Source of the DNA: Filosporella fistucella
Taxonomy: Eukaryota; Ascomycota; Leotiomycetes; Helotiales
Direction: 5' to 3'
DNA length: 64,000 nucleotides
NCBI GenBank assembly: GCA_030077755.1
Contig: JAQJZZ010000018.1
Coordinates: 2,418,001-2,482,000, forward strand
In this document: in pieces, positions 1-64,000 of the stretch
How the letters are laid out: each line of letters opens with the position of its first letter
Position numbering within the stretch: position 1 is the stretch's first letter
The notes under the pieces: generated by a model
Databases searched by the model: none
What the model saw: only the letters and a program-made list of their open reading frames with translations
Told to the model about the DNA's origin: nothing
Position numbers and translations under genes: made by a program

Positions 1-3000
1 TTGCGTCCAGAAACTGCGCGCTTTCAGCCGAGCCTTGCGAACCGTATCGCAGGACCTCGAAGACATCTTGAACGAAGTCCAAATTCTGGGCCAAATTTTG
101 TATGAAGTAGAGGATCTGAGTGGAAATTCATCGCAATCCTTGGGAGCGGCACTTGCAGCCGCTTTACAACAATGCCGTTCAGCTGTTGCTACTTTGGAAC
201 TGCTTGTTGCGAAAAGTAAGAAGTCTTTGGGCTCGAGTGCGTCGAAGCGTCCGTATCGTGCTGTCGTAGCGGTTCTCCGGAAAGAGGAGGTACTGGAATT
301 GAAGGGGAAGATGGAATCGGCTAAGTCGCTCTTGCATCTTGCTGTCACCTGCCACTCAATGTATGAGACACATTTTGTTCCTTCTTTAATTAATATCAGT
401 GGTTAACTTCTTCAGATCGATTCAAAAAAGACATGTTGAACTCATACAGTTTGTCAACAATGTCGGTTCTCACACTGCACTTGTCTCTCGTATCCCGACT
501 TCTGGGGTAAGGCAAGATGTGGACCTGAATACCTCATTGCCAAGTATCAGATACATACCACACGTTGAGAACCCAACTCGTCTCCAGAAACAAGGGAACA
601 GCCGTACTATTCGCTGCTCATGTCGCTGTCATGCGTTGAGGTCCCTCCAGGGGGGCTTCTGGAAGGCAAAATTTCCGAAAGGGATTGCCTACCAAGCTTG
701 CGATAAATGCACAATTACTTGTACAAAGTATAAGAAAGCGTCTGTTTGGATAAGCTTGCGCGGAATCGGCATTGCTTATGCTTTGATTGCACGATTCGAA
801 TTTCTTTTAGGATCGCGTCAGTCTAAAATTAACCCATCCTTGGAAGCGATTCGTATAGTGGGCTGGGACTCCCCTGTGTTCGCTCTTATACAGGATGCAC
901 GACTACAACAAACAGACTTTTCCACCGTTAGGAGCGCGATGGTAGATTGCTTCACCTCCGGCAGGGCATCTCCTTGGGATGTGTTCCCCAATGGAAAATC
1001 CGTTCCTGAGGTAAGAGCTTGGTATTTGTTGATATCATTCACTAATGCCTATCTAGATCCTCCTCAACCTCCCTTGGCAACATGGAAATGTTCAACTGCA
1101 ACTTTTGGAATTTCTAGTGCATTCAGGAATAGACTTGAATAAAACAGAGTAAGCCACACTGGAAATGATTGTCTTTTGGTTGCTTGAGTTGACTGCTGTA
1201 GAGTATTTCAAAGCTCCTCGAGATGGAAGGGGCTCGGCCCGTGGAATACCGGACTTGACAATGCTCCAGCCGCACACAAGCACCTATTGAATCGTCTCAT
1301 AGCTCTAGGACTCGATCTATCTCGACATGACCAAGATATATGCTCTGACTGGCCAACTGAATGCTCACCGACCCCTGTTGGCAACTACAAGGTGGACGAT
1401 GACCCCTTCTTTGTAGAATGGATTGCTGAAGGCGCAAAAGTGTGTCCAGGTAAGTAATGAATTTACTTTAGTTGAATCTTGTCGAGACTTTCTAATATCC
1501 GTGGAGACTTTGCAGGTATAAACGGATTACAAGGAGCGGTTCTCACCGACTCAACGGAAGCTGTCAGAGACCACATAATAAAAAGACCCAATTCACAAGG
1601 AGCGAATGCACTCAGGCAATCCGTCGTACACTTGGCGGTTTGGAGACCACAGCATCTACAGCTCCTTCTCGACGCAGGCTATGATGTGAACAAAAAGGAC
1701 ATTAATGGCAGGACACCTTTGATGTACGCGGCTGCAGTTGGTGCAACGACAACTGCTATCGCTCTTCTTCGGGCGGGTGCAGATCCGTGGGTAAAGGACA
1801 GTCTACATGCCAACCATGGATTCATTGAATATGCTGCCAGATCGGGGCACTGGCAGTTTCTAATCGAAATTTTCGATATGCTCCGTCATTCTACCCTATT
1901 TTCAGACGAGGATGTCCGAGATCTCCTAACATACACCATCGTGGTCTGGGCAGGTGCGGTACGACTTCCTCAACGAAAACAAGCAGCCTGTTACGAGAAG
2001 CTACTCGCTTGGGGCGCAGACCCTGAAGTTAGATTTAGAGCTAAATCCGACTGGCGAAAATCTGCGGTGGGTGACAGCACCTTGCTTCACTGCGTCTCGA
2101 CAATCTACGAATTTGAAGCTCTAATTGCGAGCGGCTTTCAGGGATTTAACCATCAAAATAGCGATGGGGCGAATGCATTGATGAGGATTGTGGAGTGGAA
2201 TGATCCTCAAATGATCAGAAGAGCCATCGAGTGTGGATGTGATGCGAATAATCAAGATCGATCCGGGCGGACTGCACTCCACGTCATTGCTGAGCTTCGT
2301 TGGGAATCGTTCGTATATAAACCATGGGACGACTGGGACATCCGAGTTGGAAGAACCGAATGCGTGGGACTTCTTCTGGATAAAAATGCAAAATCAACAG
2401 GAGATTACTGTCATTGTGCGTGCTCTTTATCAGGGTGTTCACCGGGACATATTTTACTCAAAGAACATGCTCGCTATCTGGTGGTTAATCATGCAACTCA
2501 GCAATATCCACTCGGCCAATACATAACAATGTTGATATGGCTTCGGGTGCTTCAGTACGCAGGCACTTCACAGCTTGTGAAGGACTGCGTTCTGGAACTG
2601 CTCCGCTTTGTTAGATTTGAAGAATTGGGCCTCACACATACGTGTTGCCGTAGATGGAGCTCCTATTGTTTCGGTAGATGGGAGAACTTGGATGAAGATG
2701 AAGTCACTGAGATCCGTGACGAAGAAGAGGAATTGATAAACCAGCTGGATTTTGAGATGCTCCAAGAAGAGTGCGATTTAAGTGAAGACCTTGAGGCAGT
2801 AGCAATCTCCGCGCTCCGGCGTCTCATTCAACTGAAGGCCAGAAAATATATCCCGAGAAGGAGCAATCACGAGGGCAGCAAAGAGGTATGTAGCTAAACG
2901 CAGAGCATCAAAAAGGACATGCTGACAAGGATAAGCTAAAGATAATTCGTGTGAGGGACGTTTACGGTAAGTAGATCGCTATTCACTTCCATCCAGTCAA

Positions 3001-3210
3001 GTAACACTTGTAGATTTGACCTCAGTAATGCAATATTCAGAGTGGGCTCGCCAGCGGGCTACGAGAGTGCCTGGAGATTGGTTCGACAGTTCATTGAGAT
3101 GGATAAAGTTCTTCGAAGAGATAATGGATATTCCTGTGGAGCCTGACTCAGATCTGACGTCCGGAATAGCTCAGCGGCTCGAAGTTCACGCTAGCTATCG
3201 TGGTATATGA
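1..3210 (+). CDS. Ankyrin-repeat protein with fungal N-terminal helical domain (5' partial)
   Basis: The frame is open from base 2, so the gene starts outside the window. Exons joined: <1-360, 416-1010, 1057-1148, 1202-1449, 1516-2885, 2936-2966, 3014-3210. All junctions keep frame and have gt...ag borders. The first ~120 residues are a helical region like the N-terminal domain found in front of many fungal NACHT or ankyrin proteins (PigL_N type). Next comes a cysteine-rich stretch near base 605-720 (CSCRCH, then CDKC..TC). Ankyrin repeats follow, seen around 1690-1790 (DINGRTPLMYAA) and 2160-2290 (DRSGRTALHVIAE). The C-terminus is acidic, then basic, and ends in a short tryptophan-rich tail. 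Such proteins are usually protein-binding scaffolds; the partner is unknown. I see no NACHT motif between the N-domain and the repeats. Confidence is high for the gene and moderate for the small exon 2936-2966. Confidence 0.85.
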
Positions 3211-4463
3211 GCCTGCTGGGAGTTCAGGATTTCACGCGCGCTCTACTACAATCGACGCGTAGACGATTTCCTCCAACCAGAGTCACTGACTTCAGTCGAA
3301 CGCTATTCTTACATTCTCTGTTGAATCCCGCACTGGATACAAAAACCCTCGCAAACGGTAGTGTTAACAGCCATATACCCACACTTTCAGCTTTGAAGTC
3401 ATGTTTCAAGCTATCGGAACAACACATGTTGGAAAAATTCGTCCAGAGGCCCAGGAATATTTGATCACCTACCACAGCACTGTTTATATTTGAAGATACA
3501 CCTTATATATATTGCAATTCAGACTCTTATGTCCAAGCATGAAGCAAGTGATGGCGAAGTGGAAGGGTGACAGACTATTTCTGAACCTGACTCGATCTTC
3601 AAATGCACACATATTAATCTGTGGAGTATTTGTGAGATTAAGCCCATTCATATGTAATAATTCTATTACAACTCGTTGATTGAGTAATTGGCTGGGGCAA
3701 CTTCCTGTTGACCTGGACCTCTTACTATTCACGTGATTCGATCTACTTAGCGTTGATCCCCAAAACGCTTTCAGGCTATCATTCATCCCTTCCACGCTTT
3801 TAACAACATTTCTCCCATCCATAATTATTCCACAATCTCACACAATTTCTGTGCCCGTTTGCATCGGTCTCTTGTTTACAAAAATGTATTATTGTATCCT
3901 CCTAGAATCGATTTTGTTGAATCATGTTCAACTCATTGACGCACAGCTGCGCAATCGAAGTGGTCTGATTAGATCAGATATCGCGAAGCGCCAAAGAGAT
4001 GCAATAGATTGGAAATGGCATTCAGCGATGTCAAATCGATTACAATATATTCCCGGGTAGCAGAGCTCCGCCACCGCCCTGTGCCAAGTGCCGGCACTAG
4101 CGTAAATCCCGCATGGTATTCTGAACATGCATTTCTGTTTTTATCCTGGGCGTCGAGCGCTGTCTGGGAATGTGGGGCGGCGCAGTTAACGCCCAGCACT
4201 CCCTCCGCATTCTCCACGATTGCGATATCCTCGAACAATGGCGAACCTACTGCCGTATTGGTTATTGGTTATCGTGGTTCCGCGGAAGACTCAGAATCTT
4301 GTTTCATATTTGTCTAGTATTGTTCATCTGAATAAAAACAAATAGAGGTGTGGCAGCCACCTGTGTCCCGCTGTCCTGACCGCCAGCCTCGCCATAACAT
4401 AGACATTTCTATGTCTACATATGTGGTGCTAAGCACCCACGACACGGCCGTCATGGGCTCAAA
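3211..4463. other. Intergenic, 1.25 kb
   Basis: Short overlapping ORFs on both strands at 3.85-4.32 kb have no recognisable motif and no splice-linked partner. I see no RNA gene or repeat here. It probably holds the 3' end of the ankyrin gene and the promoter of the next gene. Confidence 0.5.
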
Positions 4464-6558
4464 ATGATACTCAAAAAGCGTATAGGACATGCTGCGATTC
4501 TTCTTGTCACTTTCTCTAGCCTTGGAGCTGCACAATATGCCATTGCGATTGATAGTGATATCTTCCAGGTCCATTTCAAAGGCAACGAAACTGTTCCTCT
4601 CCATCGATGCAATAAATTTTGCGGTACGAGCTGGTCCAGTTATCCATGGCTTGATATTCAAGCCAGAATCGGGACATGGATAGTACCTTTATTTTTGCTT
4701 ATTGGATCTTTTCAATTTGCTCAGCTTCGGATTCTCAACACTGGATTTGTTGCTGTACATTTTAGTTTGTAACCTTTTCTTTTGACCATTCTTCTAAATT
4801 TTCCTGTGAATTAGCCTCTGAGCAGGTTTCAACCTACTCAGATGATGAAATATTGGCAAAATATCCATGCTAATTCGTTGCAGTGGCGGATCCAATCACC
4901 TCTATCTACAATCTACTCACAAAACTCGCCACTCAGCACGATTTGTACTATAGATGCATGGAGTCAGGGCTACCAGATACATCCAAGAAAGCCGTAGCGA
5001 TCATCTTGGCTGCTTACGAGGACTGGGAGTCATATTTTGTCTTCATCTCAACCCTCCCGGAAGAGGATCTCGAGAAAAAGCTCTCGAAATCTGCACTAGA
5101 AACGCTAGAGGGATTCGAACGCAAACTCAAAGATGTTAGCTATCCCCAATTACAAACTTATCGTATCAACGAATGTCTGGCCGCAGCCAAAGAGCTTTCA
5201 GACTGCCGCAGTAATGGTTTGGGGAAAACTCTGCTCGGAACGGCAAATTATGTGGCGGCACTCACAATAGCTTTCACACATATGGCAAATGGGAACTTCA
5301 ACAATCGGACTGGACACTCGATGGCTTTTGGCATTCTCTGGACTTGGTTACTTGTGATTGTAACTTTGAGTTCCATCATTGGAAGTTTCGTAACGAAGCG
5401 GTCCGCAAAAACCATCCTCGAACGGCTCGAAAGACATCTTCGTAAGCTTATAATTGCTATTTACTCCTCCCAGCAAGAATTTTCGCTCTTGCAGCGTCCA
5501 CGGGGTTCAAACCAAGCTGACAATTTGTAGATCGGATAGATGACGAGCAAAAAAGGCTAGACGACATCTCCCAGCGCCATGCTCAATACTCCCAAGCTAG
5601 TACTAGTCAGGCCTCTCCTACTCCAAGTCCATTTTCGCCAATCGAAAGAATGAGCAGCTTCCCCTTCCCTCATCCTTCCCCAACAGCTCTCGAATCACAA
5701 TATCTTCTTTCGCGAACTCCTTCTCGAGAAGAACCAAAACTCTTTTCCTTCCACATTCTCAAACCCCGCTCGATCAAAAAAGCTTATCGCACCCTCGAAC
5801 AAATAGGAATGAACTACTGTATCCGACCCTCCCTTCTTTGCCCATCTCACCTCAAAGTTCCTCTCGGCGTAATCTCTCTCCTGCCGGTCTTAATAGCCAC
5901 CAGCGGGGCAGCCTGGATTTCAGTAACGTCACCTACCTACGGTTTCGGGTGCAGGTCTCTCCATCAACTTTCTTTCTTGGTCACCTGGTCCTTATCCGCA
6001 ATATTGTCCATAACATTCCGCCATCGTTATCATGGACGAAAGTCCCTGACCTTGACTCGAATGAAAGATAGTATTCTAGCAGCCGGGATGGGTGTCACAT
6101 TCGGAATGGGGTTCATAGGCTGGTTTAACTCCTGTTTCTGTTGGAGCTCCTGGTTTTCTAACTGGAGAGATCCGTATATCATTGTCCAGCCAGATGGTAT
6201 TATTAAGACGCTAGCGAAAACGACGTGGCCGAAGCTCTGTTTCGGCGCTGTAGGGTTGCATTTGGCTTTCCTGATGCTGGTGGTAGTTTGGTTTAGAAAG
6301 GGAGCAATGTTGTATTATATGAGTGATGAGGAGCATGAAACGTGGAGTGGTGAGGAACCAGATTCTGACGAGGACGACGATGAGAATGAAAATGATGGGG
6401 CGAGGCAGGGGGGAAGAAGGATGCGGGGTAGGATTTTCAGTGAAGATTTTACGTCTCTGGCTGAGAGGGGCACGAGGGGCAGGAATTCGGTTCTCCTACC
6501 GCATCGGGAGGATATTGAGATGGAAGATGCTAGGGCGCGAAGAGTTTCGGGGCATTGA
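4464..6558 (+). CDS. Conserved fungal multi-pass membrane protein
   Basis: Exons 4464-4764, 4884-5441 and 5531-6558. The frame joins cleanly: A|TG rebuilds a codon at the first junction and C|AT at the second. The N-terminus is a signal-like hydrophobic segment. A conserved patch RCNKFCGTSW...YPWLDIQARI follows, then the family hallmark ADPITSIYNLLTKL, which spans the first splice junction. Further hydrophobic segments sit near 5240-5290, 5330-5390, 5860-6010, 6070-6140 and 6230-6300. A long serine/proline-rich loop lies between them, and the tail from about 6320 is very acidic (DEDDDENEND). I recognise this as a widespread but uncharacterised family of ascomycete integral membrane proteins; no function is known to me. 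The first donor (gttt) is weak, so that boundary is the least certain. Confidence 0.8.
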
Positions 6559-7546
6559 CGATGACTGGAGTTATTGGTATTAATGGTGGCGGATATATGT
6601 ATATCGGGAAATGTCTATATCCTCTCGGTAAAAAATTTAAAGCTTACCGCATATCCTCACCTTCTGTATATATCCGGAAACTCTCTGTTGCTTCTTTGTG
6701 AGAATGCCATCAAAATCACGGCCACAACATCTTGCCCATAATGTCTGTCCCCAATTTTTGTCTATAATGATCTCACAAAGTCCCTGAGGGTTATGTTGTG
6801 GTATATCGAAACTAATATTTCTAATTTCGATCGAACAATAGCTATACCGACGGACCCTATGATTCTGAGGGAGATTCTATCGCTTTTCTGTTTCAATTGC
6901 TTCTGAGACAAAATTTTCTGGTGTTGCCTGAGGGCACGTCTTTGCGGTCAGGAATTAAGGGGCTCGGTTAGAAATTGGAATGCCTGAAATACCTTAGAGA
7001 ATGCCTGTGAGCAGAATTTTGCTCGAAGCTGTAAGGCACCTGCTAAAGAACCGTTTTTTTGACAACACGCATTTATCTCGTTTCATACTTCATAGATAAA
7101 TTTAATTGCGATAAAGCATTCAACTATGGATTAAATTGTATTTGTACTCGAACTTAACAAGGCAGAGGGGGCGGTTGAGCGAAGTGCGGGGTACTTATGC
7201 AGATGGAGGGGTGATTTTCGAGCGTGTGGTATTTCCCACCTCCTGTGGGAAGATTGTCAATTCAATATAAGAATGATCAGAAACGATACGTAAGCGAATT
7301 TAGGGTAAATAATTTCACGAGGAGTATATTCCCCGTAGAATGCCAGTTGGATTTGAAAATATGCGTACCGAAATGTCAAAAATATAGATTGAAAGAAGGT
7401 ACTGTGAACTGGGCCCGAAAATCACTAACTCCATATCTATGATGACTCTGAAATATCTACACCTAACTCCGAATAAGATGGAAGCATCTTCAACACCCAT
7501 TCAAACCAAGACGCCAAAAGTGATATGAAATTAAACCATGGATCTC
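6559..7546. other. Intergenic, 1 kb, AT-rich
   Basis: AT-rich spacer with several tatatcc/ggatata words at 6590-6680 close to the end of the previous gene. No coding or RNA feature can be supported. Confidence 0.5.
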
Positions 7547-8829
7547 TTATTCCGCCTCCTTGAATACGATGGGACTATCGACGTTAGCCTGTCATCGAAT
7601 CTTGAAAACATCAGCACTTACTCTCCAATCAATTCATCCATCAAATCCCTAGCCGTGATGATGCCTAGTGGCTCTCCATGCGGTGTCCCTCTCTCTGTAA
7701 CCAAACACATCTTAACCTTCCTGTCCCTAAACACTTCAAAAGTCATTTGACAACTAACATCCGGTCTGACAACAGGCAGACTCTCCAAACTCAACTGTCC
7801 CACAGTAACTGATTCCTCGAAATTTAGTGCCACCAGCGATTTAACACGGAGTGCGCCAACAAACGAAGTAGGGAGGTTCGGCAGATGTATTAGAATACTG
7901 GAATATCCAGACGTCAAGATATTGTATCGTGTCATGTCATCCAGGACTGTATCGGAGCTCAAAGCGTAGATCTTAGATATTGGAGTCATGATCGAGGAGA
8001 TAGAAATTTCTGCAAGGTCGAGAACGGCGGAAATGACTGCGACTTCCTCCCTGTTCAGCCTCTGAGCAGACGAGTAGCTTAGGCGTTCGTGCAAGCTTAT
8101 TAGGGTCTTCAGCCCCGCTCTATTGAAGAATATGCCATGGTTGATGCCAAGGAGGCGGTCGAGGAGTTTCGCTATGGGATATGCGACCGGGAATAGAAGG
8201 TACATAAGCCAGAGGACATATCTGAGCCAGGTTAGCAGAGTATCAAGTAAAAGAGGTTCGTGTACCTAGAAGACCAAGCCCCAATCCCCAAACCATGCTT
8301 GGCACAAACGCTTTGTGGAATGATTTCACCAAAGATGACAATCAAAATTGTAGAAGCCATGACGGCGAACCATCCACCCTTAACATCATGATCGAGAATA
8401 ATCGGCAGTGTCTCGTTCGTGATTACATTTCCCAACAATAACGAGACGAGTACCCAATGTCTACCCCTCTGCAGCACATTCAGCACTTTTTGGGCATTTC
8501 GTCTCTCCTTCCCGACTCCAGAACCAGCGATGACTTGAAGATAAACTTGATCTTGGCCCATGTATCTAGTTACAATCAGAATACAATACAACCAAAAGAA
8601 GTTGGAGAACTTACGCCAAAGTCAACCCCGCAAATAATCCTCCCAAGATCAACAAAATGATTGAAAGTCCGCCATGGAGACAATACAACAGCACATCAGC
8701 CGTCGCATCCCTGAGCTCCGGTCGTGCCGCGATGTTTTTCACGGCATTTTTGACCAATAGCCTAGAACTATTAGTAAATGAAGATATAATTCAAATCCTG
8801 AACGTGGAGTTAGATGCCACTTACTTCAT
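7547..8829 (-). CDS. CNNM/DUF21 - CBS domain membrane protein (Mam3-like)
   Basis: Exons on the minus strand, 5' to 3': 8829-8825, 8761-8615, 8565-8266, 8221-7622, 7574-7547. They total 1080 nt (359 aa). Exon 2 gives [20 protein letters not shown], the classic DUF21 core. It continues with [23 protein letters not shown] and [16 protein letters not shown], all typical of the CNNM transmembrane domain. A CBS pair follows from about residue 210 ([30 protein letters not shown]). Family members (yeast Mam3, animal CNNM) sit in vacuolar or plasma membranes and affect divalent-cation balance. The proposed first exon codes only ATG AA before a good gtaagt donor, so the true start could lie in an unseen upstream exon. 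The C-terminus is short compared with Mam3. Confidence 0.85.
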
Positions 8830-9997
8830 GTCTCTCTGTCGAAGAGTCAAATATGAAAAAAATCGAGTACAAAGAAAGAAAGAGACACAAGTGTAAAAAT
8901 GATTCTCATTGAGATTACATCTTATCCCGCGCGACGCCCCTATATTTAGGATACTGCGCACGCGTCCCATGTCAAGCCACGATACTGTGGATTACCCGAT
9001 GAGGAAATTGTGGATATTGAGATGGGTGGAGGGCACGGGCAGTAACATGGCCTCGCCTGGTCTTGTTTTCGGGATGAGGTTCATGATTTGAAGGCACCAG
9101 ATAAGCTTGCATGATCTGCCTACGTACCGAAGATATATTTGTTTTGAGAGAAAATAAGAAAGTATATTAGGCTTGTATTGTGTACCTTTTCTGTATTTAG
9201 GGGTGAGGCTGAATGGTGTTTGAGATTGACGGGAAATTCATCATGGGCAATTTCGCTTAGAAAGTCTATCTGAGTGCCGTGTTTCTTCAGCTCGCCACTT
9301 TTCTTTTCCTCTACAACAACATAACAAAAATCTTTGAATCTCTCTCGTCACCTCGTTCATGTATCTCTCTTGTACTTCAAAGTTGAGGTATTTATGCCTT
9401 TACTCCAGGTTTCCTACTCTTTGTTCAACGAGACAACATTTCTGCAGCGATAATGGCGGGGTAACACAGCATATGCTTTCATCAAATTCAAGTTTCTCAA
9501 TCTATGATCTATCGACTGCCCAGTGTCAGCTTGACGGGCCATTGCAAAGCGATCATTGCTCCATCGAGAATGCGTATCCGAAATCTGGAGAAATAGTACC
9601 AAAATGCCTCATAGTATCGTTTGTTTGTTAGTGCGAATAAATCCCTCAGCCGAGCTTGTACCTGGTTTGATATGAGGCATTTCGCAATATCACCACACCA
9701 GATATTTGATGTTTACATATACGGGAATTTTTTGGTAGGAAGAAGCGCTTCTCTAGAAATTATTCGCGTGCTTTAGCTATCGAGATCAATGCAGAGGGGT
9801 AAGGAGGGGGTGGCTGTGTTGAAGACGGGTGAGATGAAAGGTGCGATGACGACTAAGTTTATGTCTGAGCATGAAGGTATGCACATTATCTGACTCGGAT
9901 GGTTCCATGACTATGAATAATGAAAACCGCCTCATTTGGAGCAAAGTTTGGACATATTTTCATAGTATTGGTGTGAAGAGAAGAAATTATCCTAGCT
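8830..9997. other. Intergenic, divergent promoters
   Basis: Space between the DUF21 gene (-) and the kinase-like gene (+). The small ORFs seen have no motif. No RNA gene or repeat recognised. Confidence 0.5.
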
Positions 9998-11153
9998 ATG
10001 GCGATCGAGTCTTCAATACACTGCCGACACAAGCATCATATAAGAACCCGCAGAGGATCGTCTGGATTCTTCGATAGCCTTGGCGCTATATTCACTTCCA
10101 AACCTGGGACGCCTGTCGGAGTGTTCACAGAACAGGTACAATTCCCTCATCATATCAACAAGCAAGTACTAAACTCCTCAGATCTCCTGCCTTGATCCTC
10201 CTTTCCAGTCTGAAATATCACTACTCTCTTTCAATCCCAAAAATGAATCCCTCAATTCCGTGGAAGGCTCCTCAAACCTCAAAACTACCTCCCTATACGC
10301 AGCCAAGCAGACAAGCCGTCCACCTCACTCCAGAACAAGCACAACATCCAAATACCACCCAAATATCCTCTATCCTCTGCTCTTCAGCAATTGTCCAACT
10401 ACCTCTATCTCACCTAGTCTCCCGAAAATAAATCTAAAAGCGGTCATCCACCAAACGGGAAGAATGAGCGCCCCAGAAGCAGATTGTTATTTTAAGCAAA
10501 TTATCCGCGGTTTGAACCATCTGCATAATATAGGTTTAGCGCATCTGAACGTACATCCAGAAGTCATTATAGTAAGTGGCGAAGGGAGATTGCAGATCTC
10601 TGGCTTTGAGAATGCAGAAAGATTCAGGGAAGAATGGGAGGTAGAACAAGATGTTAGGAAGCTGAGTAAGAGGTGTGGGAAGATGGAATATGTGGCACCT
10701 GAAGTGTTCTTGTCCTTGGCGTTCGATGGAAGAAAAGTGGACTTGTGGGCAACAGGGGTAATGTATTTGGAGATGAGAAATGGGCGACGGTGAATATCTC
10801 CCACGTCCTTGAATGTTTATATTGGGGCTGATGACACTAGGTTATGGGACCTTGCCGCCCAAGGTGCAGATGAGGCATATGATCAATACCTCTCTGAGCG
10901 AGCATCACTATGGGGATATCGACCTCTCGAAAATATCGCAAATGTACTTGCCACCTCATACTTTTCTCTTTCCTTGCACTCACTTCCCTAGTAATTCAGA
11001 TGCTAAAAGTCTCAGGACCATTGCCGAACAATAATCAAATCACTCCTCGATCCAGACTCAAAAGGTAGATTGAGTGCACCGCGAGTGTTGAAATCAAGTT
11101 GGTGCATAGGAAGTGAGGTTTGTGAAGCTGCTTCCAATGTGAAGGTTCAATAG
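9998..11153 (+). CDS. Degenerate protein kinase (predicted pseudokinase)
   Basis: Exons 9998-10135, 10209-10789, 10841-10943 and 11016-11153 total 960 nt (319 aa). The kinase fold is recognisable. SLYAAKQT (Lys79) fits the ATP-lysine strand, and APEADCYFKQIIRGLNHLHN precedes the catalytic loop. KMEYVAPEVF matches the APE motif, DLWATGVMYLEMRNGRRLWD subdomain IX, and RTIIKSLLDPDSKGRLSAPR the C-lobe end. This C-lobe resembles the fungal kinase group related to HAL5/NPR1. The catalytic loop reads HLNVHPEVI (residues 158-166) instead of HRDLKPEN, so the catalytic Asp and metal-binding Asn are missing. DFG is replaced by SGF (177-179). There are no stops or frameshifts and the introns are intact, so it looks like a maintained pseudokinase rather than a dead gene. 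It is convergent with the next gene. Confidence 0.75.
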
Positions 11154-11315
11154 TCGTGATATGTTATCAGCTATCATTTGTTTCCGAGCGTCATGTATTT
11201 ATTTTCTTGTTGACAATCGAACAACAGAGTGAGTACCTCAAGTCAAGGCATAAGTTGGTGTTAGTGAAATCTAGTGAAATCTGTATTGATACTCTTTATG
11301 CACGCTTCTGGTATA

Positions 11316-13310
11316 TCAAGGCAATATCTTCTCTCCCTCGTCCTCTCTCCACCCTTCATTTCTATACGCCTCCAACCCCTTCTTCAACTCAAAAGCATAC
11401 CCAACACTTCCTTTCGCTCCCTCCAATTTCCGCATCACCTTTCCCACTATTCTCGCAATCCATTTCTCATTAACTATTCCTCCTGCCCCTCTTCTAGCAA
11501 CACCTTTGACGCCGACTTTGATCTTTTGCCCTAATTGCTCCATCTTGGTATGCGAGTGGTTTTCATATTCTTCTATTAAATCTGCCTGCTCGTTTTCCGT
11601 TTCAGTAATTTTGGTCGCTTTGACGAGGGCAGCAGTGAAATCGAGGAGAGCTTGGGAGAAGAGAGCTGGGAGAAGAATGTGAATAGCGATGTCGATGCTG
11701 GCTTCGTCTTTGGGTCTGTGTATATCTTCCTCATTTTGTTCATTCTTCTTCTCGTTCTCTAAGATGTCAGAAATTTCTTCCTGGATGGGTTCAAAGTTTG
11801 GTTGAGGTGGTGGTGGAACCAGGTGTTCATGATGTGGGAGCAGGAAACTTGGAAGTACGAAGTGTGCATCTGCTCCACCGAGACGGAATACTTGAGACAG
11901 TTGAACCTCAGCTGCCAGAGATCGATAGGTGAGTATTTCCTCAGAAGCAACGAGGCATTTGATCGGATATGAAGGTATGAATGGGACTTGTGCAATCCCA
12001 GTCAAGTCCGTGAGCTGGAGGGCAAAATTTGCTTCGGAGAGATAATTCGAGATATCACTTTTCAGTGAGTCGAGTTCATTGCTTGAAACACCATCGGATG
12101 GAGGAAATAATTTGTCCAAAATGAGACTGTTGATCCATTGACCCGAGGCTGTCGCAGTGACTGAAGCAATATGGACGGGATGAAAGTACGAGAGAGGGTT
12201 GAGGAGCAAGCGGAGTAGCATCGGAAGTCGATGCAAAAACCGTTTGACATAAGGTGGGGATGAGTTTTTTATCGCTGAAACTTTGATGGATTTGGTCGGT
12301 GGGTGTGCAATCGATGGTTTGCTGTGTAAAAGGGAACAGATCGCTGCTCGAACTGGTTGCTTCTCTGAATTATCGAAACTCTTATCCTCGCCATTCCTTT
12401 TGTTTCTTCGTTTGACTGTCTGCTCGGCTTCAAAAATAGTGCTGGTGGTGTGAATATCATCCAAAGTGCTTTGGTAGCGCTCTATGGCTTCGTCGTTATC
12501 GAAGCGCATCTTCCGCATTCCTTCTAGACCCTCTTTGGGACTAGAATTTTCAGTCCCTTTTCCGTCCGTCATATTATCTATCATTTGCTCCCCACCTCTC
12601 TCAACATCATCGTCCCTGCCATCGGATCCGAAGGTCATTTCCCCTCCACCTTTCGCGTTCATATAACAATCTCCAATCAAGATATCCCGAAATAGTCTGA
12701 TTGTGACTTCTGGGCATTGAATGGCCAGTTCGATATCATCAGCGACTTTGATTCCAACCTCAACTCCATGTACCACAAAGGTCAGCTGGCTGACAATGAA
12801 AGTAACTCCTCTCACGACCATGAGACCTTCCACGTCTGTGTCAATCTCTAGCGCAGGTATTTGGAAGAATGCAATCTTATTCCCTATGAAGTGCATCCGG
12901 ACAAGGACTCCTCGGAGAACTCTTCGCACATTATCTGCCACAATCTCGAATTGATACAGAGAGACGAGGAAAATGCATATCGCACAGACAACTGTAAACG
13001 TGTCGTATAGTAGCCATGATGTGGAGCAGATGGCATAGGCTAGATGGAGAGTGGTTATAACAGGATAGAGGGAGAAATCTGGTAGAACTCTAGATCGTCG
13101 AGCATCTCCTACGAGAAGGATGAAGTGAAGGAAGGGAGCTGTCGACAGTAGCCATGCTTTTGGCCAGACACAGAAGTAGCCGAGTAGAGCGACGAATATT
13201 GAAAAGACATAGGGTGACTTTACTATCCGTTTGATATCAAGATATGATATACCTGGAGCCGGTTCCTGTTTGAACTCAGGGGCATGTTGGCATGCAAGGC
13301 CGGTTGACAT
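11316..13310 (-). CDS. Conserved fungal membrane protein, 664 aa, function unknown
   Basis: Single exon. Three or four hydrophobic segments lie in the first ~150 residues (SIFVALLGYFCVWPKAWLL; LYPVITTLHLAYAICSTSWL; TVVCAICIFLVSL). After them comes the conserved stretch MHFIGNKIAFFQIPALEIDT, followed by VRGVTFIVSQLTFVVHGVEV and IELAIQCPEVTIRLFRDILI. This repeated beta-strand-like pattern recalls large lipid-groove or mitochondrial-morphology proteins, but I cannot place it in such a family. A charged linker (residues ~230-330) separates it from a second conserved half, and the C-terminus is lysine-rich. I recognise it as a family shared by many ascomycetes without a known role. The start at 13310 is the first Met and directly precedes a hydrophilic N-tail. 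Confidence 0.8.
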   Translation of the reverse strand: MSTGLACQHAPEFKQEPAPGISYLDIKRIVKSPYVFSIFVALLGYFCVWPKAWLLSTAPFLHFILLVGDARRSRVLPDFSLYPVITTLHLAYAICSTSWLLYDTFTVVCAICIFLVSLYQFEIVADNVRRVLRGVLVRMHFIGNKIAFFQIPALEIDTDVEGLMVVRGVTFIVSQLTFVVHGVEVGIKVADDIELAIQCPEVTIRLFRDILIGDCYMNAKGGGEMTFGSDGRDDDVERGGEQMIDNMTDGKGTENSSPKEGLEGMRKMRFDNDEAIERYQSTLDDIHTTSTIFEAEQTVKRRNKRNGEDKSFDNSEKQPVRAAICSLLHSKPSIAHPPTKSIKVSAIKNSSPPYVKRFLHRLPMLLRLLLNPLSYFHPVHIASVTATASGQWINSLILDKLFPPSDGVSSNELDSLKSDISNYLSEANFALQLTDLTGIAQVPFIPSYPIKCLVASEEILTYRSLAAEVQLSQVFRLGGADAHFVLPSFLLPHHEHLVPPPPQPNFEPIQEEISDILENEKKNEQNEEDIHRPKDEASIDIAIHILLPALFSQALLDFTAALVKATKITETENEQADLIEEYENHSHTKMEQLGQKIKVGVKGVARRGAGGIVNEKWIARIVGKVMRKLEGAKGSVGYAFELKKGLEAYRNEGWREDEGEKILP

Positions 13311-14668
13311 TAGTGGAGAGACGGGATAAACCTTGTGCTATTTGGTGGAGACAACTTGGCTGCTGAAAGTTTAAGAGCTTAATTGCAGTATTTCAAAAGT
13401 CGTAGCTGCAAGATTTGAAGTGGAATGTTGATTTTGGTCGAGAAATTTTAGTGTTCATAGAATTTTAATGTATAACGGCAAAGTAGCATCGCAAAGCCTC
13501 TTCTTTCAAGAGTTGGTTTGGGGATCGAGATCTAGACTCGATGTGAACTCCTACGTCATAGGCTTTCAACTGCCACGTGACCTTAACCATACTAGCAATC
13601 TGTCTTGTGAGAAACATATATCTTCCATAATCCATTTATAGCTTTGGATTTCGCGTTAGTACGAAGATCAAAATATTCACCAGGATTGAGACATTGAGAC
13701 ATCATGTTGCGAGCTGTCATACAGTTTATCTAATGTGAATCTGACTAACGCCCTCTTATCAATTTACTCCGGCGAGGTGCCGGGTTTTCGAAAAGGATCG
13801 TGATTCTCAAACGGAAGATGAAGTAGTGAGGGCTTCTTAGTATATAGATCCTCCATTTAAAGAATCCAAAACTTCTGATACAATTCCTAATTGAAGATAC
13901 AGTGCTTTTTTTAGACAGATGTATTCCATCCAAGCGAGCTCAGGAGCCGGGGAGTATCACCAACACTTAAAAGGTGCAAAATCGTGACATGAATGCCGCG
14001 ATTCGATGACAAAGGTGTGACGCACTTTTTGCTATTCCCTTGATTTGAATCCCAAATGAGATAAATTTTCGTTGCCACCTCCCAGAAATACTGCATCTCT
14101 CTCAAGTTCCACCCCATTACCATAGTCTTCACTCCACCACATCCACTTGACTGTAACGACAGAGACACACAAAATTCGGAACGGCCATCGCGTTTACTAT
14201 AATCAAGTCAGAAGGTAAAATGTCTCAGCGTTTGAGAATGCGTCGAGGATCCAGGTGAATGCCCGAGAGGACGGTGGGTGTGAATATCAGATTGACTTCC
14301 TGGTTGAGTAAAGACTATCCAGAAGCGGAACTTTGATTCATATGTAAGTAGACTATAGTTCGTCCTGAAAACAGGATCTTACCAGAAACAGGAACATTCG
14401 TTCTGATTACTCGACATGTAGTGGCCAGGCCGATTGTCCAGTTGAACTTTGCAGAAAGAGAAGCTGTGAATCCAATATTTAGTTGAGGAGAGACTGGAAA
14501 ATGAGTAATCCTCACAAAATGTTATTCCAAAAAATCTTAAATTACATGCAAACACAATTCCAAACTTTTCAACATCAGTCTGAGGCCAAACTTATTCTAC
14601 TTGTCCCATCTCACTCCTCTTTCATCCTCATAAACATCCCTTGCGTCACTCTCCTCTTCTCAGCAGCC
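13311..14668. other. Intergenic, 1.36 kb
   Basis: No supported coding region. It contains the promoter of the minus-strand gene ending this block and that of the small plus-strand gene at 14669. No repeat or RNA gene seen. Confidence 0.45.
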
Positions 14669-15031
14669 ATGAGCCCACCAGCGAAGCCATTGACAGTCAC
14701 TCTATTTGAGCAAAGCATCACTCCCACTTCGATCACAGGCTCGCAAATCCCTACTTCAACATCTCAGGCCTCAACAGAGACAAATACAACCAGCTTCCCG
14801 TCTGCACAACTTCCAGAAGAAACCCACACTGCTCTACATAGCAGGGAAGCACACCCTCTGGAAGATTCATCCAAAACGCAAACAGCACATCATAATCGGA
14901 ATGGCAAGCCGCTGTTGAAGACAGATCGATTGACAGGCCAGCAAATATACCTGATAGTCGATGCGACTATATTTGGGGTGACATTAGTTGTGGGAATCCT
15001 TATTGCCTGTTTTGAGCTGTGGTTCATTTAA
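14669..15031 (+). CDS. Small Ser/Thr-rich single-pass membrane protein
   Basis: 120 aa from the ATG at 14669; the frame is open further upstream, but that part is poorly protein-like. The first ~90 residues are rich in Ser, Thr and Pro. The protein ends with one hydrophobic segment, QIYLIVDATIFGVTLVVGIL, then a short tail, so it would be tail-anchored or type I. A short stretch (TVTLFEQSITPTS) resembles TTTLFEEVITRTS in the larger surface protein at 17.4-18.6 kb. That suggests a shrunken relative of its neighbours. It converges with the next gene. Expression and start are not certain. Confidence 0.45.
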   Translation: MSPPAKPLTVTLFEQSITPTSITGSQIPTSTSQASTETNTTSFPSAQLPEETHTALHSREAHPLEDSSKTQTAHHNRNGKPLLKTDRLTGQQIYLIVDATIFGVTLVVGILIACFELWFI

Positions 15032-15258
15032 GATGATGCAGAACTTAGATGTGGCGGTTATTAGCTTGTAAAGTAGAAATCAGAAATTTCATGCCACCCA
15101 ATTGCTTTGTGAGAGACTCTTTGACAATGAGGAAGTGTATATAGTAAAATTGGTCCCGTTCCGCACATATGAGGTTTTGAGTCATAAACTACACCCTCTT
15201 TCACGGAAAATTTCTTAAATCATGCAATATGATTGTATGGATTGTTACAAATACTACT

Positions 15259-16487
15259 CTACATCACTCTCCACCTACCACCCATACCTCCATCCGCCTT
15301 TCTCCCCACATCCTCGTACCCGCGACGTAAATGCTCCTCACTCTCACTTCTCCTCGCATACCTATACCTCTCTGGAGCCCTACCAATGAACACAGGTCTC
15401 TCCCCCCTTCCAGTCCAAGCACAGATACACAACCCAGCCATGCCAAGAATAAAAGAGGCCGCTATGATCGCGGAGAATGATATGATCATAATAATGTCCC
15501 TGAGAGAAGGGCCACTTTCCACCTCTCTCTTTCCGATTCTTGGATGGTTGGATCTCTCTACTCGTCCGATAAATTCACCTTTGATAGCATGTCTCCTACC
15601 ACCTCCACTCCCATATTTCCCCTCTTTACCCTCTCCCTTCGACTCGCCACTCCTTTTCTCATTTTCACCACCGACTAGACTACCCAGGACCTCCGGTTGT
15701 CTTTTCTTTACTTCGACGACATCTGAACCACTATTCATGCTCTCATCGTGCAGCCCAGGGAGAATATCTAATCCAAATTTATGTCCAGATTTATGTTTTA
15801 TCCCCCCCGCCAGGACGTGATTAATATCATCAGTGTACTCATTTCTCTTCTCTGATCCTTTCGCTGTTTTACTAACGTCCAATAGACCGACAGAATCTTT
15901 ATCTTTTGATCCATTGGATTTATCGAAGCCTCTCTTAGATCCCTTAACAATGCATCGGATCTGAATGTTTGCCTCTTCGAATACTCGTCCTTTCCTTTAT
16001 CCTTGAAGTTTTGCAGAGAATTAACATCCCGTGCAGACTCCGGGTTCAGTAGAGGATCAACCCATTGCATAGTCCCAGGAGCAAGGACCTGTCCCTCATT
16101 CTCACCTGTTGGTATCGACGGGGCAGCAAAAGAAGTGTCTGAGCTTACAGAACCTGATGATTCAGTCCGTGTTGCGTTTAACCGGATTGTAACAGTCTTG
16201 GTGATTCTAGTATGGACTGTGACGAAGGTAGTTGGTGAGTTGTCGTAAAGTAAAGATGTAATCGGGACACTAGTGGCGATTTCTAGCTCGTATGTTGTTG
16301 AAGAGTCGGACGGTAGTGCTGTGGAGGACGGAATGGAGGAAAGGGACTTAAGGACGACTGGAAAGGTGATGTCAGACGCTGATGATGAGATAGCTTCTTG
16401 AAAACGGGCGGTAGAGAATGGAGCCAGTAGGAAGACGAATAAAAACAAGGAGGAGGTAATGTCTCTGGGAAGAATCAAATTCTTCAT
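15259..16487 (-). CDS. Ser/Thr-rich type I membrane protein (surface protein paralogue A)
   Basis: Two reading frames join through a likely 53-nt intron (15932-15984), giving exons 16487-15985 and 15931-15259 (391 aa). The start MKNLILPRDI leads into a signal peptide (SSLFLFVFLLAPF). The ectodomain is Ser/Thr-rich, with the conserved pieces VTVHTRITKTVTIR and GQVLAPGTMQWVDP. One transmembrane segment (IIMIISFSAIIAASFILGM) precedes a basic tail (GLCICAWTGRGERP). The protein next to it has the same order and matching pieces (GQVFDEDNLQWV; FLAWWTGKR), so the two are tandem paralogues. The role is unknown; the architecture suits a cell-wall or surface sensor. The intron donor (gtattc) is only fair, so a frameshift is the alternative explanation. 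TATATAA-like bases lie near 16635. Confidence 0.6.
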
Positions 16488-17399
16488 GGCTTCGATCAAA
16501 TGTAGGTTCGCCTCCGAAAGTAGGTAAGGTTGTCTTAAGCTGGTGTCGTCTTTCAAATGGAATTTGTAAAGTCCTGAGGTTTTGGCTCGATTTTTGGATA
16601 GAGATTGAGAATTTAGACGCGAAGTCCAATCCTTTTTATATAAGGTACACTATCAGGTTTAATACACAGAGCAATCCGTGCATGAATGGTCAAGAGTAGC
16701 TTCTGGGAATTATTCACACTCAACCTGGTCTCTGAATCTTGAATTTGAAATCACTGAAAGACCAACGGCCTTCAACAAAAGCATATCCACTCTGTAACTA
16801 GCTTTAAAGACATGAGTAACTCGTAAGGTTTGAGACAACCGTTTCCCTAAGTTTCCACCTCTACGAATACGGAGTATAGAAAGCAGAAGTCTCCGCGCCT
16901 GAAAAACAGATCTTTAGAGGGCCCAGCGGCCAGCGCAGGGATACAGTTACATTGCAAGTCATAGTACGAAGAATGCTGTACAAAAGTCAAGATTTAAGAT
17001 CCTAGTCTCTGAGTAGACACTTGAGATCAATTCGCGAGTAAATATATAAGCATAGTAGCAAGGTGATCGAATTTTACTTACAAGTCTCCACCGATATTAC
17101 CATACTCTCCGACTTCCATCTAGCTTTCATTTGCACTCTTCATAACATTCCTATCCCCTCAGCAATAAATCCCTACCTTGATATTATTAAAACATATACA
17201 CATCAATCCAACCCTCTACTTCCTGGTCATAGCATCTAAATAATCAATTTCACGACCTCAACCTCCAACTAGGTCGTCTCCCCTCTCACCACGAACATTT
17301 CCTAAACCTTTAAAGCTTATACAACTCACTCTTATACACACAACCCTCTTCCGCCCCTCCCTCCCGTGATCAGAAAAGATAGAGAGACGAAAACCATCG
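16488..17399. other. Intergenic between paralogous surface-protein genes
   Basis: Holds the promoter of the 15.3-16.5 kb gene and the 3' region of the next. A pyrimidine-rich stretch at about 17.14-17.36 kb has no coding signal I trust. Confidence 0.45.
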
Positions 17400-18620
17400 T
17401 CAAAGTCCTCCCCTCCCTAACACAACATCAAACCTCCCTCTAACTTCATCCCCCCACCCTTTCACTCCATCCCTCTCATCCTCGATATTAATATCCTCAA
17501 ACTCGCTCCCTTGCTCTGCTTTATCCTTATGCCCTATTACTTGTCCTCCTTTCTCGCTTTCACTTACTACTCTTCCCTCTCCTTTCCCTTCTCCGTCTTC
17601 ACCCACACCACTTCCCGCAGCAGCACCTCCCACGTCACCACTCTCCTTCCGCTCCCCTCCCCTCTCAACCTCTCTATCCCCACTCCCAAAGGTATTACCC
17701 TCCTCGTTCCTCTTTCCAGTCCACCAAGCAAGAAACCCCAACCCCACCATAAACCCTGTAAGACCAATAACTACTCCCGAAATCACCGCCGCTTGTGGGA
17801 TTTTTCTCTTTTCCACTCCTTTTTCTATCACTGAAGACTCATTATCTCTAGGATAAATATCCAAGTTCTGCTGGCGTGGTGGAAGAGGAGGTGGTGGTGG
17901 AGGGGGTGGGAGAGGTGGGAATCCATATTTAAGAGCTCGTCGGAGGGTGAATGATCCTGGGCGGAGAGGGAGATGTCTTGCTTGTCCAAGTTCTGAAGGG
18001 AGATTTGTTGACGAAGAGGGTGTGGAAGAGGTATAGACCCATTGTAAATTATCTTCATCAAATACCTGTCCTTCTGCATCCATATCCACATCCTCATCGC
18101 CATCCTCGCCGTCCTTATTCTCTCCATACATTTCCTTCTGACCCCTAAATCCCTCTCCACTCATAACACCGCTTTCCACCCCGGTCGCAGCAGGTAAATC
18201 AGAGATGGTACTTGTCCTTGTAATTACCTCTTCAAAAAGCGTGGTGGTTTTGTTATATTTCCTATCTGTGTTGTGAATGGTAATCGTACGAAGAGCTGTT
18301 GGTTCCCCTTCTGCTGGGAGAGGGAAGAGAGGTGGGTAAGTAATTATTGGGTTTGAATTGGCTGTAATACTAGGGAAGGGCGAAGGGGAAGAGGAGGGAG
18401 AGGGTGTGAAACTTGGTGTGCCGTCAATGAGGGGAGGGTAGGCGAAAGGTGAAATGTTCGATATGCTGCTGGTGAGCGAAGATAATGGGAGGTGTAAAGA
18501 CGGCGAGGGGGAGTTAGTAAGAGTTGCAGAAGGTTTTTCTTCGTTTGCTAGAACTGAATCCGGAAGTAAGAAGACGAGTAGAAAGCAAGTAATAATGATT
18601 TCTCTAAGTACGCCCTTCAT
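17400..18620 (-). CDS. Pro/Ser-rich type I membrane protein (surface protein paralogue B)
   Basis: The frame is open from 18644, but MKGVLREIII at 18620 gives a better signal peptide (TCFLLVFLLPDSVLA). About 406 aa, single exon. The ectodomain is low complexity: Ser/Pro repeats (residues ~30-100), then RTITIHNTDRKYNKTTTLFE, an acidic patch, and GQVFDEDNLQWVYTSS. A pure proline run (PPPPPPPPLPP) follows. The transmembrane helix (AAVISGVVIGLTGFMVGLGF) is followed by WWTGKR and a long glycine/charged tail. The signal peptide, the QWV motif and the post-membrane WTG motif match the neighbour at 15.3-16.5 kb. Function unknown. The architecture is like that of fungal wall-stress sensors, but the Cys-rich WSC domain is absent. 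TATATAAG-like bases lie near 18.83 kb, upstream of the start. Confidence 0.65.
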   Translation of the reverse strand: MKGVLREIIITCFLLVFLLPDSVLANEEKPSATLTNSPSPSLHLPLSSLTSSISNISPFAYPPLIDGTPSFTPSPSSSPSPFPSITANSNPIITYPPLFPLPAEGEPTALRTITIHNTDRKYNKTTTLFEEVITRTSTISDLPAATGVESGVMSGEGFRGQKEMYGENKDGEDGDEDVDMDAEGQVFDEDNLQWVYTSSTPSSSTNLPSELGQARHLPLRPGSFTLRRALKYGFPPLPPPPPPPPLPPRQQNLDIYPRDNESSVIEKGVEKRKIPQAAVISGVVIGLTGFMVGLGFLAWWTGKRNEEGNTFGSGDREVERGGERKESGDVGGAAAGSGVGEDGEGKGEGRVVSESEKGGQVIGHKDKAEQGSEFEDINIEDERDGVKGWGDEVRGRFDVVLGRGGL

Positions 18621-19206
18621 GTTGTTCTTTCCCTTCCTTATCAAATCGAGCGACTAAGTTTTTTTTTTTTGATTGATCAAATATTAATTGCTACGTGGTA
18701 AGAACAACTAATCGTTAGAAGTAATTGAGAATTGCTGGGAATTTGGAGCGTTGACTCGGTATTTTGTAAATTGATTCGAAGTTCCCAAGAAACACAGGGA
18801 GGAATGAATTGTTAGTGGGAGAGCAGGTATATAAGAAGCTAGATCAAGACGAAGAGAAGTAATGTGAATGTTGTGCTAGCTGTGAATGCAGAGAAAGGGT
18901 ATAGATTGTGAACGATATTCTTCTGAATGGTTTGGGAATTGAGGCAGATATAAGATACAAGAAGACGGGATATAAAAATTTGAGATGGGAGCCTTGCTAA
19001 CATCTATATGTTTGAATATACTCATAGTTAAATCGCAGAGTAGTTGAATGGCCTCGACAGAAATATAATTTATAAATTAAACAAGAACAAGATATATACT
19101 CATGATAACCGCTAAAACGCAACCATGAAAGAATCCCAAACCCTGTTCTCTCAAGAGACATTTTACCATAAACTCCGGGTATCCTTCATTTCTCATTTCT
19201 CAATCC
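18621..19206. other. Intergenic with T-tract
   Basis: A run of about 12 T sits at 18659-18672, just upstream of the surface-protein start. The rest is AT-rich promoter/3' region without genes. Confidence 0.5.
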
Positions 19207-21040
19207 TCATGCATACCTCCCAATGTCCCTCATCTCCCTCTTATCCACTTGCTGTTTTGTAAGAGAACTCTGTCTAAATTGGGCATTGGACAACCCCATA
19301 TCAACTTGTACCATGCTCTCTCCTGCTTCAGGTATATGACCCAACGCTTCTCTGACGCCACCAGGGGAGAAATCTGCACGATTTGGACCTCCGGTAAGGA
19401 TAACGGGGTCACTTCTACGTCTGTGGTGGGTACTTCGGCTGACTTTACGAGAGACCATGCCGAAGAAGGATTTTGGAAGACTCGATTTGCGTTCGCTGTC
19501 TTTGCCGGCTTCGAGTTCGGCGGGGTTGCTTGATGTCTGGCTGATTGTGCTTTGATCACTGGCATTACTCCAGTGTCGGCTATGACTAGGTCGACGACCC
19601 GGTGTAGACATATCTGAAACTCTACGGTCAGGGTCGAGTGGGATATCAAAGTAACCTCCATTGGGATATTGTAGTGGGGGCGTTGAGTCAATAGAAGGAT
19701 AACGATATCCACTTGAGCCTGAGTATTGGGACTCGGAGCTAGCGACAGGATTGTAACCATTCTTGTCCCTAGCATGAGGAGGAACTTGAGGCCATGGAGA
19801 GGTGAATACCGGGGGACTTTGAGATGAGTTTCCTTCCACCTCGTAAACTGTGCTTTGAGGGCTCGACAACCCGGATTTCCCACGAATGCTTCCAGAAACC
19901 TCCGAAGGTGACATTAAGAATGGATCATCGGACAAAGCATCCACGTCGATATTTGCCGGGCGATTTCCAGATCGACCAGATCGTGGTTGGCTGGATGCTG
20001 ATTTGGAATTAACTTTCTCGGAGGCTTTCTCCGCTTTCTTCAATTGCCTAATAATTAGGAAGGCTGCAATCAAAGTGATGATGAGTAGGAAAACAGCACC
20101 GCCAATAATACCTCCAAGAACAGGTTTTGATAAACCAGATGAAGGGGTAGACGATGGTTCTGATGCTTCAGTCTTTGCGATAGGTACAGCCGATGGCGAA
20201 GTCTTTGCTATGATATCTCCAATGAGAAGAGTGGTTGTAGGTGCTCCCAATACAGTCACCGAAGTTATGGTGGTGGTAATCGTTGTTGATTGAGCATTCG
20301 CGTTTGTGGTAGTCAGTGTCTGTGTCATGACAAATGTTGAAGGCGTCGTATTGTAGCAAGTACCATCAGGATTACAGCCAAACCCACTTTTGCAACACCC
20401 CCCTCCAAGAGATGCTGGGCAAGCGTAGTAGTTGGCATTGCACGTTTGAGTCACTGTTGCTCCTGGAGATGGTGTACAATTGTTTGGTCCGCAAATGTAA
20501 TTGTCTGGGCAGCATCCACCTACAAAGAGTTAGCATATACATGACAACTTGGGAGATCGACATACCACTATTTTCAATACCACAAGCAAAATAGCCGTCC
20601 CTTCCGCACGCCGAGTGAGGCGCTGTAGAAGTATTCGGAAGACAACTACTCGTACCACAGATGCGGTCATTTGGACAGCATCCTCCATTTAAAGCTTTCC
20701 CACAATATTGGTAACCCGCTCCACATACTGTAGCATCCCTCTTCACAGCTTGTATTCCATCATGTATCATATCCCAGTGTATCGAGCCCAATTTCCTCTT
20801 TATCATCGCCGGTCCAGGTGTTATCTGTGGATGTGAACCAACAGCTATGGCTGTGCCTGTCGGTCTTGATCCCACCACCTTCTGACCAGCGACAACCTTC
20901 TGAGGTCCATCTATCGCATTATTCGATTGTTTCGATCCTCTGTCCTTACTATCCGACCCTGTCTTCGATGCCTGTGTTCCTGGAATGAAGACTGCTGCCA
21001 GTGCCACTGACCAGCACAAGCAAGTGCCTGTGAAACGCAT
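19207..21040 (-). CDS. Cysteine-rich, single-pass surface protein
   Basis: Exons 21040-20566 and 20519-19207 (intron of 46 nt) give 595 aa. A signal peptide (CLCWSVALAAVFIPGTQA) is followed by four repeats of the form C-x-YxxC-x-GGCC-xx-x-CG/C. Examples are GYQYCGKALNGGCCPNDRIC, YFACGIENSGGCCPDNYIC and YYACPASLGGGCCKSGFGC. These are compact disulfide modules, often seen in fungal wall or carbohydrate-binding proteins. A Thr-rich stalk and one membrane helix (GGIIGGAVFLLIITLIAAFL) come next, then a long Ser/Arg-rich cytoplasmic tail with many possible phosphorylation sites. The intron falls inside the third Cys module. The layout suggests an adhesin or wall sensor. It is the last of the surface proteins in this block; ligand unknown. 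Confidence 0.8.
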
Positions 21041-23150
21041 GATGGCAACTCTCGACCGTCTTCAAGATCTCGGATCGTTACACCGATGAACAACACCCCA
21101 CCAGCTACCGACAGTTGATGCCGCGATTCGATCGTAAATATTCCATGAATGTATTGTCGACCTCGAAGACTGAAGTCGAAGAAAGTTTGCGGTCTGCGAA
21201 AGGAACGCCTCTACGGGAGGTCTCAGATTCGGTGGGCGCTCGAAGATATGCGGCGCAGGATAAGGTAAGCGATCTCACTGGGCTGAAGGAGCAGCAGAAT
21301 TCGGAGGCTTCTCGAGGGTACAAGGCAGATTTATACGGTGATGAAGAAAATCAGTGATAAAAGCGCAATGTAGAAATGATATCTATCGCAAGATGGATAC
21401 TCTGAATAGCATCCACCAACATGAATGATGAAGTAAGGAAAGAAGTCAACAGATCGACAACAGACCTACCTTACCTGATGAATGGCCGCCCGGTCTGCTG
21501 TGATCTCCCCGCTGCATCCTGGAGCGAAGATTGATTGCGAGGATGGCACAGCCAGCAGGCCACAGCACACAGCTTACCCTACCTGCTTGCCTACCCAGTC
21601 AGGAAGTTCACCCACACCCAAGTAATCCAACAGGCGGGAAGACCAGGACCTCAGCCTCTTCAGTTGCCATTTTGGGGGCCATCGTGATCGAATTGCAGGG
21701 CAGAAGTGGTAAAAGTATGTTGATTGGAGCATCGGTGCTGAGTGTATCGTCAGTCAGCCTGTCGGACATGCAGAGATTAATAGAACCAATTGCAGCACTT
21801 GAAATATATCGTGGGTGTGTGAGGGCCAGGCTCTTGTTCCGCTCCGTACAGTCTACCATACGAAAGGGCTGGTACTTCATGGCTGGCGGTGAGAGCGACG
21901 GACAGCGGAAACTTCTGCTGCAGATTCGAGTGTGAGTGGTTGGAGTTGTGTATTGGCGCTGTCGTGGGGAATCTAGATGGCCGGAGTCCAGACGTGGTGG
22001 ATGGCTTTCTGCACGTCGTCGCGTTCGTGGGGTGGTAATGGTGCTGGGCCCAGTGGTGCCATTCTGGCAGAATGCAAGCAAGGACTGAGATGCAGTCTGA
22101 TGCAGTTGAATGCAGGGCTGTTGGTGAGTAGCAAATGCGAAGTGAGAAGTGCGAGGTCAGCATTATTCTTCGTGATGGTGTGAAGCACAAGAGTTGCCGG
22201 AGTTGACATCCATCGAATGAGGTTGGGAGAGGGAAGGCGGCGAATGCGACACGAAGTCGAGTCTGAGACATTTTTTACGAGCACTTCTGCAACTGCACGT
22301 GATACACCGAGCTCCCAGCACCTGGGTCTAGAACGTCCTGTCCAATGACATTTTCAAGATTTATCTCATCTATTTGCGAAGTCTGTAGCATACAATATGT
22401 ATCAACTCCCTCTCGTACATTCTGCACTGCCTTTCGTCTGTACACCCACGATGAAGATATTACCGCCGAGGAAACACAAAATGGCAAGTACCCCGCATAT
22501 TTCCAACCAAGCCTCACGGATAAATTCCCCTACCGGTAGGACAAAGCAGAAGTACAACAATCTCACCATGTGGATGTCACGTTGCAGAGTCCGGAGAAGC
22601 GAGTGCCTATGTTGTTCTTGATGTCATATCAGAGCCTTTTGCTACCCTTAGGGCTATACTCATTGTCCTTTCTTGCAATGATCATGCTAAAGAAATGGAA
22701 TTGTTCATATGGCACAACACTATTTTGAAACCCATCAAGTGTCTCCATGATATGGGTATTTGCCTCGACTAAGATTCCTGGATTGAAGCTGAGGACTATC
22801 TGTCAGATTTCAAAGAACAATATAATGCCAGATCAAAGGATGGAATAATATGAACAAGAATGGACTGAACAATGTGAATTGGCAAGTGAGATGAGTAGGA
22901 ATTGTAGCTTATTCTAAGTATCACAAGCTATGATATTCTAGGACATCCTCTATCTCCTCATGAATACTTGCGCTTGTTGACAATATCTGAAAATCACATA
23001 GTCTGATACTTTCTAGGCTCAATTTCACAGGTCAGGGGTCATATTGTCACTTCAGCAATAAGTCTTAGCTCCTTTGACGGAACTCTCATAAACAAGTGGA
23101 AGGATCACATTCATCAATTCCAGTTCTATAGAATACCATCTGCCAGGACC
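21041..23150. other. Long intergenic region, 2.1 kb, with stop-poor stretch
   Basis: Between 21.5 and 22.3 kb several overlapping frames on both strands are open at once. None shows a domain, signal peptide or splice-linked continuation, so I read this as low stop density rather than genes. From 22.6 to 23.1 kb it is AT-rich. It may hold a long 5' leader of the Cys-rich surface gene. Confidence 0.4.
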
Positions 23151-24065
23151 TTACATCCCAGCCTCAGCGCGCTCACTGCTCAAAACCGTGACGCAAACCT
23201 GGCAGACAAGCAGAGCACAATACGGACACTTGAAAGCAAGCATCCCACGCTTCTGCCCACACTCCCCACACTTCACCTTCTTGCTCTGCTTCTCCTTCGG
23301 CCAGAACTCGCTGTGCTTGCAACAAGCCTGCTTCTCCTGCGTAGTTTTCGCAGAATTAGCAACAAAGATTTGTTCCTGTTGCACAAGCTCTTCCTTCTGC
23401 TTCTTCTCGTGCGCAGTTTGCTTGTCCATTTTCTCCTGCTCCTTCACCCGAGCCTTCTCTTGTCGCTCCTCCTCGATCTTTGCCTCGCGCTTCATCTTCT
23501 CTTCGTGTAGTCGTGCTCGTTCATCTGCTTCTTTCTCCATCTGTGCGAACGTCTCACGTGCTCTTTCCCTGTATCTCTCCTCTGCATCGGGTTCAGCAGC
23601 TCCGGCAGAATCATCAGATCGGTACCAGAAGGAGAATCCGGGAGGGATATTAAAGCCGAAGAAGCCATCCTCATTGTCTCCGCCTGTATATCTAGCGTAC
23701 GCCCAGTCGTGAGATCCATCAAAAGGGTGCGAGAAACCGTAGTCACCGTTGTGCGAAGAGGATTGTGTAGAAGCTGATGATCCGCTTTGGTATGCTTGTC
23801 GGGAGGCGGCGTCTTTGATAGCATCATATGCGGCGTTGATCTGGAAGAATGATTAGAGATCGATCTTAGAATCTGGATGACGGGAGAATAAAGGTAAGAA
23901 GCTTACACGGTGCATCTTCTCCGTTGCCTCTTCAACATTGTCTGGGTTCTTGTCGGGGTGATGAGCAAGTGCAAGACGCTTCCACGAGGCCTTGATCTCT
24001 GCATCGGTCGCGTCTCGAGAGACACCTAGTGCCTCATAGCAGTCGAATGATGGAGCTGCAGGCAT
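23151..24065 (-). CDS. J-domain co-chaperone with C-terminal zinc motif
   Basis: Exons 24065-23907 and 23840-23151 (intron 66 nt) give 282 aa. The N-terminal J domain starts [20 protein letters not shown] and has HPD at residues 36-38, so it should stimulate an Hsp70 ATPase. After the J domain come a Gly/Ser-rich linker, a long charged coiled-coil region (repeated EER/KEQEK) and two CxxC pairs (CGECGQKRG...CPYCALLVC). The second pair probably binds zinc. There is no signal peptide, so it is cytosolic or nuclear. The combination of J domain, coiled coil and zinc motif is seen in an unnamed fungal co-chaperone group. The intron lies right after helix III, a common place. Confidence 0.85.
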
Positions 24066-25218
24066 GTTGGAGATTGGACAGGATGATTAGCAGAGTTATC
24101 TGGTCAATTGATGTCTTTTTCTGTTGTAGAGGTGCTGAAAGGTTTCAGATTCGCATGAGAAGAGGGAAGAAGTTCGTTGTGCAAGATACAGCTTGGAAAG
24201 ATTGTTTACTTTGATTGTGAGAAAAGCTGATCCGTTATTGGCATAGCGTCGAATGGTTCATCCAGTTTCGTCATTTTCATAGCCGAAATTGAGGATATAC
24301 TAATTTGGAAATTTCTGAGGTTGGTACCAGCCGTAGCGCATTTTCACGAGCGGCCGTTCCTGGCAGAAACACATGATGGCAGCTTCAAGTGGTGTTGAAT
24401 CTGTCTTATCTGTATTTGCTGAAAGAGTCTCGGGTTTGGGTTGGTTTTGGTTGTGTTATGACTTAGTGGCTTGAGAATGGAAGCGGCCTTTATGTTGTCG
24501 CCATGGTAGATGGGAAGGGCGCTTTCGATATATCACTAATCCATTTACCTAGAAAGGTAGGAATTAGCTAAACAATTATTTCTAATCTGGAGCCCCTTCG
24601 ACAAACTTGTTGACAAGGTGAACCGTAATAGTCCATATTTAAAGCGTACATCGTTCAGGAATATGCGGTAGTTAGGTTGAAATGGGTCCGTTTAATACCT
24701 TCCTAATCCTTTGATCTAAAAAGCAAGGAGTTAGCTGAGAGTTTTCTTGAATTGTCAAGCCCCTCAACGAACTTATTGACAAATAGAACTTTATAGTCCA
24801 TTTCAGAAATGTGCATCGTCAAGAGGGAAGCTAACTATAGTACGAGTACATCGACTGATTGCAATTGATTGCAGCCTTTATTGTACTCAGTTGCAAACAT
24901 AACCTTCCTCGAGGGCCTTAGAAATGTTAAATAGTGCGATACCAACAGAACTTCCTAAATAAACAAACTACTTACTGACATGCAGGATATTCATCCCCAT
25001 TTCATTGCTACATCGACTCAACACCGAGATGGCCACCAGCGCAAGACATCAATCCCTGAAGGTAGCCCCTGATTTAGCGAAGTTTTTGGCTCCAGGCTGC
25101 ATCATTGGTGGGGCAGCCCGCCCGGTAGAATCCCTTACCGCCCGATGCCAGGCAACATCACCAAACTCTCCTGCTTCATCTCTATCAAAACCACATCAGT
25201 TCATCAACGCTCTTAACA
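24066..25218. other. Intergenic, 1.15 kb, with duplicated segment
   Basis: Divergent promoters of the J-domain gene (-) and the next gene (+). It includes an imperfect direct repeat described separately. Confidence 0.5.
24548..24835. repeat. Imperfect direct repeat pair (~120 bp each)
   Basis: Copy 1 (about 24548-24670) and copy 2 (about 24712-24835) share blocks in the same order. These are GTTAGCT/ATTAGCT, GCCCCTTCGACAAACTTG versus GCCCCTCAACGAACTTA, TTGACAA, TAGTCCATTT versus TAGTCCATAT, and CATCGT. Many differences are transitions. No coding capacity. Confidence 0.55.
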
Positions 25219-27376
25219 ATGGAAGTCAAATTCATACCAGCAAACCAAACATCGTGCTCTGCCTCCAGGAAAGACCCGAAAGGAGAACATATCTCACGAC
25301 TCCATCTCCAATACTCCTCCCTGCCTAATCCTCTTCTACCACTATCCATCTCCAATCTTCCGATCGAAATACAAAGCAAAATCCCCAATGGTGGGGGAAA
25401 CCTTAAAACAATCGCTGATCTATGGCTTCAGCTTCTGTCAATCCAGATCCAAAATGGGAATTTCTGGAAGTATGAGGATTTGAAGAGGATTTATGAGCGG
25501 TCGCATCCAAAGCCGCGGAAATTGACTGGTGGGGAGGCACCACGTGCAACACAGGAGTCTGTTTCAGGTCCTGAAGCTGCCACGACGACAACGACGGCAT
25601 ATGTATTTGGCGAGAAGCATGGTAAATCTAAGTCCATATCACTGTAGAAGAGATATTGATTAACACGAACAGTGTATTATATCCGACACAAACTTCAAAA
25701 AGGCTTTCTAGACCACGAGAGACCTACCACCGAAGATGAACTCCCAGTCTTGTCTGATTATCTTCGCAAGCTCGAAGATCATTCCGATATCCCATCTGAT
25801 ATCGTCAGACTTACGAAGATCAATAAGGTCCTCAAAGCAATTTTGAAGATGGAAGAGATTCCTGGAGAAGAAGAATTTGATTTTCGGCCTAGGTGCCGGA
25901 AGCTCCTGGCTATTTATCAGGAAAATTCAATGACTCAGGCCCCAGGTGAAGCGGCTCCAGCTACGGCCTCAGCAGTGGGTCTAGAAACGGTTGAGGTCAA
26001 AGATGCCGGAGAAGAAAAGATTACATTGGAGCAGTTGACTGTAATGCCCGAGATTTGCTTGACAATTCTCACCCCGGCGCAGTGTCAAGAGCTCAGAGAA
26101 TCTGTAAAAGCATTAGACCCACCACTGGATGACGCGGTAGTCGAGTTAATGTGTATACTCCCACACATCTCATTTCAAGGAGACCGCGACCATTATGAAG
26201 TATGCGCTATGGGCAAAATTTCCGGCAATCCGATGTATATAAGTCGCGATGTCTATTGCGGAGGACCGATAATTCCTCCTCAGATGGCTCAACTGACTTA
26301 TGCACCTTATCATACCTGGGAAGGTGGAGCGACGTTCCTTGATACGAAGACTGGGGAAGGTATAGAGCTCACAGACTATTACGCCGAGGATGGGGATTTG
26401 GAGGTTTGCACTACTTTTAAAGGGAAGGATGATAGCTATGTTTCTATGGAGTCACTTTTGAGGGAGTGGATTGATAATTATTTGACTATGAAATGGGTAC
26501 CTAGTGGGGGCGAAACTATTATAACAGATGAATATCGGTCACTGGTATGTATTTATCGCACCCACCTGAAACAACCACTAATTTCTCTCGCAGGAATATC
26601 TCGAATACAAAGCCATACTCCAAGAATTCGGCTGGCCACACGCATTCCCTCTCCCACTTGATCGCTTCACCACTTTCTTAGAAGCACTTTACAACATCAA
26701 ACAACGCAAAGAAAATCAAGGCTACAGAGATGGTTTCCGGATGCCAGATAAATGGCACGAGTTGCAAAAACATTGGACTGGTCCATCTACTCAGAACCTC
26801 GAGGGAAACGCGACACAGGAACAAAGGAACGCCGTGCAAAGAGATTCATTACTCAGCCAGAAAGTCTACGAGACGTTCAAACAATATGAAGATAGGACTA
26901 TGGAGCGAGCATACGCAATCGCAGCCGACGTCCCATTCAGCGAGCGATACAAAAACTCTTTCACATTGATGGCATCTACAAATATCGGTGAGGACTGGAG
27001 AGTTGATATCCAGCCTGAGGAAATCATCGATAGGTTTAAAGAGGTGGTAGCATTAAATCCTCCAGCAGTGCAAAACGAAGACTTGGTGAAGGAAATGCTT
27101 ACCGTTCTTGTGAAAGCTCATCTGAGAGGTCAGAGAGAAAAGGAAGGGGTATACGAAGGGGAATCTGCTGATGAAACGGATGATGATTCCACGTCTGATT
27201 ATGATCCTGCGAAGGATGAGACTGCGGAAGAGGTAGTAGATGAAGAATATGAAAGCGATGAGGAAGAGGAGGATATGGATTTCGATATCGTGATGTTGGA
27301 GGCTGATATGGAGAAAGATATAGATGCGATTATGTCTGGCTTCAAGGGATTTCGAATTGGAGAGGCTGATGAGTAG
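25219..27376 (+). CDS. Conserved hypothetical protein, 685 aa
   Basis: Exons 25219-25621, 25673-26544 and 26594-27376 total 2058 nt; both introns are canonical (51 and 49 nt). No domain is recognised. The protein is soluble, without signal peptide or membrane segments. The middle (bases 26150-26500) has a regular folded look, with LTYAPYHTWEGGATFLDTKT and aromatic-rich strands. The C-terminus from about 27150 is a very acidic tail (DETDDDSTSDYD; DEEYESDEEEEDMDF), which often marks nuclear or chromatin-linked proteins. The ATG at 25219 is preferred because no upstream frame joins it through a good splice site. I cannot assign a function. Confidence 0.75.
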
Positions 27377-28082
27377 GTTTTCTTTTCCTTTTCGATGAAC
27401 AGGTGTTCGGAATATAGGGATCGTCCAATCTGCGATTAGGGCATACTATAGGATACAAAGTATTGCATGGGTATAATTCGTTACCATTCAAACTATTGCA
27501 TCGCACGCATGGAGCGCCCTAGGCCTTGCATTGTACCTGAACTTTCCCGGGTTTTGAGTTAGCAGTTGTCTATTGTCACCAATCGCTTTGACACCAGCCT
27601 GCATTACCACAATGCGACACCCTAGGTAGACTTGATTCGATATTCCATTTCAACGCTTCAGTAAATATTTCCATAATCATTTCTGAAACCGATCTGGCTA
27701 ATCTACATTCAATTGCAAATTACCCTTTCTCCTTCAATTCTTCCCCATCATCACGTGCCTTCGTATTCCCGACGATCCAGCCCCTGTTCTTCGAACCTTT
27801 TCATCATACCCCGCAATTTGTATTTCCTTCTCCGCAAATGACCTTTCATCCTCTCCAGGTTCCTTGCCGATCCAACGGTGCCAGCCCAGCCCAGGACGCC
27901 ATCTGCGAAAAGAACCCTCCGTTCGTAAAATGATTCAAATGCCTCTCTCCATTCCCCTTACTACTTCTACAGTCTTTCGGATCATTTACCAGCGAAGCAC
28001 ATATACTTGTCAAGTTTGACTGCAGGCTGGTTAGCGCTTCTTTACCCGGCAGATACTTTGAGGAGGTTCTGGTTCTGCAGAA
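27377..28082. other. Intergenic, 0.7 kb
   Basis: 3' region of the previous gene and promoter of the zinc-cluster regulator. A pyrimidine-rich stretch lies at 27.72-27.85 kb. No gene seen. Confidence 0.5.
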
Positions 28083-30074
28083 ATGCTTATTTATACGAGG
28101 CGCGCTGCTCCTAAGGCGCCGAAGAAGAGGAGTAGAGCTGGTATGTTCCTTTCCTTCGTAGATGAGGAAGCGAAGCTGATGTAGAGGAATAAAAGGCTGT
28201 ATACATTGGTAAGTCCGCTCCCTCTCCATCTACTTATTTACCAAACTAATTCCTCCCAGCAAAGAAAAGGCACGTCTCCTCCTCTCACACCGCGCACAAC
28301 TCTAACCTCCCTCTAGAAGAAGAAATGTAACGAAAAGCGCCCTCAATGCGACCGCTGCGAAGAGCGCAACCTAACCTGCGAGTACGAACCCGTCAAACCG
28401 CGCAAACGCCGCAGGACTTCCTTTGCCGGCTCTGCGCTCTCCCAAGGCACGCAATCGCCCTCTTTCTGCAACGATCGGTGGCCCGGCAGATTCGAGAACG
28501 GGGGACAATTGTATTTTGGCGCCAGGAGCGATAATGAGGGCAATAAGTGGGAGGCGGGCTCGTATCAGTATCCGGAGTCGGAGGGGAGTTTGGAGTGGGA
28601 GTTACAACCGTATGCGAATGGGGAGGTGGAGGAAATAGTTAGAACGGACCAGTTGCCTGCGACTTCTGTGGTGAGATCTAGAAGTCAGTATCCTGATCTG
28701 GCTATGATTGCTCCTTCGCCGGTAGCGTCACCGCTATTGGAATTCTGTTCGCCGGTCTTTCAGGAGTTTACGGAGAAGCGGAATAGGAGGGCACTGGTGG
28801 ATCATTTCTGTAATGTGTTGTCGCATTTGATTGTGTTTAAGGAGGATACTGGAAATCCGTTCAGACAATTGGTACTCCCACTATCGCATGCTAGTAGTCC
28901 GGTTATGAATGCGATCTTTGCGTTGAGTAGTGCGCATTTGGAGTACAGGGGAATAGAGAACGAGGAGAAGAGCTTGGATTTTCATAATAGGGCTTTGCAG
29001 GGTCTGGCCAGGTTGATTGATCAGAATGATACGGCGAATAGGGAGGAGGTGCTGGGTGCTATTATGCTACTTGTCTATTATGAAGTGGTGAGTGTATTTT
29101 TGCTGGGGTTTGAAGGTTTGCTAATTGGAGTAGTTGGTACAAAGAGGGACCTCGAATATTGTCAATGGCCATCTTAAAGGAGCCATGACTATTATGAAGA
29201 CAGGACCTCAAATCACAACACCTACGACATTATTTTTAGAGCGGGTGAGCCATTCTTACGTCCCTCGATGCACAAACCATTTCTAACCTAATAGGCTTTC
29301 CGCTTCTACGACGTTATAGCAGCCCTCTCCCTCGGCACTCCACCAAACACAAACACCCAACCCACATCAACCCCCTTTCCTCTTCCACCAACCTCTTCTT
29401 CTCCTTCACCTCACTCTCCCCTCCACTCAGTCGACACACTCCTTGGTCTCTCCACCGACCTCTGGCCTATAATCCACCGCCTCTCTCACCTCCTCTCCTA
29501 CAAAACTTCTCTCCAAACCGCCCTTTCCGCCAACGAAACCAGTAAAGCGACTGTCATCCGCACCGAGCTCGAAAACACATGCACAGCTATCGAACTCGCA
29601 CTCAAGAACTGGAAGCCTACTTTTGCTACCGAAGAAAGCGAAGATGAAGAGCTAGCTAATAATACGAGAATCCAATCTATTCTCAATAACGCAGAGGCGT
29701 ACCGCCATTCTGCATTCGTATATCTCTATCGCACCATCAGAGAATTACCTAGAACCCATCAAAACGTGCAAAATCATACACATCTCTCCTTACTAGCATG
29801 TTCGAATGTCGTTTCTCTAGCTGAGAAATGCCATAATGGGCCCATGTCAGCGCTTCTATGGCCGCTATTCGTAGCTTCTTGTGAGGCAGTGGGAGATGTG
29901 GATAGAGAGTTGGCGAGAGACGCTTTTGGAGGGATAGAGAGGAGACAGGGAATGAATAATATTGCTAGGACTTGGGAGATTGTCGAGGAGGTTTGGAGGA
30001 GAGGGGATTGTGGGGAGATGGGGGATTGGAAGAGTATTTGTGAGGAGAGGGGGGTAAGTATTGTGTTTGGGTGA
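28083..30074 (+). CDS. Zn2Cys6 transcription factor with fungal_trans_2-type domain
   Basis: Exons 28083-28140, 28196-28208 (13 nt), 28260-28269 (10 nt), 28317-29087, 29134-29244 and 29295-30074 sum to 1743 nt (580 aa). Only this chain restores a perfect zinc cluster: Cys21, 24, 31, 38, 41 and 48 (AGCIHCKEKKKKCNEKRPQC, then DRCEERNLTC). The third intron starts with gc rather than gt. After a basic PRKRRR patch and a linker comes the regulatory domain, with LVQRGTSNIVNGHLKGAMTI across the 29134 exon, as in fungal_trans_2 regulators. It should be a nuclear DNA-binding regulator; targets unknown. The nearest downstream genes are the nucleoside group, which is only a hint. The family hallmarks make the gene call firm; the microexon borders need RNA evidence. 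Confidence 0.85.
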
Positions 30075-30671
30075 AGGGGTGTATATAGGTGGGCAGGCTA
30101 TATTGAATATACTGCATATGAAGTATCCATAATGCTCTGAGAATTTCGGGCTCCTTGTTTGAAGCTTTTGAAAACCATGTATAATTCTGAAATGGCTACT
30201 GACAGATTTACGAACCTGATTCTCATGCATGGATGCACATCTTCCGAAAACATTCTATGTTTTTCTTGCACAGGCAACTCTATTCTTCAGCAAGTGTTCT
30301 GGTATTAGGACTTGACCCTTTAACTACTTGTTCTAATAACTATAATCCTCTTTAATAACCCTGATGTTCTAGGATGTGCGATCCTCAAGCTAGTGGAGAT
30401 ATATCCCTTTCTTGAATTGCTACTGACAGATTCACAATCTGATACTCCCGCAGTTTCTATAGAAATGTATCTATATTTTTCTCGCTTAGGCAACTCTATT
30501 CCAAAGCAAGGTTCTAGTATCTTGACTTGACGTTTAATCACTTGACCACTTTTCTGAGAAATGTAGACGTCCTCCTCGGAGGCGTCTATTCATATACCTC
30601 ACCCCTCCCTCTCAACAACCTAAACATCTATTTTCCTCGCCCATCTCCAAACTCACTTTTCAGCTTCTTTC
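30075..30671. other. Intergenic between convergent genes
   Basis: Lies between the regulator (+) and the deaminase (-) 3' ends and is mostly filled by a direct repeat pair, listed separately. Confidence 0.5.
30194..30548. repeat. Imperfect direct repeat pair (~135 bp each)
   Basis: Copy 1 at about 30194-30330 and copy 2 at about 30419-30548. Shared blocks in order: CTACTGACAGATT(T/C)AC, TTTTTCT.GC, AGGCAACTCTATTC, AGCAAG and GACTTGAC...TTAA. The copies are separated by about 90 bp of unrelated sequence. No ORF. Confidence 0.65.
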
Positions 30672-32090
30672 TTAAGCCACCTCTCGCCTCTCTAATCCCT
30701 CAAACCACACTCCTCCCTCTCCCTCCCTCCACTCTCTCATCTTCCCCCTCAACATCCTCTTCTCCTCCTCCCCCAAAAACGTAGCCTCAACACCCCTCAT
30801 CGCAACCTCCCACATCTCACTAATTCCCCACCCCGCAACCCTCGCAGCAATTTCCCACTCTCTACTCCCCGGACTCTGAACCACACCCACATTATCCGTA
30901 CAAAACGCCATAGCCTGACTTCCCCAACTCAAAAAATGATGATCTTCATACTTTTGTACATGTGGTCCCTTAATATTACTCGTCAAACAAATCTCTACTG
31001 GTATCTTTTTCCCTACGATAACCTCTCTAGCATCCTCGGATACAAATATGAGATGTCCTAATCTATCAGGTTCCCAGGTAAGCATAGTCATTAACTCCCC
31101 ATTCTCAAGACATCGTTTTTCTTCCCCGAAATGGAGTGTTATTTTCAGACCTGCTTCTTTTATAAGTTTAAATACGGGTGTGAAAATTGAGATATCCCCG
31201 AGCAGAGAGTCACCGCAGAGATCTACGCCTAGGACTCCAGAGGAAGAGTATTTTATAGCTAGATGTGCTGTTTCTAGCGCGGAAGAGAGGGAGGAACGAC
31301 GATCGATTGAGAGGAGGAGGTGGGTTTTCATGCTCTTGGAAGTGGTGTTAAAGGAGGAGATGGAGGAGAGGAGTGTAGAGATGTAGAGGTCCTTTGTCAT
31401 GTCTAGAATAGGTTAACATCTTACTTGTGGGGTGGGAAAACTCATGTCCAGGCGGAGGGAGATATTGTTCGGAATGAGATGGGAGGGAAGAGAAGGGAAT
31501 ATACTGTTTGCAGGGAATTCTCGAGGTGTAGTTCTCACTTCGAAATGGACGACTCCGTCGGCCTCGAAGTTCTGAAGTGTTTCTTCTATAGCGAGACGGA
31601 CGGAGGGGACGGAGTTTACGAGTTGGTAGATGTATTTTGAGAACTGGTTGAAGAATCTGGATTGGATATTAGCATGTGTTTTGTTTCTGATGTGGTGGAA
31701 AGAGAGGTGAGAGTGGGTAATCAAGGGGGTTTCAAGAAACCTTAAGGATTCTAGTAGGAATCCAGAAATCCGGGAAATGCATACCCATCATTAGTATCAA
31801 ATTCCGATTTCATAGCAAGCAACGGATCTTCTAGTGGGAAATCTGGCTCTGCTTCTTTGCGTGCAAGCCATATTTTGTGGAGCGTTTGGCGGGATATACA
31901 TCCTGAGAGATGGGCGTGGAGGTCCTGGTGGAGTTAGAATAAATGAATGTTAATATGATGATACGGAATATAAACGCAAAGAATGGATATGGAAATGAAA
32001 ATGAGGATATACAATCTTCGGCAACGCCAAACAAAACTCTCTCAATTTCTCATCTGATAACCCAGTCTTGTTTGATACTGGAATATCCAT
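30672..32090 (-). CDS. Adenosine deaminase-like protein (ADAL / N6-methyl-AMP deaminase type)
   Basis: Exons 32090-32013, 31924-31785, 31656-31505 and 31402-30672 give 1101 nt (366 aa). An in-frame ATG at 32135 could add 15 aa. Motifs: LPKIDLHAHLSGCISRQTLH (zinc histidines, residues 29 and 31), FEADGVVHFEVRTTPRE, SGVLGVDLCGDS, LKITLHFGEE (zinc His and catalytic Glu), RLGH, VEICLTSNI and CTDNVGV. The order and spacing match ADAL rather than classical adenosine deaminase. Known ADAL enzymes remove the methylamine group of N6-methyl-AMP to make IMP. In the last motif the usual TDD is TDN: the zinc Asp is kept but the second Asp is Asn, which could alter activity. It is divergent from a nucleoside hydrolase across about 0.6 kb, with a nucleoside transporter beyond, which suggests nucleoside salvage. 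Confidence 0.85.
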
Positions 32091-32701
32091 AGCGGGGTAC
32101 CAAAAGCAAAACAAATCAATACCGTGCGTTTCCAACTCAACCCAGTCCAGTAACTATAGTGCCTCCCAAACAAATATTCCCGCTGTCAGATCACCTTTCC
32201 TACGAGCCAACAAACACATAAACACCTAAAAACAGTACAAGTACACTCTTCGGAATCACAAAACCAGTAATCCCCTCCCCTCCCAAAAAGCCACTCAGCG
32301 CACCACACGGCCCGCACGCACAAAAGCGCCTCTCCCTTCCCTCCAAAACGCCCCAATATACGCGCTTACGACCGCTCGCTTTGCGTGCTGCTCAACGCCG
32401 AAAGTGGGGGAACCAGGTGACAAGACGAGCTGATACATAATTATGTACGTGTTAATCCACCCAGCTGGCTGGTATTGGAGGTTATCGCTGGTAGTAAGGG
32501 CAATTAAGAGTCGGGATTATGCACCCGGGTTTTGGGAGCTGTGGTGGTGAAGTTCTGACCAGGGAGTGGCGGAGAGAGGAGTTTGAGGGTTATGCACGCC
32601 ATTTTCTAAAGGGGTGTGGTTTCTGGGTCTTGAGATCTTTGTTCTCTGTGTGATTCCGGGTTCCTGGAATTTTCTTTGATTCATTTTGGGATATCGTGAT
32701 T
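32091..32701. promoter_or_regulatory. Shared divergent promoter, deaminase / nucleoside hydrolase
   Basis: About 610 bp separate the two start codons. The part at 32270-32350 is C-rich and the part at 32500-32600 G-rich. I see no defined operator, but shared control of the two enzymes is plausible. Confidence 0.4.
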
Positions 32702-33995
32702 ATGGGGAGGGAAAAGATTATTATTGATACTGGTGAGTTTTGTCTTTTCCGGATGAAAGAGAGGGCGCATAAGGCTGACAATATAGATCCTGGGGTGGAT
32801 GATATCCTAGCTATTTCTCTCGCGTTGAACCAGCCTGAGAAATTGGAGGTTCTTGCATTTACGCTTACTCACGGGAATGTGGGCGTAGAATCTTGTTTGA
32901 AGAACTTGGTTGCGCTGTTCGCGGTACTAGAAAAAGAGAACTCATTCCGGGAAAAGAATGGGTTGAAAGTGAAGGATTTCGGGAAACCTATTGTTGCGAT
33001 TGGAGCGGCGAAACCACTGCTGAAAGAACATGCTCATGGAGAACCGGATTTTACGCAAGTATGGGAAGGATTTCATGGTATCGATGGTCTGAATGGGGTT
33101 CATCAAAAGGTATATCCTCAGGAGATACCTCCCCAATCCCAACTAACACACCTAGATGCCCAATCTCATAACTCAAGACTATCTCGGAGCTTTTGGAAGG
33201 TATCCCACACCGCCTTCCCAGCAAGAAGCATTCAGCAACTTCACTCCCTCTCCGGTGCCCGCGTACCAGGAAATCCTAAACCAGCTGCAGATGCACGAAG
33301 CAAAGACCATCACCATCGTCGTTATTGGCCCCTGCACCAACATCGCTCTTGCAGCTGCAGCCGACCCCATAACCTTCGCCCGCGCGAAGAGAATCCTCAT
33401 CATGGGCGGTGCTGTACGAGTACCTGGCAACCAGACGCCCAGAGCAGAATTCAATATCTATGCTGATCCTGATGCCGCAGCGCAGATATTCAATCTCACG
33501 CAAATAGGGAAAGCGAAAACGACGGAAGGACAGATGGATGTAGCGCTTGTGCCGGTAGATGTGACATCTAGCCATTTCCTTAGTGAGGCAGTATGGAAAG
33601 ACTTTTCCAGCGACATGGTATCGAAAGGCTCGCCCTTGGCGATCTTCCTAGATACGGTGTTGGAAAGAACGTATGAGAAGATGCAGGATCTGATTGGGAT
33701 TAGGGTATTTGGATGTCATGATCCATTGACTATATACTCCATGCTGGAACCCGATACTGTCGAGTTTGAACACGGGCTGGATATCAGAGTAGAGACTGAT
33801 GGGATATGGACGCGCGGAGAAACGGTGTTGGATCAGAGGGGAGTGGTGAAGTGGACGGAGGGACAGAAGGCTATTGTGAGGGATAATGGGGGTTGGTTTG
33901 ATGGGGATTTCAGGAATCGGATCTCGGTATTGAAGAATTCTGGTATTCCTGGGGAGGAATTTGGGTTGAAGATGTTAGAAGGTATTTTTCAATAA
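32702..33995 (+). CDS. Inosine-uridine type nucleoside hydrolase
   Basis: Exons 32702-32732, 32787-33109 and 33156-33995 give 1194 nt (397 aa). The calcium-binding family signature DTDPGVDD (residues 9-16) is split by the first intron between D-T and D-P. Further family features are LTHGNVGVESCLKNL, GPCTNIALAAAADP, ILIMGGAVRVPGN, AEFNIYADPDAA and CHDPLTIYS. Such enzymes hydrolyse the N-glycosidic bond of ribonucleosides to a base and ribose. No signal peptide, so cytosolic. It sits head to head with the ADAL-like deaminase and upstream of a nucleoside transporter on the same strand. The ATG at 32702 is the only Met that precedes the IIIDT strand sensibly. Confidence 0.9.
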
Positions 33996-35432
33996 CATCA
34001 TGATTAGAATCCTGGATTGGTGCGAAAGTACTTTGAGTTGGATATATTCTAGAGGTCCAAGCATTGTATTGCTTGAGAGACCGAGAAGGTCTTGTATGCC
34101 GATGCAAGGAAATATTAATTCTACGCCGCTCTTCTGCATGTCTAACTTTGCTACCAGTATCCAAATCCATGGCCTCTGCATCGCACCTCCTATTTCACAA
34201 TTCCAATAATTCACAACGACCCCTAACTCATTCCATGCACCTCCCACGTTTCCTCCCTTCACCCATCCATTTTCATCCCACCAATCTCCAATGTTACATC
34301 TTCAACAATCAGATAATCTCCAGCACAAACCCCCATCCCAACACGTCTTTCCTCTATCAAAAAACAATCCCCTTTCAAACACTCATCTCGGTGCATCATA
34401 CCTGATTGGCTCAAAGCAGCCATTGCCGCGTGGTGACAGGCATTCCTATCCCGAAATTTGAGTACAGGCGTCGCAATGAAAACGAAAGGCTTGGGATGGG
34501 ATGAAATGAGGGACGGGACGGCGGACGGGTAGACCATGGCGCTGGGATATCACTGGTTTCTAGAAGGTCTTTGCGTGGGTTCAGCTGGCCATTTGCCTAT
34601 CGTTTACCTGTGTCACTGGTACTGTAGGCATATCGAGAAGTAGAATTAATTAGAGGAATGCATGGGATTTTTGCCCATATCGTAGGGATACGAATACAGA
34701 GTACCATTTGGAAATTCATTGCTGAGGTATATTTTACAATTATGATACGACAGTACGAATCCATCATCAATTATCGAATCAATTATCATTTATCCTCCAA
34801 CACAGTCTAGCGTACCCTTCAGCACCCGTCAAAAAACATTCCCGCACACCACACGCTGATCTACACCCCCGAAGCCTGCCCACAACTACCTTCAAAACTC
34901 CGTACCTAGTTACCTTCCCCATTCTCATCCCAGAACCCTCACTATCCCACCCAATCACTTCCCCATCGGTCTTTACCGCCTCCCGCTCCCTCCAGGGCAA
35001 AAACACTAATTTCTCTGTCTCTAATGTAAATGGTGGAGAGATAAGGTCAGGGTTCCGCTATACGCATATCGCCGCCGCTATGAAGAGAAGCTAGAGTATG
35101 AAGAAGGGCGGAAGCATCGGCTTCTATGTACCTTTTTGTGGAACGAAGAGGGACCCCCAGATAACAATGGTGGATGGAACAGGAGATAGATAGGATTGTA
35201 AATGATCTGAGCAGGACGAAGGTGGCAATCCAGGGACCCTAGGATGAGAGAACGGAGCTGTTTATATCACCGAGAATACCAATCTATCTATGCTGAACTC
35301 TAACTGCCATATCCTCGCGGGCCATTCCTGTCTTTAGTTCCCTTCTTTCTCCTCTGTGTTTTCTACGAGGCAAGCTAAGCTCTTCATTCGATTGAACGGC
35401 CACTACTCAATCGACTGACTCCACACGATACG
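33996..35432. other. Intergenic, 1.4 kb, possible gene remnants on minus strand
   Basis: Two minus-strand stretches look partly protein-like. One is 34259-34537 (FVFIATPVLKFRDRNACHHA...; no domain). The other is 34779-35190, where FTLETEKLVFLPWRE recalls the start of a GNAT acetyltransferase but the rest of the fold is missing. I do not call them as genes. Confidence 0.35.
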
Positions 35433-37448
35433 ATGGCTGTCCCGCAACATCAGATCAATGTCCATGATGACAAGTATGGGGAACCGCATGAGGATGTCGT
35501 GGAAAAGTTGTCCGGGTCGAGGGATAGTCAGCCGATGAGTGAGAAGGAGAAGGATGAGAAGGATACAGAGGAGGTCGCTGTTGATACCGAGGCGCAGAGT
35601 TCGAAGGGTCCAAAACCGACTACCAATTGGGCGAGGCAGTTGGGGAGGAAATTGAGACCGCATCGAATGCTGATACATGTTACTGTTTGGTTGCTTGTTA
35701 CTACGTAGGTGGCTTCGAGTTTGTTTTGTTTTGTGGGCTTACTGATCCGTACAGATGGTGGATTGTGGGGTTGGTGTATCATAGACATGATATGAATTGG
35801 GTACAACCATTCTTGCTCTGGCTATTGATTACAATCCGTCTCGTTACTTTCTACGTACCAGCTCGGTATGCATTGGTGTAAGTACTCCCAGAATCCAATT
35901 ACAAGCTTCTTTCTAACAATATAGCCCCGCCCAATTCGTGTGGGGTAGAGGAGTAGATGCAATTGAGAATGTCGTCCCAAAATCATTCCGTACCTTGGCA
36001 GGAGCAGCAATTGTATTCGTTGCACTCCTTCTAGGTGTCTTTATCCCAGGAGAAACGCATTACAATAAGAGGAGTGATCGTGCTGTTAGTGTGTTTGGAT
36101 ATATTGTCTTCTTGGTTGGATTATGGGCTACCAGCAGACATCGACATGCTATCAATTGGCGACCGGTTATTGTTGGTATTCTGGTGCAATTCATCATGGG
36201 ATTCTTCGTCTTGAGAACACAGCTTGGAAAGGATATTTTCAAGTTTATTTCGGATGCTTTGACTACGCTTTTGACATTTGCGTATCAAGGTGTCTTTTTC
36301 CTTACTGATAACACAGTTACGAGCTTGGGTATGTGGTCTTCTCGTTCAGGTGTGCATCGTACTAATATTTATAGGATGGTTCCTCGTCAACAGTCTGAGT
36401 GTGTATATTTTCTTCGTGGCATTGGTGCAGATGGCATATTATGCTGTAAGTTCTTCCAATAATGCCTACTATCAATACTGACATATGTAGGGCCTCGTTC
36501 AATGGGTTGTTCCAAAGATCGCCTACCCCTCAGCATGGGCATTTCGACTCTCAGGTGTCGAAGCTCTAGCTGTTAGCGTCACACCATTCCTCGGAATGGG
36601 TGAAGCAGCAATCATCATCAAAGGCTTCATTTCCCTCATGACAGAAGCAGAAATCCATCAAGTATTGACAGCTGGTTTTGCCACTATCTCTGGTGCCTTG
36701 ATGGTAGTTTATATCGGGTAAGTCCCCTTTCCCATACTTTCTGCAAACAGGTCTCATAAATTCTAGTCTCGGAGCAAGTGGTCAAGCAGTCATCTCCTCC
36801 TGTCTGATGTCCATTCCCATCTCCGTCGTCATCTCCCGCATGCGCGTCCCCGAAACAGAAGAACCACTCACCCTCTCCCACGTCTCTGTCTCCAACAACA
36901 ACATCGACAACGAGGCAGGCGAAGAAACCAATATCCTACACGCCATGGCCAATGGCGCCTGGGTCGGTCTCAAAGTCGCTGGCATGGTAGCCGCAAATCT
37001 CATCGTCATCATTTCTCTCGTCGCTCTGTGTAATGGCATCTTACACTGGACATTTAAATACATTCAAGCGCCCAACCTAACCATCACTCAAATCTTTGGA
37101 TACATTTTCTACCCCGTCGCCTTCTTGATGGGTGTTCCACGCGACGAGCTCTATCTCGTCGGTAAACTGATCGGCATGAAAACCATTCAGAATGAATTCG
37201 TGGCCTTCGCTGCATTGACGGGGCAAGCGGAATTCAAGGCCATGTCAGCGAGAAGTAACATCATTGCTACTTACGCTGTCTGTGGATTTGCCAATATTGG
37301 CTCAATCGGTATCCAACTTGGTATCTATGGTCAACTCTCACCCGAACGTCGCGGAGCATTTGCAAAGAATGCCGTTTCAGCATGTATATGTGGTGCACTG
37401 GCTACATTCATGAGTGCCAGTCTGGCTGGTATGATTTTCACAGGATAG
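35433..37448 (+). CDS. Concentrative nucleoside transporter (CNT/NupC family)
   Basis: Exons 35433-35704, 35755-35877, 35925-36328, 36375-36445, 36491-36717 and 36767-37448 sum to 1779 nt (592 aa). A hydrophilic charged N-tail precedes many membrane helices. CNT hallmarks are VTPFLGMGEAAIIIKGFISL and MTEAEIHQVLTAGFATISGA, then GASGQAVISSCLMSIP and a conserved C-terminal region. The latter reads KTIQNEFVAFAAL and YAVCGFANIGSIGIQLG. CNT proteins couple nucleoside uptake to an ion gradient, usually at the plasma membrane. With the nucleoside hydrolase and deaminase next door it would supply substrates for salvage. All introns are 45-50 nt with good signals. Confidence 0.92.
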
Positions 37449-38794
37449 ATTTTTGGGTTTGTTTTTAAATGTATGCTGTGCATATTGCATGAGCGAGTTA
37501 TGCATGAAATTGAGCGATGCATTTAGTTTGAGCGATAGTTTAATGATTACTGTAGCTATGGGAGTATCTCGTTAGAAGAGTTACGAATGGCATTAATGAT
37601 ATACCTTTTTTCTTGCCTATATGATCGGATCGTCTGAAACATTGGATGAGGGTGTGAATCTATGTGCGCCTATCAATTTCCCTAAAGCTAGCAGGCGAGG
37701 CAGGTCGGTATTCCTCTTCCTCTCCTTCTATTGTCTTGAATCATTTACTCGAAGCACTGAGACATGAAGATCTCTGCAACATCCCAATTGTAGAAACAGG
37801 CCAACAAGTAATCATATACATCTACCTATTGTTCTTAACTGTTCATGCAGCACAATCGAACATACTTTATGACTTTCCCCTAATAAAACAAACAAGGTCC
37901 CTCCCGGCAATAGGCTATCACCGCCCTCCATCAGCCCAACACCAAAACACAACGCTTACTCGCCCAACCCTCCCATCCCTACCCAAATCATAACCCACCG
38001 GCATATCCCCATCTCTCTCCCTACCCATCCAATCCAAACATCCCCATCTCCGCGTCAAGCTCCATTCTAGAGACAAATAAACTTTCCAGCGTAGTATCTG
38101 AACTTTCTTTTTTCCTTCAATCGAAGAACTCGAAACTCTACCTTGAACGATATGATTTTCCTGCTATCAAAACCCTCGCAACAGAATATTTTCGCAGTGG
38201 ATAAAACGACACGGAAAAGCATAGAAAAGAAACAAAACAAGGCACCCAAGTCAACCCCAATACCCCCAACTGCCGAAATGGGCTGATTTCCGCACCGCTA
38301 AGAGCAGCATCGTCCAGGGAGTAACGGATAGTTAGCCGGGTGGAGTATCTTTCTGAAAAGAGTAGCTGGTTAGAGTTAGCAGTGTTGTCTAGGGAAGAAA
38401 GTTAGGGGCAAGATCGACGATTGAAGTGCTGGCTTTGGCGTTTGATTGCGTGCGAGACGCTGTAGGGAGGGCGAATTGGACAGGGCTCGGGTTGTTTGGG
38501 TTGGGAAGGATTCAGAGAGAGAAAGAGGTTTTGTTGTTGTTACCCCGATCGCCCGAGAGAGTTCAGTGTGGGGATAGTGTCTTCAGATCTTAGAGATGGG
38601 ATTTGTATCGTGAATGAGATTGAGATTCATATCTATGGGATTCAAGAAAGACTGGGCGTTGATAGAGAGTTGAGGAAGAGTCACGAGAATTCTGATGTCG
38701 GAGATCGGAAGCTGGATTGCGCTTAGGTGATTGCATCCCCACTGCATCTCTGAACATCGGCCAAGTCGAGTGTGGATGAGAAGAAGCAAGCAAG
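37449..38794. other. Intergenic, 1.35 kb
   Basis: 3' region of the transporter and promoter of the double regulator. Short ORFs lack any motif. No repeats or RNA genes recognised. Confidence 0.5.
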
Positions 38795-41700
38795 ATGCAG
38801 CAACGACGACGTGCTACGACGGCTTGTGCGAGGTGTCATAATAGGAAGAGGAAAGTGAGTTGTATTTCTCCTCCAGATATATTTCAAGGAGATGCAGAGA
38901 AGATCGAAAGCTGATATCCGCAGTGCGACAAAAAATTGCCCAAGTGCTCTGCATGTCGTGATGCGGGCGTGGAGTGTAAAGGCCTAAGCCATGATGCCAA
39001 CGTCGATGCGCCGAGAAGGTAAGCCGTTTTATTTCATGAAGGGAACCTCATGTCCCATATTCTATTGTTCATGACAGAGTTGATGATCATAGCGTGGTGC
39101 AATATCTCGAGCACTCCATCGCGCAACTAGAAGCCGAATTAGCAGCCGCAGGAGGAGGATGGTGGCCTTCTCCAGCATGGGAAACAGATTCTCAAACCAG
39201 AGGCGAGGGATCTCAGAGCGGAAAAGATCATTCTTCTCTCCCTTTTCGAGGGACGACTCAGAGCTTCAGTTCTCCTGCTGCTGGTACTGGTTCCACGGGA
39301 ACGAATTTCGTGGCGAATGCCGCACGTGTTTCTGGGTTTGGGGAGGTAACTGCTATTATTGATGGATTTGAAGGAGTTCCGTATAAAGATGCCTTATTCA
39401 TGGACTCTGAACTCCCTCTCCCTCTCTCCGAGATGCAGGGCAATATGCCACAGCCTCTCGCCCAAGTTCCCTTCGATGAGAATGCGATTCCGGAGATACC
39501 AGAGAGTCTTCCTCTAGATGTCGTTCGGACGTTGTCGGAAATCTATCTGGAGAAGATCCTCCCTGAGAATCCTTTCTTTCTAGAAGATGATTTAAGAAAT
39601 CATTTCGACGCCGTGTATGGAGATCAGATGACTCCTCCGGCGGAAGAGAGTCTGTTCATTACGCTGATGGTTTTGGCGGTTAGTACTATGACTTCGAAAG
39701 CTTATGATCAGAGTAAGATTCTCTCGTTGAGTGAGGGGCTACATAAACAGGCTTTGGAGCATTCATCGTTTATGGCGATCCCGAGTCTCAGAACTTTACA
39801 GGGATTTCTTTTGCTACTACAATTAGCGGAATTGTTACCATATACAGGGAATTTGTGGAACTTATCTGGAGAGGCTGTGAGCGTATGCACAGAACTTGGA
39901 CTTCATCAAGAATCTCCACAGTCAGATGGGCTTGATTTCCGGTCACGGGATTTAAGAAGGAGGTTGTTTTGGACGGTGAGTTTGAGGCAATAATAGGATA
40001 GGATTCAAGCTAACGGGTATAGACATACTGTATGGAAAGATCTACGGCCGTGACATCTTATCGCGCATTCTCACTCAAGGACGAGCATATCAATGTGGCT
40101 TTCCCAACCGAGTACGAAGATTCATTCATCAAACCAGGAGGAATCGTCGCTGGTGGCCGACGCACCAAGTATCAATTTCTGAACTATATTCGTTTTCGAC
40201 AGATTCAATCCGAGATCCTTGCTGTCCAATTTTTCGGTCGCCCACTTCCCAGCGAGACGTATAAAGAATGGATGAGCAGCATGGAAGGGAAGCTGGTGAA
40301 TTGGAGACGTCTTTGCATATCATTAGAGGCAGAGAAAGCACCAGATTGGTTCCATCACGCTGTTTGGCAATGTTATTTGATGCTCCATCGGCCCTGTCCA
40401 AGGAATGCTAGTCCATCGGAAGAATCGATAATTGCCTGTTTTGAGGCTGCGAGAGGGGTTTCTAGTGGATCTTGGGAACTGCTGCAAAACGGATACCTGT
40501 TGTATCCTTTCCACAATGCTCATAATGGATTTGAGGCTGCTACTGTTGTGTTATACGGGCTGAGGCATCATACTCACAAGATTCGAGAGAAGTATGGAAG
40601 CAAGCAGGTTGTTGAATTAATTCATCAACTCTCGGGCCTATTTGTGAGTATGATCAGAAACTAATTCCCCCACATTACTAATTATCTCTAGCTCACATTA
40701 TCGCAACGATGGCCAGCAGTAGCGACAATCAGAAATTTCTACGACGGCTTAAAGAAGACCACCCTGAATGAGTTTTTGGCAATCACAAACTGGGCTCCTT
40801 CACCTTACAACTTTCAAATATTTGATCCTCTCGATCTTATCGTGCTTCATAAGCCAGTAGCAACGAAACACAACCCTCGAATTACCGAGATCGATGCAAC
40901 AGAGAGTCTAGAGAACGACGCCTTAGATCTCACCCTCTCGACGTTTCTCGATCAGGAAAGGCCTATTGACTCTCAGGGGATCTCCGAGATAACGCCTTCG
41001 GAAAAGTTTACCAGAGTAGAAAGCACGAGTCCCCAAACAGATATGATGAATGATGGTTCGGTATATGAAAGTCCAGAAGCACATATCTCACCAGATGGTG
41101 GAAATTGGGTACCTATGCCTCAAATTAAGGTTGACCCTGAGTCATTACAAAATATGAGCAAATTCCTGCCAACGTGTACGAGGTGTCGAAGACGTCGAAT
41201 CAAGTGCAAGAGGGCTGGGCTTCAGTGTGAGCAGTGTGCGAATACTGGAAGTAGCTGCGAATATTTTGATCAGCTTTTGTCAAAGATAATACCTATTAGG
41301 TGAGTTCTAATCTATGGTCTTTTGGTGGGTTGTTATTGACTCCAGCAGCTACGTTGAAGGTCTTCAGAAGAAACTCCTTCAGCTTGTGAAAGATCGCGAT
41401 ACGAAGCGCGAATCCTCTGATTCCTATATCCCCACTCAACTTGAGAAGACGACAGGTGCCAAGGGAAGTGGAGGGATTCACATTCGCTCAAATATTCCTT
41501 CTTTGTCGAATCCAGAACGAAGACCCAGTTTTGGAGGACCCATTATCGATTTCTCTACCAGCCACGACAACACTATTTTCTTCGGTCTTACGAGTACTAT
41601 TTCTCATCTCGAGATCGTTCGAAATGGAAGAGTGCTTCCAGACGCTCAGAATCCAACCTCTCTACTCTCCAGCCTGGGCCTCAGATCACTCTCCATGTCG

Positions 41701-42971
41701 ATGCTTCCGATGCACCCAGAACTACCACCACTCTCAACTTGCCTCTCCCTAATTGATGTGTTTGCCAACTCCATCAATGTGCTCTATCACGTCGCTGATA
41801 CTGCACACCTAAAGGCAATATGTACAAACAATTTCAATCCCGTAATGTACGCCGAACGCCTCGATTTGCAAACACTACAAATGATCATCGCAATTTCTCT
41901 ACATATCCTTTCTAAAGACGATCATTCTCTTTCCACAGCCTCAGAGGCTTATTTCAAGGTTGTTCATACTACAGCCCCTCAGATGAGCGTATGTGTTCAA
42001 CGTAATAATTTGGAGCCTTTGAGAATAGCTATGCTAGTTTGTTTATACTTATTGTTAAGGCCAAAGAGTGGGAATATTTGGCGAACGATTGGATTTGCGT
42101 CGAGATTGGCGCTGGGCATGATAAATTTGCCTAGGAGTAGTACGAGAGAAGAGCAGGAGTATCAGCTTTTGTTTAAGACGCTGTTATGTTTAGATTGGTA
42201 AGTCTTGCCACCTACGAGGCTGGAAGAACGTGCCGAGGCTAATACTTGAACAGCGATATTGCAATTGCCTATGGCCGTCCTCCACAACTCCCAGATTACA
42301 CCAACACTCTCGCAACTTTCTCTCCTCCTCTCCATCCAGGCACAGCTCCCGACACTATAGCACCATACATGCACACACTCCACGCTATAAAACGCACTTT
42401 TTACGACGCAGTAATAACCACATACCCCGATATCACCACCCGCCAACATAACATCCACACCGCGGCCCTCTCCTCCCGCGAAGAACTAGGTATCTGGTAC
42501 CAAGGATGGTCTACCCTCTTCACGCCGCCTACTTTCACCCATAACCACCATCAACACCCATCTCAACCCCAATCTCAACTCTCAATCATCGACCCCTATC
42601 TGAAAGCTTGGGGCGATCACGAATACCACACCATGCAAATCCTATTCCAACGTTCCTGTCCCTCTCTCACTCCCTCTGCCTCAGAGCGTTTACTAGCTAT
42701 CCAACAATTTCTTCATTGTTATAAATCTATTTATTCCCCTTCACAGTCTTCTGCTAGATATATTTATCCTATTTCTTATGTAACTAGTCATTCTATTTTA
42801 GCCGCAGCGCTGGATCTGGTGGTGTTGAAGGAACAACTTATTGGTGGATTGCATGACACTGTTTTTCAGACCTGTGTGGGCGTTTTGAGGGTCTTGGAGG
42901 GGGATTGTGATGTTCTTATCAATGGGATGGGGGATGTGGTTGAAGGATTGGGAGGGGGAGTAGGGGCTTGA
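38795..42971 (+). CDS. Double Zn2Cys6 transcription factor: two complete regulators in one frame
   Basis: Exons 38795-38854, 38924-39018, 39078-39975, 40023-40643, 40692-41299, 41346-42197 and 42254-42971 sum to 3852 nt (1283 aa). First zinc cluster: Cys11, 14, 21, 28, 31, 38 (ACARCHNRKRKCDKKLPKC, SACRDAGVEC). It is followed by a coiled coil and a full fungal_trans-type domain (RRRLFWTTYCMERSTA near residue 355). After that domain a ~100-residue hydrophilic linker stays open with no stop. A second cluster follows: Cys720, 723, 730, 737, 740, 747 (CTRCRRRRIKCKRAGLQC, EQCANTGSSC). It has its own coiled coil and a second regulatory domain. A Met at residue 713 (base 41154) could start the second half alone, so two genes with an internal promoter remain possible. 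Both halves should bind DNA in the nucleus; targets unknown. Confidence 0.8.
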
Positions 42972-43173
42972 TGGGGTGGGGTTTATGAGAAGGGGAGTAA
43001 GGAATTTGGGGAGTTGGGTGTTTGATGGGGTGTATTAATGATCTTAGCCTTGAATGAATGAATTTGACACTACATAAACCTCTTCCTAGCCTACTAAGTT
43101 TAACACTACATAACAGCCGTCGCACAAAACCACATTCTATAAAGACAGTATCCCTCCCCTCCCACACACACAC

Positions 43174-44052
43174 CTACAACTTCATCGGCTGCTCACTTAT
43201 CAACTTCTTCATCAAATCCGTCAAGCTCCCATCCTCCTTCATCAACTGCGCCGCCGGACTCACAAACCCATCTGCAGGATGCTGCATACATCCGAACCAG
43301 CTATACTCCTCCACCCAATCCTTCCCATCCAACCAATTCGTCACTTCCACCGTAAACCGCACAACCTCTTTGTAATCCCTCGAAATACATGCAATCTCCG
43401 TAACCATAACTTTCTGATTCGGGAATTTCTTATGCATATTCTCAATGAACGCTATAGCTTCAGAAGATTTAGTACCATAGTAATGTAGTCCCAGAAAATC
43501 GGGGGCGCTGTGGGCGGCAATCGTTTTCGTCATGAACTCTGAGATCCAAGCCTGGCCCTGGGAATCATTGCTACAGCTTGGACTGACGAGTTTCTTGCCC
43601 TTATCTTTCCGGAGCGGCAACATCTGTTTATTCCAATACTCGATCGCTTTCTGGACGCTCATGCCCGCTCGCTCGGGCTCGTTGAAGTAATGGATCACGC
43701 CTTCTTTGGAGTTTTGGATGTTGGTCCAGTCGCCGCCGGATAATTGCGCTTCTTGACGAACCATGGGACGGAAGGGGGCGCGGTTCTTGAGTTCGGTTGG
43801 GTACCACTGTAGCGTGTTAGTACTGGGCCGCGAAATGAAAAGATTTCATCAGGTGGGTAGGATGAAATTTGCTCGGGAACTGATTCAGAGCAAGATCTGG
43901 AGGGGCAAATAACGGAAGAGGTTGCTTACTGTGTTCCAGTTTGACACGGAGCGGAAGGGGGAGTTGGCTGTGAAAGGGATGAGGTCGATTTTCTGGGGAA
44001 CGTTCTTGGTGCATGTCCAGTCCCAGAGGAGAGAGCGTTTGCGGACGACCAT
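43174..44052 (-). CDS. Asl1-like glycoside hydrolase (intracellular)
   Basis: Exons 44052-43930 and 43806-43174 (intron 123 nt) give 251 aa. The fold is the GH128-like Asl1 catalytic domain, a TIM barrel. GVIHYFNEPERAG carries the presumed acid/base Glu84, and QKVMVTEIACISR the presumed nucleophile Glu178; SAPDFLGLHYYG and YSWFGCMQ are typical beta-strand ends. Family members act on beta-1,3-glucan. There is no signal peptide: the N-terminus is MVVRKRSLLWDWTCT, so the enzyme is probably cytoplasmic or exported by an unusual route. The region upstream has a tttatatc box near 44190. Confidence 0.85.
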
Positions 44053-45025
44053 TTTGGTTGTGTTGGGAGTGATGAAAACCTGAATAGAGCGGTGATAGTT
44101 TGTTCTGAAGAATTGGTGAGAGTATTTGGAATGTTGATATGCTTGAAGAATTGAGATGGAGTGGAAACCTGAGGAGTGGGTCTTATTTTATATCTTGAGC
44201 ATCACTGGACACTCTTAAAATATACTGGCTGCCACCAGAGGACAGTTTTTCAATCGGGCTATTTACCCCACAGGTATGACATCTGTCCATAGCTCGGAAA
44301 ATCTCACATGAGAGGGCTGAGGAGGCGCTGCTTGTGAGATTTGTTGATACTGTGTAAGAAATAATCGTAGAGGCGGTAACTTTTAGACATCATGACCTTG
44401 CGGTGTGTACTGTCTACAATCTGACGCTATACTCAGCACAATGAGTGGCTCAGAACCATGAAATTCATCACAAGGTCTAATACTCGTATGAGAAATCAGC
44501 ACAATAAGCAGGATCCAGAAATTCAAATTGCCAACATTGGAAGTGAGAAGCGGCTCTCGTTTATATCACGAGTCTTATTGGTGGTCCCAGACCGAGAATA
44601 AGACAACAACCACGTGCAGTATTATAAAGAAACATTTATATCTACCTCGCCATCAGGATAATATGAACAGTGTGGCCGAATGGTAATTGGTGGTGGGGTC
44701 AGTCAGCTTATCTCACTATGACTTGCAGCGTATAGGCCCTGCCTAACACGGCCTCGCTCAGCCTCGGAAAGTGTGACAGGGTGATATCAAGCCTCACCAC
44801 AAATAATATGAATGATGATTGGGTGTTTGAAGTCCGAGGATCTTCAGCCTTGCCAATAAGCTGATTGTTTGAGAATGAGATGGGAGTATAAATGTGATGG
44901 GAGATTTCGCTTTTATGGAGGTATTCTCCGATTATTATTCATCAGCACTACTTCTCTCTCAGATTCCACACTTTATTCTTCAAAACAATACTAAAGAGAT
45001 CTTTTAATTCAAATAAACTATCAAA
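44053..45025. promoter_or_regulatory. Divergent promoter region with TATA box
   Basis: Lies between the glycosidase (-) and the next gene (+). TATAAA at 44887-44892, about 135 bp before the plus-strand ATG, with a pyrimidine-rich leader (44945-45000) after it. A bit near 44672 looks like a tRNA D-arm but no tRNA fold follows. Confidence 0.5.
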
Positions 45026-46356
45026 ATGCATGTCATTATCGTCCACAACAAGTCCAACCATGATCAGACCTTTGAGGTCCATGGCTGGAACGGAAACAAG
45101 AATTTGACTGTCAAGGGTGGACAGAAGGCTCAAATCCAGGCTCCTGATGGAAGCTCAGGTGCTATCATCGCTTTGCATGATGGTCATGAGGGTGAACAAG
45201 CAGAGATCACCAAGAATGGCTTTGGAGGTATGTCTGAATCCCATTCCATACCCGCACATATTAACCTGCATAGGAAACGACTTCTTCGACTTGAGCAATA
45301 TTGTTGGAGCTGGTGGCAATATGACTGTTATGCAAGTTGGTGATAGAAAGACCTTGAAAGGACACCCTACTTTCATGCAAGCTCTGAACACCGCTTGGCA
45401 CAAGGCTTCTCAAGATACCAAGAACAAGCTTAAAGGCTTTGTTTTCACTGATCCTCAGGGGAATGTCAAGCGTATTGGACCTATCAAGGATAGCCCCGAG
45501 CTCGAGAAGTTCATTCGAACTTTCGCTGATGGCAAGACCTATATCGGTGTTGGTGCTTGGGGAGGAAGCCCTGGAAACGCAAATGACAACAACCAAAGCT
45601 CAGCTGGACATGGAAACAAGGACATCTTAGTCACCTATAACGACGGAGATGCCTCTCCAGGTAAGACTTCCTACCATCACCCCAAAAACACAAATAACTA
45701 AGACAGAGCCCGAACCACAGCCTAATCTCGGCGAGGTCTTCCACATGCAAGCTGCTTCACCTATGATCATGATGGCAGCAGCAGCCGCACCCTCAAGCGG
45801 ACCAGGCATCATCCTAACCAACAAATCCAAGAAAGAATGCACCTACTTTTTCTACGACAACTACTGGAACGGCAACGGCACCGCTGGCGCCAATTTCGAC
45901 CACCCACTCAAGAACGTCAAGCTGGCAGCAGGAGCACATACCTACGTTCCACTGCCTACATCCTTCAAAGGCCGTGTGCAGCGAGGCAAAGATCTACCCT
46001 GTACATGGGTTGAATTCCAAGTCTCAGCTTCAAATGATGGTGCTGCTCATGGGGATATCTCGTTACAGCAGGGCTGTGATGGTGCTGCTACTATTGCGAG
46101 TACTGATGGAAGTAATCGCAAGAATGGCTTTACGAATGATATCTTGACTAATGCACCAGCTGCCGCTTGTACCAAGAAGCCTGATGGGACTAAGGTTCTT
46201 GCTACTACGGTTGGCAACTGGATGAGTGGACCGAATAAGGCAACGATCGATTATTTGAATAAAGTTGTTGGACAGAAGAAGGCGTATATTGTTGGAGGCA
46301 CTGGGACAGATGATGTGGCGAGCAAGAATAAGTGTTTGGCTGTTGATATGTATTGA
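45026..46356 (+). CDS. Two-domain soluble protein with internal duplication, unknown function
   Basis: Exons 45026-45227, 45274-45660 and 45707-46356 give 1239 nt (412 aa). No signal peptide. Two similar beta-rich halves are joined by a Pro/Glu hinge (GEPEPQPN). Half 1 (residues ~1-190): HNKSNHDQTFEVHGWNGN, NDFFDLSNIVGAGGNMTV, FADGKTYIGVGAWGGS. Half 2 (~220-412): TNKSKKECTYFFYDNYWNGN, GDISLQQGCDGAATIASTDG, KKAYIVGGTGTDDVAS. The common order is an N-terminal NKS strand, a GxxGxxTV block and a C-terminal KxYIxGxGxxG turn, which points to duplication of one fold. Half 2 belongs to a family common in fungi whose function I do not know; a thaumatin-like sandwich is possible. The strong promoter context (TATA, CT-rich leader) suggests high expression. 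Confidence 0.8.
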
Positions 46357-47631
46357 TTGATATGGGGGTAGATGTTTGTATCTGGATATCTTGTGTCTCT
46401 TTTGCATTTGTACTTGCTGGGAGGTTAGATTCTGGTTAACACTGATAGCTGTCTGGTAATTCGCGGTCTGTACTTGTACTTTGATTTTGAAATGGACTTT
46501 CCTTGACTCTCGTAAACATGGCCGCCCTGAATATTCTCTCTGAGTTTGTGACTCGATCTGAGCGCAGGCTCCTGACTTCTTGCTGATAGATTCGTGATCA
46601 ATACCATCTCTGAATCCATCTACTTGAATTGGAAGGTCCTCAAATGTCGGTGTAACCAATATGATCACAACATGTCAGATTCCCTAAAGAAGAACGCCAA
46701 CGGAGGAGGCGGGCTGCTGAAACTCAACGGTCGACCTCACATTCTCGCCTAGACACGCTAGAAGATTAGCGAATGCACGCTGGATTTTGACCCTGTTCTT
46801 GCATTTCATCTCGCACTTCGCCGACGATAATCTCAATTCTTCAAATATTGCGACAAGGCTCGCAAGCACCCGGTCTAGAAGGAGTCATCGCATGGCAACA
46901 AATGTTTTATCACGATGCAATCATCTTCAATTCTATCGCTGCTCATGTTTCTCATTTCCGGGCGTTAGTGGCTGCCGGCGAGGTCAAATTTTTATGTTGG
47001 TACGATTCTGTTGGTGTGAGTTTCAGAACAATAGGGCTCGAGGTGCCCTCAAATGCCCCATAGTATGAGCCTCCAGTGAGCCTCCAACGCCCACTGTTGG
47101 TGATCACAGCTTATTCATCACACCACCCTCGGCACTCCCATTTTCATTTTTCTCCACAACAGTCATCAGCTCAAGATCCCGATTGGAGTTCTAACTCACC
47201 GATGAACGACAACCTTCTCTTCATTTGTTCTTTCATCTCAAAAGTCGGAACTGTGCCGTGATCCCACGTCAGATATATCCCGAAAAAGAAGAGCTGAGCC
47301 CGCCAAGATGGCTGAGCGTAACGCTGGAGCAGGCTGAAGGCTGATCTCACTGCATATTAGCGAGCCTAAGCCTACAGCACAAACCCTTTTCGATAACAAT
47401 AGATGAATTTTTGGGGTAAGGCTGAGTCAGTTTACAAGGCTGATGCAAGCCATCCGTACGCAGGTACTACCGTGTGACTATTCTTCTAGGTGAGATTACC
47501 GCACTTGAAGCAGATGCCTGTAGCCTTGTTGACTATATACTGTGTTCGTTTCCCCCGAGATCCTTCTATTCATCTTCCATGTTCATAATATATTCGATAA
47601 TTTGTATTGTTGTATCTGATTAATCTTCAAT
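46357..47631. other. Intergenic, 1.27 kb
   Basis: No gene supported. ORFs at 46787-47063 lie in two frames of one strand and lack motifs. Confidence 0.45.
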
Positions 47632-49196
47632 ATGTGTCACGCAAGTAGTCCTATTATTTCAAGGGAGGCTCCTCCTGTTCCTAAGAGAATTGTTGTTTGT
47701 TGCGATGGTACATGGCAATCAGCGACTTCGTTGGACCCCACAAAAGGCGTTTCTTCGAATGTGACTCGATTATCGCGAGTGTTAGCAAAAGCTGGTTTGG
47801 ATAAAGACAACAAGGTGTGGCAACAAGTGGTATACTACGATGCGGGTGTTGGTACTGGAGATATTACAGATTTCGAACAAAAAAGACAAGGTATGCTCCA
47901 TGAAAGTTTACCCGCGAAGTTTGCTAACCAGTCATAGGTGGGCTCGGCATAGGACTCGCTGAAAACGTGATCGAAGCATACAACTTTATATGCAACAATT
48001 ACAGCCCAGGCGACGAGCTCTTCTTCTTTGGTTTCTCACGAGGAGCATATACCGTCCGCGCAGCAGCAGGCCTAGTAGCTGACCTTGGAGTTCTCAAACC
48101 AGCCGTTCTTCCAACATTCATAAAACACTACAACGACTGGACACACACCGAGAACGAGCGTCAAAACCTCTTCAAGGATTTCAAAGCCTGGACTGAGTTC
48201 ACCAAAGAGAGTCCGGATTACTTCACTGATGTCAGAGAAAATGTCACAATTCAAGTGGTCGGCGTTTGGGACACAGTTGGTAGTCTAGGCATACCCGATA
48301 TTGGACATGTGTGGACGATCCACAAAGCAGACCGAAAGGCCTATCAATTCTATAATACCGACCTGAGCGACAGCATCAAGCACGCCTTCCACGCCCTTGC
48401 TCTCGATGAGCGCCGCCCAGCTTTCTCGCCTTCGCTATGGAAACTCAAGCCCAACAACACAACAACTAAACTGGTGCAATGTTGGTTCCCAGGCGCACAT
48501 ATCAATGTTGGAGGCGGCTCGCACGCTTCCACTTCCCCAGACTTGAGAGACGAGCAATTAGCATCGATAGCCTATGCCTGGATGCTCGATCGCGTTCGTC
48601 CTTACCTCGCATTCAGCGCCAAAGCACTCGAAGAACAATTCGCTCCTTTCGACCACCTAGCTGATCTCATTACGCCACAAACACCTGTCTCACCAACCAA
48701 GATGCTTTGGGAGGGAGTCAAGAGAAGAACATTCCATACAGGCTATGCGAAAGGGAAAATTAGCGATAGTTTCACTTTCATGTACTGGCTCATGGGGAAC
48801 CCAGAGGACCGAACACCAGGCCAATACGCCGATTCCAAGAATGGCGAGCGCACAAACGAGCGAATCCATCCTTCAGTTCACTACAGACAACTATCCAACG
48901 AGCGACACAAGGAAGAAATTTACGTTCCTGCAGCGATGCGCGGCTGGGTCCGGGAGTTTGAGAAGAATGGCGTTGATGAGCAGGGGAGAGATTGTCAGGG
49001 CTGGATGTGGAGGAAATATAAGACAGAGGGAGAGAAAAAGGTTGTGGAACAGCAATTGTGGGAATTTGAGATTGGACATATGGAGGTCCAGGATAGTTTG
49101 GAGCAGAGGCTTATTCAGAATTCGTGGGTGGAGAGTATTCATAAGGAAGTGATGGCAGGATGGAACAAGGAGGCGGATATTTTGACGCATGGATAG
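47632..49196 (+). CDS. DUF2235 alpha/beta hydrolase (Tle1-like lipase domain)
   Basis: Exons 47632-47890 and 47938-49196 (intron 47 nt) give 505 aa. Motifs: RIVVCCDGTWQSA at the N-terminus, DELFFFGFSRGAYTVRAAAG with the nucleophile Ser in GFSRG, VVGVWDTVGSLGIP (Asp), HAFHALALDERR, and CWFPGAHINVGGG (His). This is the PF09994 domain, which in bacteria includes type VI phospholipase effectors and in fungi a large uncharacterised group. There is no signal peptide, so it is cytosolic. The likely activity is ester hydrolysis; the substrate is unknown. The intron splits the QG|GLGIGLAENV strand at a place common in this family. Confidence 0.9.
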
Positions 49197-51484
49197 GATG
49201 CTTCCTCGTTATGGGGTCTGCTTTTGAGAATTGGTGTTTCGGGTTTGGTGGTTTGATTTGCATAGCATTGGAGTTTTCCAAAATTGATACCTAATAGAAA
49301 TTGAGTCCTAATATAGACATTTCCCTAATTGCATGATAAATTTTCTCATTCAATGAATCTGGCTTGAATTTTTCATTTCATTGCAAACCAAAGCTTGCAA
49401 ACTCTGACTAGAAGTGTTCGAAAGACGCTGTTCCCTCTACGTGGAACATTAAACTCAAGTGGTGAAGGTGGCGCAATGTAGCACTCTAAAATAGGAGCTC
49501 GAGTTGGTTTCTAGAGTATAAATGGATTGAAAGGGGCCCCCATATCTCCCAAGCATGCCCAAAATCCTTTCAGCATTTCCCACCATTGATAGTTACTCTT
49601 AAACATCAACCCCATAGTCTCTCAGAGCTTGAAGTCCCACTTCGGTGTCACTAATCAGTCCCTTCCCTGCCAAATACTCCAACATAGCTTTCCTTCCATC
49701 TCTAAATGCACGTCTCCCCGTTCTCTTGTCCCGCTGTATCATCCACGACTAATGGAGCCACAGTGAACACAACGTATAGCGCAAAATGAAGTACCCATCT
49801 TCAGTGTTGCAGCAATATTGCGGATTGGGGCGTTGGCAGAAGCTGGGAACGAGGGGTGACAGACCGGGACTTTCAGACCGCCTCGTTTGTCGCAGGGAGA
49901 ATAGAGAGGAAGAGCATTGCGTTGTGCGAGTAGATTAGATCCTGTGCATAAGTTGACAATAGATTGAAGGAGTAAGCATACGAGGAAAACCAACTGGAAT
50001 TGGGAGTAGTGTGATCATTTTCAAGAGGATGCGTTGTGTCCGAATCTCTAAGAAATAAATGGTATCGTGAAGGTGCTGAGTTTTTAATGCTTATTGAAAG
50101 ATAGCAAGATAAATTCGAGTTGGTGCTCTATTTGCGATCTAAATTTATGCTAAATTAGGACCCAGGTTTTGAAGAGGAGGAAAGACCCACATCTGCAAAA
50201 TATGCGAATAACTTCATTTCTGCGCTCCGCCATATGTAAGTGTGAAGAGAGAGTGAGAGAAGAGGAAGCTCTAGTTAAGGGTATAGATATATCGTTTTTC
50301 GAGACCTAAATCGTATATTTCGAATTCTGGCCATCGGCAGGACAAGTTTTAATTTTATAAAATCGTCTAAGCAAGACAGAGTGGAATTGTGAATGTTCCA
50401 TCCACCGAGGGATATTGTACGGAGTAGTTGGCAGAAAATGCCCAAAACGAGAGCAAACCCTGTAATTTGAGATCTTAGATGGATAGTATGAGAAGGCTTT
50501 ATATATATAATAAAGCTTAAAACAGAGAGAGAACCAGGAAATTTCCTAGGCAGAGGGGGTGTTAGGACATTTTGATAGTGATTGAGGTTTGATTCGAATT
50601 TCGAAAGCTGAGTTCGAGGAGGAGATTATTCGAGTTTGATTTTGCTCACTTGCTTCAGACTTTCAAATCATTGAAGAAATGTTTAGGAAGAAACAATTCT
50701 AATATCGCAAACTTTTGCTATAGGAGAAATGTAAAATCGCGCTTTACGAGGCCTTGCCGGATGATTCGGATTTAAGCTCATTCCACCTCCTCGCTCGGAT
50801 CCGCAACTTGGCTTTCCCTCACAAACGTTTGTCGGGGTTATCAGAACGCAACTTCGAGCTGACGATGCTGCTCTCTCGGTCAACAACAACGAGTCACATC
50901 TCTTCCAAGCTTCACTGCCTAATGTTACTCTTCGTCACACTGTCAGACGGTGAACAAGGTGTTCCGTTCCGCGATGCCTTATGAGCCTCCTTGGTACTTC
51001 TCAGCTGCGAACATCAATTCCTGATTCGGTACCTCGGATATTTATCTCATCTTCGACTTGACGTGAGGCATAAGCCGGAATCCCCTGCGCCGCCGCAAAA
51101 AGTGACAGGATAATAAGATACGAAGTAAGCTCGAAAAATAAAGTCACGGCGTAGCACAAACAATCACCGCATTCGCGAATTCGTTTGCTGTTGACATCGT
51201 GATAGGATGGTATTTTGGGATATCATCAACGTCATCGTCAACCATTCAATTTTCTTTTGGTACCGTCACGCTTCCCCAGTCAGATCTTAGTATGCTTTTG
51301 GCAGACTGCCATGCAGAATGGAAAGAAATATGCTTAGCAAGAGCAAGGTTGAGAACTTCCAAGTGAACTTCCCTTGTTTAAAGGTTTCTCAAGAAGCAGA
51401 ATTCAGGTTGGGTTTACTATATATTCGGCTTGATCATCCCCGTCTTCATACTCTTATCCTTACATCTCATCATAATACTTCAAA
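49197..51484. other. Long intergenic region, 2.3 kb, one coding-like remnant
   Basis: Mostly AT-rich without genes. TATATAT runs occur near 50.50 kb. A minus-strand stretch at 49599-49752 is coding-like and listed separately. A TATATA box at 51418, about 65 bp before the oxidase ATG, probably serves that gene. Confidence 0.45.
49599..49752 (-). pseudogene. Possible isolated terminal exon or gene remnant
   Basis: Reads KRTGRRAFRDGRKAMLEYLA followed by GKGLISDTEVGLQALRDYGV and a stop, preceded by a fair acceptor (ccattag). The amino-acid pattern is that of a real helical C-terminus, but the upstream ORF (49753-49993) is in an incompatible phase. I do not recognise the family. It may be the last exon of a decayed gene. 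Confidence 0.3.
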
Positions 51485-53081
51485 ATGCTTTCTCTAACTC
51501 TCAGCTCGCTCCTCACTCTCGTTTCTATTAGCACATACGTGCAAGCCGTTTCTGTACAATCCCCACGATATGCACAATCGAATGTTGTGGATTGCTTGAA
51601 GGCTCATAAAGTCCCGTTTGTCATCAAAACTTCTTCTAATTGGACCGATTATGCTACACCTTTCAACCTTCGTCTGGTGTACCAGCCTGCCGTTATCACG
51701 ATTCCAAATACAGCAGCGGATGTGAGCGCCTCTGTCACCTGCGCTGCTGCTGCACATCTCAAAGTGCAACCCAAAAGTGGTGGACACTCTTACGCTAGTT
51801 TCTCCAGTGGTGGACAAGATGGCAGCTTGATCGTTGATATGGAGAAGTTTTCTGAGATCACTGTTGACAAGAGTAAGAATTCCCAATACTATATCGGAAA
51901 CACACTGACGCATAGCAGAGACCCAAATTGCAAAGGTCGGAGCAGGCCAACGTCTTGGTAATATTGCGGTACAGCTCTACAACCAAGGAAAGCGAGCACT
52001 CCCTCACGGTACTTGTGCAGGTGTTGGGATAGGTGGACACGCTTTGCACGGTGGTTATGGATACGATTCTAGAAAATGGGGCCTCACACTGGATCACATC
52101 GTTGCACTCGATGTCGTCCTCGCCAACGGAACTCAAGTTCATACCACAGATGATTGTTATCCCGAAATCTTCTATGCCATGCGTGGAGCTGGAGAAAGTT
52201 TCGGTATCGTCACAACTTTTTATCTGAAGACCGAAGCCGCACCCAAGTCTGTTGTCTGGTTCACAGCCAACCTCGGTGCTTCCCTCCAAGATCTTGATAA
52301 AGTCGTGGCTGCTTTCGAGAAGCTTCAGAAATTCACACTCACTTCGCCACTCATGACTGAGGACATCACATACGGCTTCTTTATTGATAGCTCCGGCTCA
52401 ATGAGTCTCAGAGGATGGTGCATGGAATGCGACCCCACTAAATTCAACACTGAAGTCTTCCAAGTTATGCTTTCCGGCTTTTCCCACAAAGACGTCGTTG
52501 TCGAATCTCAAGGATGGATTCCCGCACTTGAGAACCTCGCTGCTCCGGATCCACTTCCACAACTTCTCGGAAGCGGCTATAAATTGCACGACACATTCTA
52601 TGCCAAGTCTCTCGTAGTCAAGAATGAGAAACCCCTGACCACAGCTTCTATTCGCAGCTACTGGGCCTACGTTATCGCCAACCAAGGCAAAGGTCCATGG
52701 TTCAGCATCCTCAATCTTTACGGCGCAGCATCGTCCAAGATCAACGTGCCTTCCGCAGATTCATCAGCATACTCTGATCGCGACGCTCTGTGGGTTTTCC
52801 AAAATTATGGATACTCTACCAACCACCAGGCTCCATTCGACCCTGCTATTATCCCTATCGTTGACGGATTGAATGCTGCAGTCGAGAAAGCGCAACCAGA
52901 TGGTGATTTTGGGGGATATCTCAATTATGTTGATCCCAGCTTGAACCCTACAATGGCGGCGGAGGAATATTATGGTGCAAAGACTTATGATAAGCTCTTG
53001 GGTCTGAAGGCGAAATATGACCCTGGCTTTGTGTTCTGGAACCCTCAGGCAATTGGGAATGCAATGGCTTTGCCGTTGTGA
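51485..53081 (+). CDS. Secreted FAD-linked oligosaccharide oxidase (BBE-like, bicovalent flavin)
   Basis: Exons 51485-51872 and 51919-53081 (intron 46 nt) give 516 aa. A signal peptide (LTLSSLLTLVSISTYVQA) leads into an FAD-binding PCMH domain. PKSGGHSYASF has His101, and PHGTCAGVGIGGHALHGGYG has Cys162. The His/Cys pair is spaced as in chitooligosaccharide and glucooligosaccharide oxidases, where both residues hold the flavin covalently. The C-terminus ends with the berberine-bridge segment (KAKYDPGFVFWNPQAIGN). Such enzymes oxidise the reducing end of oligosaccharides to lactones and release hydrogen peroxide. Substrate preference cannot be read from sequence. It is convergent with the SDR gene. 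Confidence 0.92.
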
Positions 53082-53979
53082 TTTAAATAATTGAGTTGGG
53101 ATATTGGCATTGCTAGGAGTTTAGACCGGAGAAACATAGTTTATAATCATATTGTTATTGGCATCAATTCCTCCCTGCACATTGTGATTGTGATTTCCTT
53201 TTCAAGAACGGCCAGATCATCGAAGTCCTTAGCTATCGTTTATATAATACCTCAATCTCGAGGCAATGGCGCCGAGGTATTGCCAAAGCTAATGCCGGCG
53301 ACAGAGGGGCAGCGACACATAGTTAGGAAGTTCAAAAAAGCTTACCCCCAAAATTGTGTTGCACATCGCGGTGAAAGTGAACTGAAAGAAGCCTGCTGAG
53401 TAATCCATTCCTCCTCGAGGGCGGGGCTTATTTTCAGTTTGGTCAGCAAGATGTGCAACAGAACGTTGCTTTTGCCATTTGTTGCATATCGCAGGAATAA
53501 AACTGAAAAGAAGGCTTATGGCGAATATCCCGTCCCAGATTCTAAGACGAAAGTGAGGGGACAAGGTAATCCCCCTTGAAAATTTACTGCTCGTCGCATC
53601 GCAAGAGAACTTGTTTGTTTCGAGTCTTGGGGAATTTGATAGATCGTGAGTGACCGGCATGCAAGTAGGTTCCTGAAGTTAATAGAATTTTTGGTTCCAG
53701 GGTAGAAACTGCTATAAGGTTTCCATTCCACGCTCTAAATAGACATTGGTAGAATTCTGTAGTACGAAGTGTGAAATATGGTCTCATATTTCGATCTTTG
53801 ACCTTGAGGTGTGCGTAATGATTATGCTTCAAAAAATACTTTTTTTCGCTAACAAAAAGAGGTCGATGAAAGAAGGAATTACAATCTGTACTCGTATCCT
53901 GGTGCTTTGATTTTTTTAGAATAGAAATATGGAAAAGTGTTACCCTCTGCTCCAAAATGCACTTTCCACCTCTCACCTC
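53082..53979. other. Intergenic between convergent genes
   Basis: Contains a three-copy alternating repeat (listed separately) that creates a spurious minus-strand ORF. No genes supported. Confidence 0.5.
53358..53518. repeat. Three copies of a ~36-bp element in alternating orientation
   Basis: Copy 1 (+) 53358-53393, copy 2 (-) 53425-53459, copy 3 (+) 53481-53518. Each begins GTTGCA(C/T)ATC on its own strand and ends AACTGAAA..AAG(C/G)C, with a variable 8-12 bp centre. Neighbouring copies can pair as hairpins. Confidence 0.7.
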
Positions 53980-54699
53980 CTACCACCCAACCCCAGACCC
54001 ATCATAACAAAAGAACTTCCCCGAATCCTCCTTCTTCAGTCCCTGTAATACCTTCAACATCCCCCCAATACTCTCATGTTTCTCCAACACCGCTCCCTTT
54101 CCACCCATATCCGTCTTCACCCACCCAGGATCCAAACAAATAACCACCACACCCTTCGCCTTCAGATTTATCGCTTGATGAGTCGTCAACATATTGACCG
54201 CCGCTTTCGAAATAGAATAAGGAGCGCATCCTATTTCCTCTTTCGTGCTCACGTAGCTCACTGATCCTAGACCAGATGACATATTCATGACCACACTCCC
54301 ATCTTGCAGATGCGTCTCTAGGACCTGCACAATCTTAGCCGGACCAAGCACATTAACGTTGAAATGATCAGATAGATTTTCCGCAGTCAACGTCAAGCTC
54401 GTTTGCTTGGATTGCGCATTGATAGCAGCATTATTCAGCAGGAAATCAATTTTCTTATCTGATCCTCCTAGGACGGAGGCAACTTGTTTGCTGAATGCTA
54501 CGATGGATTCTTGAGAACCTGTGTCGCATTCGAGGATATGAAGTGTTGCAGCATTTGATTTTAGAGATTCGAGAGCGCTGAGGTCGCGGGATAGAGAGCG
54601 TGTTGCTGCTAAGATGGTGTTTGAGGAGTCGGCGCTGAGTTGGCGGACGAATTCGAGGCCGAGGCCGCGGTTGGCTCCTGTGATCACATAGACTGGCAT
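53980..54699 (-). CDS. Short-chain dehydrogenase/reductase (C-factor-like)
   Basis: 239 aa from the ATG at 54699, single exon; the in-frame extension upstream is not protein-like. TGANRGLG (residues 7-14) is the nucleotide-binding glycine motif, FLLNNAAINA the NNA motif, NMSSGLG supplies the catalytic Ser, and YSISK gives Tyr161 and Lys165. CLDPGWVKTDMGG is the usual PGxVxTDM segment. It resembles the C-factor/sniffer subgroup of classical SDRs. Substrate unknown. No signal peptide. A TATATA box at about 54753 precedes the start. Confidence 0.9.
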   Translation of the reverse strand: MPVYVITGANRGLGLEFVRQLSADSSNTILAATRSLSRDLSALESLKSNAATLHILECDTGSQESIVAFSKQVASVLGGSDKKIDFLLNNAAINAQSKQTSLTLTAENLSDHFNVNVLGPAKIVQVLETHLQDGSVVMNMSSGLGSVSYVSTKEEIGCAPYSISKAAVNMLTTHQAINLKAKGVVVICLDPGWVKTDMGGKGAVLEKHESIGGMLKVLQGLKKEDSGKFFCYDGSGVGW

Positions 54700-55689
54700 T
54701 TTGTCTCTAGATGTCGATGAATGATGAATCGAAGATATTTCTAAAGACGTAGTTATATATAACAATTAAGTTCACGCGTCACACTTTTTCTTTAGTGGGG
54801 TCGAAAACCCCCACCTTTGCACAGCATCTTCCCCTCCTCCCCTTTCGGTTAGATTCAGCCTGAATCTGGGTGTGGCGTTCGTGACGTCTTACAAAGAGTT
54901 TGCTAATTCTATGCTATATGTGAAGTGCTCGGAATCTTTGATTTATGCCATTAGATAGAGATGACATATCGTCTTAAGTTTACTTTCTCCCACATATTCC
55001 CTCTCCTTCTCCGAAGCCTACGATAATACAGAATAAGTACAAGGGGATACCCTCCCCAACAGGCGTAGAATCTTTGCTTGTCTTTGTCTCTCAGGCTCCG
55101 AAAGCTTGTCGTACCAATCATCTTGCTTGTGCAACAATTTAACTTAATCACTATACACGTAATCAACCCCCTTTCTGCCGGGTTCCAGAGCTTCCCTCTG
55201 CCTTGTTTCTTTTCCAGGGAATTGTTTGTATTTTAAAGGAGGATTCTATTGGCCTATATACCCTACCGTAGATGGAAACCTCTGCAATTTGAAAGGAATA
55301 ATAGTCCTACGGAAGTGCCTTTGAAGAGAGTATGTGGATCCGATATTTCTCTCAAACCCAAATTAGAAGGAAATGTTTCTTGAGGCTAAATGTGTCATGA
55401 GATAGACTGAAATGAGAGAGAGAATACGATGTATATTCTCTAGAAACAGCAAAGCTGTTCTAAGACTAACTATAGGAAATACTAGCTATGGACATAGCAA
55501 GCAAGTGCAGCCTGACAAAGTGAGTCAATCGCATTTTGATTCGAATTCCTATCATGGTGTTAGATAACACTTTCCTTACTAATTGAGAAAAGAGCTTCCT
55601 AATAAGTGAACTTCTGCGTCCGCTATCTTTAAGAGTACTACACCCTTCTAACTAAAGTACTTCGAGCTTGGGAATGGAAGCATAATAAT

Positions 55690-56110
55690 CCTCTCTCTAG
55701 CCCTGAATACTAAGAGGGCTTATCAAGTTCGCAAGATTCTGGCTTATAAGCATTATAGTCCGGCTTTGTATGGAAGGAAAAATAGTAGCCGATGTAAGTT
55801 CAGGATAGCTGAAACCGATATTAGAAGGGATATAACAAAGTCATTCTTTCAACAACCCCTCGCTGCGGAAGGCATAAGGAATGCCACAATTACAATCGCC
55901 CATCGTGACCTTGAGAGCCTCACAATAGCAACTATAGGTCTCGCCACAACTCCCGCCTTTTTTCAGGCTGGTATGGAACGATTGTTCAAGCCATATCTCT
56001 GGGCCTTCGTGTTGGTCTACATAGACGACATGGTTATCTTTTCTAAGTCTCTGCCGGAGTATGTTCAATAACTCAGGAATACGTAGAATAGTCATCTGTA
56101 GGTAAACTCC
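55690..56110 (+). mobile_element. Ty3/gypsy-type reverse transcriptase relic
   Basis: A short frame (open 55766-56071) contains ATIGLATTPAFFQAGMERLF followed by KPYLWAFVLVYIDDMVIFSK. These match the palm of Ty3-type reverse transcriptases, including the YIDD active site. The upstream frame (about 55700) continues with sequence like LNTKRAYQVRKI. Flanks have many stops and high AT. I found no LTRs, integrase or RNase H, so only a fragment survives, probably eroded by mutation. Confidence 0.8.
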
Positions 56111-56585
56111 TGGTGGAAGGAGAATTTGAAAGTGCCCTAGGTTGTACATGAACAGTATAGTCAACGTATATGGCTTAAAATGACATGGTATGCATCCCCA
56201 CCAGATGTTTACAGAGCAAACTGTCTGTCCACCAATCCTCTCTTGAAAAGCGGACTAGCTTGGAAAATCTGTGCCCGATGATATCGTGTTCAGCATGCCG
56301 ATGATTTTGATCAAGAAATATTTCTGGTGATTAATACCTGTGTAAAGAGAATCTACTGGGAAATGAAGAGAATCTTTTAAGATTGTCGGGATCTATAAAA
56401 AGGTTAGAATAGATAGAGCCAGCACGGGATTTGCTAAGTGTTCGAGCAGATGACGCTTCCGAAGTCTCAGTGGTAGTTAATATCTATACAAATTACTAGG
56501 CGAAGACTGTTCACATAGGTTTGAAGGATTATACCATAAGCTAAGGATTCCGAAGAGTGGCCATCATGACGCCGTATATTCTCAA

Positions 56586-56600
56586 CAGGTCGGCGACCTG
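56586..56600. promoter_or_regulatory. Palindromic element CAGGTCGGCGACCTG
   Basis: A perfect odd palindrome (centre G at 56593), about 140 bp upstream of the mitochondrial carrier ATG. The core GGTCGGCGAC recurs upstream of the sulfate permease and the sulfide oxidoreductase. Confidence 0.65.
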
Positions 56601-56735
56601 TTTGCCGTGTGGCCTGAGATCTCTCGGTAAAATCTAGGAACTCGGTACGACGACCCCCAAAAATGTCTTTACTCTAATTCAAATAATTGAGATAAAGTGA
56701 AGTGTGCACAGAATGCTACTTTCCAAATTGACATC

Positions 56736-57773
56736 ATGAGCGGCTCAGCATACTCCATGCCTCCCAATACCAAATACCCATTTTGGTTCGGTGGTAGCGC
56801 AGCATGTATGGCTACTTGTGTTACACATCCTCTGGAACTTGGTTCGTTAAAGCTCTTCCTCATTGCCCCTGTACTAATTCATATGCTTCTAGTTAAGGTA
56901 ATCATTCACATACTCCGGATTCTCTTCCACTCAAGAAAGCAAATAAATTGATGAAAACATCCAGGTCCGCTTACAAACAAGTATCCATGGCTCACCCAAG
57001 ACAATGACAGGTACTTTCTTCAGAATCGTCCACACAACCGGCTTCCGAAGTCTATACAATGGCATCTCAGCTTCTCTCCTCCGCCAAATCACATACTCAA
57101 CCGTCCGTTTCGGAATATACGAAGATCTAAAGCAAAGGTCAGGTTCAGACCCAAGTGCCGCATTCTTGGCTGCCATCGCGGCCTCCTCGGGCTTCATAGG
57201 AGGCTTGGCTGGCAACGTCGCCGACGTGGTGAATGTACGTATGCAGAACGATACGGCTTTACCCGAGGCTCAGCGGAGAAATTATAAACATGCCATCGAT
57301 GGAATTATATGCCTTACCAAAGAAGAAGGGTTCCGGGGTTGGTTCAAGGGGTGGTTACCTAATAGTAGTAGGGCAGCTGTTACTACTGTTGCTCAGTTGG
57401 CGAGTTATGATGTTGTGAAGAGGTTTTTGATCAGGAATACGGGGATGGAAGATGAGGTGCCAACGCAGATACTTGCCTCGTGTATGGCTGGGGCGATGGC
57501 TGCAACAGTGGCGAGCCCGATGGATGTTATCAAGACGAAGGTGATGATGTCGACAGGCAATCAAGGGTTGCTGAAGATATTACGGGAGGTCATTCGGACT
57601 GGTGGAGCTACTTGGATGTTCCAAGGATGGGTTCCGAGCTTCTTGCGTCAAGGACCGTAAGTTACTACTTTTCTCTGCCGTGTATCTAGTTTGGTAATAC
57701 TGACTCAAACAGACATACTGTTTGTATTTTCTTCTTCTTGGAGATGCAAAGGAAGATTTACAGACAACTTTGA
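56736..57773 (+). CDS. Mitochondrial dicarboxylate carrier (SLC25 family)
   Basis: Exons 56736-56841, 56893-56897 (5 nt), 56965-57656 and 57713-57773 total 864 nt (287 aa). The five-base exon TTAAG is required to restore HPLELVKVRLQT, the first carrier signature. The second repeat has GNVADVVNVRMQND and the third SPMDVIKTKVM, so all three signatures of a six-helix carrier are present. The C-terminus ends PHTVCIFFFLEMQRKIYRQL, as in DIC proteins. DIC carriers exchange malate or succinate for phosphate, sulfate or thiosulfate across the inner membrane. With a sulfide oxidoreductase and a sulfate permease next door, sulfate/thiosulfate exchange is the likely reason for its position. It converges with the permease, 84 bp apart. 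Confidence 0.9.
56893..56897 (+). other. 5-nt microexon of the carrier gene
   Basis: TTAAG between a 51-nt intron (gttcgt...actaat...ttctag) and a 67-nt intron (gtaatc...atccag). It completes a Val codon and adds Lys, giving the invariant HPLELVK order. Without it the frame breaks. Confidence 0.7.
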
Positions 57774-57857
57774 GAATTTGGTATAATGAGTTGAACTTCT
57801 GTATATACTTGTACTTGTACAAAAAATAGTCTCGTCCCCTCACTATAAAGCATCAGT

Positions 57858-60575
57858 TTATTCCTCATCTTTTCCTCCTTCATTCACTGTCTGCCTCGCT
57901 CTTTCCAGTAACAAATCCTCCCTTATAGCGTCTCTGACTGCGGTGTCCACAGCATCTGGCAGGTCGATGTGAAAGAATGGCCTATCAATCCCATATACAG
58001 GCTCTAAACCTCTTCCCTCGCTTGCTTCTCCCATACTGCTGCTATGAATTTCATGTTCTACCTCATCTTTCTTATGACTGTCCACTTTTTCACCGTTTTC
58101 CTCAGCTCTCGCAGTAGTCATTTCTTCTTTGCCCGTCCTACTCTCTTCATCCTTTTCCTCAACTTCTCTCTTTCTCGCACCCGCCATCCTCTTATCACTT
58201 TCTGTAGCTCCTGCCAGTGAACTTGCCACTGAATAAGCTGGGCACCACTTTCCAGGGCCATCTCCTCCCGCTGACAGTGAGGGCCGCCCAAACCCTACAA
58301 CCGCCAACGCTCGACGTGTCCACTTGTTGTCCAGCCCCGAGAAATGCCACTCTACGACCGAAGGCGCGACATAGCGGTCTAGAGTGTTGCGAAGGTCAAC
58401 GAGGGATTGGATAGCTGTAATATCGAGATGATTGAGAGTAGCGCAATCTAGAATAATGGCGCGGAGAAGTGGTTTCTTGCTGGATGCTTTGGAAGAGGCG
58501 ATTGTGGATACAGGATCCGACCACAGACGATCCTGGATGGAACATCGTTAGAGATATTTTTTTCTCGATTTGTATTAGAGATTCTACAGTACCTTTGCAG
58601 GGATATGATGGTCAACTGTTGTTCGTCGTGTGTGCTCCGTGATGTAGGACAGCATGTGATCCACATGACGAGCTGCATTAACATAATTCAATGCTTCATC
58701 GAATCTGTAGAGGAAGATACCGGGATATGGCGTGAGGACTTCAATTCTTGGGTTTGAGTTGTCTTTCTTGTCTATAGGAAGATAAACTTCCCTAACTATG
58801 CCCTCTGCTTCGTTTGGGGGACTTGGGATATCTGAGGTGAAAGTCTTGCCACCGTCACTTGACACTGTCTCTTTATCGTCTTCTTCCTCGTTGTGGACTA
58901 CTCTTTTCACTCTAATCTGCCCCAGGAACACACCATGTGGTCGCGCCATGCGGACCAACAATAGGGCAAATGACAGCGCAATGGTGGTATAGATACTCAT
59001 CTCGAGAGATACAAACAACCCCACCATAACACCGACAACCCAGATCAAAAGTTCCGCTGGAGATAGCTGCCAGTACTTGTACAAAGCAGAGGGTGGTGTC
59101 ATTAAATTGCTCACCGCATGGATGATCAACCCCGCTAACGCCGCCTTGGGAATATAGTAAAACACTGCCGTCAAAGCATACAGTGCAAGAATCAGAATAA
59201 GTGCACTGAAAAGACCTGCGAGTGGTGTTCGCACTCCAGCTTTTGTCAGTACGGCTGACGCGCCGAACGATCCTGTGCAGGCGTAACCTCCCAGAAGTGT
59301 TCCGACAGCATTCGAGACGCCTTGAGCCAGTATCTCTTGTGATGGGATGACGGTATATCCGTACCGCCTGCCAAAAGACTTGGCGATTGCGATGTGCTCT
59401 ATGATTAGTATGATGATGATGGCTGGGAGCTGTGGCAAAACCAGTTTGATGAGCTCGGTGTCCAAAGAAGGCGGCCCTGCATGCTTGAAGCCTGATTCGA
59501 TTTTACCAACAAGTTTGAACTTCCAGTATTGCTTTTCATGGGGGATCGTTCGATGAACGAGCCAACTGATGAATGTGTAGAGGAGGATGGTGAAGGTAAG
59601 TCGGAGAGAGGAAATAGTTGCCCATAACTTTTTCCTCGTCGGTTGACGGACTTCGAACTTTGCACAAACCTCTCTGATCACGTACAAAAGAAGTATCGAG
59701 GTCAGGCCAATAGTAGCATCAAGTTGCGTGTCGGAGAGCTTCTTGAGCGTATCTATATAGACAAGATACGGCGCCTGTCGTGTGTTGATTCCTTGAATGC
59801 CAAGAGCAACAGGGAATTGGGTGCCAATGATGGTGATACTGGCTGATGTCACGAATGCGGAAATTGGGATGTATGGTATCAGTTCGATGATCCAACCGAG
59901 GCGAAAGAGACCAAGAAAGATGAGGATGATTCCTGACATGAAAGTAATGCATTTCGCTATGTCTTCCGAGGAATATACCCCAGGATAGTCTTTCTGAATG
60001 GAGACTATCACGCCACCGATCAGGAGTGACCCAACAGCTGTCGTCTAAGGTTTGTGTGAGCTTTAAGGTTGTTGGTAAAACGAAGGTGATTCAGTTACCC
60101 CAATGACGATATCTTTGGACGTTCCAAAAAGCCAATATATGGCGGCTCCTGTGAAAGAAGTGTACAGTCCATATTCTGGCCCCAATTCAGCAAGAATGGC
60201 ATATGCCATTGCCTGAGGAACAACAACAAATCCAACAGTCAGGCCTGAAAAGTATTAGTGATGACGAATTTTGCGGAAATGATCTTATTGAGATCCTCTC
60301 TCACCTGCGATACTATCTCCCAGCAGCCATGTCAAGTTATACCGCGGGATCCAAGTTGTAAAAGGGAAAATGTTTCTGATGTATTTGGCTGTACCATCTC
60401 GTGTGGGTCTCATACCCAAAAGCCATTGTTTGATCGAAGGTTCTTCCTCAACATATACAGCGACAGTAGCAGATTTTGCATCTTTTTCCAGTGATGCCTT
60501 CTCTTTCAATCCTTCGTCTGGGTTCACGTGAAAGACTTTCCGTCGGACAGTCGTTGTAAGCTTGTGGAGAACCAT
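57858..60575 (-). CDS. SulP-family sulfate permease with STAS domain
   Basis: Exons 60575-60305, 60244-60099, 60044-58593 and 58532-57858 sum to 2544 nt (847 aa). The hydrophilic N-tail is followed by the conserved start of the transport domain (NLTWLLGDSIAGLTVGFVVV; PQAMAYAILAELGPEYGLYT). About 10-12 helices follow, with SFGRRYGYTVIPSQEILAQG and GGYACTGSFGASAVLTKAG typical of sulfate permeases. The C-terminal STAS domain begins near residue 570 (GIFLYRFDEALNYVNA) and continues with AIILDCATLNHLDITAIQSL. A charged, disordered insertion lies inside or after it (bases ~58000-58250). It should transport sulfate at the plasma membrane. A GGTCGGCGACC element lies about 200 bp upstream of the ATG. 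Confidence 0.93.
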
Positions 60576-61238
60576 GAGGAGCGGGTAAATGTGTTTTGAA
60601 TATTACACGCGAGGATGAAAGTGAACTTTAATATAACTATCGCGGAAGGAACTGAAGTATATTCCCCAAAATGGACTTGGATCATTCTGGATAGCATATA
60701 TGTATATTCCTTATAGATGTTGTTCCCGATGGTCGAGCAAGTTACAACATGTCATATCCACCCGGGAAGGTTGGTCGGCGACCTGTTGCCACTAGAGCGG
60801 CCACCACTTCATCCCGGCGAACTTTGACGGGCAGGTGCAAAATTACTGACAGATTCCAGAAAATTTTTATTGGTGTTTATTGTAGTCCATTCAACGGTTT
60901 TGGAGATTAGCAATCAGCGAAAGCCAAAACCAAGTATTTTCAACCAGAGAATATACTTAACTTTTCATTGGACTGTAAATTTTTGCTATCTATATATTTC
61001 CCCCGAATTCCTGAAATGGCCCCTTTCTCTTTTCTATCAAGTATTGAAAGACATTGCTTATGAAATGCATGCCCTTGGTATTGTATAATACAAACAAATG
61101 ATACAGCTTAGTTATATGGCTCTCGGAAACGGGCCATCACCCCTACGAACCACGAACCATCCCAAGAATTGGAAGAAAGTGAACCTTTTCAGGCATGCAC
61201 GACCCATTGGGACAAAATTATGCACCAGATACAACATC
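60576..61238. other. Intergenic, permease promoter
   Basis: Between the permease start and the 3' end of the sulfide oxidoreductase gene. It holds the palindrome at 60773-60783. No gene. Confidence 0.5.
60773..60783. promoter_or_regulatory. GGTCGGCGACC element upstream of the sulfate permease
   Basis: Identical over 11 bp to the element in front of the carrier. The next bases also match (TGTTGCC versus TGTTTGCC). It lies about 198 bp before the permease ATG. Confidence 0.65.
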
Positions 61239-62726
61239 TCATCTGATGAAACCCTTTGGTCCTCCCCAAGTCCCTTTCACCATATATTTACTGTACACCC
61301 ATGGAAAGAAATCTTTCTTCAGGTGATAGAATGCCCTGCGAGGAACTGTTTGGTCGATCCCAAACCAGTTGTTGAATGTCTCTTTCGGCACTCCACCATA
61401 CTTGAACTCAGCGAGAAGGACCTTTCCATACTCTGTGAGGAGTGGGCACGAGGTATAACCATCATAAGCCGGCTCTGGTTCTTTGCCCTCCAACGATAAG
61501 CTGAGGTTGCGCACTAAGACTGGTGCTTGCGAAGTGATGGCTGCCACAGTCTTGGATGTTGGCAAGCTCGAAGCATCACCAGCAGACCAAACATTGTGAT
61601 ATTTGGTGTGTCGGAGGGTTGCAGGATCTACGTCGACGAATCCAGCTTCGTTTGCCAGAGCACTTTCCTTAACAAAAGTATAAGGCCGGTTTTTTGGTGC
61701 GACATGCAGAAAGTCAAATTGTCTTGTGACCTGCTCTTTCCCACCTGGACGAGCAAAAGTGGCTGTATTGCCATCAACAGCGATAAGATCGTGCTCGAAC
61801 AAGCCTTCAACACCCCTCTCGATGCGAAGTTCTTCGAGTTTAGCACTGTATTTCGGTACACCGAACATTGTAGGTAAGCCGGTAGCGAAAGTAATTTTGA
61901 CGGCGGAATCTGAGGGTTTGCTGATATTGTACAGGCCTGCTTGCTTCCAGTAATCCAATGCCAACCACTAGAATACCACCAGTCAGAATTTTGATATAAA
62001 TACCTGGGATGATAATACAATAACGCATAATGAAGATAGGGTAAGTCTGACGAGCGAAAATAGAAGAAACTGATTTTATCTATTCTCACTTACCATGATT
62101 TTCTGTGGTGCACCAGCACACTTGACAACACCTGCTGGCTGAGTGAAAAGAGCGTTGCCACCCTGGAACTTCTTGATTTCGCGGAAAACCTTGTCACAAT
62201 ATCTATAGTCGTAAATGGAAGACACTGGAGAATCCGGATTGTCGATAAGCTCTGGCAACCCTTTGACAGATGCATAGTCAACTTTGATGCCGGGTACAAC
62301 CACAAGGTGCTCGTAATTGATCTTGTCACCATTGCTGAGTGTGACAAAGTTGTTTTCTGGGGAGAAGGAGCGAACTCCAAAATTGTAAAACTGAAGTTTG
62401 GGGTCGATCAAGCTGTCAAGTGGTTCTCGTAAACTCTCCTTCGTCTTCAGTCCTCCACCAACCAAAGTCCAGCCAGGCTGATAATTATGCCATTGTGAAG
62501 GATCCACAACAGCAATTTCGTGATCAGCAAATTTGCCTTGTCGGACGAGCTGATGGCTGATGGAAAGACCCGCTGCTCCTCCACCGACAACCACCACCTT
62601 GTGGTTTCGATCAACGGTATTTACTGGCGATACTGTTGCCATCCCTCTCAGTACCTGAAATCTCCGTGCTCTAGCTCCTGAACGTCCAGCAGCAGCAGCT
62701 AAGGACAGGACCCGGGTACGTTGCAT
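61239..62726 (-). CDS. Mitochondrial sulfide:quinone oxidoreductase (HMT2-like)
   Basis: Exons 62726-62094 and 61967-61239 (intron 126 nt) give 453 aa. The start MQRTRVLSLAAAAG, rich in Arg and Ala, is a mitochondrial presequence; this ATG is preferred over the open frame upstream. KVVVVGGGAAGLSI (GGGAAG at 48-53) is the FAD-binding fold. DPSQWHNYQPGWTLVGGG and TQPAGVVKCAGAPQKIM contain the first redox Cys (203). YDGYTSCPLLTEYGK contains the second (Cys385). The spacing matches eukaryotic SQR, including human SQOR. NVWSAGDASSLPTSKT is the second FAD motif, and C-terminal hydrophobic helices contact the membrane. It oxidises sulfide to persulfide and passes electrons to ubiquinone. Confidence 0.93.
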
Positions 62727-62905
62727 GTTGCCAATAGAGATGAGAAGAAGAGGGGCCGCGAGAACGTGAAGAAAGGAAATGGATATAATGTAAATAGAGA
62801 GGAAAATGTCACAAATTCGACGATGAAAAGAATTACCCCATGTTTCATGCACAAAAGTGGAACCGCAAACATTTTCCCCGATAACGCGTGAGAATTTCTG
62901 ATCTA

Positions 62906-62915
62906 GTCGCCGACC
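62906..62915 (-). promoter_or_regulatory. GGTCGGCGAC element upstream of the sulfide oxidoreductase
   Basis: Ten-base match on the minus strand, the same strand as the gene, about 180 bp before its ATG. The last palindrome base differs (T for C). Confidence 0.6.
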
Positions 62916-63258
62916 GGCCTGCAAGGATAGAGGTTATCATGAAAAGAAACGGCGGTCTACGGATACTTCGACAAAATCTTTGAGAATCATATGTTTCTCG
63001 GGTCCACACGGAGACACCAACCATGCAATAATGAAGTATGAAGCTGCGAATGTAGGGGACATAGATTGAGAGCAGGACCCTGTTACCCGTTTAAGCGTTG
63101 GAGCAACGGCGGGGTGGCTAGCAAGGTATATTTCCGTACCAGGGAGTGAATGGCGCTGGGTTTGCAAGCAGAATTGAGCCAATTTGAGTTGGATAATATT
63201 AGTCTTTTACGAAGTGTGCTGGATACAAAAGAAGGAGTGCGGTGGAGGGCTAGATCGT

Positions 63259-63268
63259 GGTCGGCGTC
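63259..63268 (+). promoter_or_regulatory. Near match GGTCGGCGTC
   Basis: 9 of 10 bases match the element. It lies about 490 bp before the ATG of the presequence gene and about 530 bp from the oxidoreductase ATG. Confidence 0.3.
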
Positions 63269-63754
63269 GGCTCAACGGTTATGCATGCAGGGGTAGCTAC
63301 CGCGAACCGGGGAACAAAATCATGGTTGACGACCAGTCGTAAACCTTCAAACATCAACATCCTACGGCACTGTGTGCTCTAGGCACGACATCAGATGGTG
63401 CGACAAGAACGGAAATATATTCCAGGTCACACCACATTTGCACAGCTGAAGATCAAAACCTCGGCATCTTAAGACTTACGTAGTCTTGTATCGAGATCCG
63501 GGAGATATATGCAACACAGTCGCCGTACCTTACGCCGATCAACTTCTGCACTTCGCCGAGCACGAAAAGACTCGGGTTTCGTCCTCTCTCATTCACATCA
63601 TGAGTGTTTGCTTCACAAGGTAATGTAATGTGCTAGGTGCCCAAGGGTATAGGTAGTGTAGTTTTCTGATTGCCTTCGTATTCCCCTCTTCTCCTATCTA
63701 CCTGTTCCATCCATTTATCCCCTTGACCATCCAATTTCTTTACCTCATAACACA

Positions 63755-64000
63755 ATGCAAGCCACCCAGTTTCACATCAGTAGCAGAGGGCAGACAAGTG
63801 TCCGTCTTCTCTTGCGGTCTAGCAGAACCACTTCAACTCTCGCAACAAGATCTTCAAGTCGGGCAATCCATTCAGCTTCTTTTCGCCAGGAACTCGAGCA
63901 CCAACCTACATGTCCTCTGCGAACTTCAAAAGATGCCTCTACTACCACAGCCTCCACGAGCAAGCTTCTGCAAAGGCGCGACAGACCTGCCAATCACACT
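63755..64000 (+). CDS. Gene start with mitochondrial presequence (3' partial)
   Basis: The frame runs from the ATG at 63755 to the window end: 82 codons without a stop. The first ~47 residues lack any acidic residue and are rich in Arg and Ser (QTSVRLLLRSSRTTSTLATR). They end in RAIHSASF, which resembles a matrix-protease cleavage site. The following part (QELEHQPTCPLRTSKDAS) is not diagnostic. The product should enter mitochondria, but its function cannot be read here. Next to the sulfide oxidoreductase and with a near copy of the shared element, a persulfide-handling enzyme such as a dioxygenase or sulfurtransferase is a guess only. Confidence 0.65.
   Translation, partial: MQATQFHISSRGQTSVRLLLRSSRTTSTLATRSSSRAIHSASFRQELEHQPTCPLRTSKDASTTTASTSKLLQRRDRPANHT

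Follow-up and report, generated by a model that had tools for sequence, protein, structure and literature searches.

Gene content of the locus

The window analyzed here is a 64-kb stretch of the Filosporella fistucella genome, and its positions 56586..64000 harbor three complete genes in a row and the 5' part of a fourth one. On the forward strand, 56736..57773 encodes a DIC-type mitochondrial carrier (SLC25A10-like, 287 aa), whose spliced model has introns at 56842-56892, 56898-56964, and 57657-57712, the first two being separated by a 5-nt microexon. Two genes follow on the reverse strand: a SulP anion permease with a STAS domain (57858..60575, 847 aa), modeled with introns at 60304-60245, 60098-60045, and 58592-58533, and a sulfide:quinone oxidoreductase (SQR; 61239..62726, 453 aa) with an intron at 62093-61968. 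These three identities, initially proposed from the letters alone, agree with Pfam matches and with an alignment to human SQOR.

The fourth gene starts at 63755 on the forward strand, is cut by the end of the window at 64000 and, when read further, extends to what would be window position 64994 (L009 756-1995). The first-pass annotation had suggested identifying it from the sequence past 64 kb, where it turned out to encode an MBL protein of 395 aa, a predicted persulfide dioxygenase (PDO) of the bacterial PDO2/Blh kind and not an ETHE1. The divergent intergenic region between SQR and PDO (62727..63754), delimited by the gene models, is a candidate bidirectional promoter, and locus tags place both genes side by side in relatives as well.

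Identity of the encoded proteins

The SQR matched human SQOR (6mp5) with an E-value of 2.5e-88, and the segments VKCAGAPQKIM and YDGYTSCP aligned to it without gap, which bears out the earlier claim that both redox cysteines are present; we take their residue numbers to be 201 and 379. No other SQR match was found in the genome at E ≤ 0.001. By its kinship to SQOR and its two cysteines, the SQR is predicted to be of mitochondrial type, and a presequence was also predicted by eye.

The best matches of the PDO in the PDB were 9g8t (E 5e-75) and 4ysk (E 4e-67). Its match to human ETHE1 (4chl, E 3e-13) is far weaker than the 5e-75 of the best bacterial relative, and an assignment to ETHE1, the persulfide dioxygenase of animals and plants, was rejected because a bacterial relative is closer among the solved PDOs. 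The metal-ligand motifs of the MBL fold (THxHADH, HLPGHTPD, and GDSIF..D) are directly readable in the cluster PDO, and every ligand position is fully conserved among 12 aligned relatives, which included the paralog PDO2b but not the cluster PDO itself. The Blh profile NF040641 matched with an E-value of 1e-87 but reached only 294.8 bits against a cut-off of 625, and only profile positions 138-421 of 423 were covered; a bifunctional Blh sulfurtransferase/dioxygenase was thus rejected, the protein being below the NCBIfam cut-off and devoid of the fused DUF442 sulfurtransferase domain. The protein, which carries a long N-terminal extension, is best described as a predicted persulfide dioxygenase of the PDO2/Blh dioxygenase type.

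The DIC family (SLC25A10/Dic1) transports malate, phosphate, sulfate, and thiosulfate. The cluster DIC exhibits three Mito_carr stretches (E 1.6e-57), and many of its database neighbors are named mitochondrial dicarboxylate carrier or transporter. In the tree it sits in its own clade, split from the genome's housekeeping DIC (support 100/98), so that orthology with the housekeeping DIC in the same fungi was rejected. One Met is invariant in the 22 housekeeping rows (of 34), whereas the cluster clade presents Thr in 8/10 and Gln in 2/10 of the rows compared (10 of 11, Acidomyces being left out). The cluster DIC has the appearance of a mitochondrial carrier dedicated to sulfur waste. The SulP permease combines a Sulfate_transp domain (E 5.4e-101) with a STAS domain (E 2.8e-6).

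Linkage in other fungi and in bacteria

The first-pass annotation had called for a comparison of synteny in related species. Among the 14 named species present in both top-120 match lists, tallied by hand, SQR and PDO lie on one contig in nine, the same contig being judged by equal size, and four of these (Aspergillus hancockii, Fusarium zealandicum, Paecilomyces variotii, and Neocucurbitaria) have consecutive locus tags. Contig sharing was not seen in the other five (Diplodia seriata, Colletotrichum higginsianum, Xylogone, Aspergillus avenaceus, and Macrophomina), several of which may represent different assemblies. Similarly, each of the four testable relatives in the cluster-DIC clade shares a contig with the PDO or SQR of its species, with consecutive tags in Cladophialophora bantiana (10157/10158); among the eight housekeeping DICs of the tree that could be tested, two do so, both on contigs >5 Mb.

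Bacterial genomes yielded nothing when scanned with the fungal PDO alone, while an alignment retrieved at least 587 confirmed stretches; the 80 best of them were used as PDO loci. Among these best 80, SQR was found in 23, SulP in 29, and both in 14, within 700 bp in 13 of the 14, and the PDO relatives are often arranged PDO-(YeeE)-SQR-SulP. The genomes of 15 of the bacterial loci, 2.3-6.4 Mb in size, contain 1-8 SulP matches each. Since PDO-SQR-SulP linkage recurs in bacteria and in F. fistucella, the SulP permease can be argued to be a working part of sulfide oxidation rather than a bystander. A search of viral contigs for the locus found nothing.

A palindromic element in the promoters

The window contains three exact copies of the 10-mer GGTCGGCGAC, at 56588(+), 60773(+), and 62906(-), and no others; they precede the DIC, SulP, and SQR genes at distances close to the 140-200 bp given by the first-pass annotation. 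The palindromic element GGTCGGCGACC lies at 56588..56598 on the forward strand, 137 bp before the DIC ATG, and at 60773..60783 on the reverse strand, 197 bp before the SulP ATG; the SQR copy, GGTCGGCGACT (62905..62915, reverse strand), lies in the SQR-PDO intergenic region, 178 bp before the SQR ATG. The DIC and SulP copies had been described as full palindromes with matching flanks: they do share a 15-nt identical stretch, GGTCGGCGACCTGTT, but the palindrome is of odd length with an unpaired center. At the DIC site, symmetry extends to AACAGGTCG-G-CGACCTGTT, i.e., 18/19 positions, broken by the center alone. The fourth copy announced upstream of PDO, GGTCGGCGTCG (63259..63269, forward strand), is a 9/10 match but only 9/11 over the full element, lies 485 bp before the PDO ATG, and is weak and probably not significant.

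Allowing at most one mismatch to GGTCGGCGAC, nine matches were counted in the window (a near-palindromic site being scored on both strands) versus 1.48 on average in 100 shuffled versions, all of which stayed below nine. With dinucleotide shuffling, the three 500-bp promoters had some 10-mer in common in 18 of 20,000 trials; among random triples taken from elsewhere in the window, at most 20,000 in number, this was the case for 35. In the 45.77-Mb genome, the 10-mer was found 42 times and the 11-mer 12 times, so that about 0.006 copies of the former are expected in the 6.3-kb cluster stretch; at 0.06 per 64 kb, the chance estimate of 0.1 made initially was about right.

The sole close PDO paralog, PDO2b on contig C10, is divergent from a TsuA/YeeE-like thiosulfate-transporter gene, and the same element is found in their common promoter, a site located via paralogy (Poisson p 7e-4 before correction). 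Sulfur genes were further compared with element sites by coordinates, namely 8 rhodanese, 2 YeeE, 10 SLAC1 (some being fragments of a single gene), and 3 matches of sulfite-oxidase type. The YeeE at C10:147249 alone was near an element site, and the listed sites had no rhodanese, SLAC1, or sulfite-oxidase match within 30 kb. Judged from the 21 of 41 relaxed sites that were read, the element is no predictor of sulfur genes across the genome, and it shows no genome-wide enrichment.

Relaxed sites numbered 41 genome-wide versus 105 for the backward pattern. We read 21 of the 41, i.e., 4 at sulfide genes, the 10 other exact 11-mers, two on C1, two on C7, and those of L018, L023, and L035, the ORFs around the other exact sites being mostly judged by eye rather than by Pfam. 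Seventeen of the 21 lie away from sulfide genes, including seven in coding-like ORFs; the two on C1 are in long ORFs that seem to form one gene. An element frequent in the genome and lacking promoter bias had been named beforehand as evidence against a regulatory role: the first half does not apply, the element being rare, but 5/10 of the other exact 11-mers are inside coding-like ORFs. A multicopper oxidase near the L035 copy, an acetate-transporter-like gene near the L011 copy, and a pectate-lyase-like ORF (by eye) near the L072 copy seem unrelated. A selenium-binding protein considered beside the L023 site was dropped, the single exon examined having no Pfam match.

Proposed function and alternative explanations

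We consider it probable that this helotialean fungus has here a cluster of sulfide-oxidation genes, with a DIC exporter, a SulP permease, and a factor that binds RGTCGSCGACY. Support for the sulfide-oxidation unit is good and comes from what the genes encode, from the fourth one completing the pathway, from the linkage in relatives, and from the bacterial parallels. At the inner mitochondrial membrane, the SQR would oxidize H2S, transfer the electrons to ubiquinone, and produce persulfide, as established for its family. The N-terminal extension of the PDO would bring this enzyme into the matrix, where it would convert glutathione persulfide to sulfite, which would then proceed to thiosulfate, following an established chemistry of persulfide oxidation described in part of PMC9774590. 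The cluster DIC would export matrix sulfite, thiosulfate, or sulfate against phosphate or a dicarboxylate, and SulP may move a sulfur oxyanion across the plasma membrane or another membrane. A transcription factor on RGTCGSCGACY near -140 to -200 would switch on DIC, SulP, and SQR, probably together with the divergent PDO, and would also act on the PDO2b and TsuA/YeeE-like locus on contig C10.

The single regulator put forward by the first-pass annotation fares less well than the sulfide unit, which stands: the clustering of the element and its copy at PDO2b speak for it, the genome-wide distribution does not, and a common regulator acting via the palindrome is plausible but unproven. The gene cluster may instead be real and the element incidental, repeated by chance or belonging to promoters in general and having no role in sulfide control, a reading that we find doubtful but that deserves serious weight. 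It would account for the relaxed copies scattered away from sulfide genes or within coding-like ORFs and for a PDO promoter without a good copy, and the motif caught attention through its very repetition; on the contrary, the rarity of a shared 10-mer in shuffled promoters and the separate copy at PDO2b, the one further close PDO locus, which was reached by paralogy, argue against it.

It is unlikely that the cluster mainly serves sulfur nutrition, with SulP importing sulfate, DIC trading dicarboxylates, and CYS-3/MetR exerting starvation control while sulfide oxidation is secondary. SulP does belong to the sulfate permease family, and a section of PMC7589619 reports a raised SQR transcript in the sconB mutant of Aspergillus nidulans; but SQR and PDO oxidize sulfide and do not assimilate it, and the element is unlike the CYS-3 motif ATBRCGCCATC given in a passage of PMC8550094. 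The CYS-3/MetR core TGRYRYCA is also absent from the 664-700 bp upstream of DIC, SulP, SQR, and PDO, which is weak evidence because about 0.7 occurrences are expected by chance (estimate); one, noticed by eye, overlaps the DIC start codon just beyond the scanned stretch.

Mitochondrial carriers are eukaryotic. Acquisition of a ready-made PDO-SQR-SulP operon from bacteria is very improbable, since, although the PDO is of a bacterial-type family and proteobacteria have the same neighbors in the same order, the genes contain introns, the fungal PDO rows form a clade apart from bacterial ones (support 99/93, a long-branched chytrid being the single exception), and SulP is nearer to two other SulPs of its own genome (45-48% identity over the best stretches) than to 28 of the 29 found beside bacterial PDOs (24-33%; the last one, 40% over 67 residues). 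For SulP and DIC, the idea that the entire cluster came from bacteria was accordingly not retained.

The preferred reading, a dedicated sulfide-oxidation cluster, can tentatively be extended: filamentous fungi may possess such a cluster with a neofunctionalized DIC paralog that exports thiosulfate or sulfite, and an undescribed sulfide-responsive factor may read RGTCGSCGACY both there and at the second PDO locus, SulP-SQR-PDO clustering having arisen separately in fungi and bacteria. We judge this broader proposal possible, at somewhat less than even confidence. No description of the fungal cluster was found in the open-licence PMC literature. From this locus, the sulfide-oxidation enzymes can be named, together with candidates for the exporter and for the regulatory site. 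Sulfide-oxidation genes adjoin in a filamentous fungus much like in bacterial operons, and three of the genes share a rare promoter sequence.

Comparison with known systems

Mitochondrial sulfide oxidation in animals involves SQOR, ETHE1, TST, and SUOX, with SLC25A10 as anion carrier. The fungal locus resembles it by a mitochondrial-type SQR with both redox cysteines, a persulfide dioxygenase, and a DIC-type carrier, but its dioxygenase is of the bacterial PDO2/Blh kind, its genes are clustered, its DIC is a separate paralog, and none of the four genes encodes a rhodanese.

Bacterial pdo-sqr-sulP clusters, such as the mto clusters of Methylophaga thiooxydans presented in part of PMC6548844, similarly have PDO, SQR, and SulP as neighbors (mostly in that order in the 14 loci with both SQR and SulP among our best 80), whereas the fungal genes have introns, divergent transcription, an added mitochondrial carrier, and a SulP closer to the SulPs of the fungus itself. 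According to a section of PMC5823870, the bigR operon of Xylella and Agrobacterium associates a Blh-type sulfur dioxygenase with a TauE-related sulfite transporter; the C10 locus likewise pairs PDO2b with a YeeE/TsuA-like sulfur transporter, but the fungal PDO lacks the fused DUF442 domain. Finally, in passages of PMC7589619, AstA of Aspergillus nidulans, described as a different, alternative sulfate transporter, was proposed as the sulfite/thiosulfate exporter missing from fungal mitochondrial sulfide oxidation, whereas the exporter candidate that the genome offers here is a DIC-clade carrier located beside SQR and PDO.

A four-gene cluster, probably for sulfide oxidation

The first-pass annotation had read a sulfide-oxidation cluster from the raw sequence and had suspected a further, presequence-bearing member; the cluster proves real and informative in the identities of all four genes, and the gene running past the window end is a persulfide dioxygenase (PDO) of bacterial type. 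These identities provide for the conversion of sulfide to persulfide and of persulfide to sulfite, plus two anion transporters. The window (G000:C16:2418001-2482000, in an assembly of 45.77 Mb and 19 contigs) carries from left to right the DIC-type mitochondrial carrier on the plus strand, the SulP permease and the sulfide:quinone oxidoreductase (SQR) on the minus strand, and PDO, a metallo-beta-lactamase-fold (MBL-fold) protein on the plus strand, which starts at 63755 and ends 994 bases past the window. The DIC and SulP genes are convergent, and the SQR and PDO genes are divergent with 1,028 bp between them.

The carrier presents three Mito_carr repeats and SulP both its permease and STAS domains. 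Over residues 41-451 of its 453, SQR aligns with human mitochondrial SQOR (E 2.5e-88), including both redox cysteines, and no second SQR was found in the genome at E 0.001. Its nearest relative (83% identity), like that of PDO (67%), is found in Phialocephala subalpina, a leotiomycete of the order Helotiales, making a helotialean ascomycete the likeliest source. PDO matches the bacterial MBL-fold structures 9g8t, 4ysk (which we take to be the persulfide dioxygenase PpPDO2) and 4efz at E 5e-75 to 6e-64, and human ETHE1 at merely 3e-13. The NCBIfam Blh model covers its dioxygenase part at 1e-87, under the model cut-off, and the sulfurtransferase part of that model has no match in PDO. About 100 basic and serine-rich residues precede the conserved domain and were read by eye as a putative mitochondrial presequence.

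The DIC gene model includes a 5-nt microexon (56893-56897) required for the conserved LELVKVRLQ frame. Upstream of it, at 56000-56070, a reading YIDDMVIF, presumably a reverse-transcriptase motif, is soon followed by a stop (by eye), and may mark a decayed retroelement remnant at the cluster border. Elsewhere, the ORF at 47967-49193 matches Pfam T6SS_Tle1-like_cat (E 1.1e-62), the catalytic domain of Tle1-like phospholipases, and another SulP gene, 38-59% identical in separate stretches, lies about 35 kb past the cluster (C16, 2513706-2516252).

Conservation and origin of the gene arrangement

Linkage of SQR and PDO in relatives was tallied by hand from locus tags and the contig sizes given with protein matches, for the 14 named species present among the best 120 matches for both PDO and SQR. 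By printed size, SQR and PDO share one contig in 9 of them: Phialocephala subalpina, Coleophoma crateriformis, Phlyctema vagabunda, Aspergillus alliaceus, A. hancockii, Paecilomyces variotii, Fusarium zealandicum, Lasiosphaeria miniovina and Neocucurbitaria sp. Where contigs run to several megabases, as in Lasiosphaeria, a common contig is weaker evidence than adjacency. The tags are consecutive in four (BBP40_001554/001555, DTO212C5_4546/4545, FZEAL_1923/1924, Nn.00g039110/039100). With the pair of the window, linkage thus spans Leotiomycetes, Eurotiomycetes, Sordariomycetes and Dothideomycetes. The other five (Diplodia seriata, Colletotrichum higginsianum, Xylogone sp., Aspergillus avenaceus, Macrophomina phaseolina) have no common contig, some of their rows being different strains or assemblies.

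Bacterial relatives were sampled as the best 80 of at least 587 confirmed stretches (43-48% identity to PDO), nearly all proteobacterial and mutually related rather than independent. In flanks reaching at most 6 kb to either side, both full in 69 loci, we looked for matches to the fungal SQR, YeeE and SulP: SQR accompanies PDO in 23 of these 80 loci, SulP in 29 and YeeE in 16, and PDO stands alone in 37. Since the genomes of 15 loci checked, 2.3-6.4 Mb in size, gave 1-8 SulP matches each (some being fragments of a single gene), a SulP within 12.8 kb is expected by chance in 1-2%. Both SQR and SulP occur in 14 of the 80, at most 700 bp apart in 13, mostly in the orders PDO-SQR-SulP (7) and PDO-YeeE-SQR-SulP (5; L074, L080, L086, L088 and L091). 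The combination of YeeE and SulP in the latter runs suggests that uptake of sulfur oxyanions is paired with their efflux.

A tree of PDO (25 of 120 fungal matches, 20 of 80 bacterial loci and both own proteins) places the fungal sequences in one clade (99/93, the bootstrap being not fully settled), except one long-branched chytrid, with the bacterial ones apart and a paralog on contig C10 as first fungal branch. To judge from these sequences, PDO is of bacterial type and has long been a gene of fungi. The fungal SulP is 45-48% identical to SulPs of its own genome in the best stretches, and 24-33% to 28 of the 29 SulPs beside bacterial PDOs among the best 80 loci; given this and the PDO tree, its clustering looks independent in fungi.

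A shared promoter element

The element claimed before three of the genes is there: GGTCGGCGAC lies 137, 197 and 178 bp upstream of the ATG of DIC, SulP and SQR. PDO lacks a good copy; its ATG is 839 bp away from the one before SQR. By chance, some 10-mer would be common to all three such promoters in roughly 0.1-0.2% of cases (18 of 20,000 shuffles; 35 of at most 20,000 triples drawn from the window). As a window may, by our estimate, contain some tens of adjacent gene triples, the sharing by itself is suggestive, not decisive. CYS-3/MetR cores were absent from the scanned promoters (<1 expected by chance).

Genome-wide, the 10-mer is rare (42 copies), but the relaxed pattern RGTCGSCGACY is not enriched, with 41 places against 105 for the backward pattern, a poor null that may resemble common coding words. 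Five of the ten exact 11-mers outside the cluster fall inside ORFs of coding-like composition. Among the 41 relaxed sites, 21 were read; rhodanese, SLAC1 and sulfite-oxidase matches were absent within 30 kb of any listed element site. In L011:5003-6754 (G000:C18:129301), an exact copy lies about 1.3 kb ahead of a GPR1/FUN34/YaaH acetate-transporter-like exon (Pfam 5.9e-15). Two relaxed copies 684 bp apart on C1 (1777430 and 1778114; L070:931 and 1615) sit in long ORFs that by eye look like one Spt16-like gene, so close pairs arise in coding sequence too.

A second PDO locus offers an independent hint, stronger than the sharing among three promoters. The genome holds one close PDO paralog (57% identical; a further match, of 39% over 58 residues at E 3.6e-4, is weak). 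This PDO2b, which has no long presequence, is divergent from a 340-aa TsuA/YeeE-like gene, a candidate thiosulfate transporter (G000:C10:145244-148010; L053:1501-3892 and L071). The first 208 residues of the latter match Sulf_transp (5.8e-14) and DUF6691 (2e-9), and residues 9-327 align (E 5e-6) with 6leo, a Sulf_transp structure from the TsuA family of thiosulfate transporters. The 804 bp between the two ATGs contain AGTCGGCGACC, a 10/11 match whose distance to the ATG is 497 bp for PDO2b and 296 bp for YeeE. With 41 sites genome-wide, a RGTCGSCGACY site in such a region has a chance of 7e-4; the effective figure is nearer 4e-3, because the pattern was fixed only after the C10 and SQR sites had been seen and the scan also took in four further paralog loci (L055, L059, L060, L062), none with an equal match. 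A regulator common to the cluster genes is a good hypothesis.

Proposed pathway and comparison with known systems

Beyond the observed gene identities, linkage and motif positions, we infer a pathway in which SQR and PDO would be placed in mitochondria, sulfide would flow through persulfide and sulfite to thiosulfate (for the chemistry see the review PMC9774590), DIC and SulP would export the products and one factor would control the cluster. A 2020 paper notes a lack of data on how fungal mitochondria detoxify sulfide and puts AstA forward as the missing sulfite and thiosulfate exporter (PMC7589619). For this role the DIC of the cluster is a competing candidate. Schizosaccharomyces pombe is without persulfide dioxygenase, as stated in a 2026 preprint (PMC13082054), so this yeast model of SQR lacks the complete pathway. 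Neighbouring pdo, sqrB and sulP are already described in Methylophaga thiooxydans (PMC6548844). The cluster is a known pathway and gene arrangement, here in new form.
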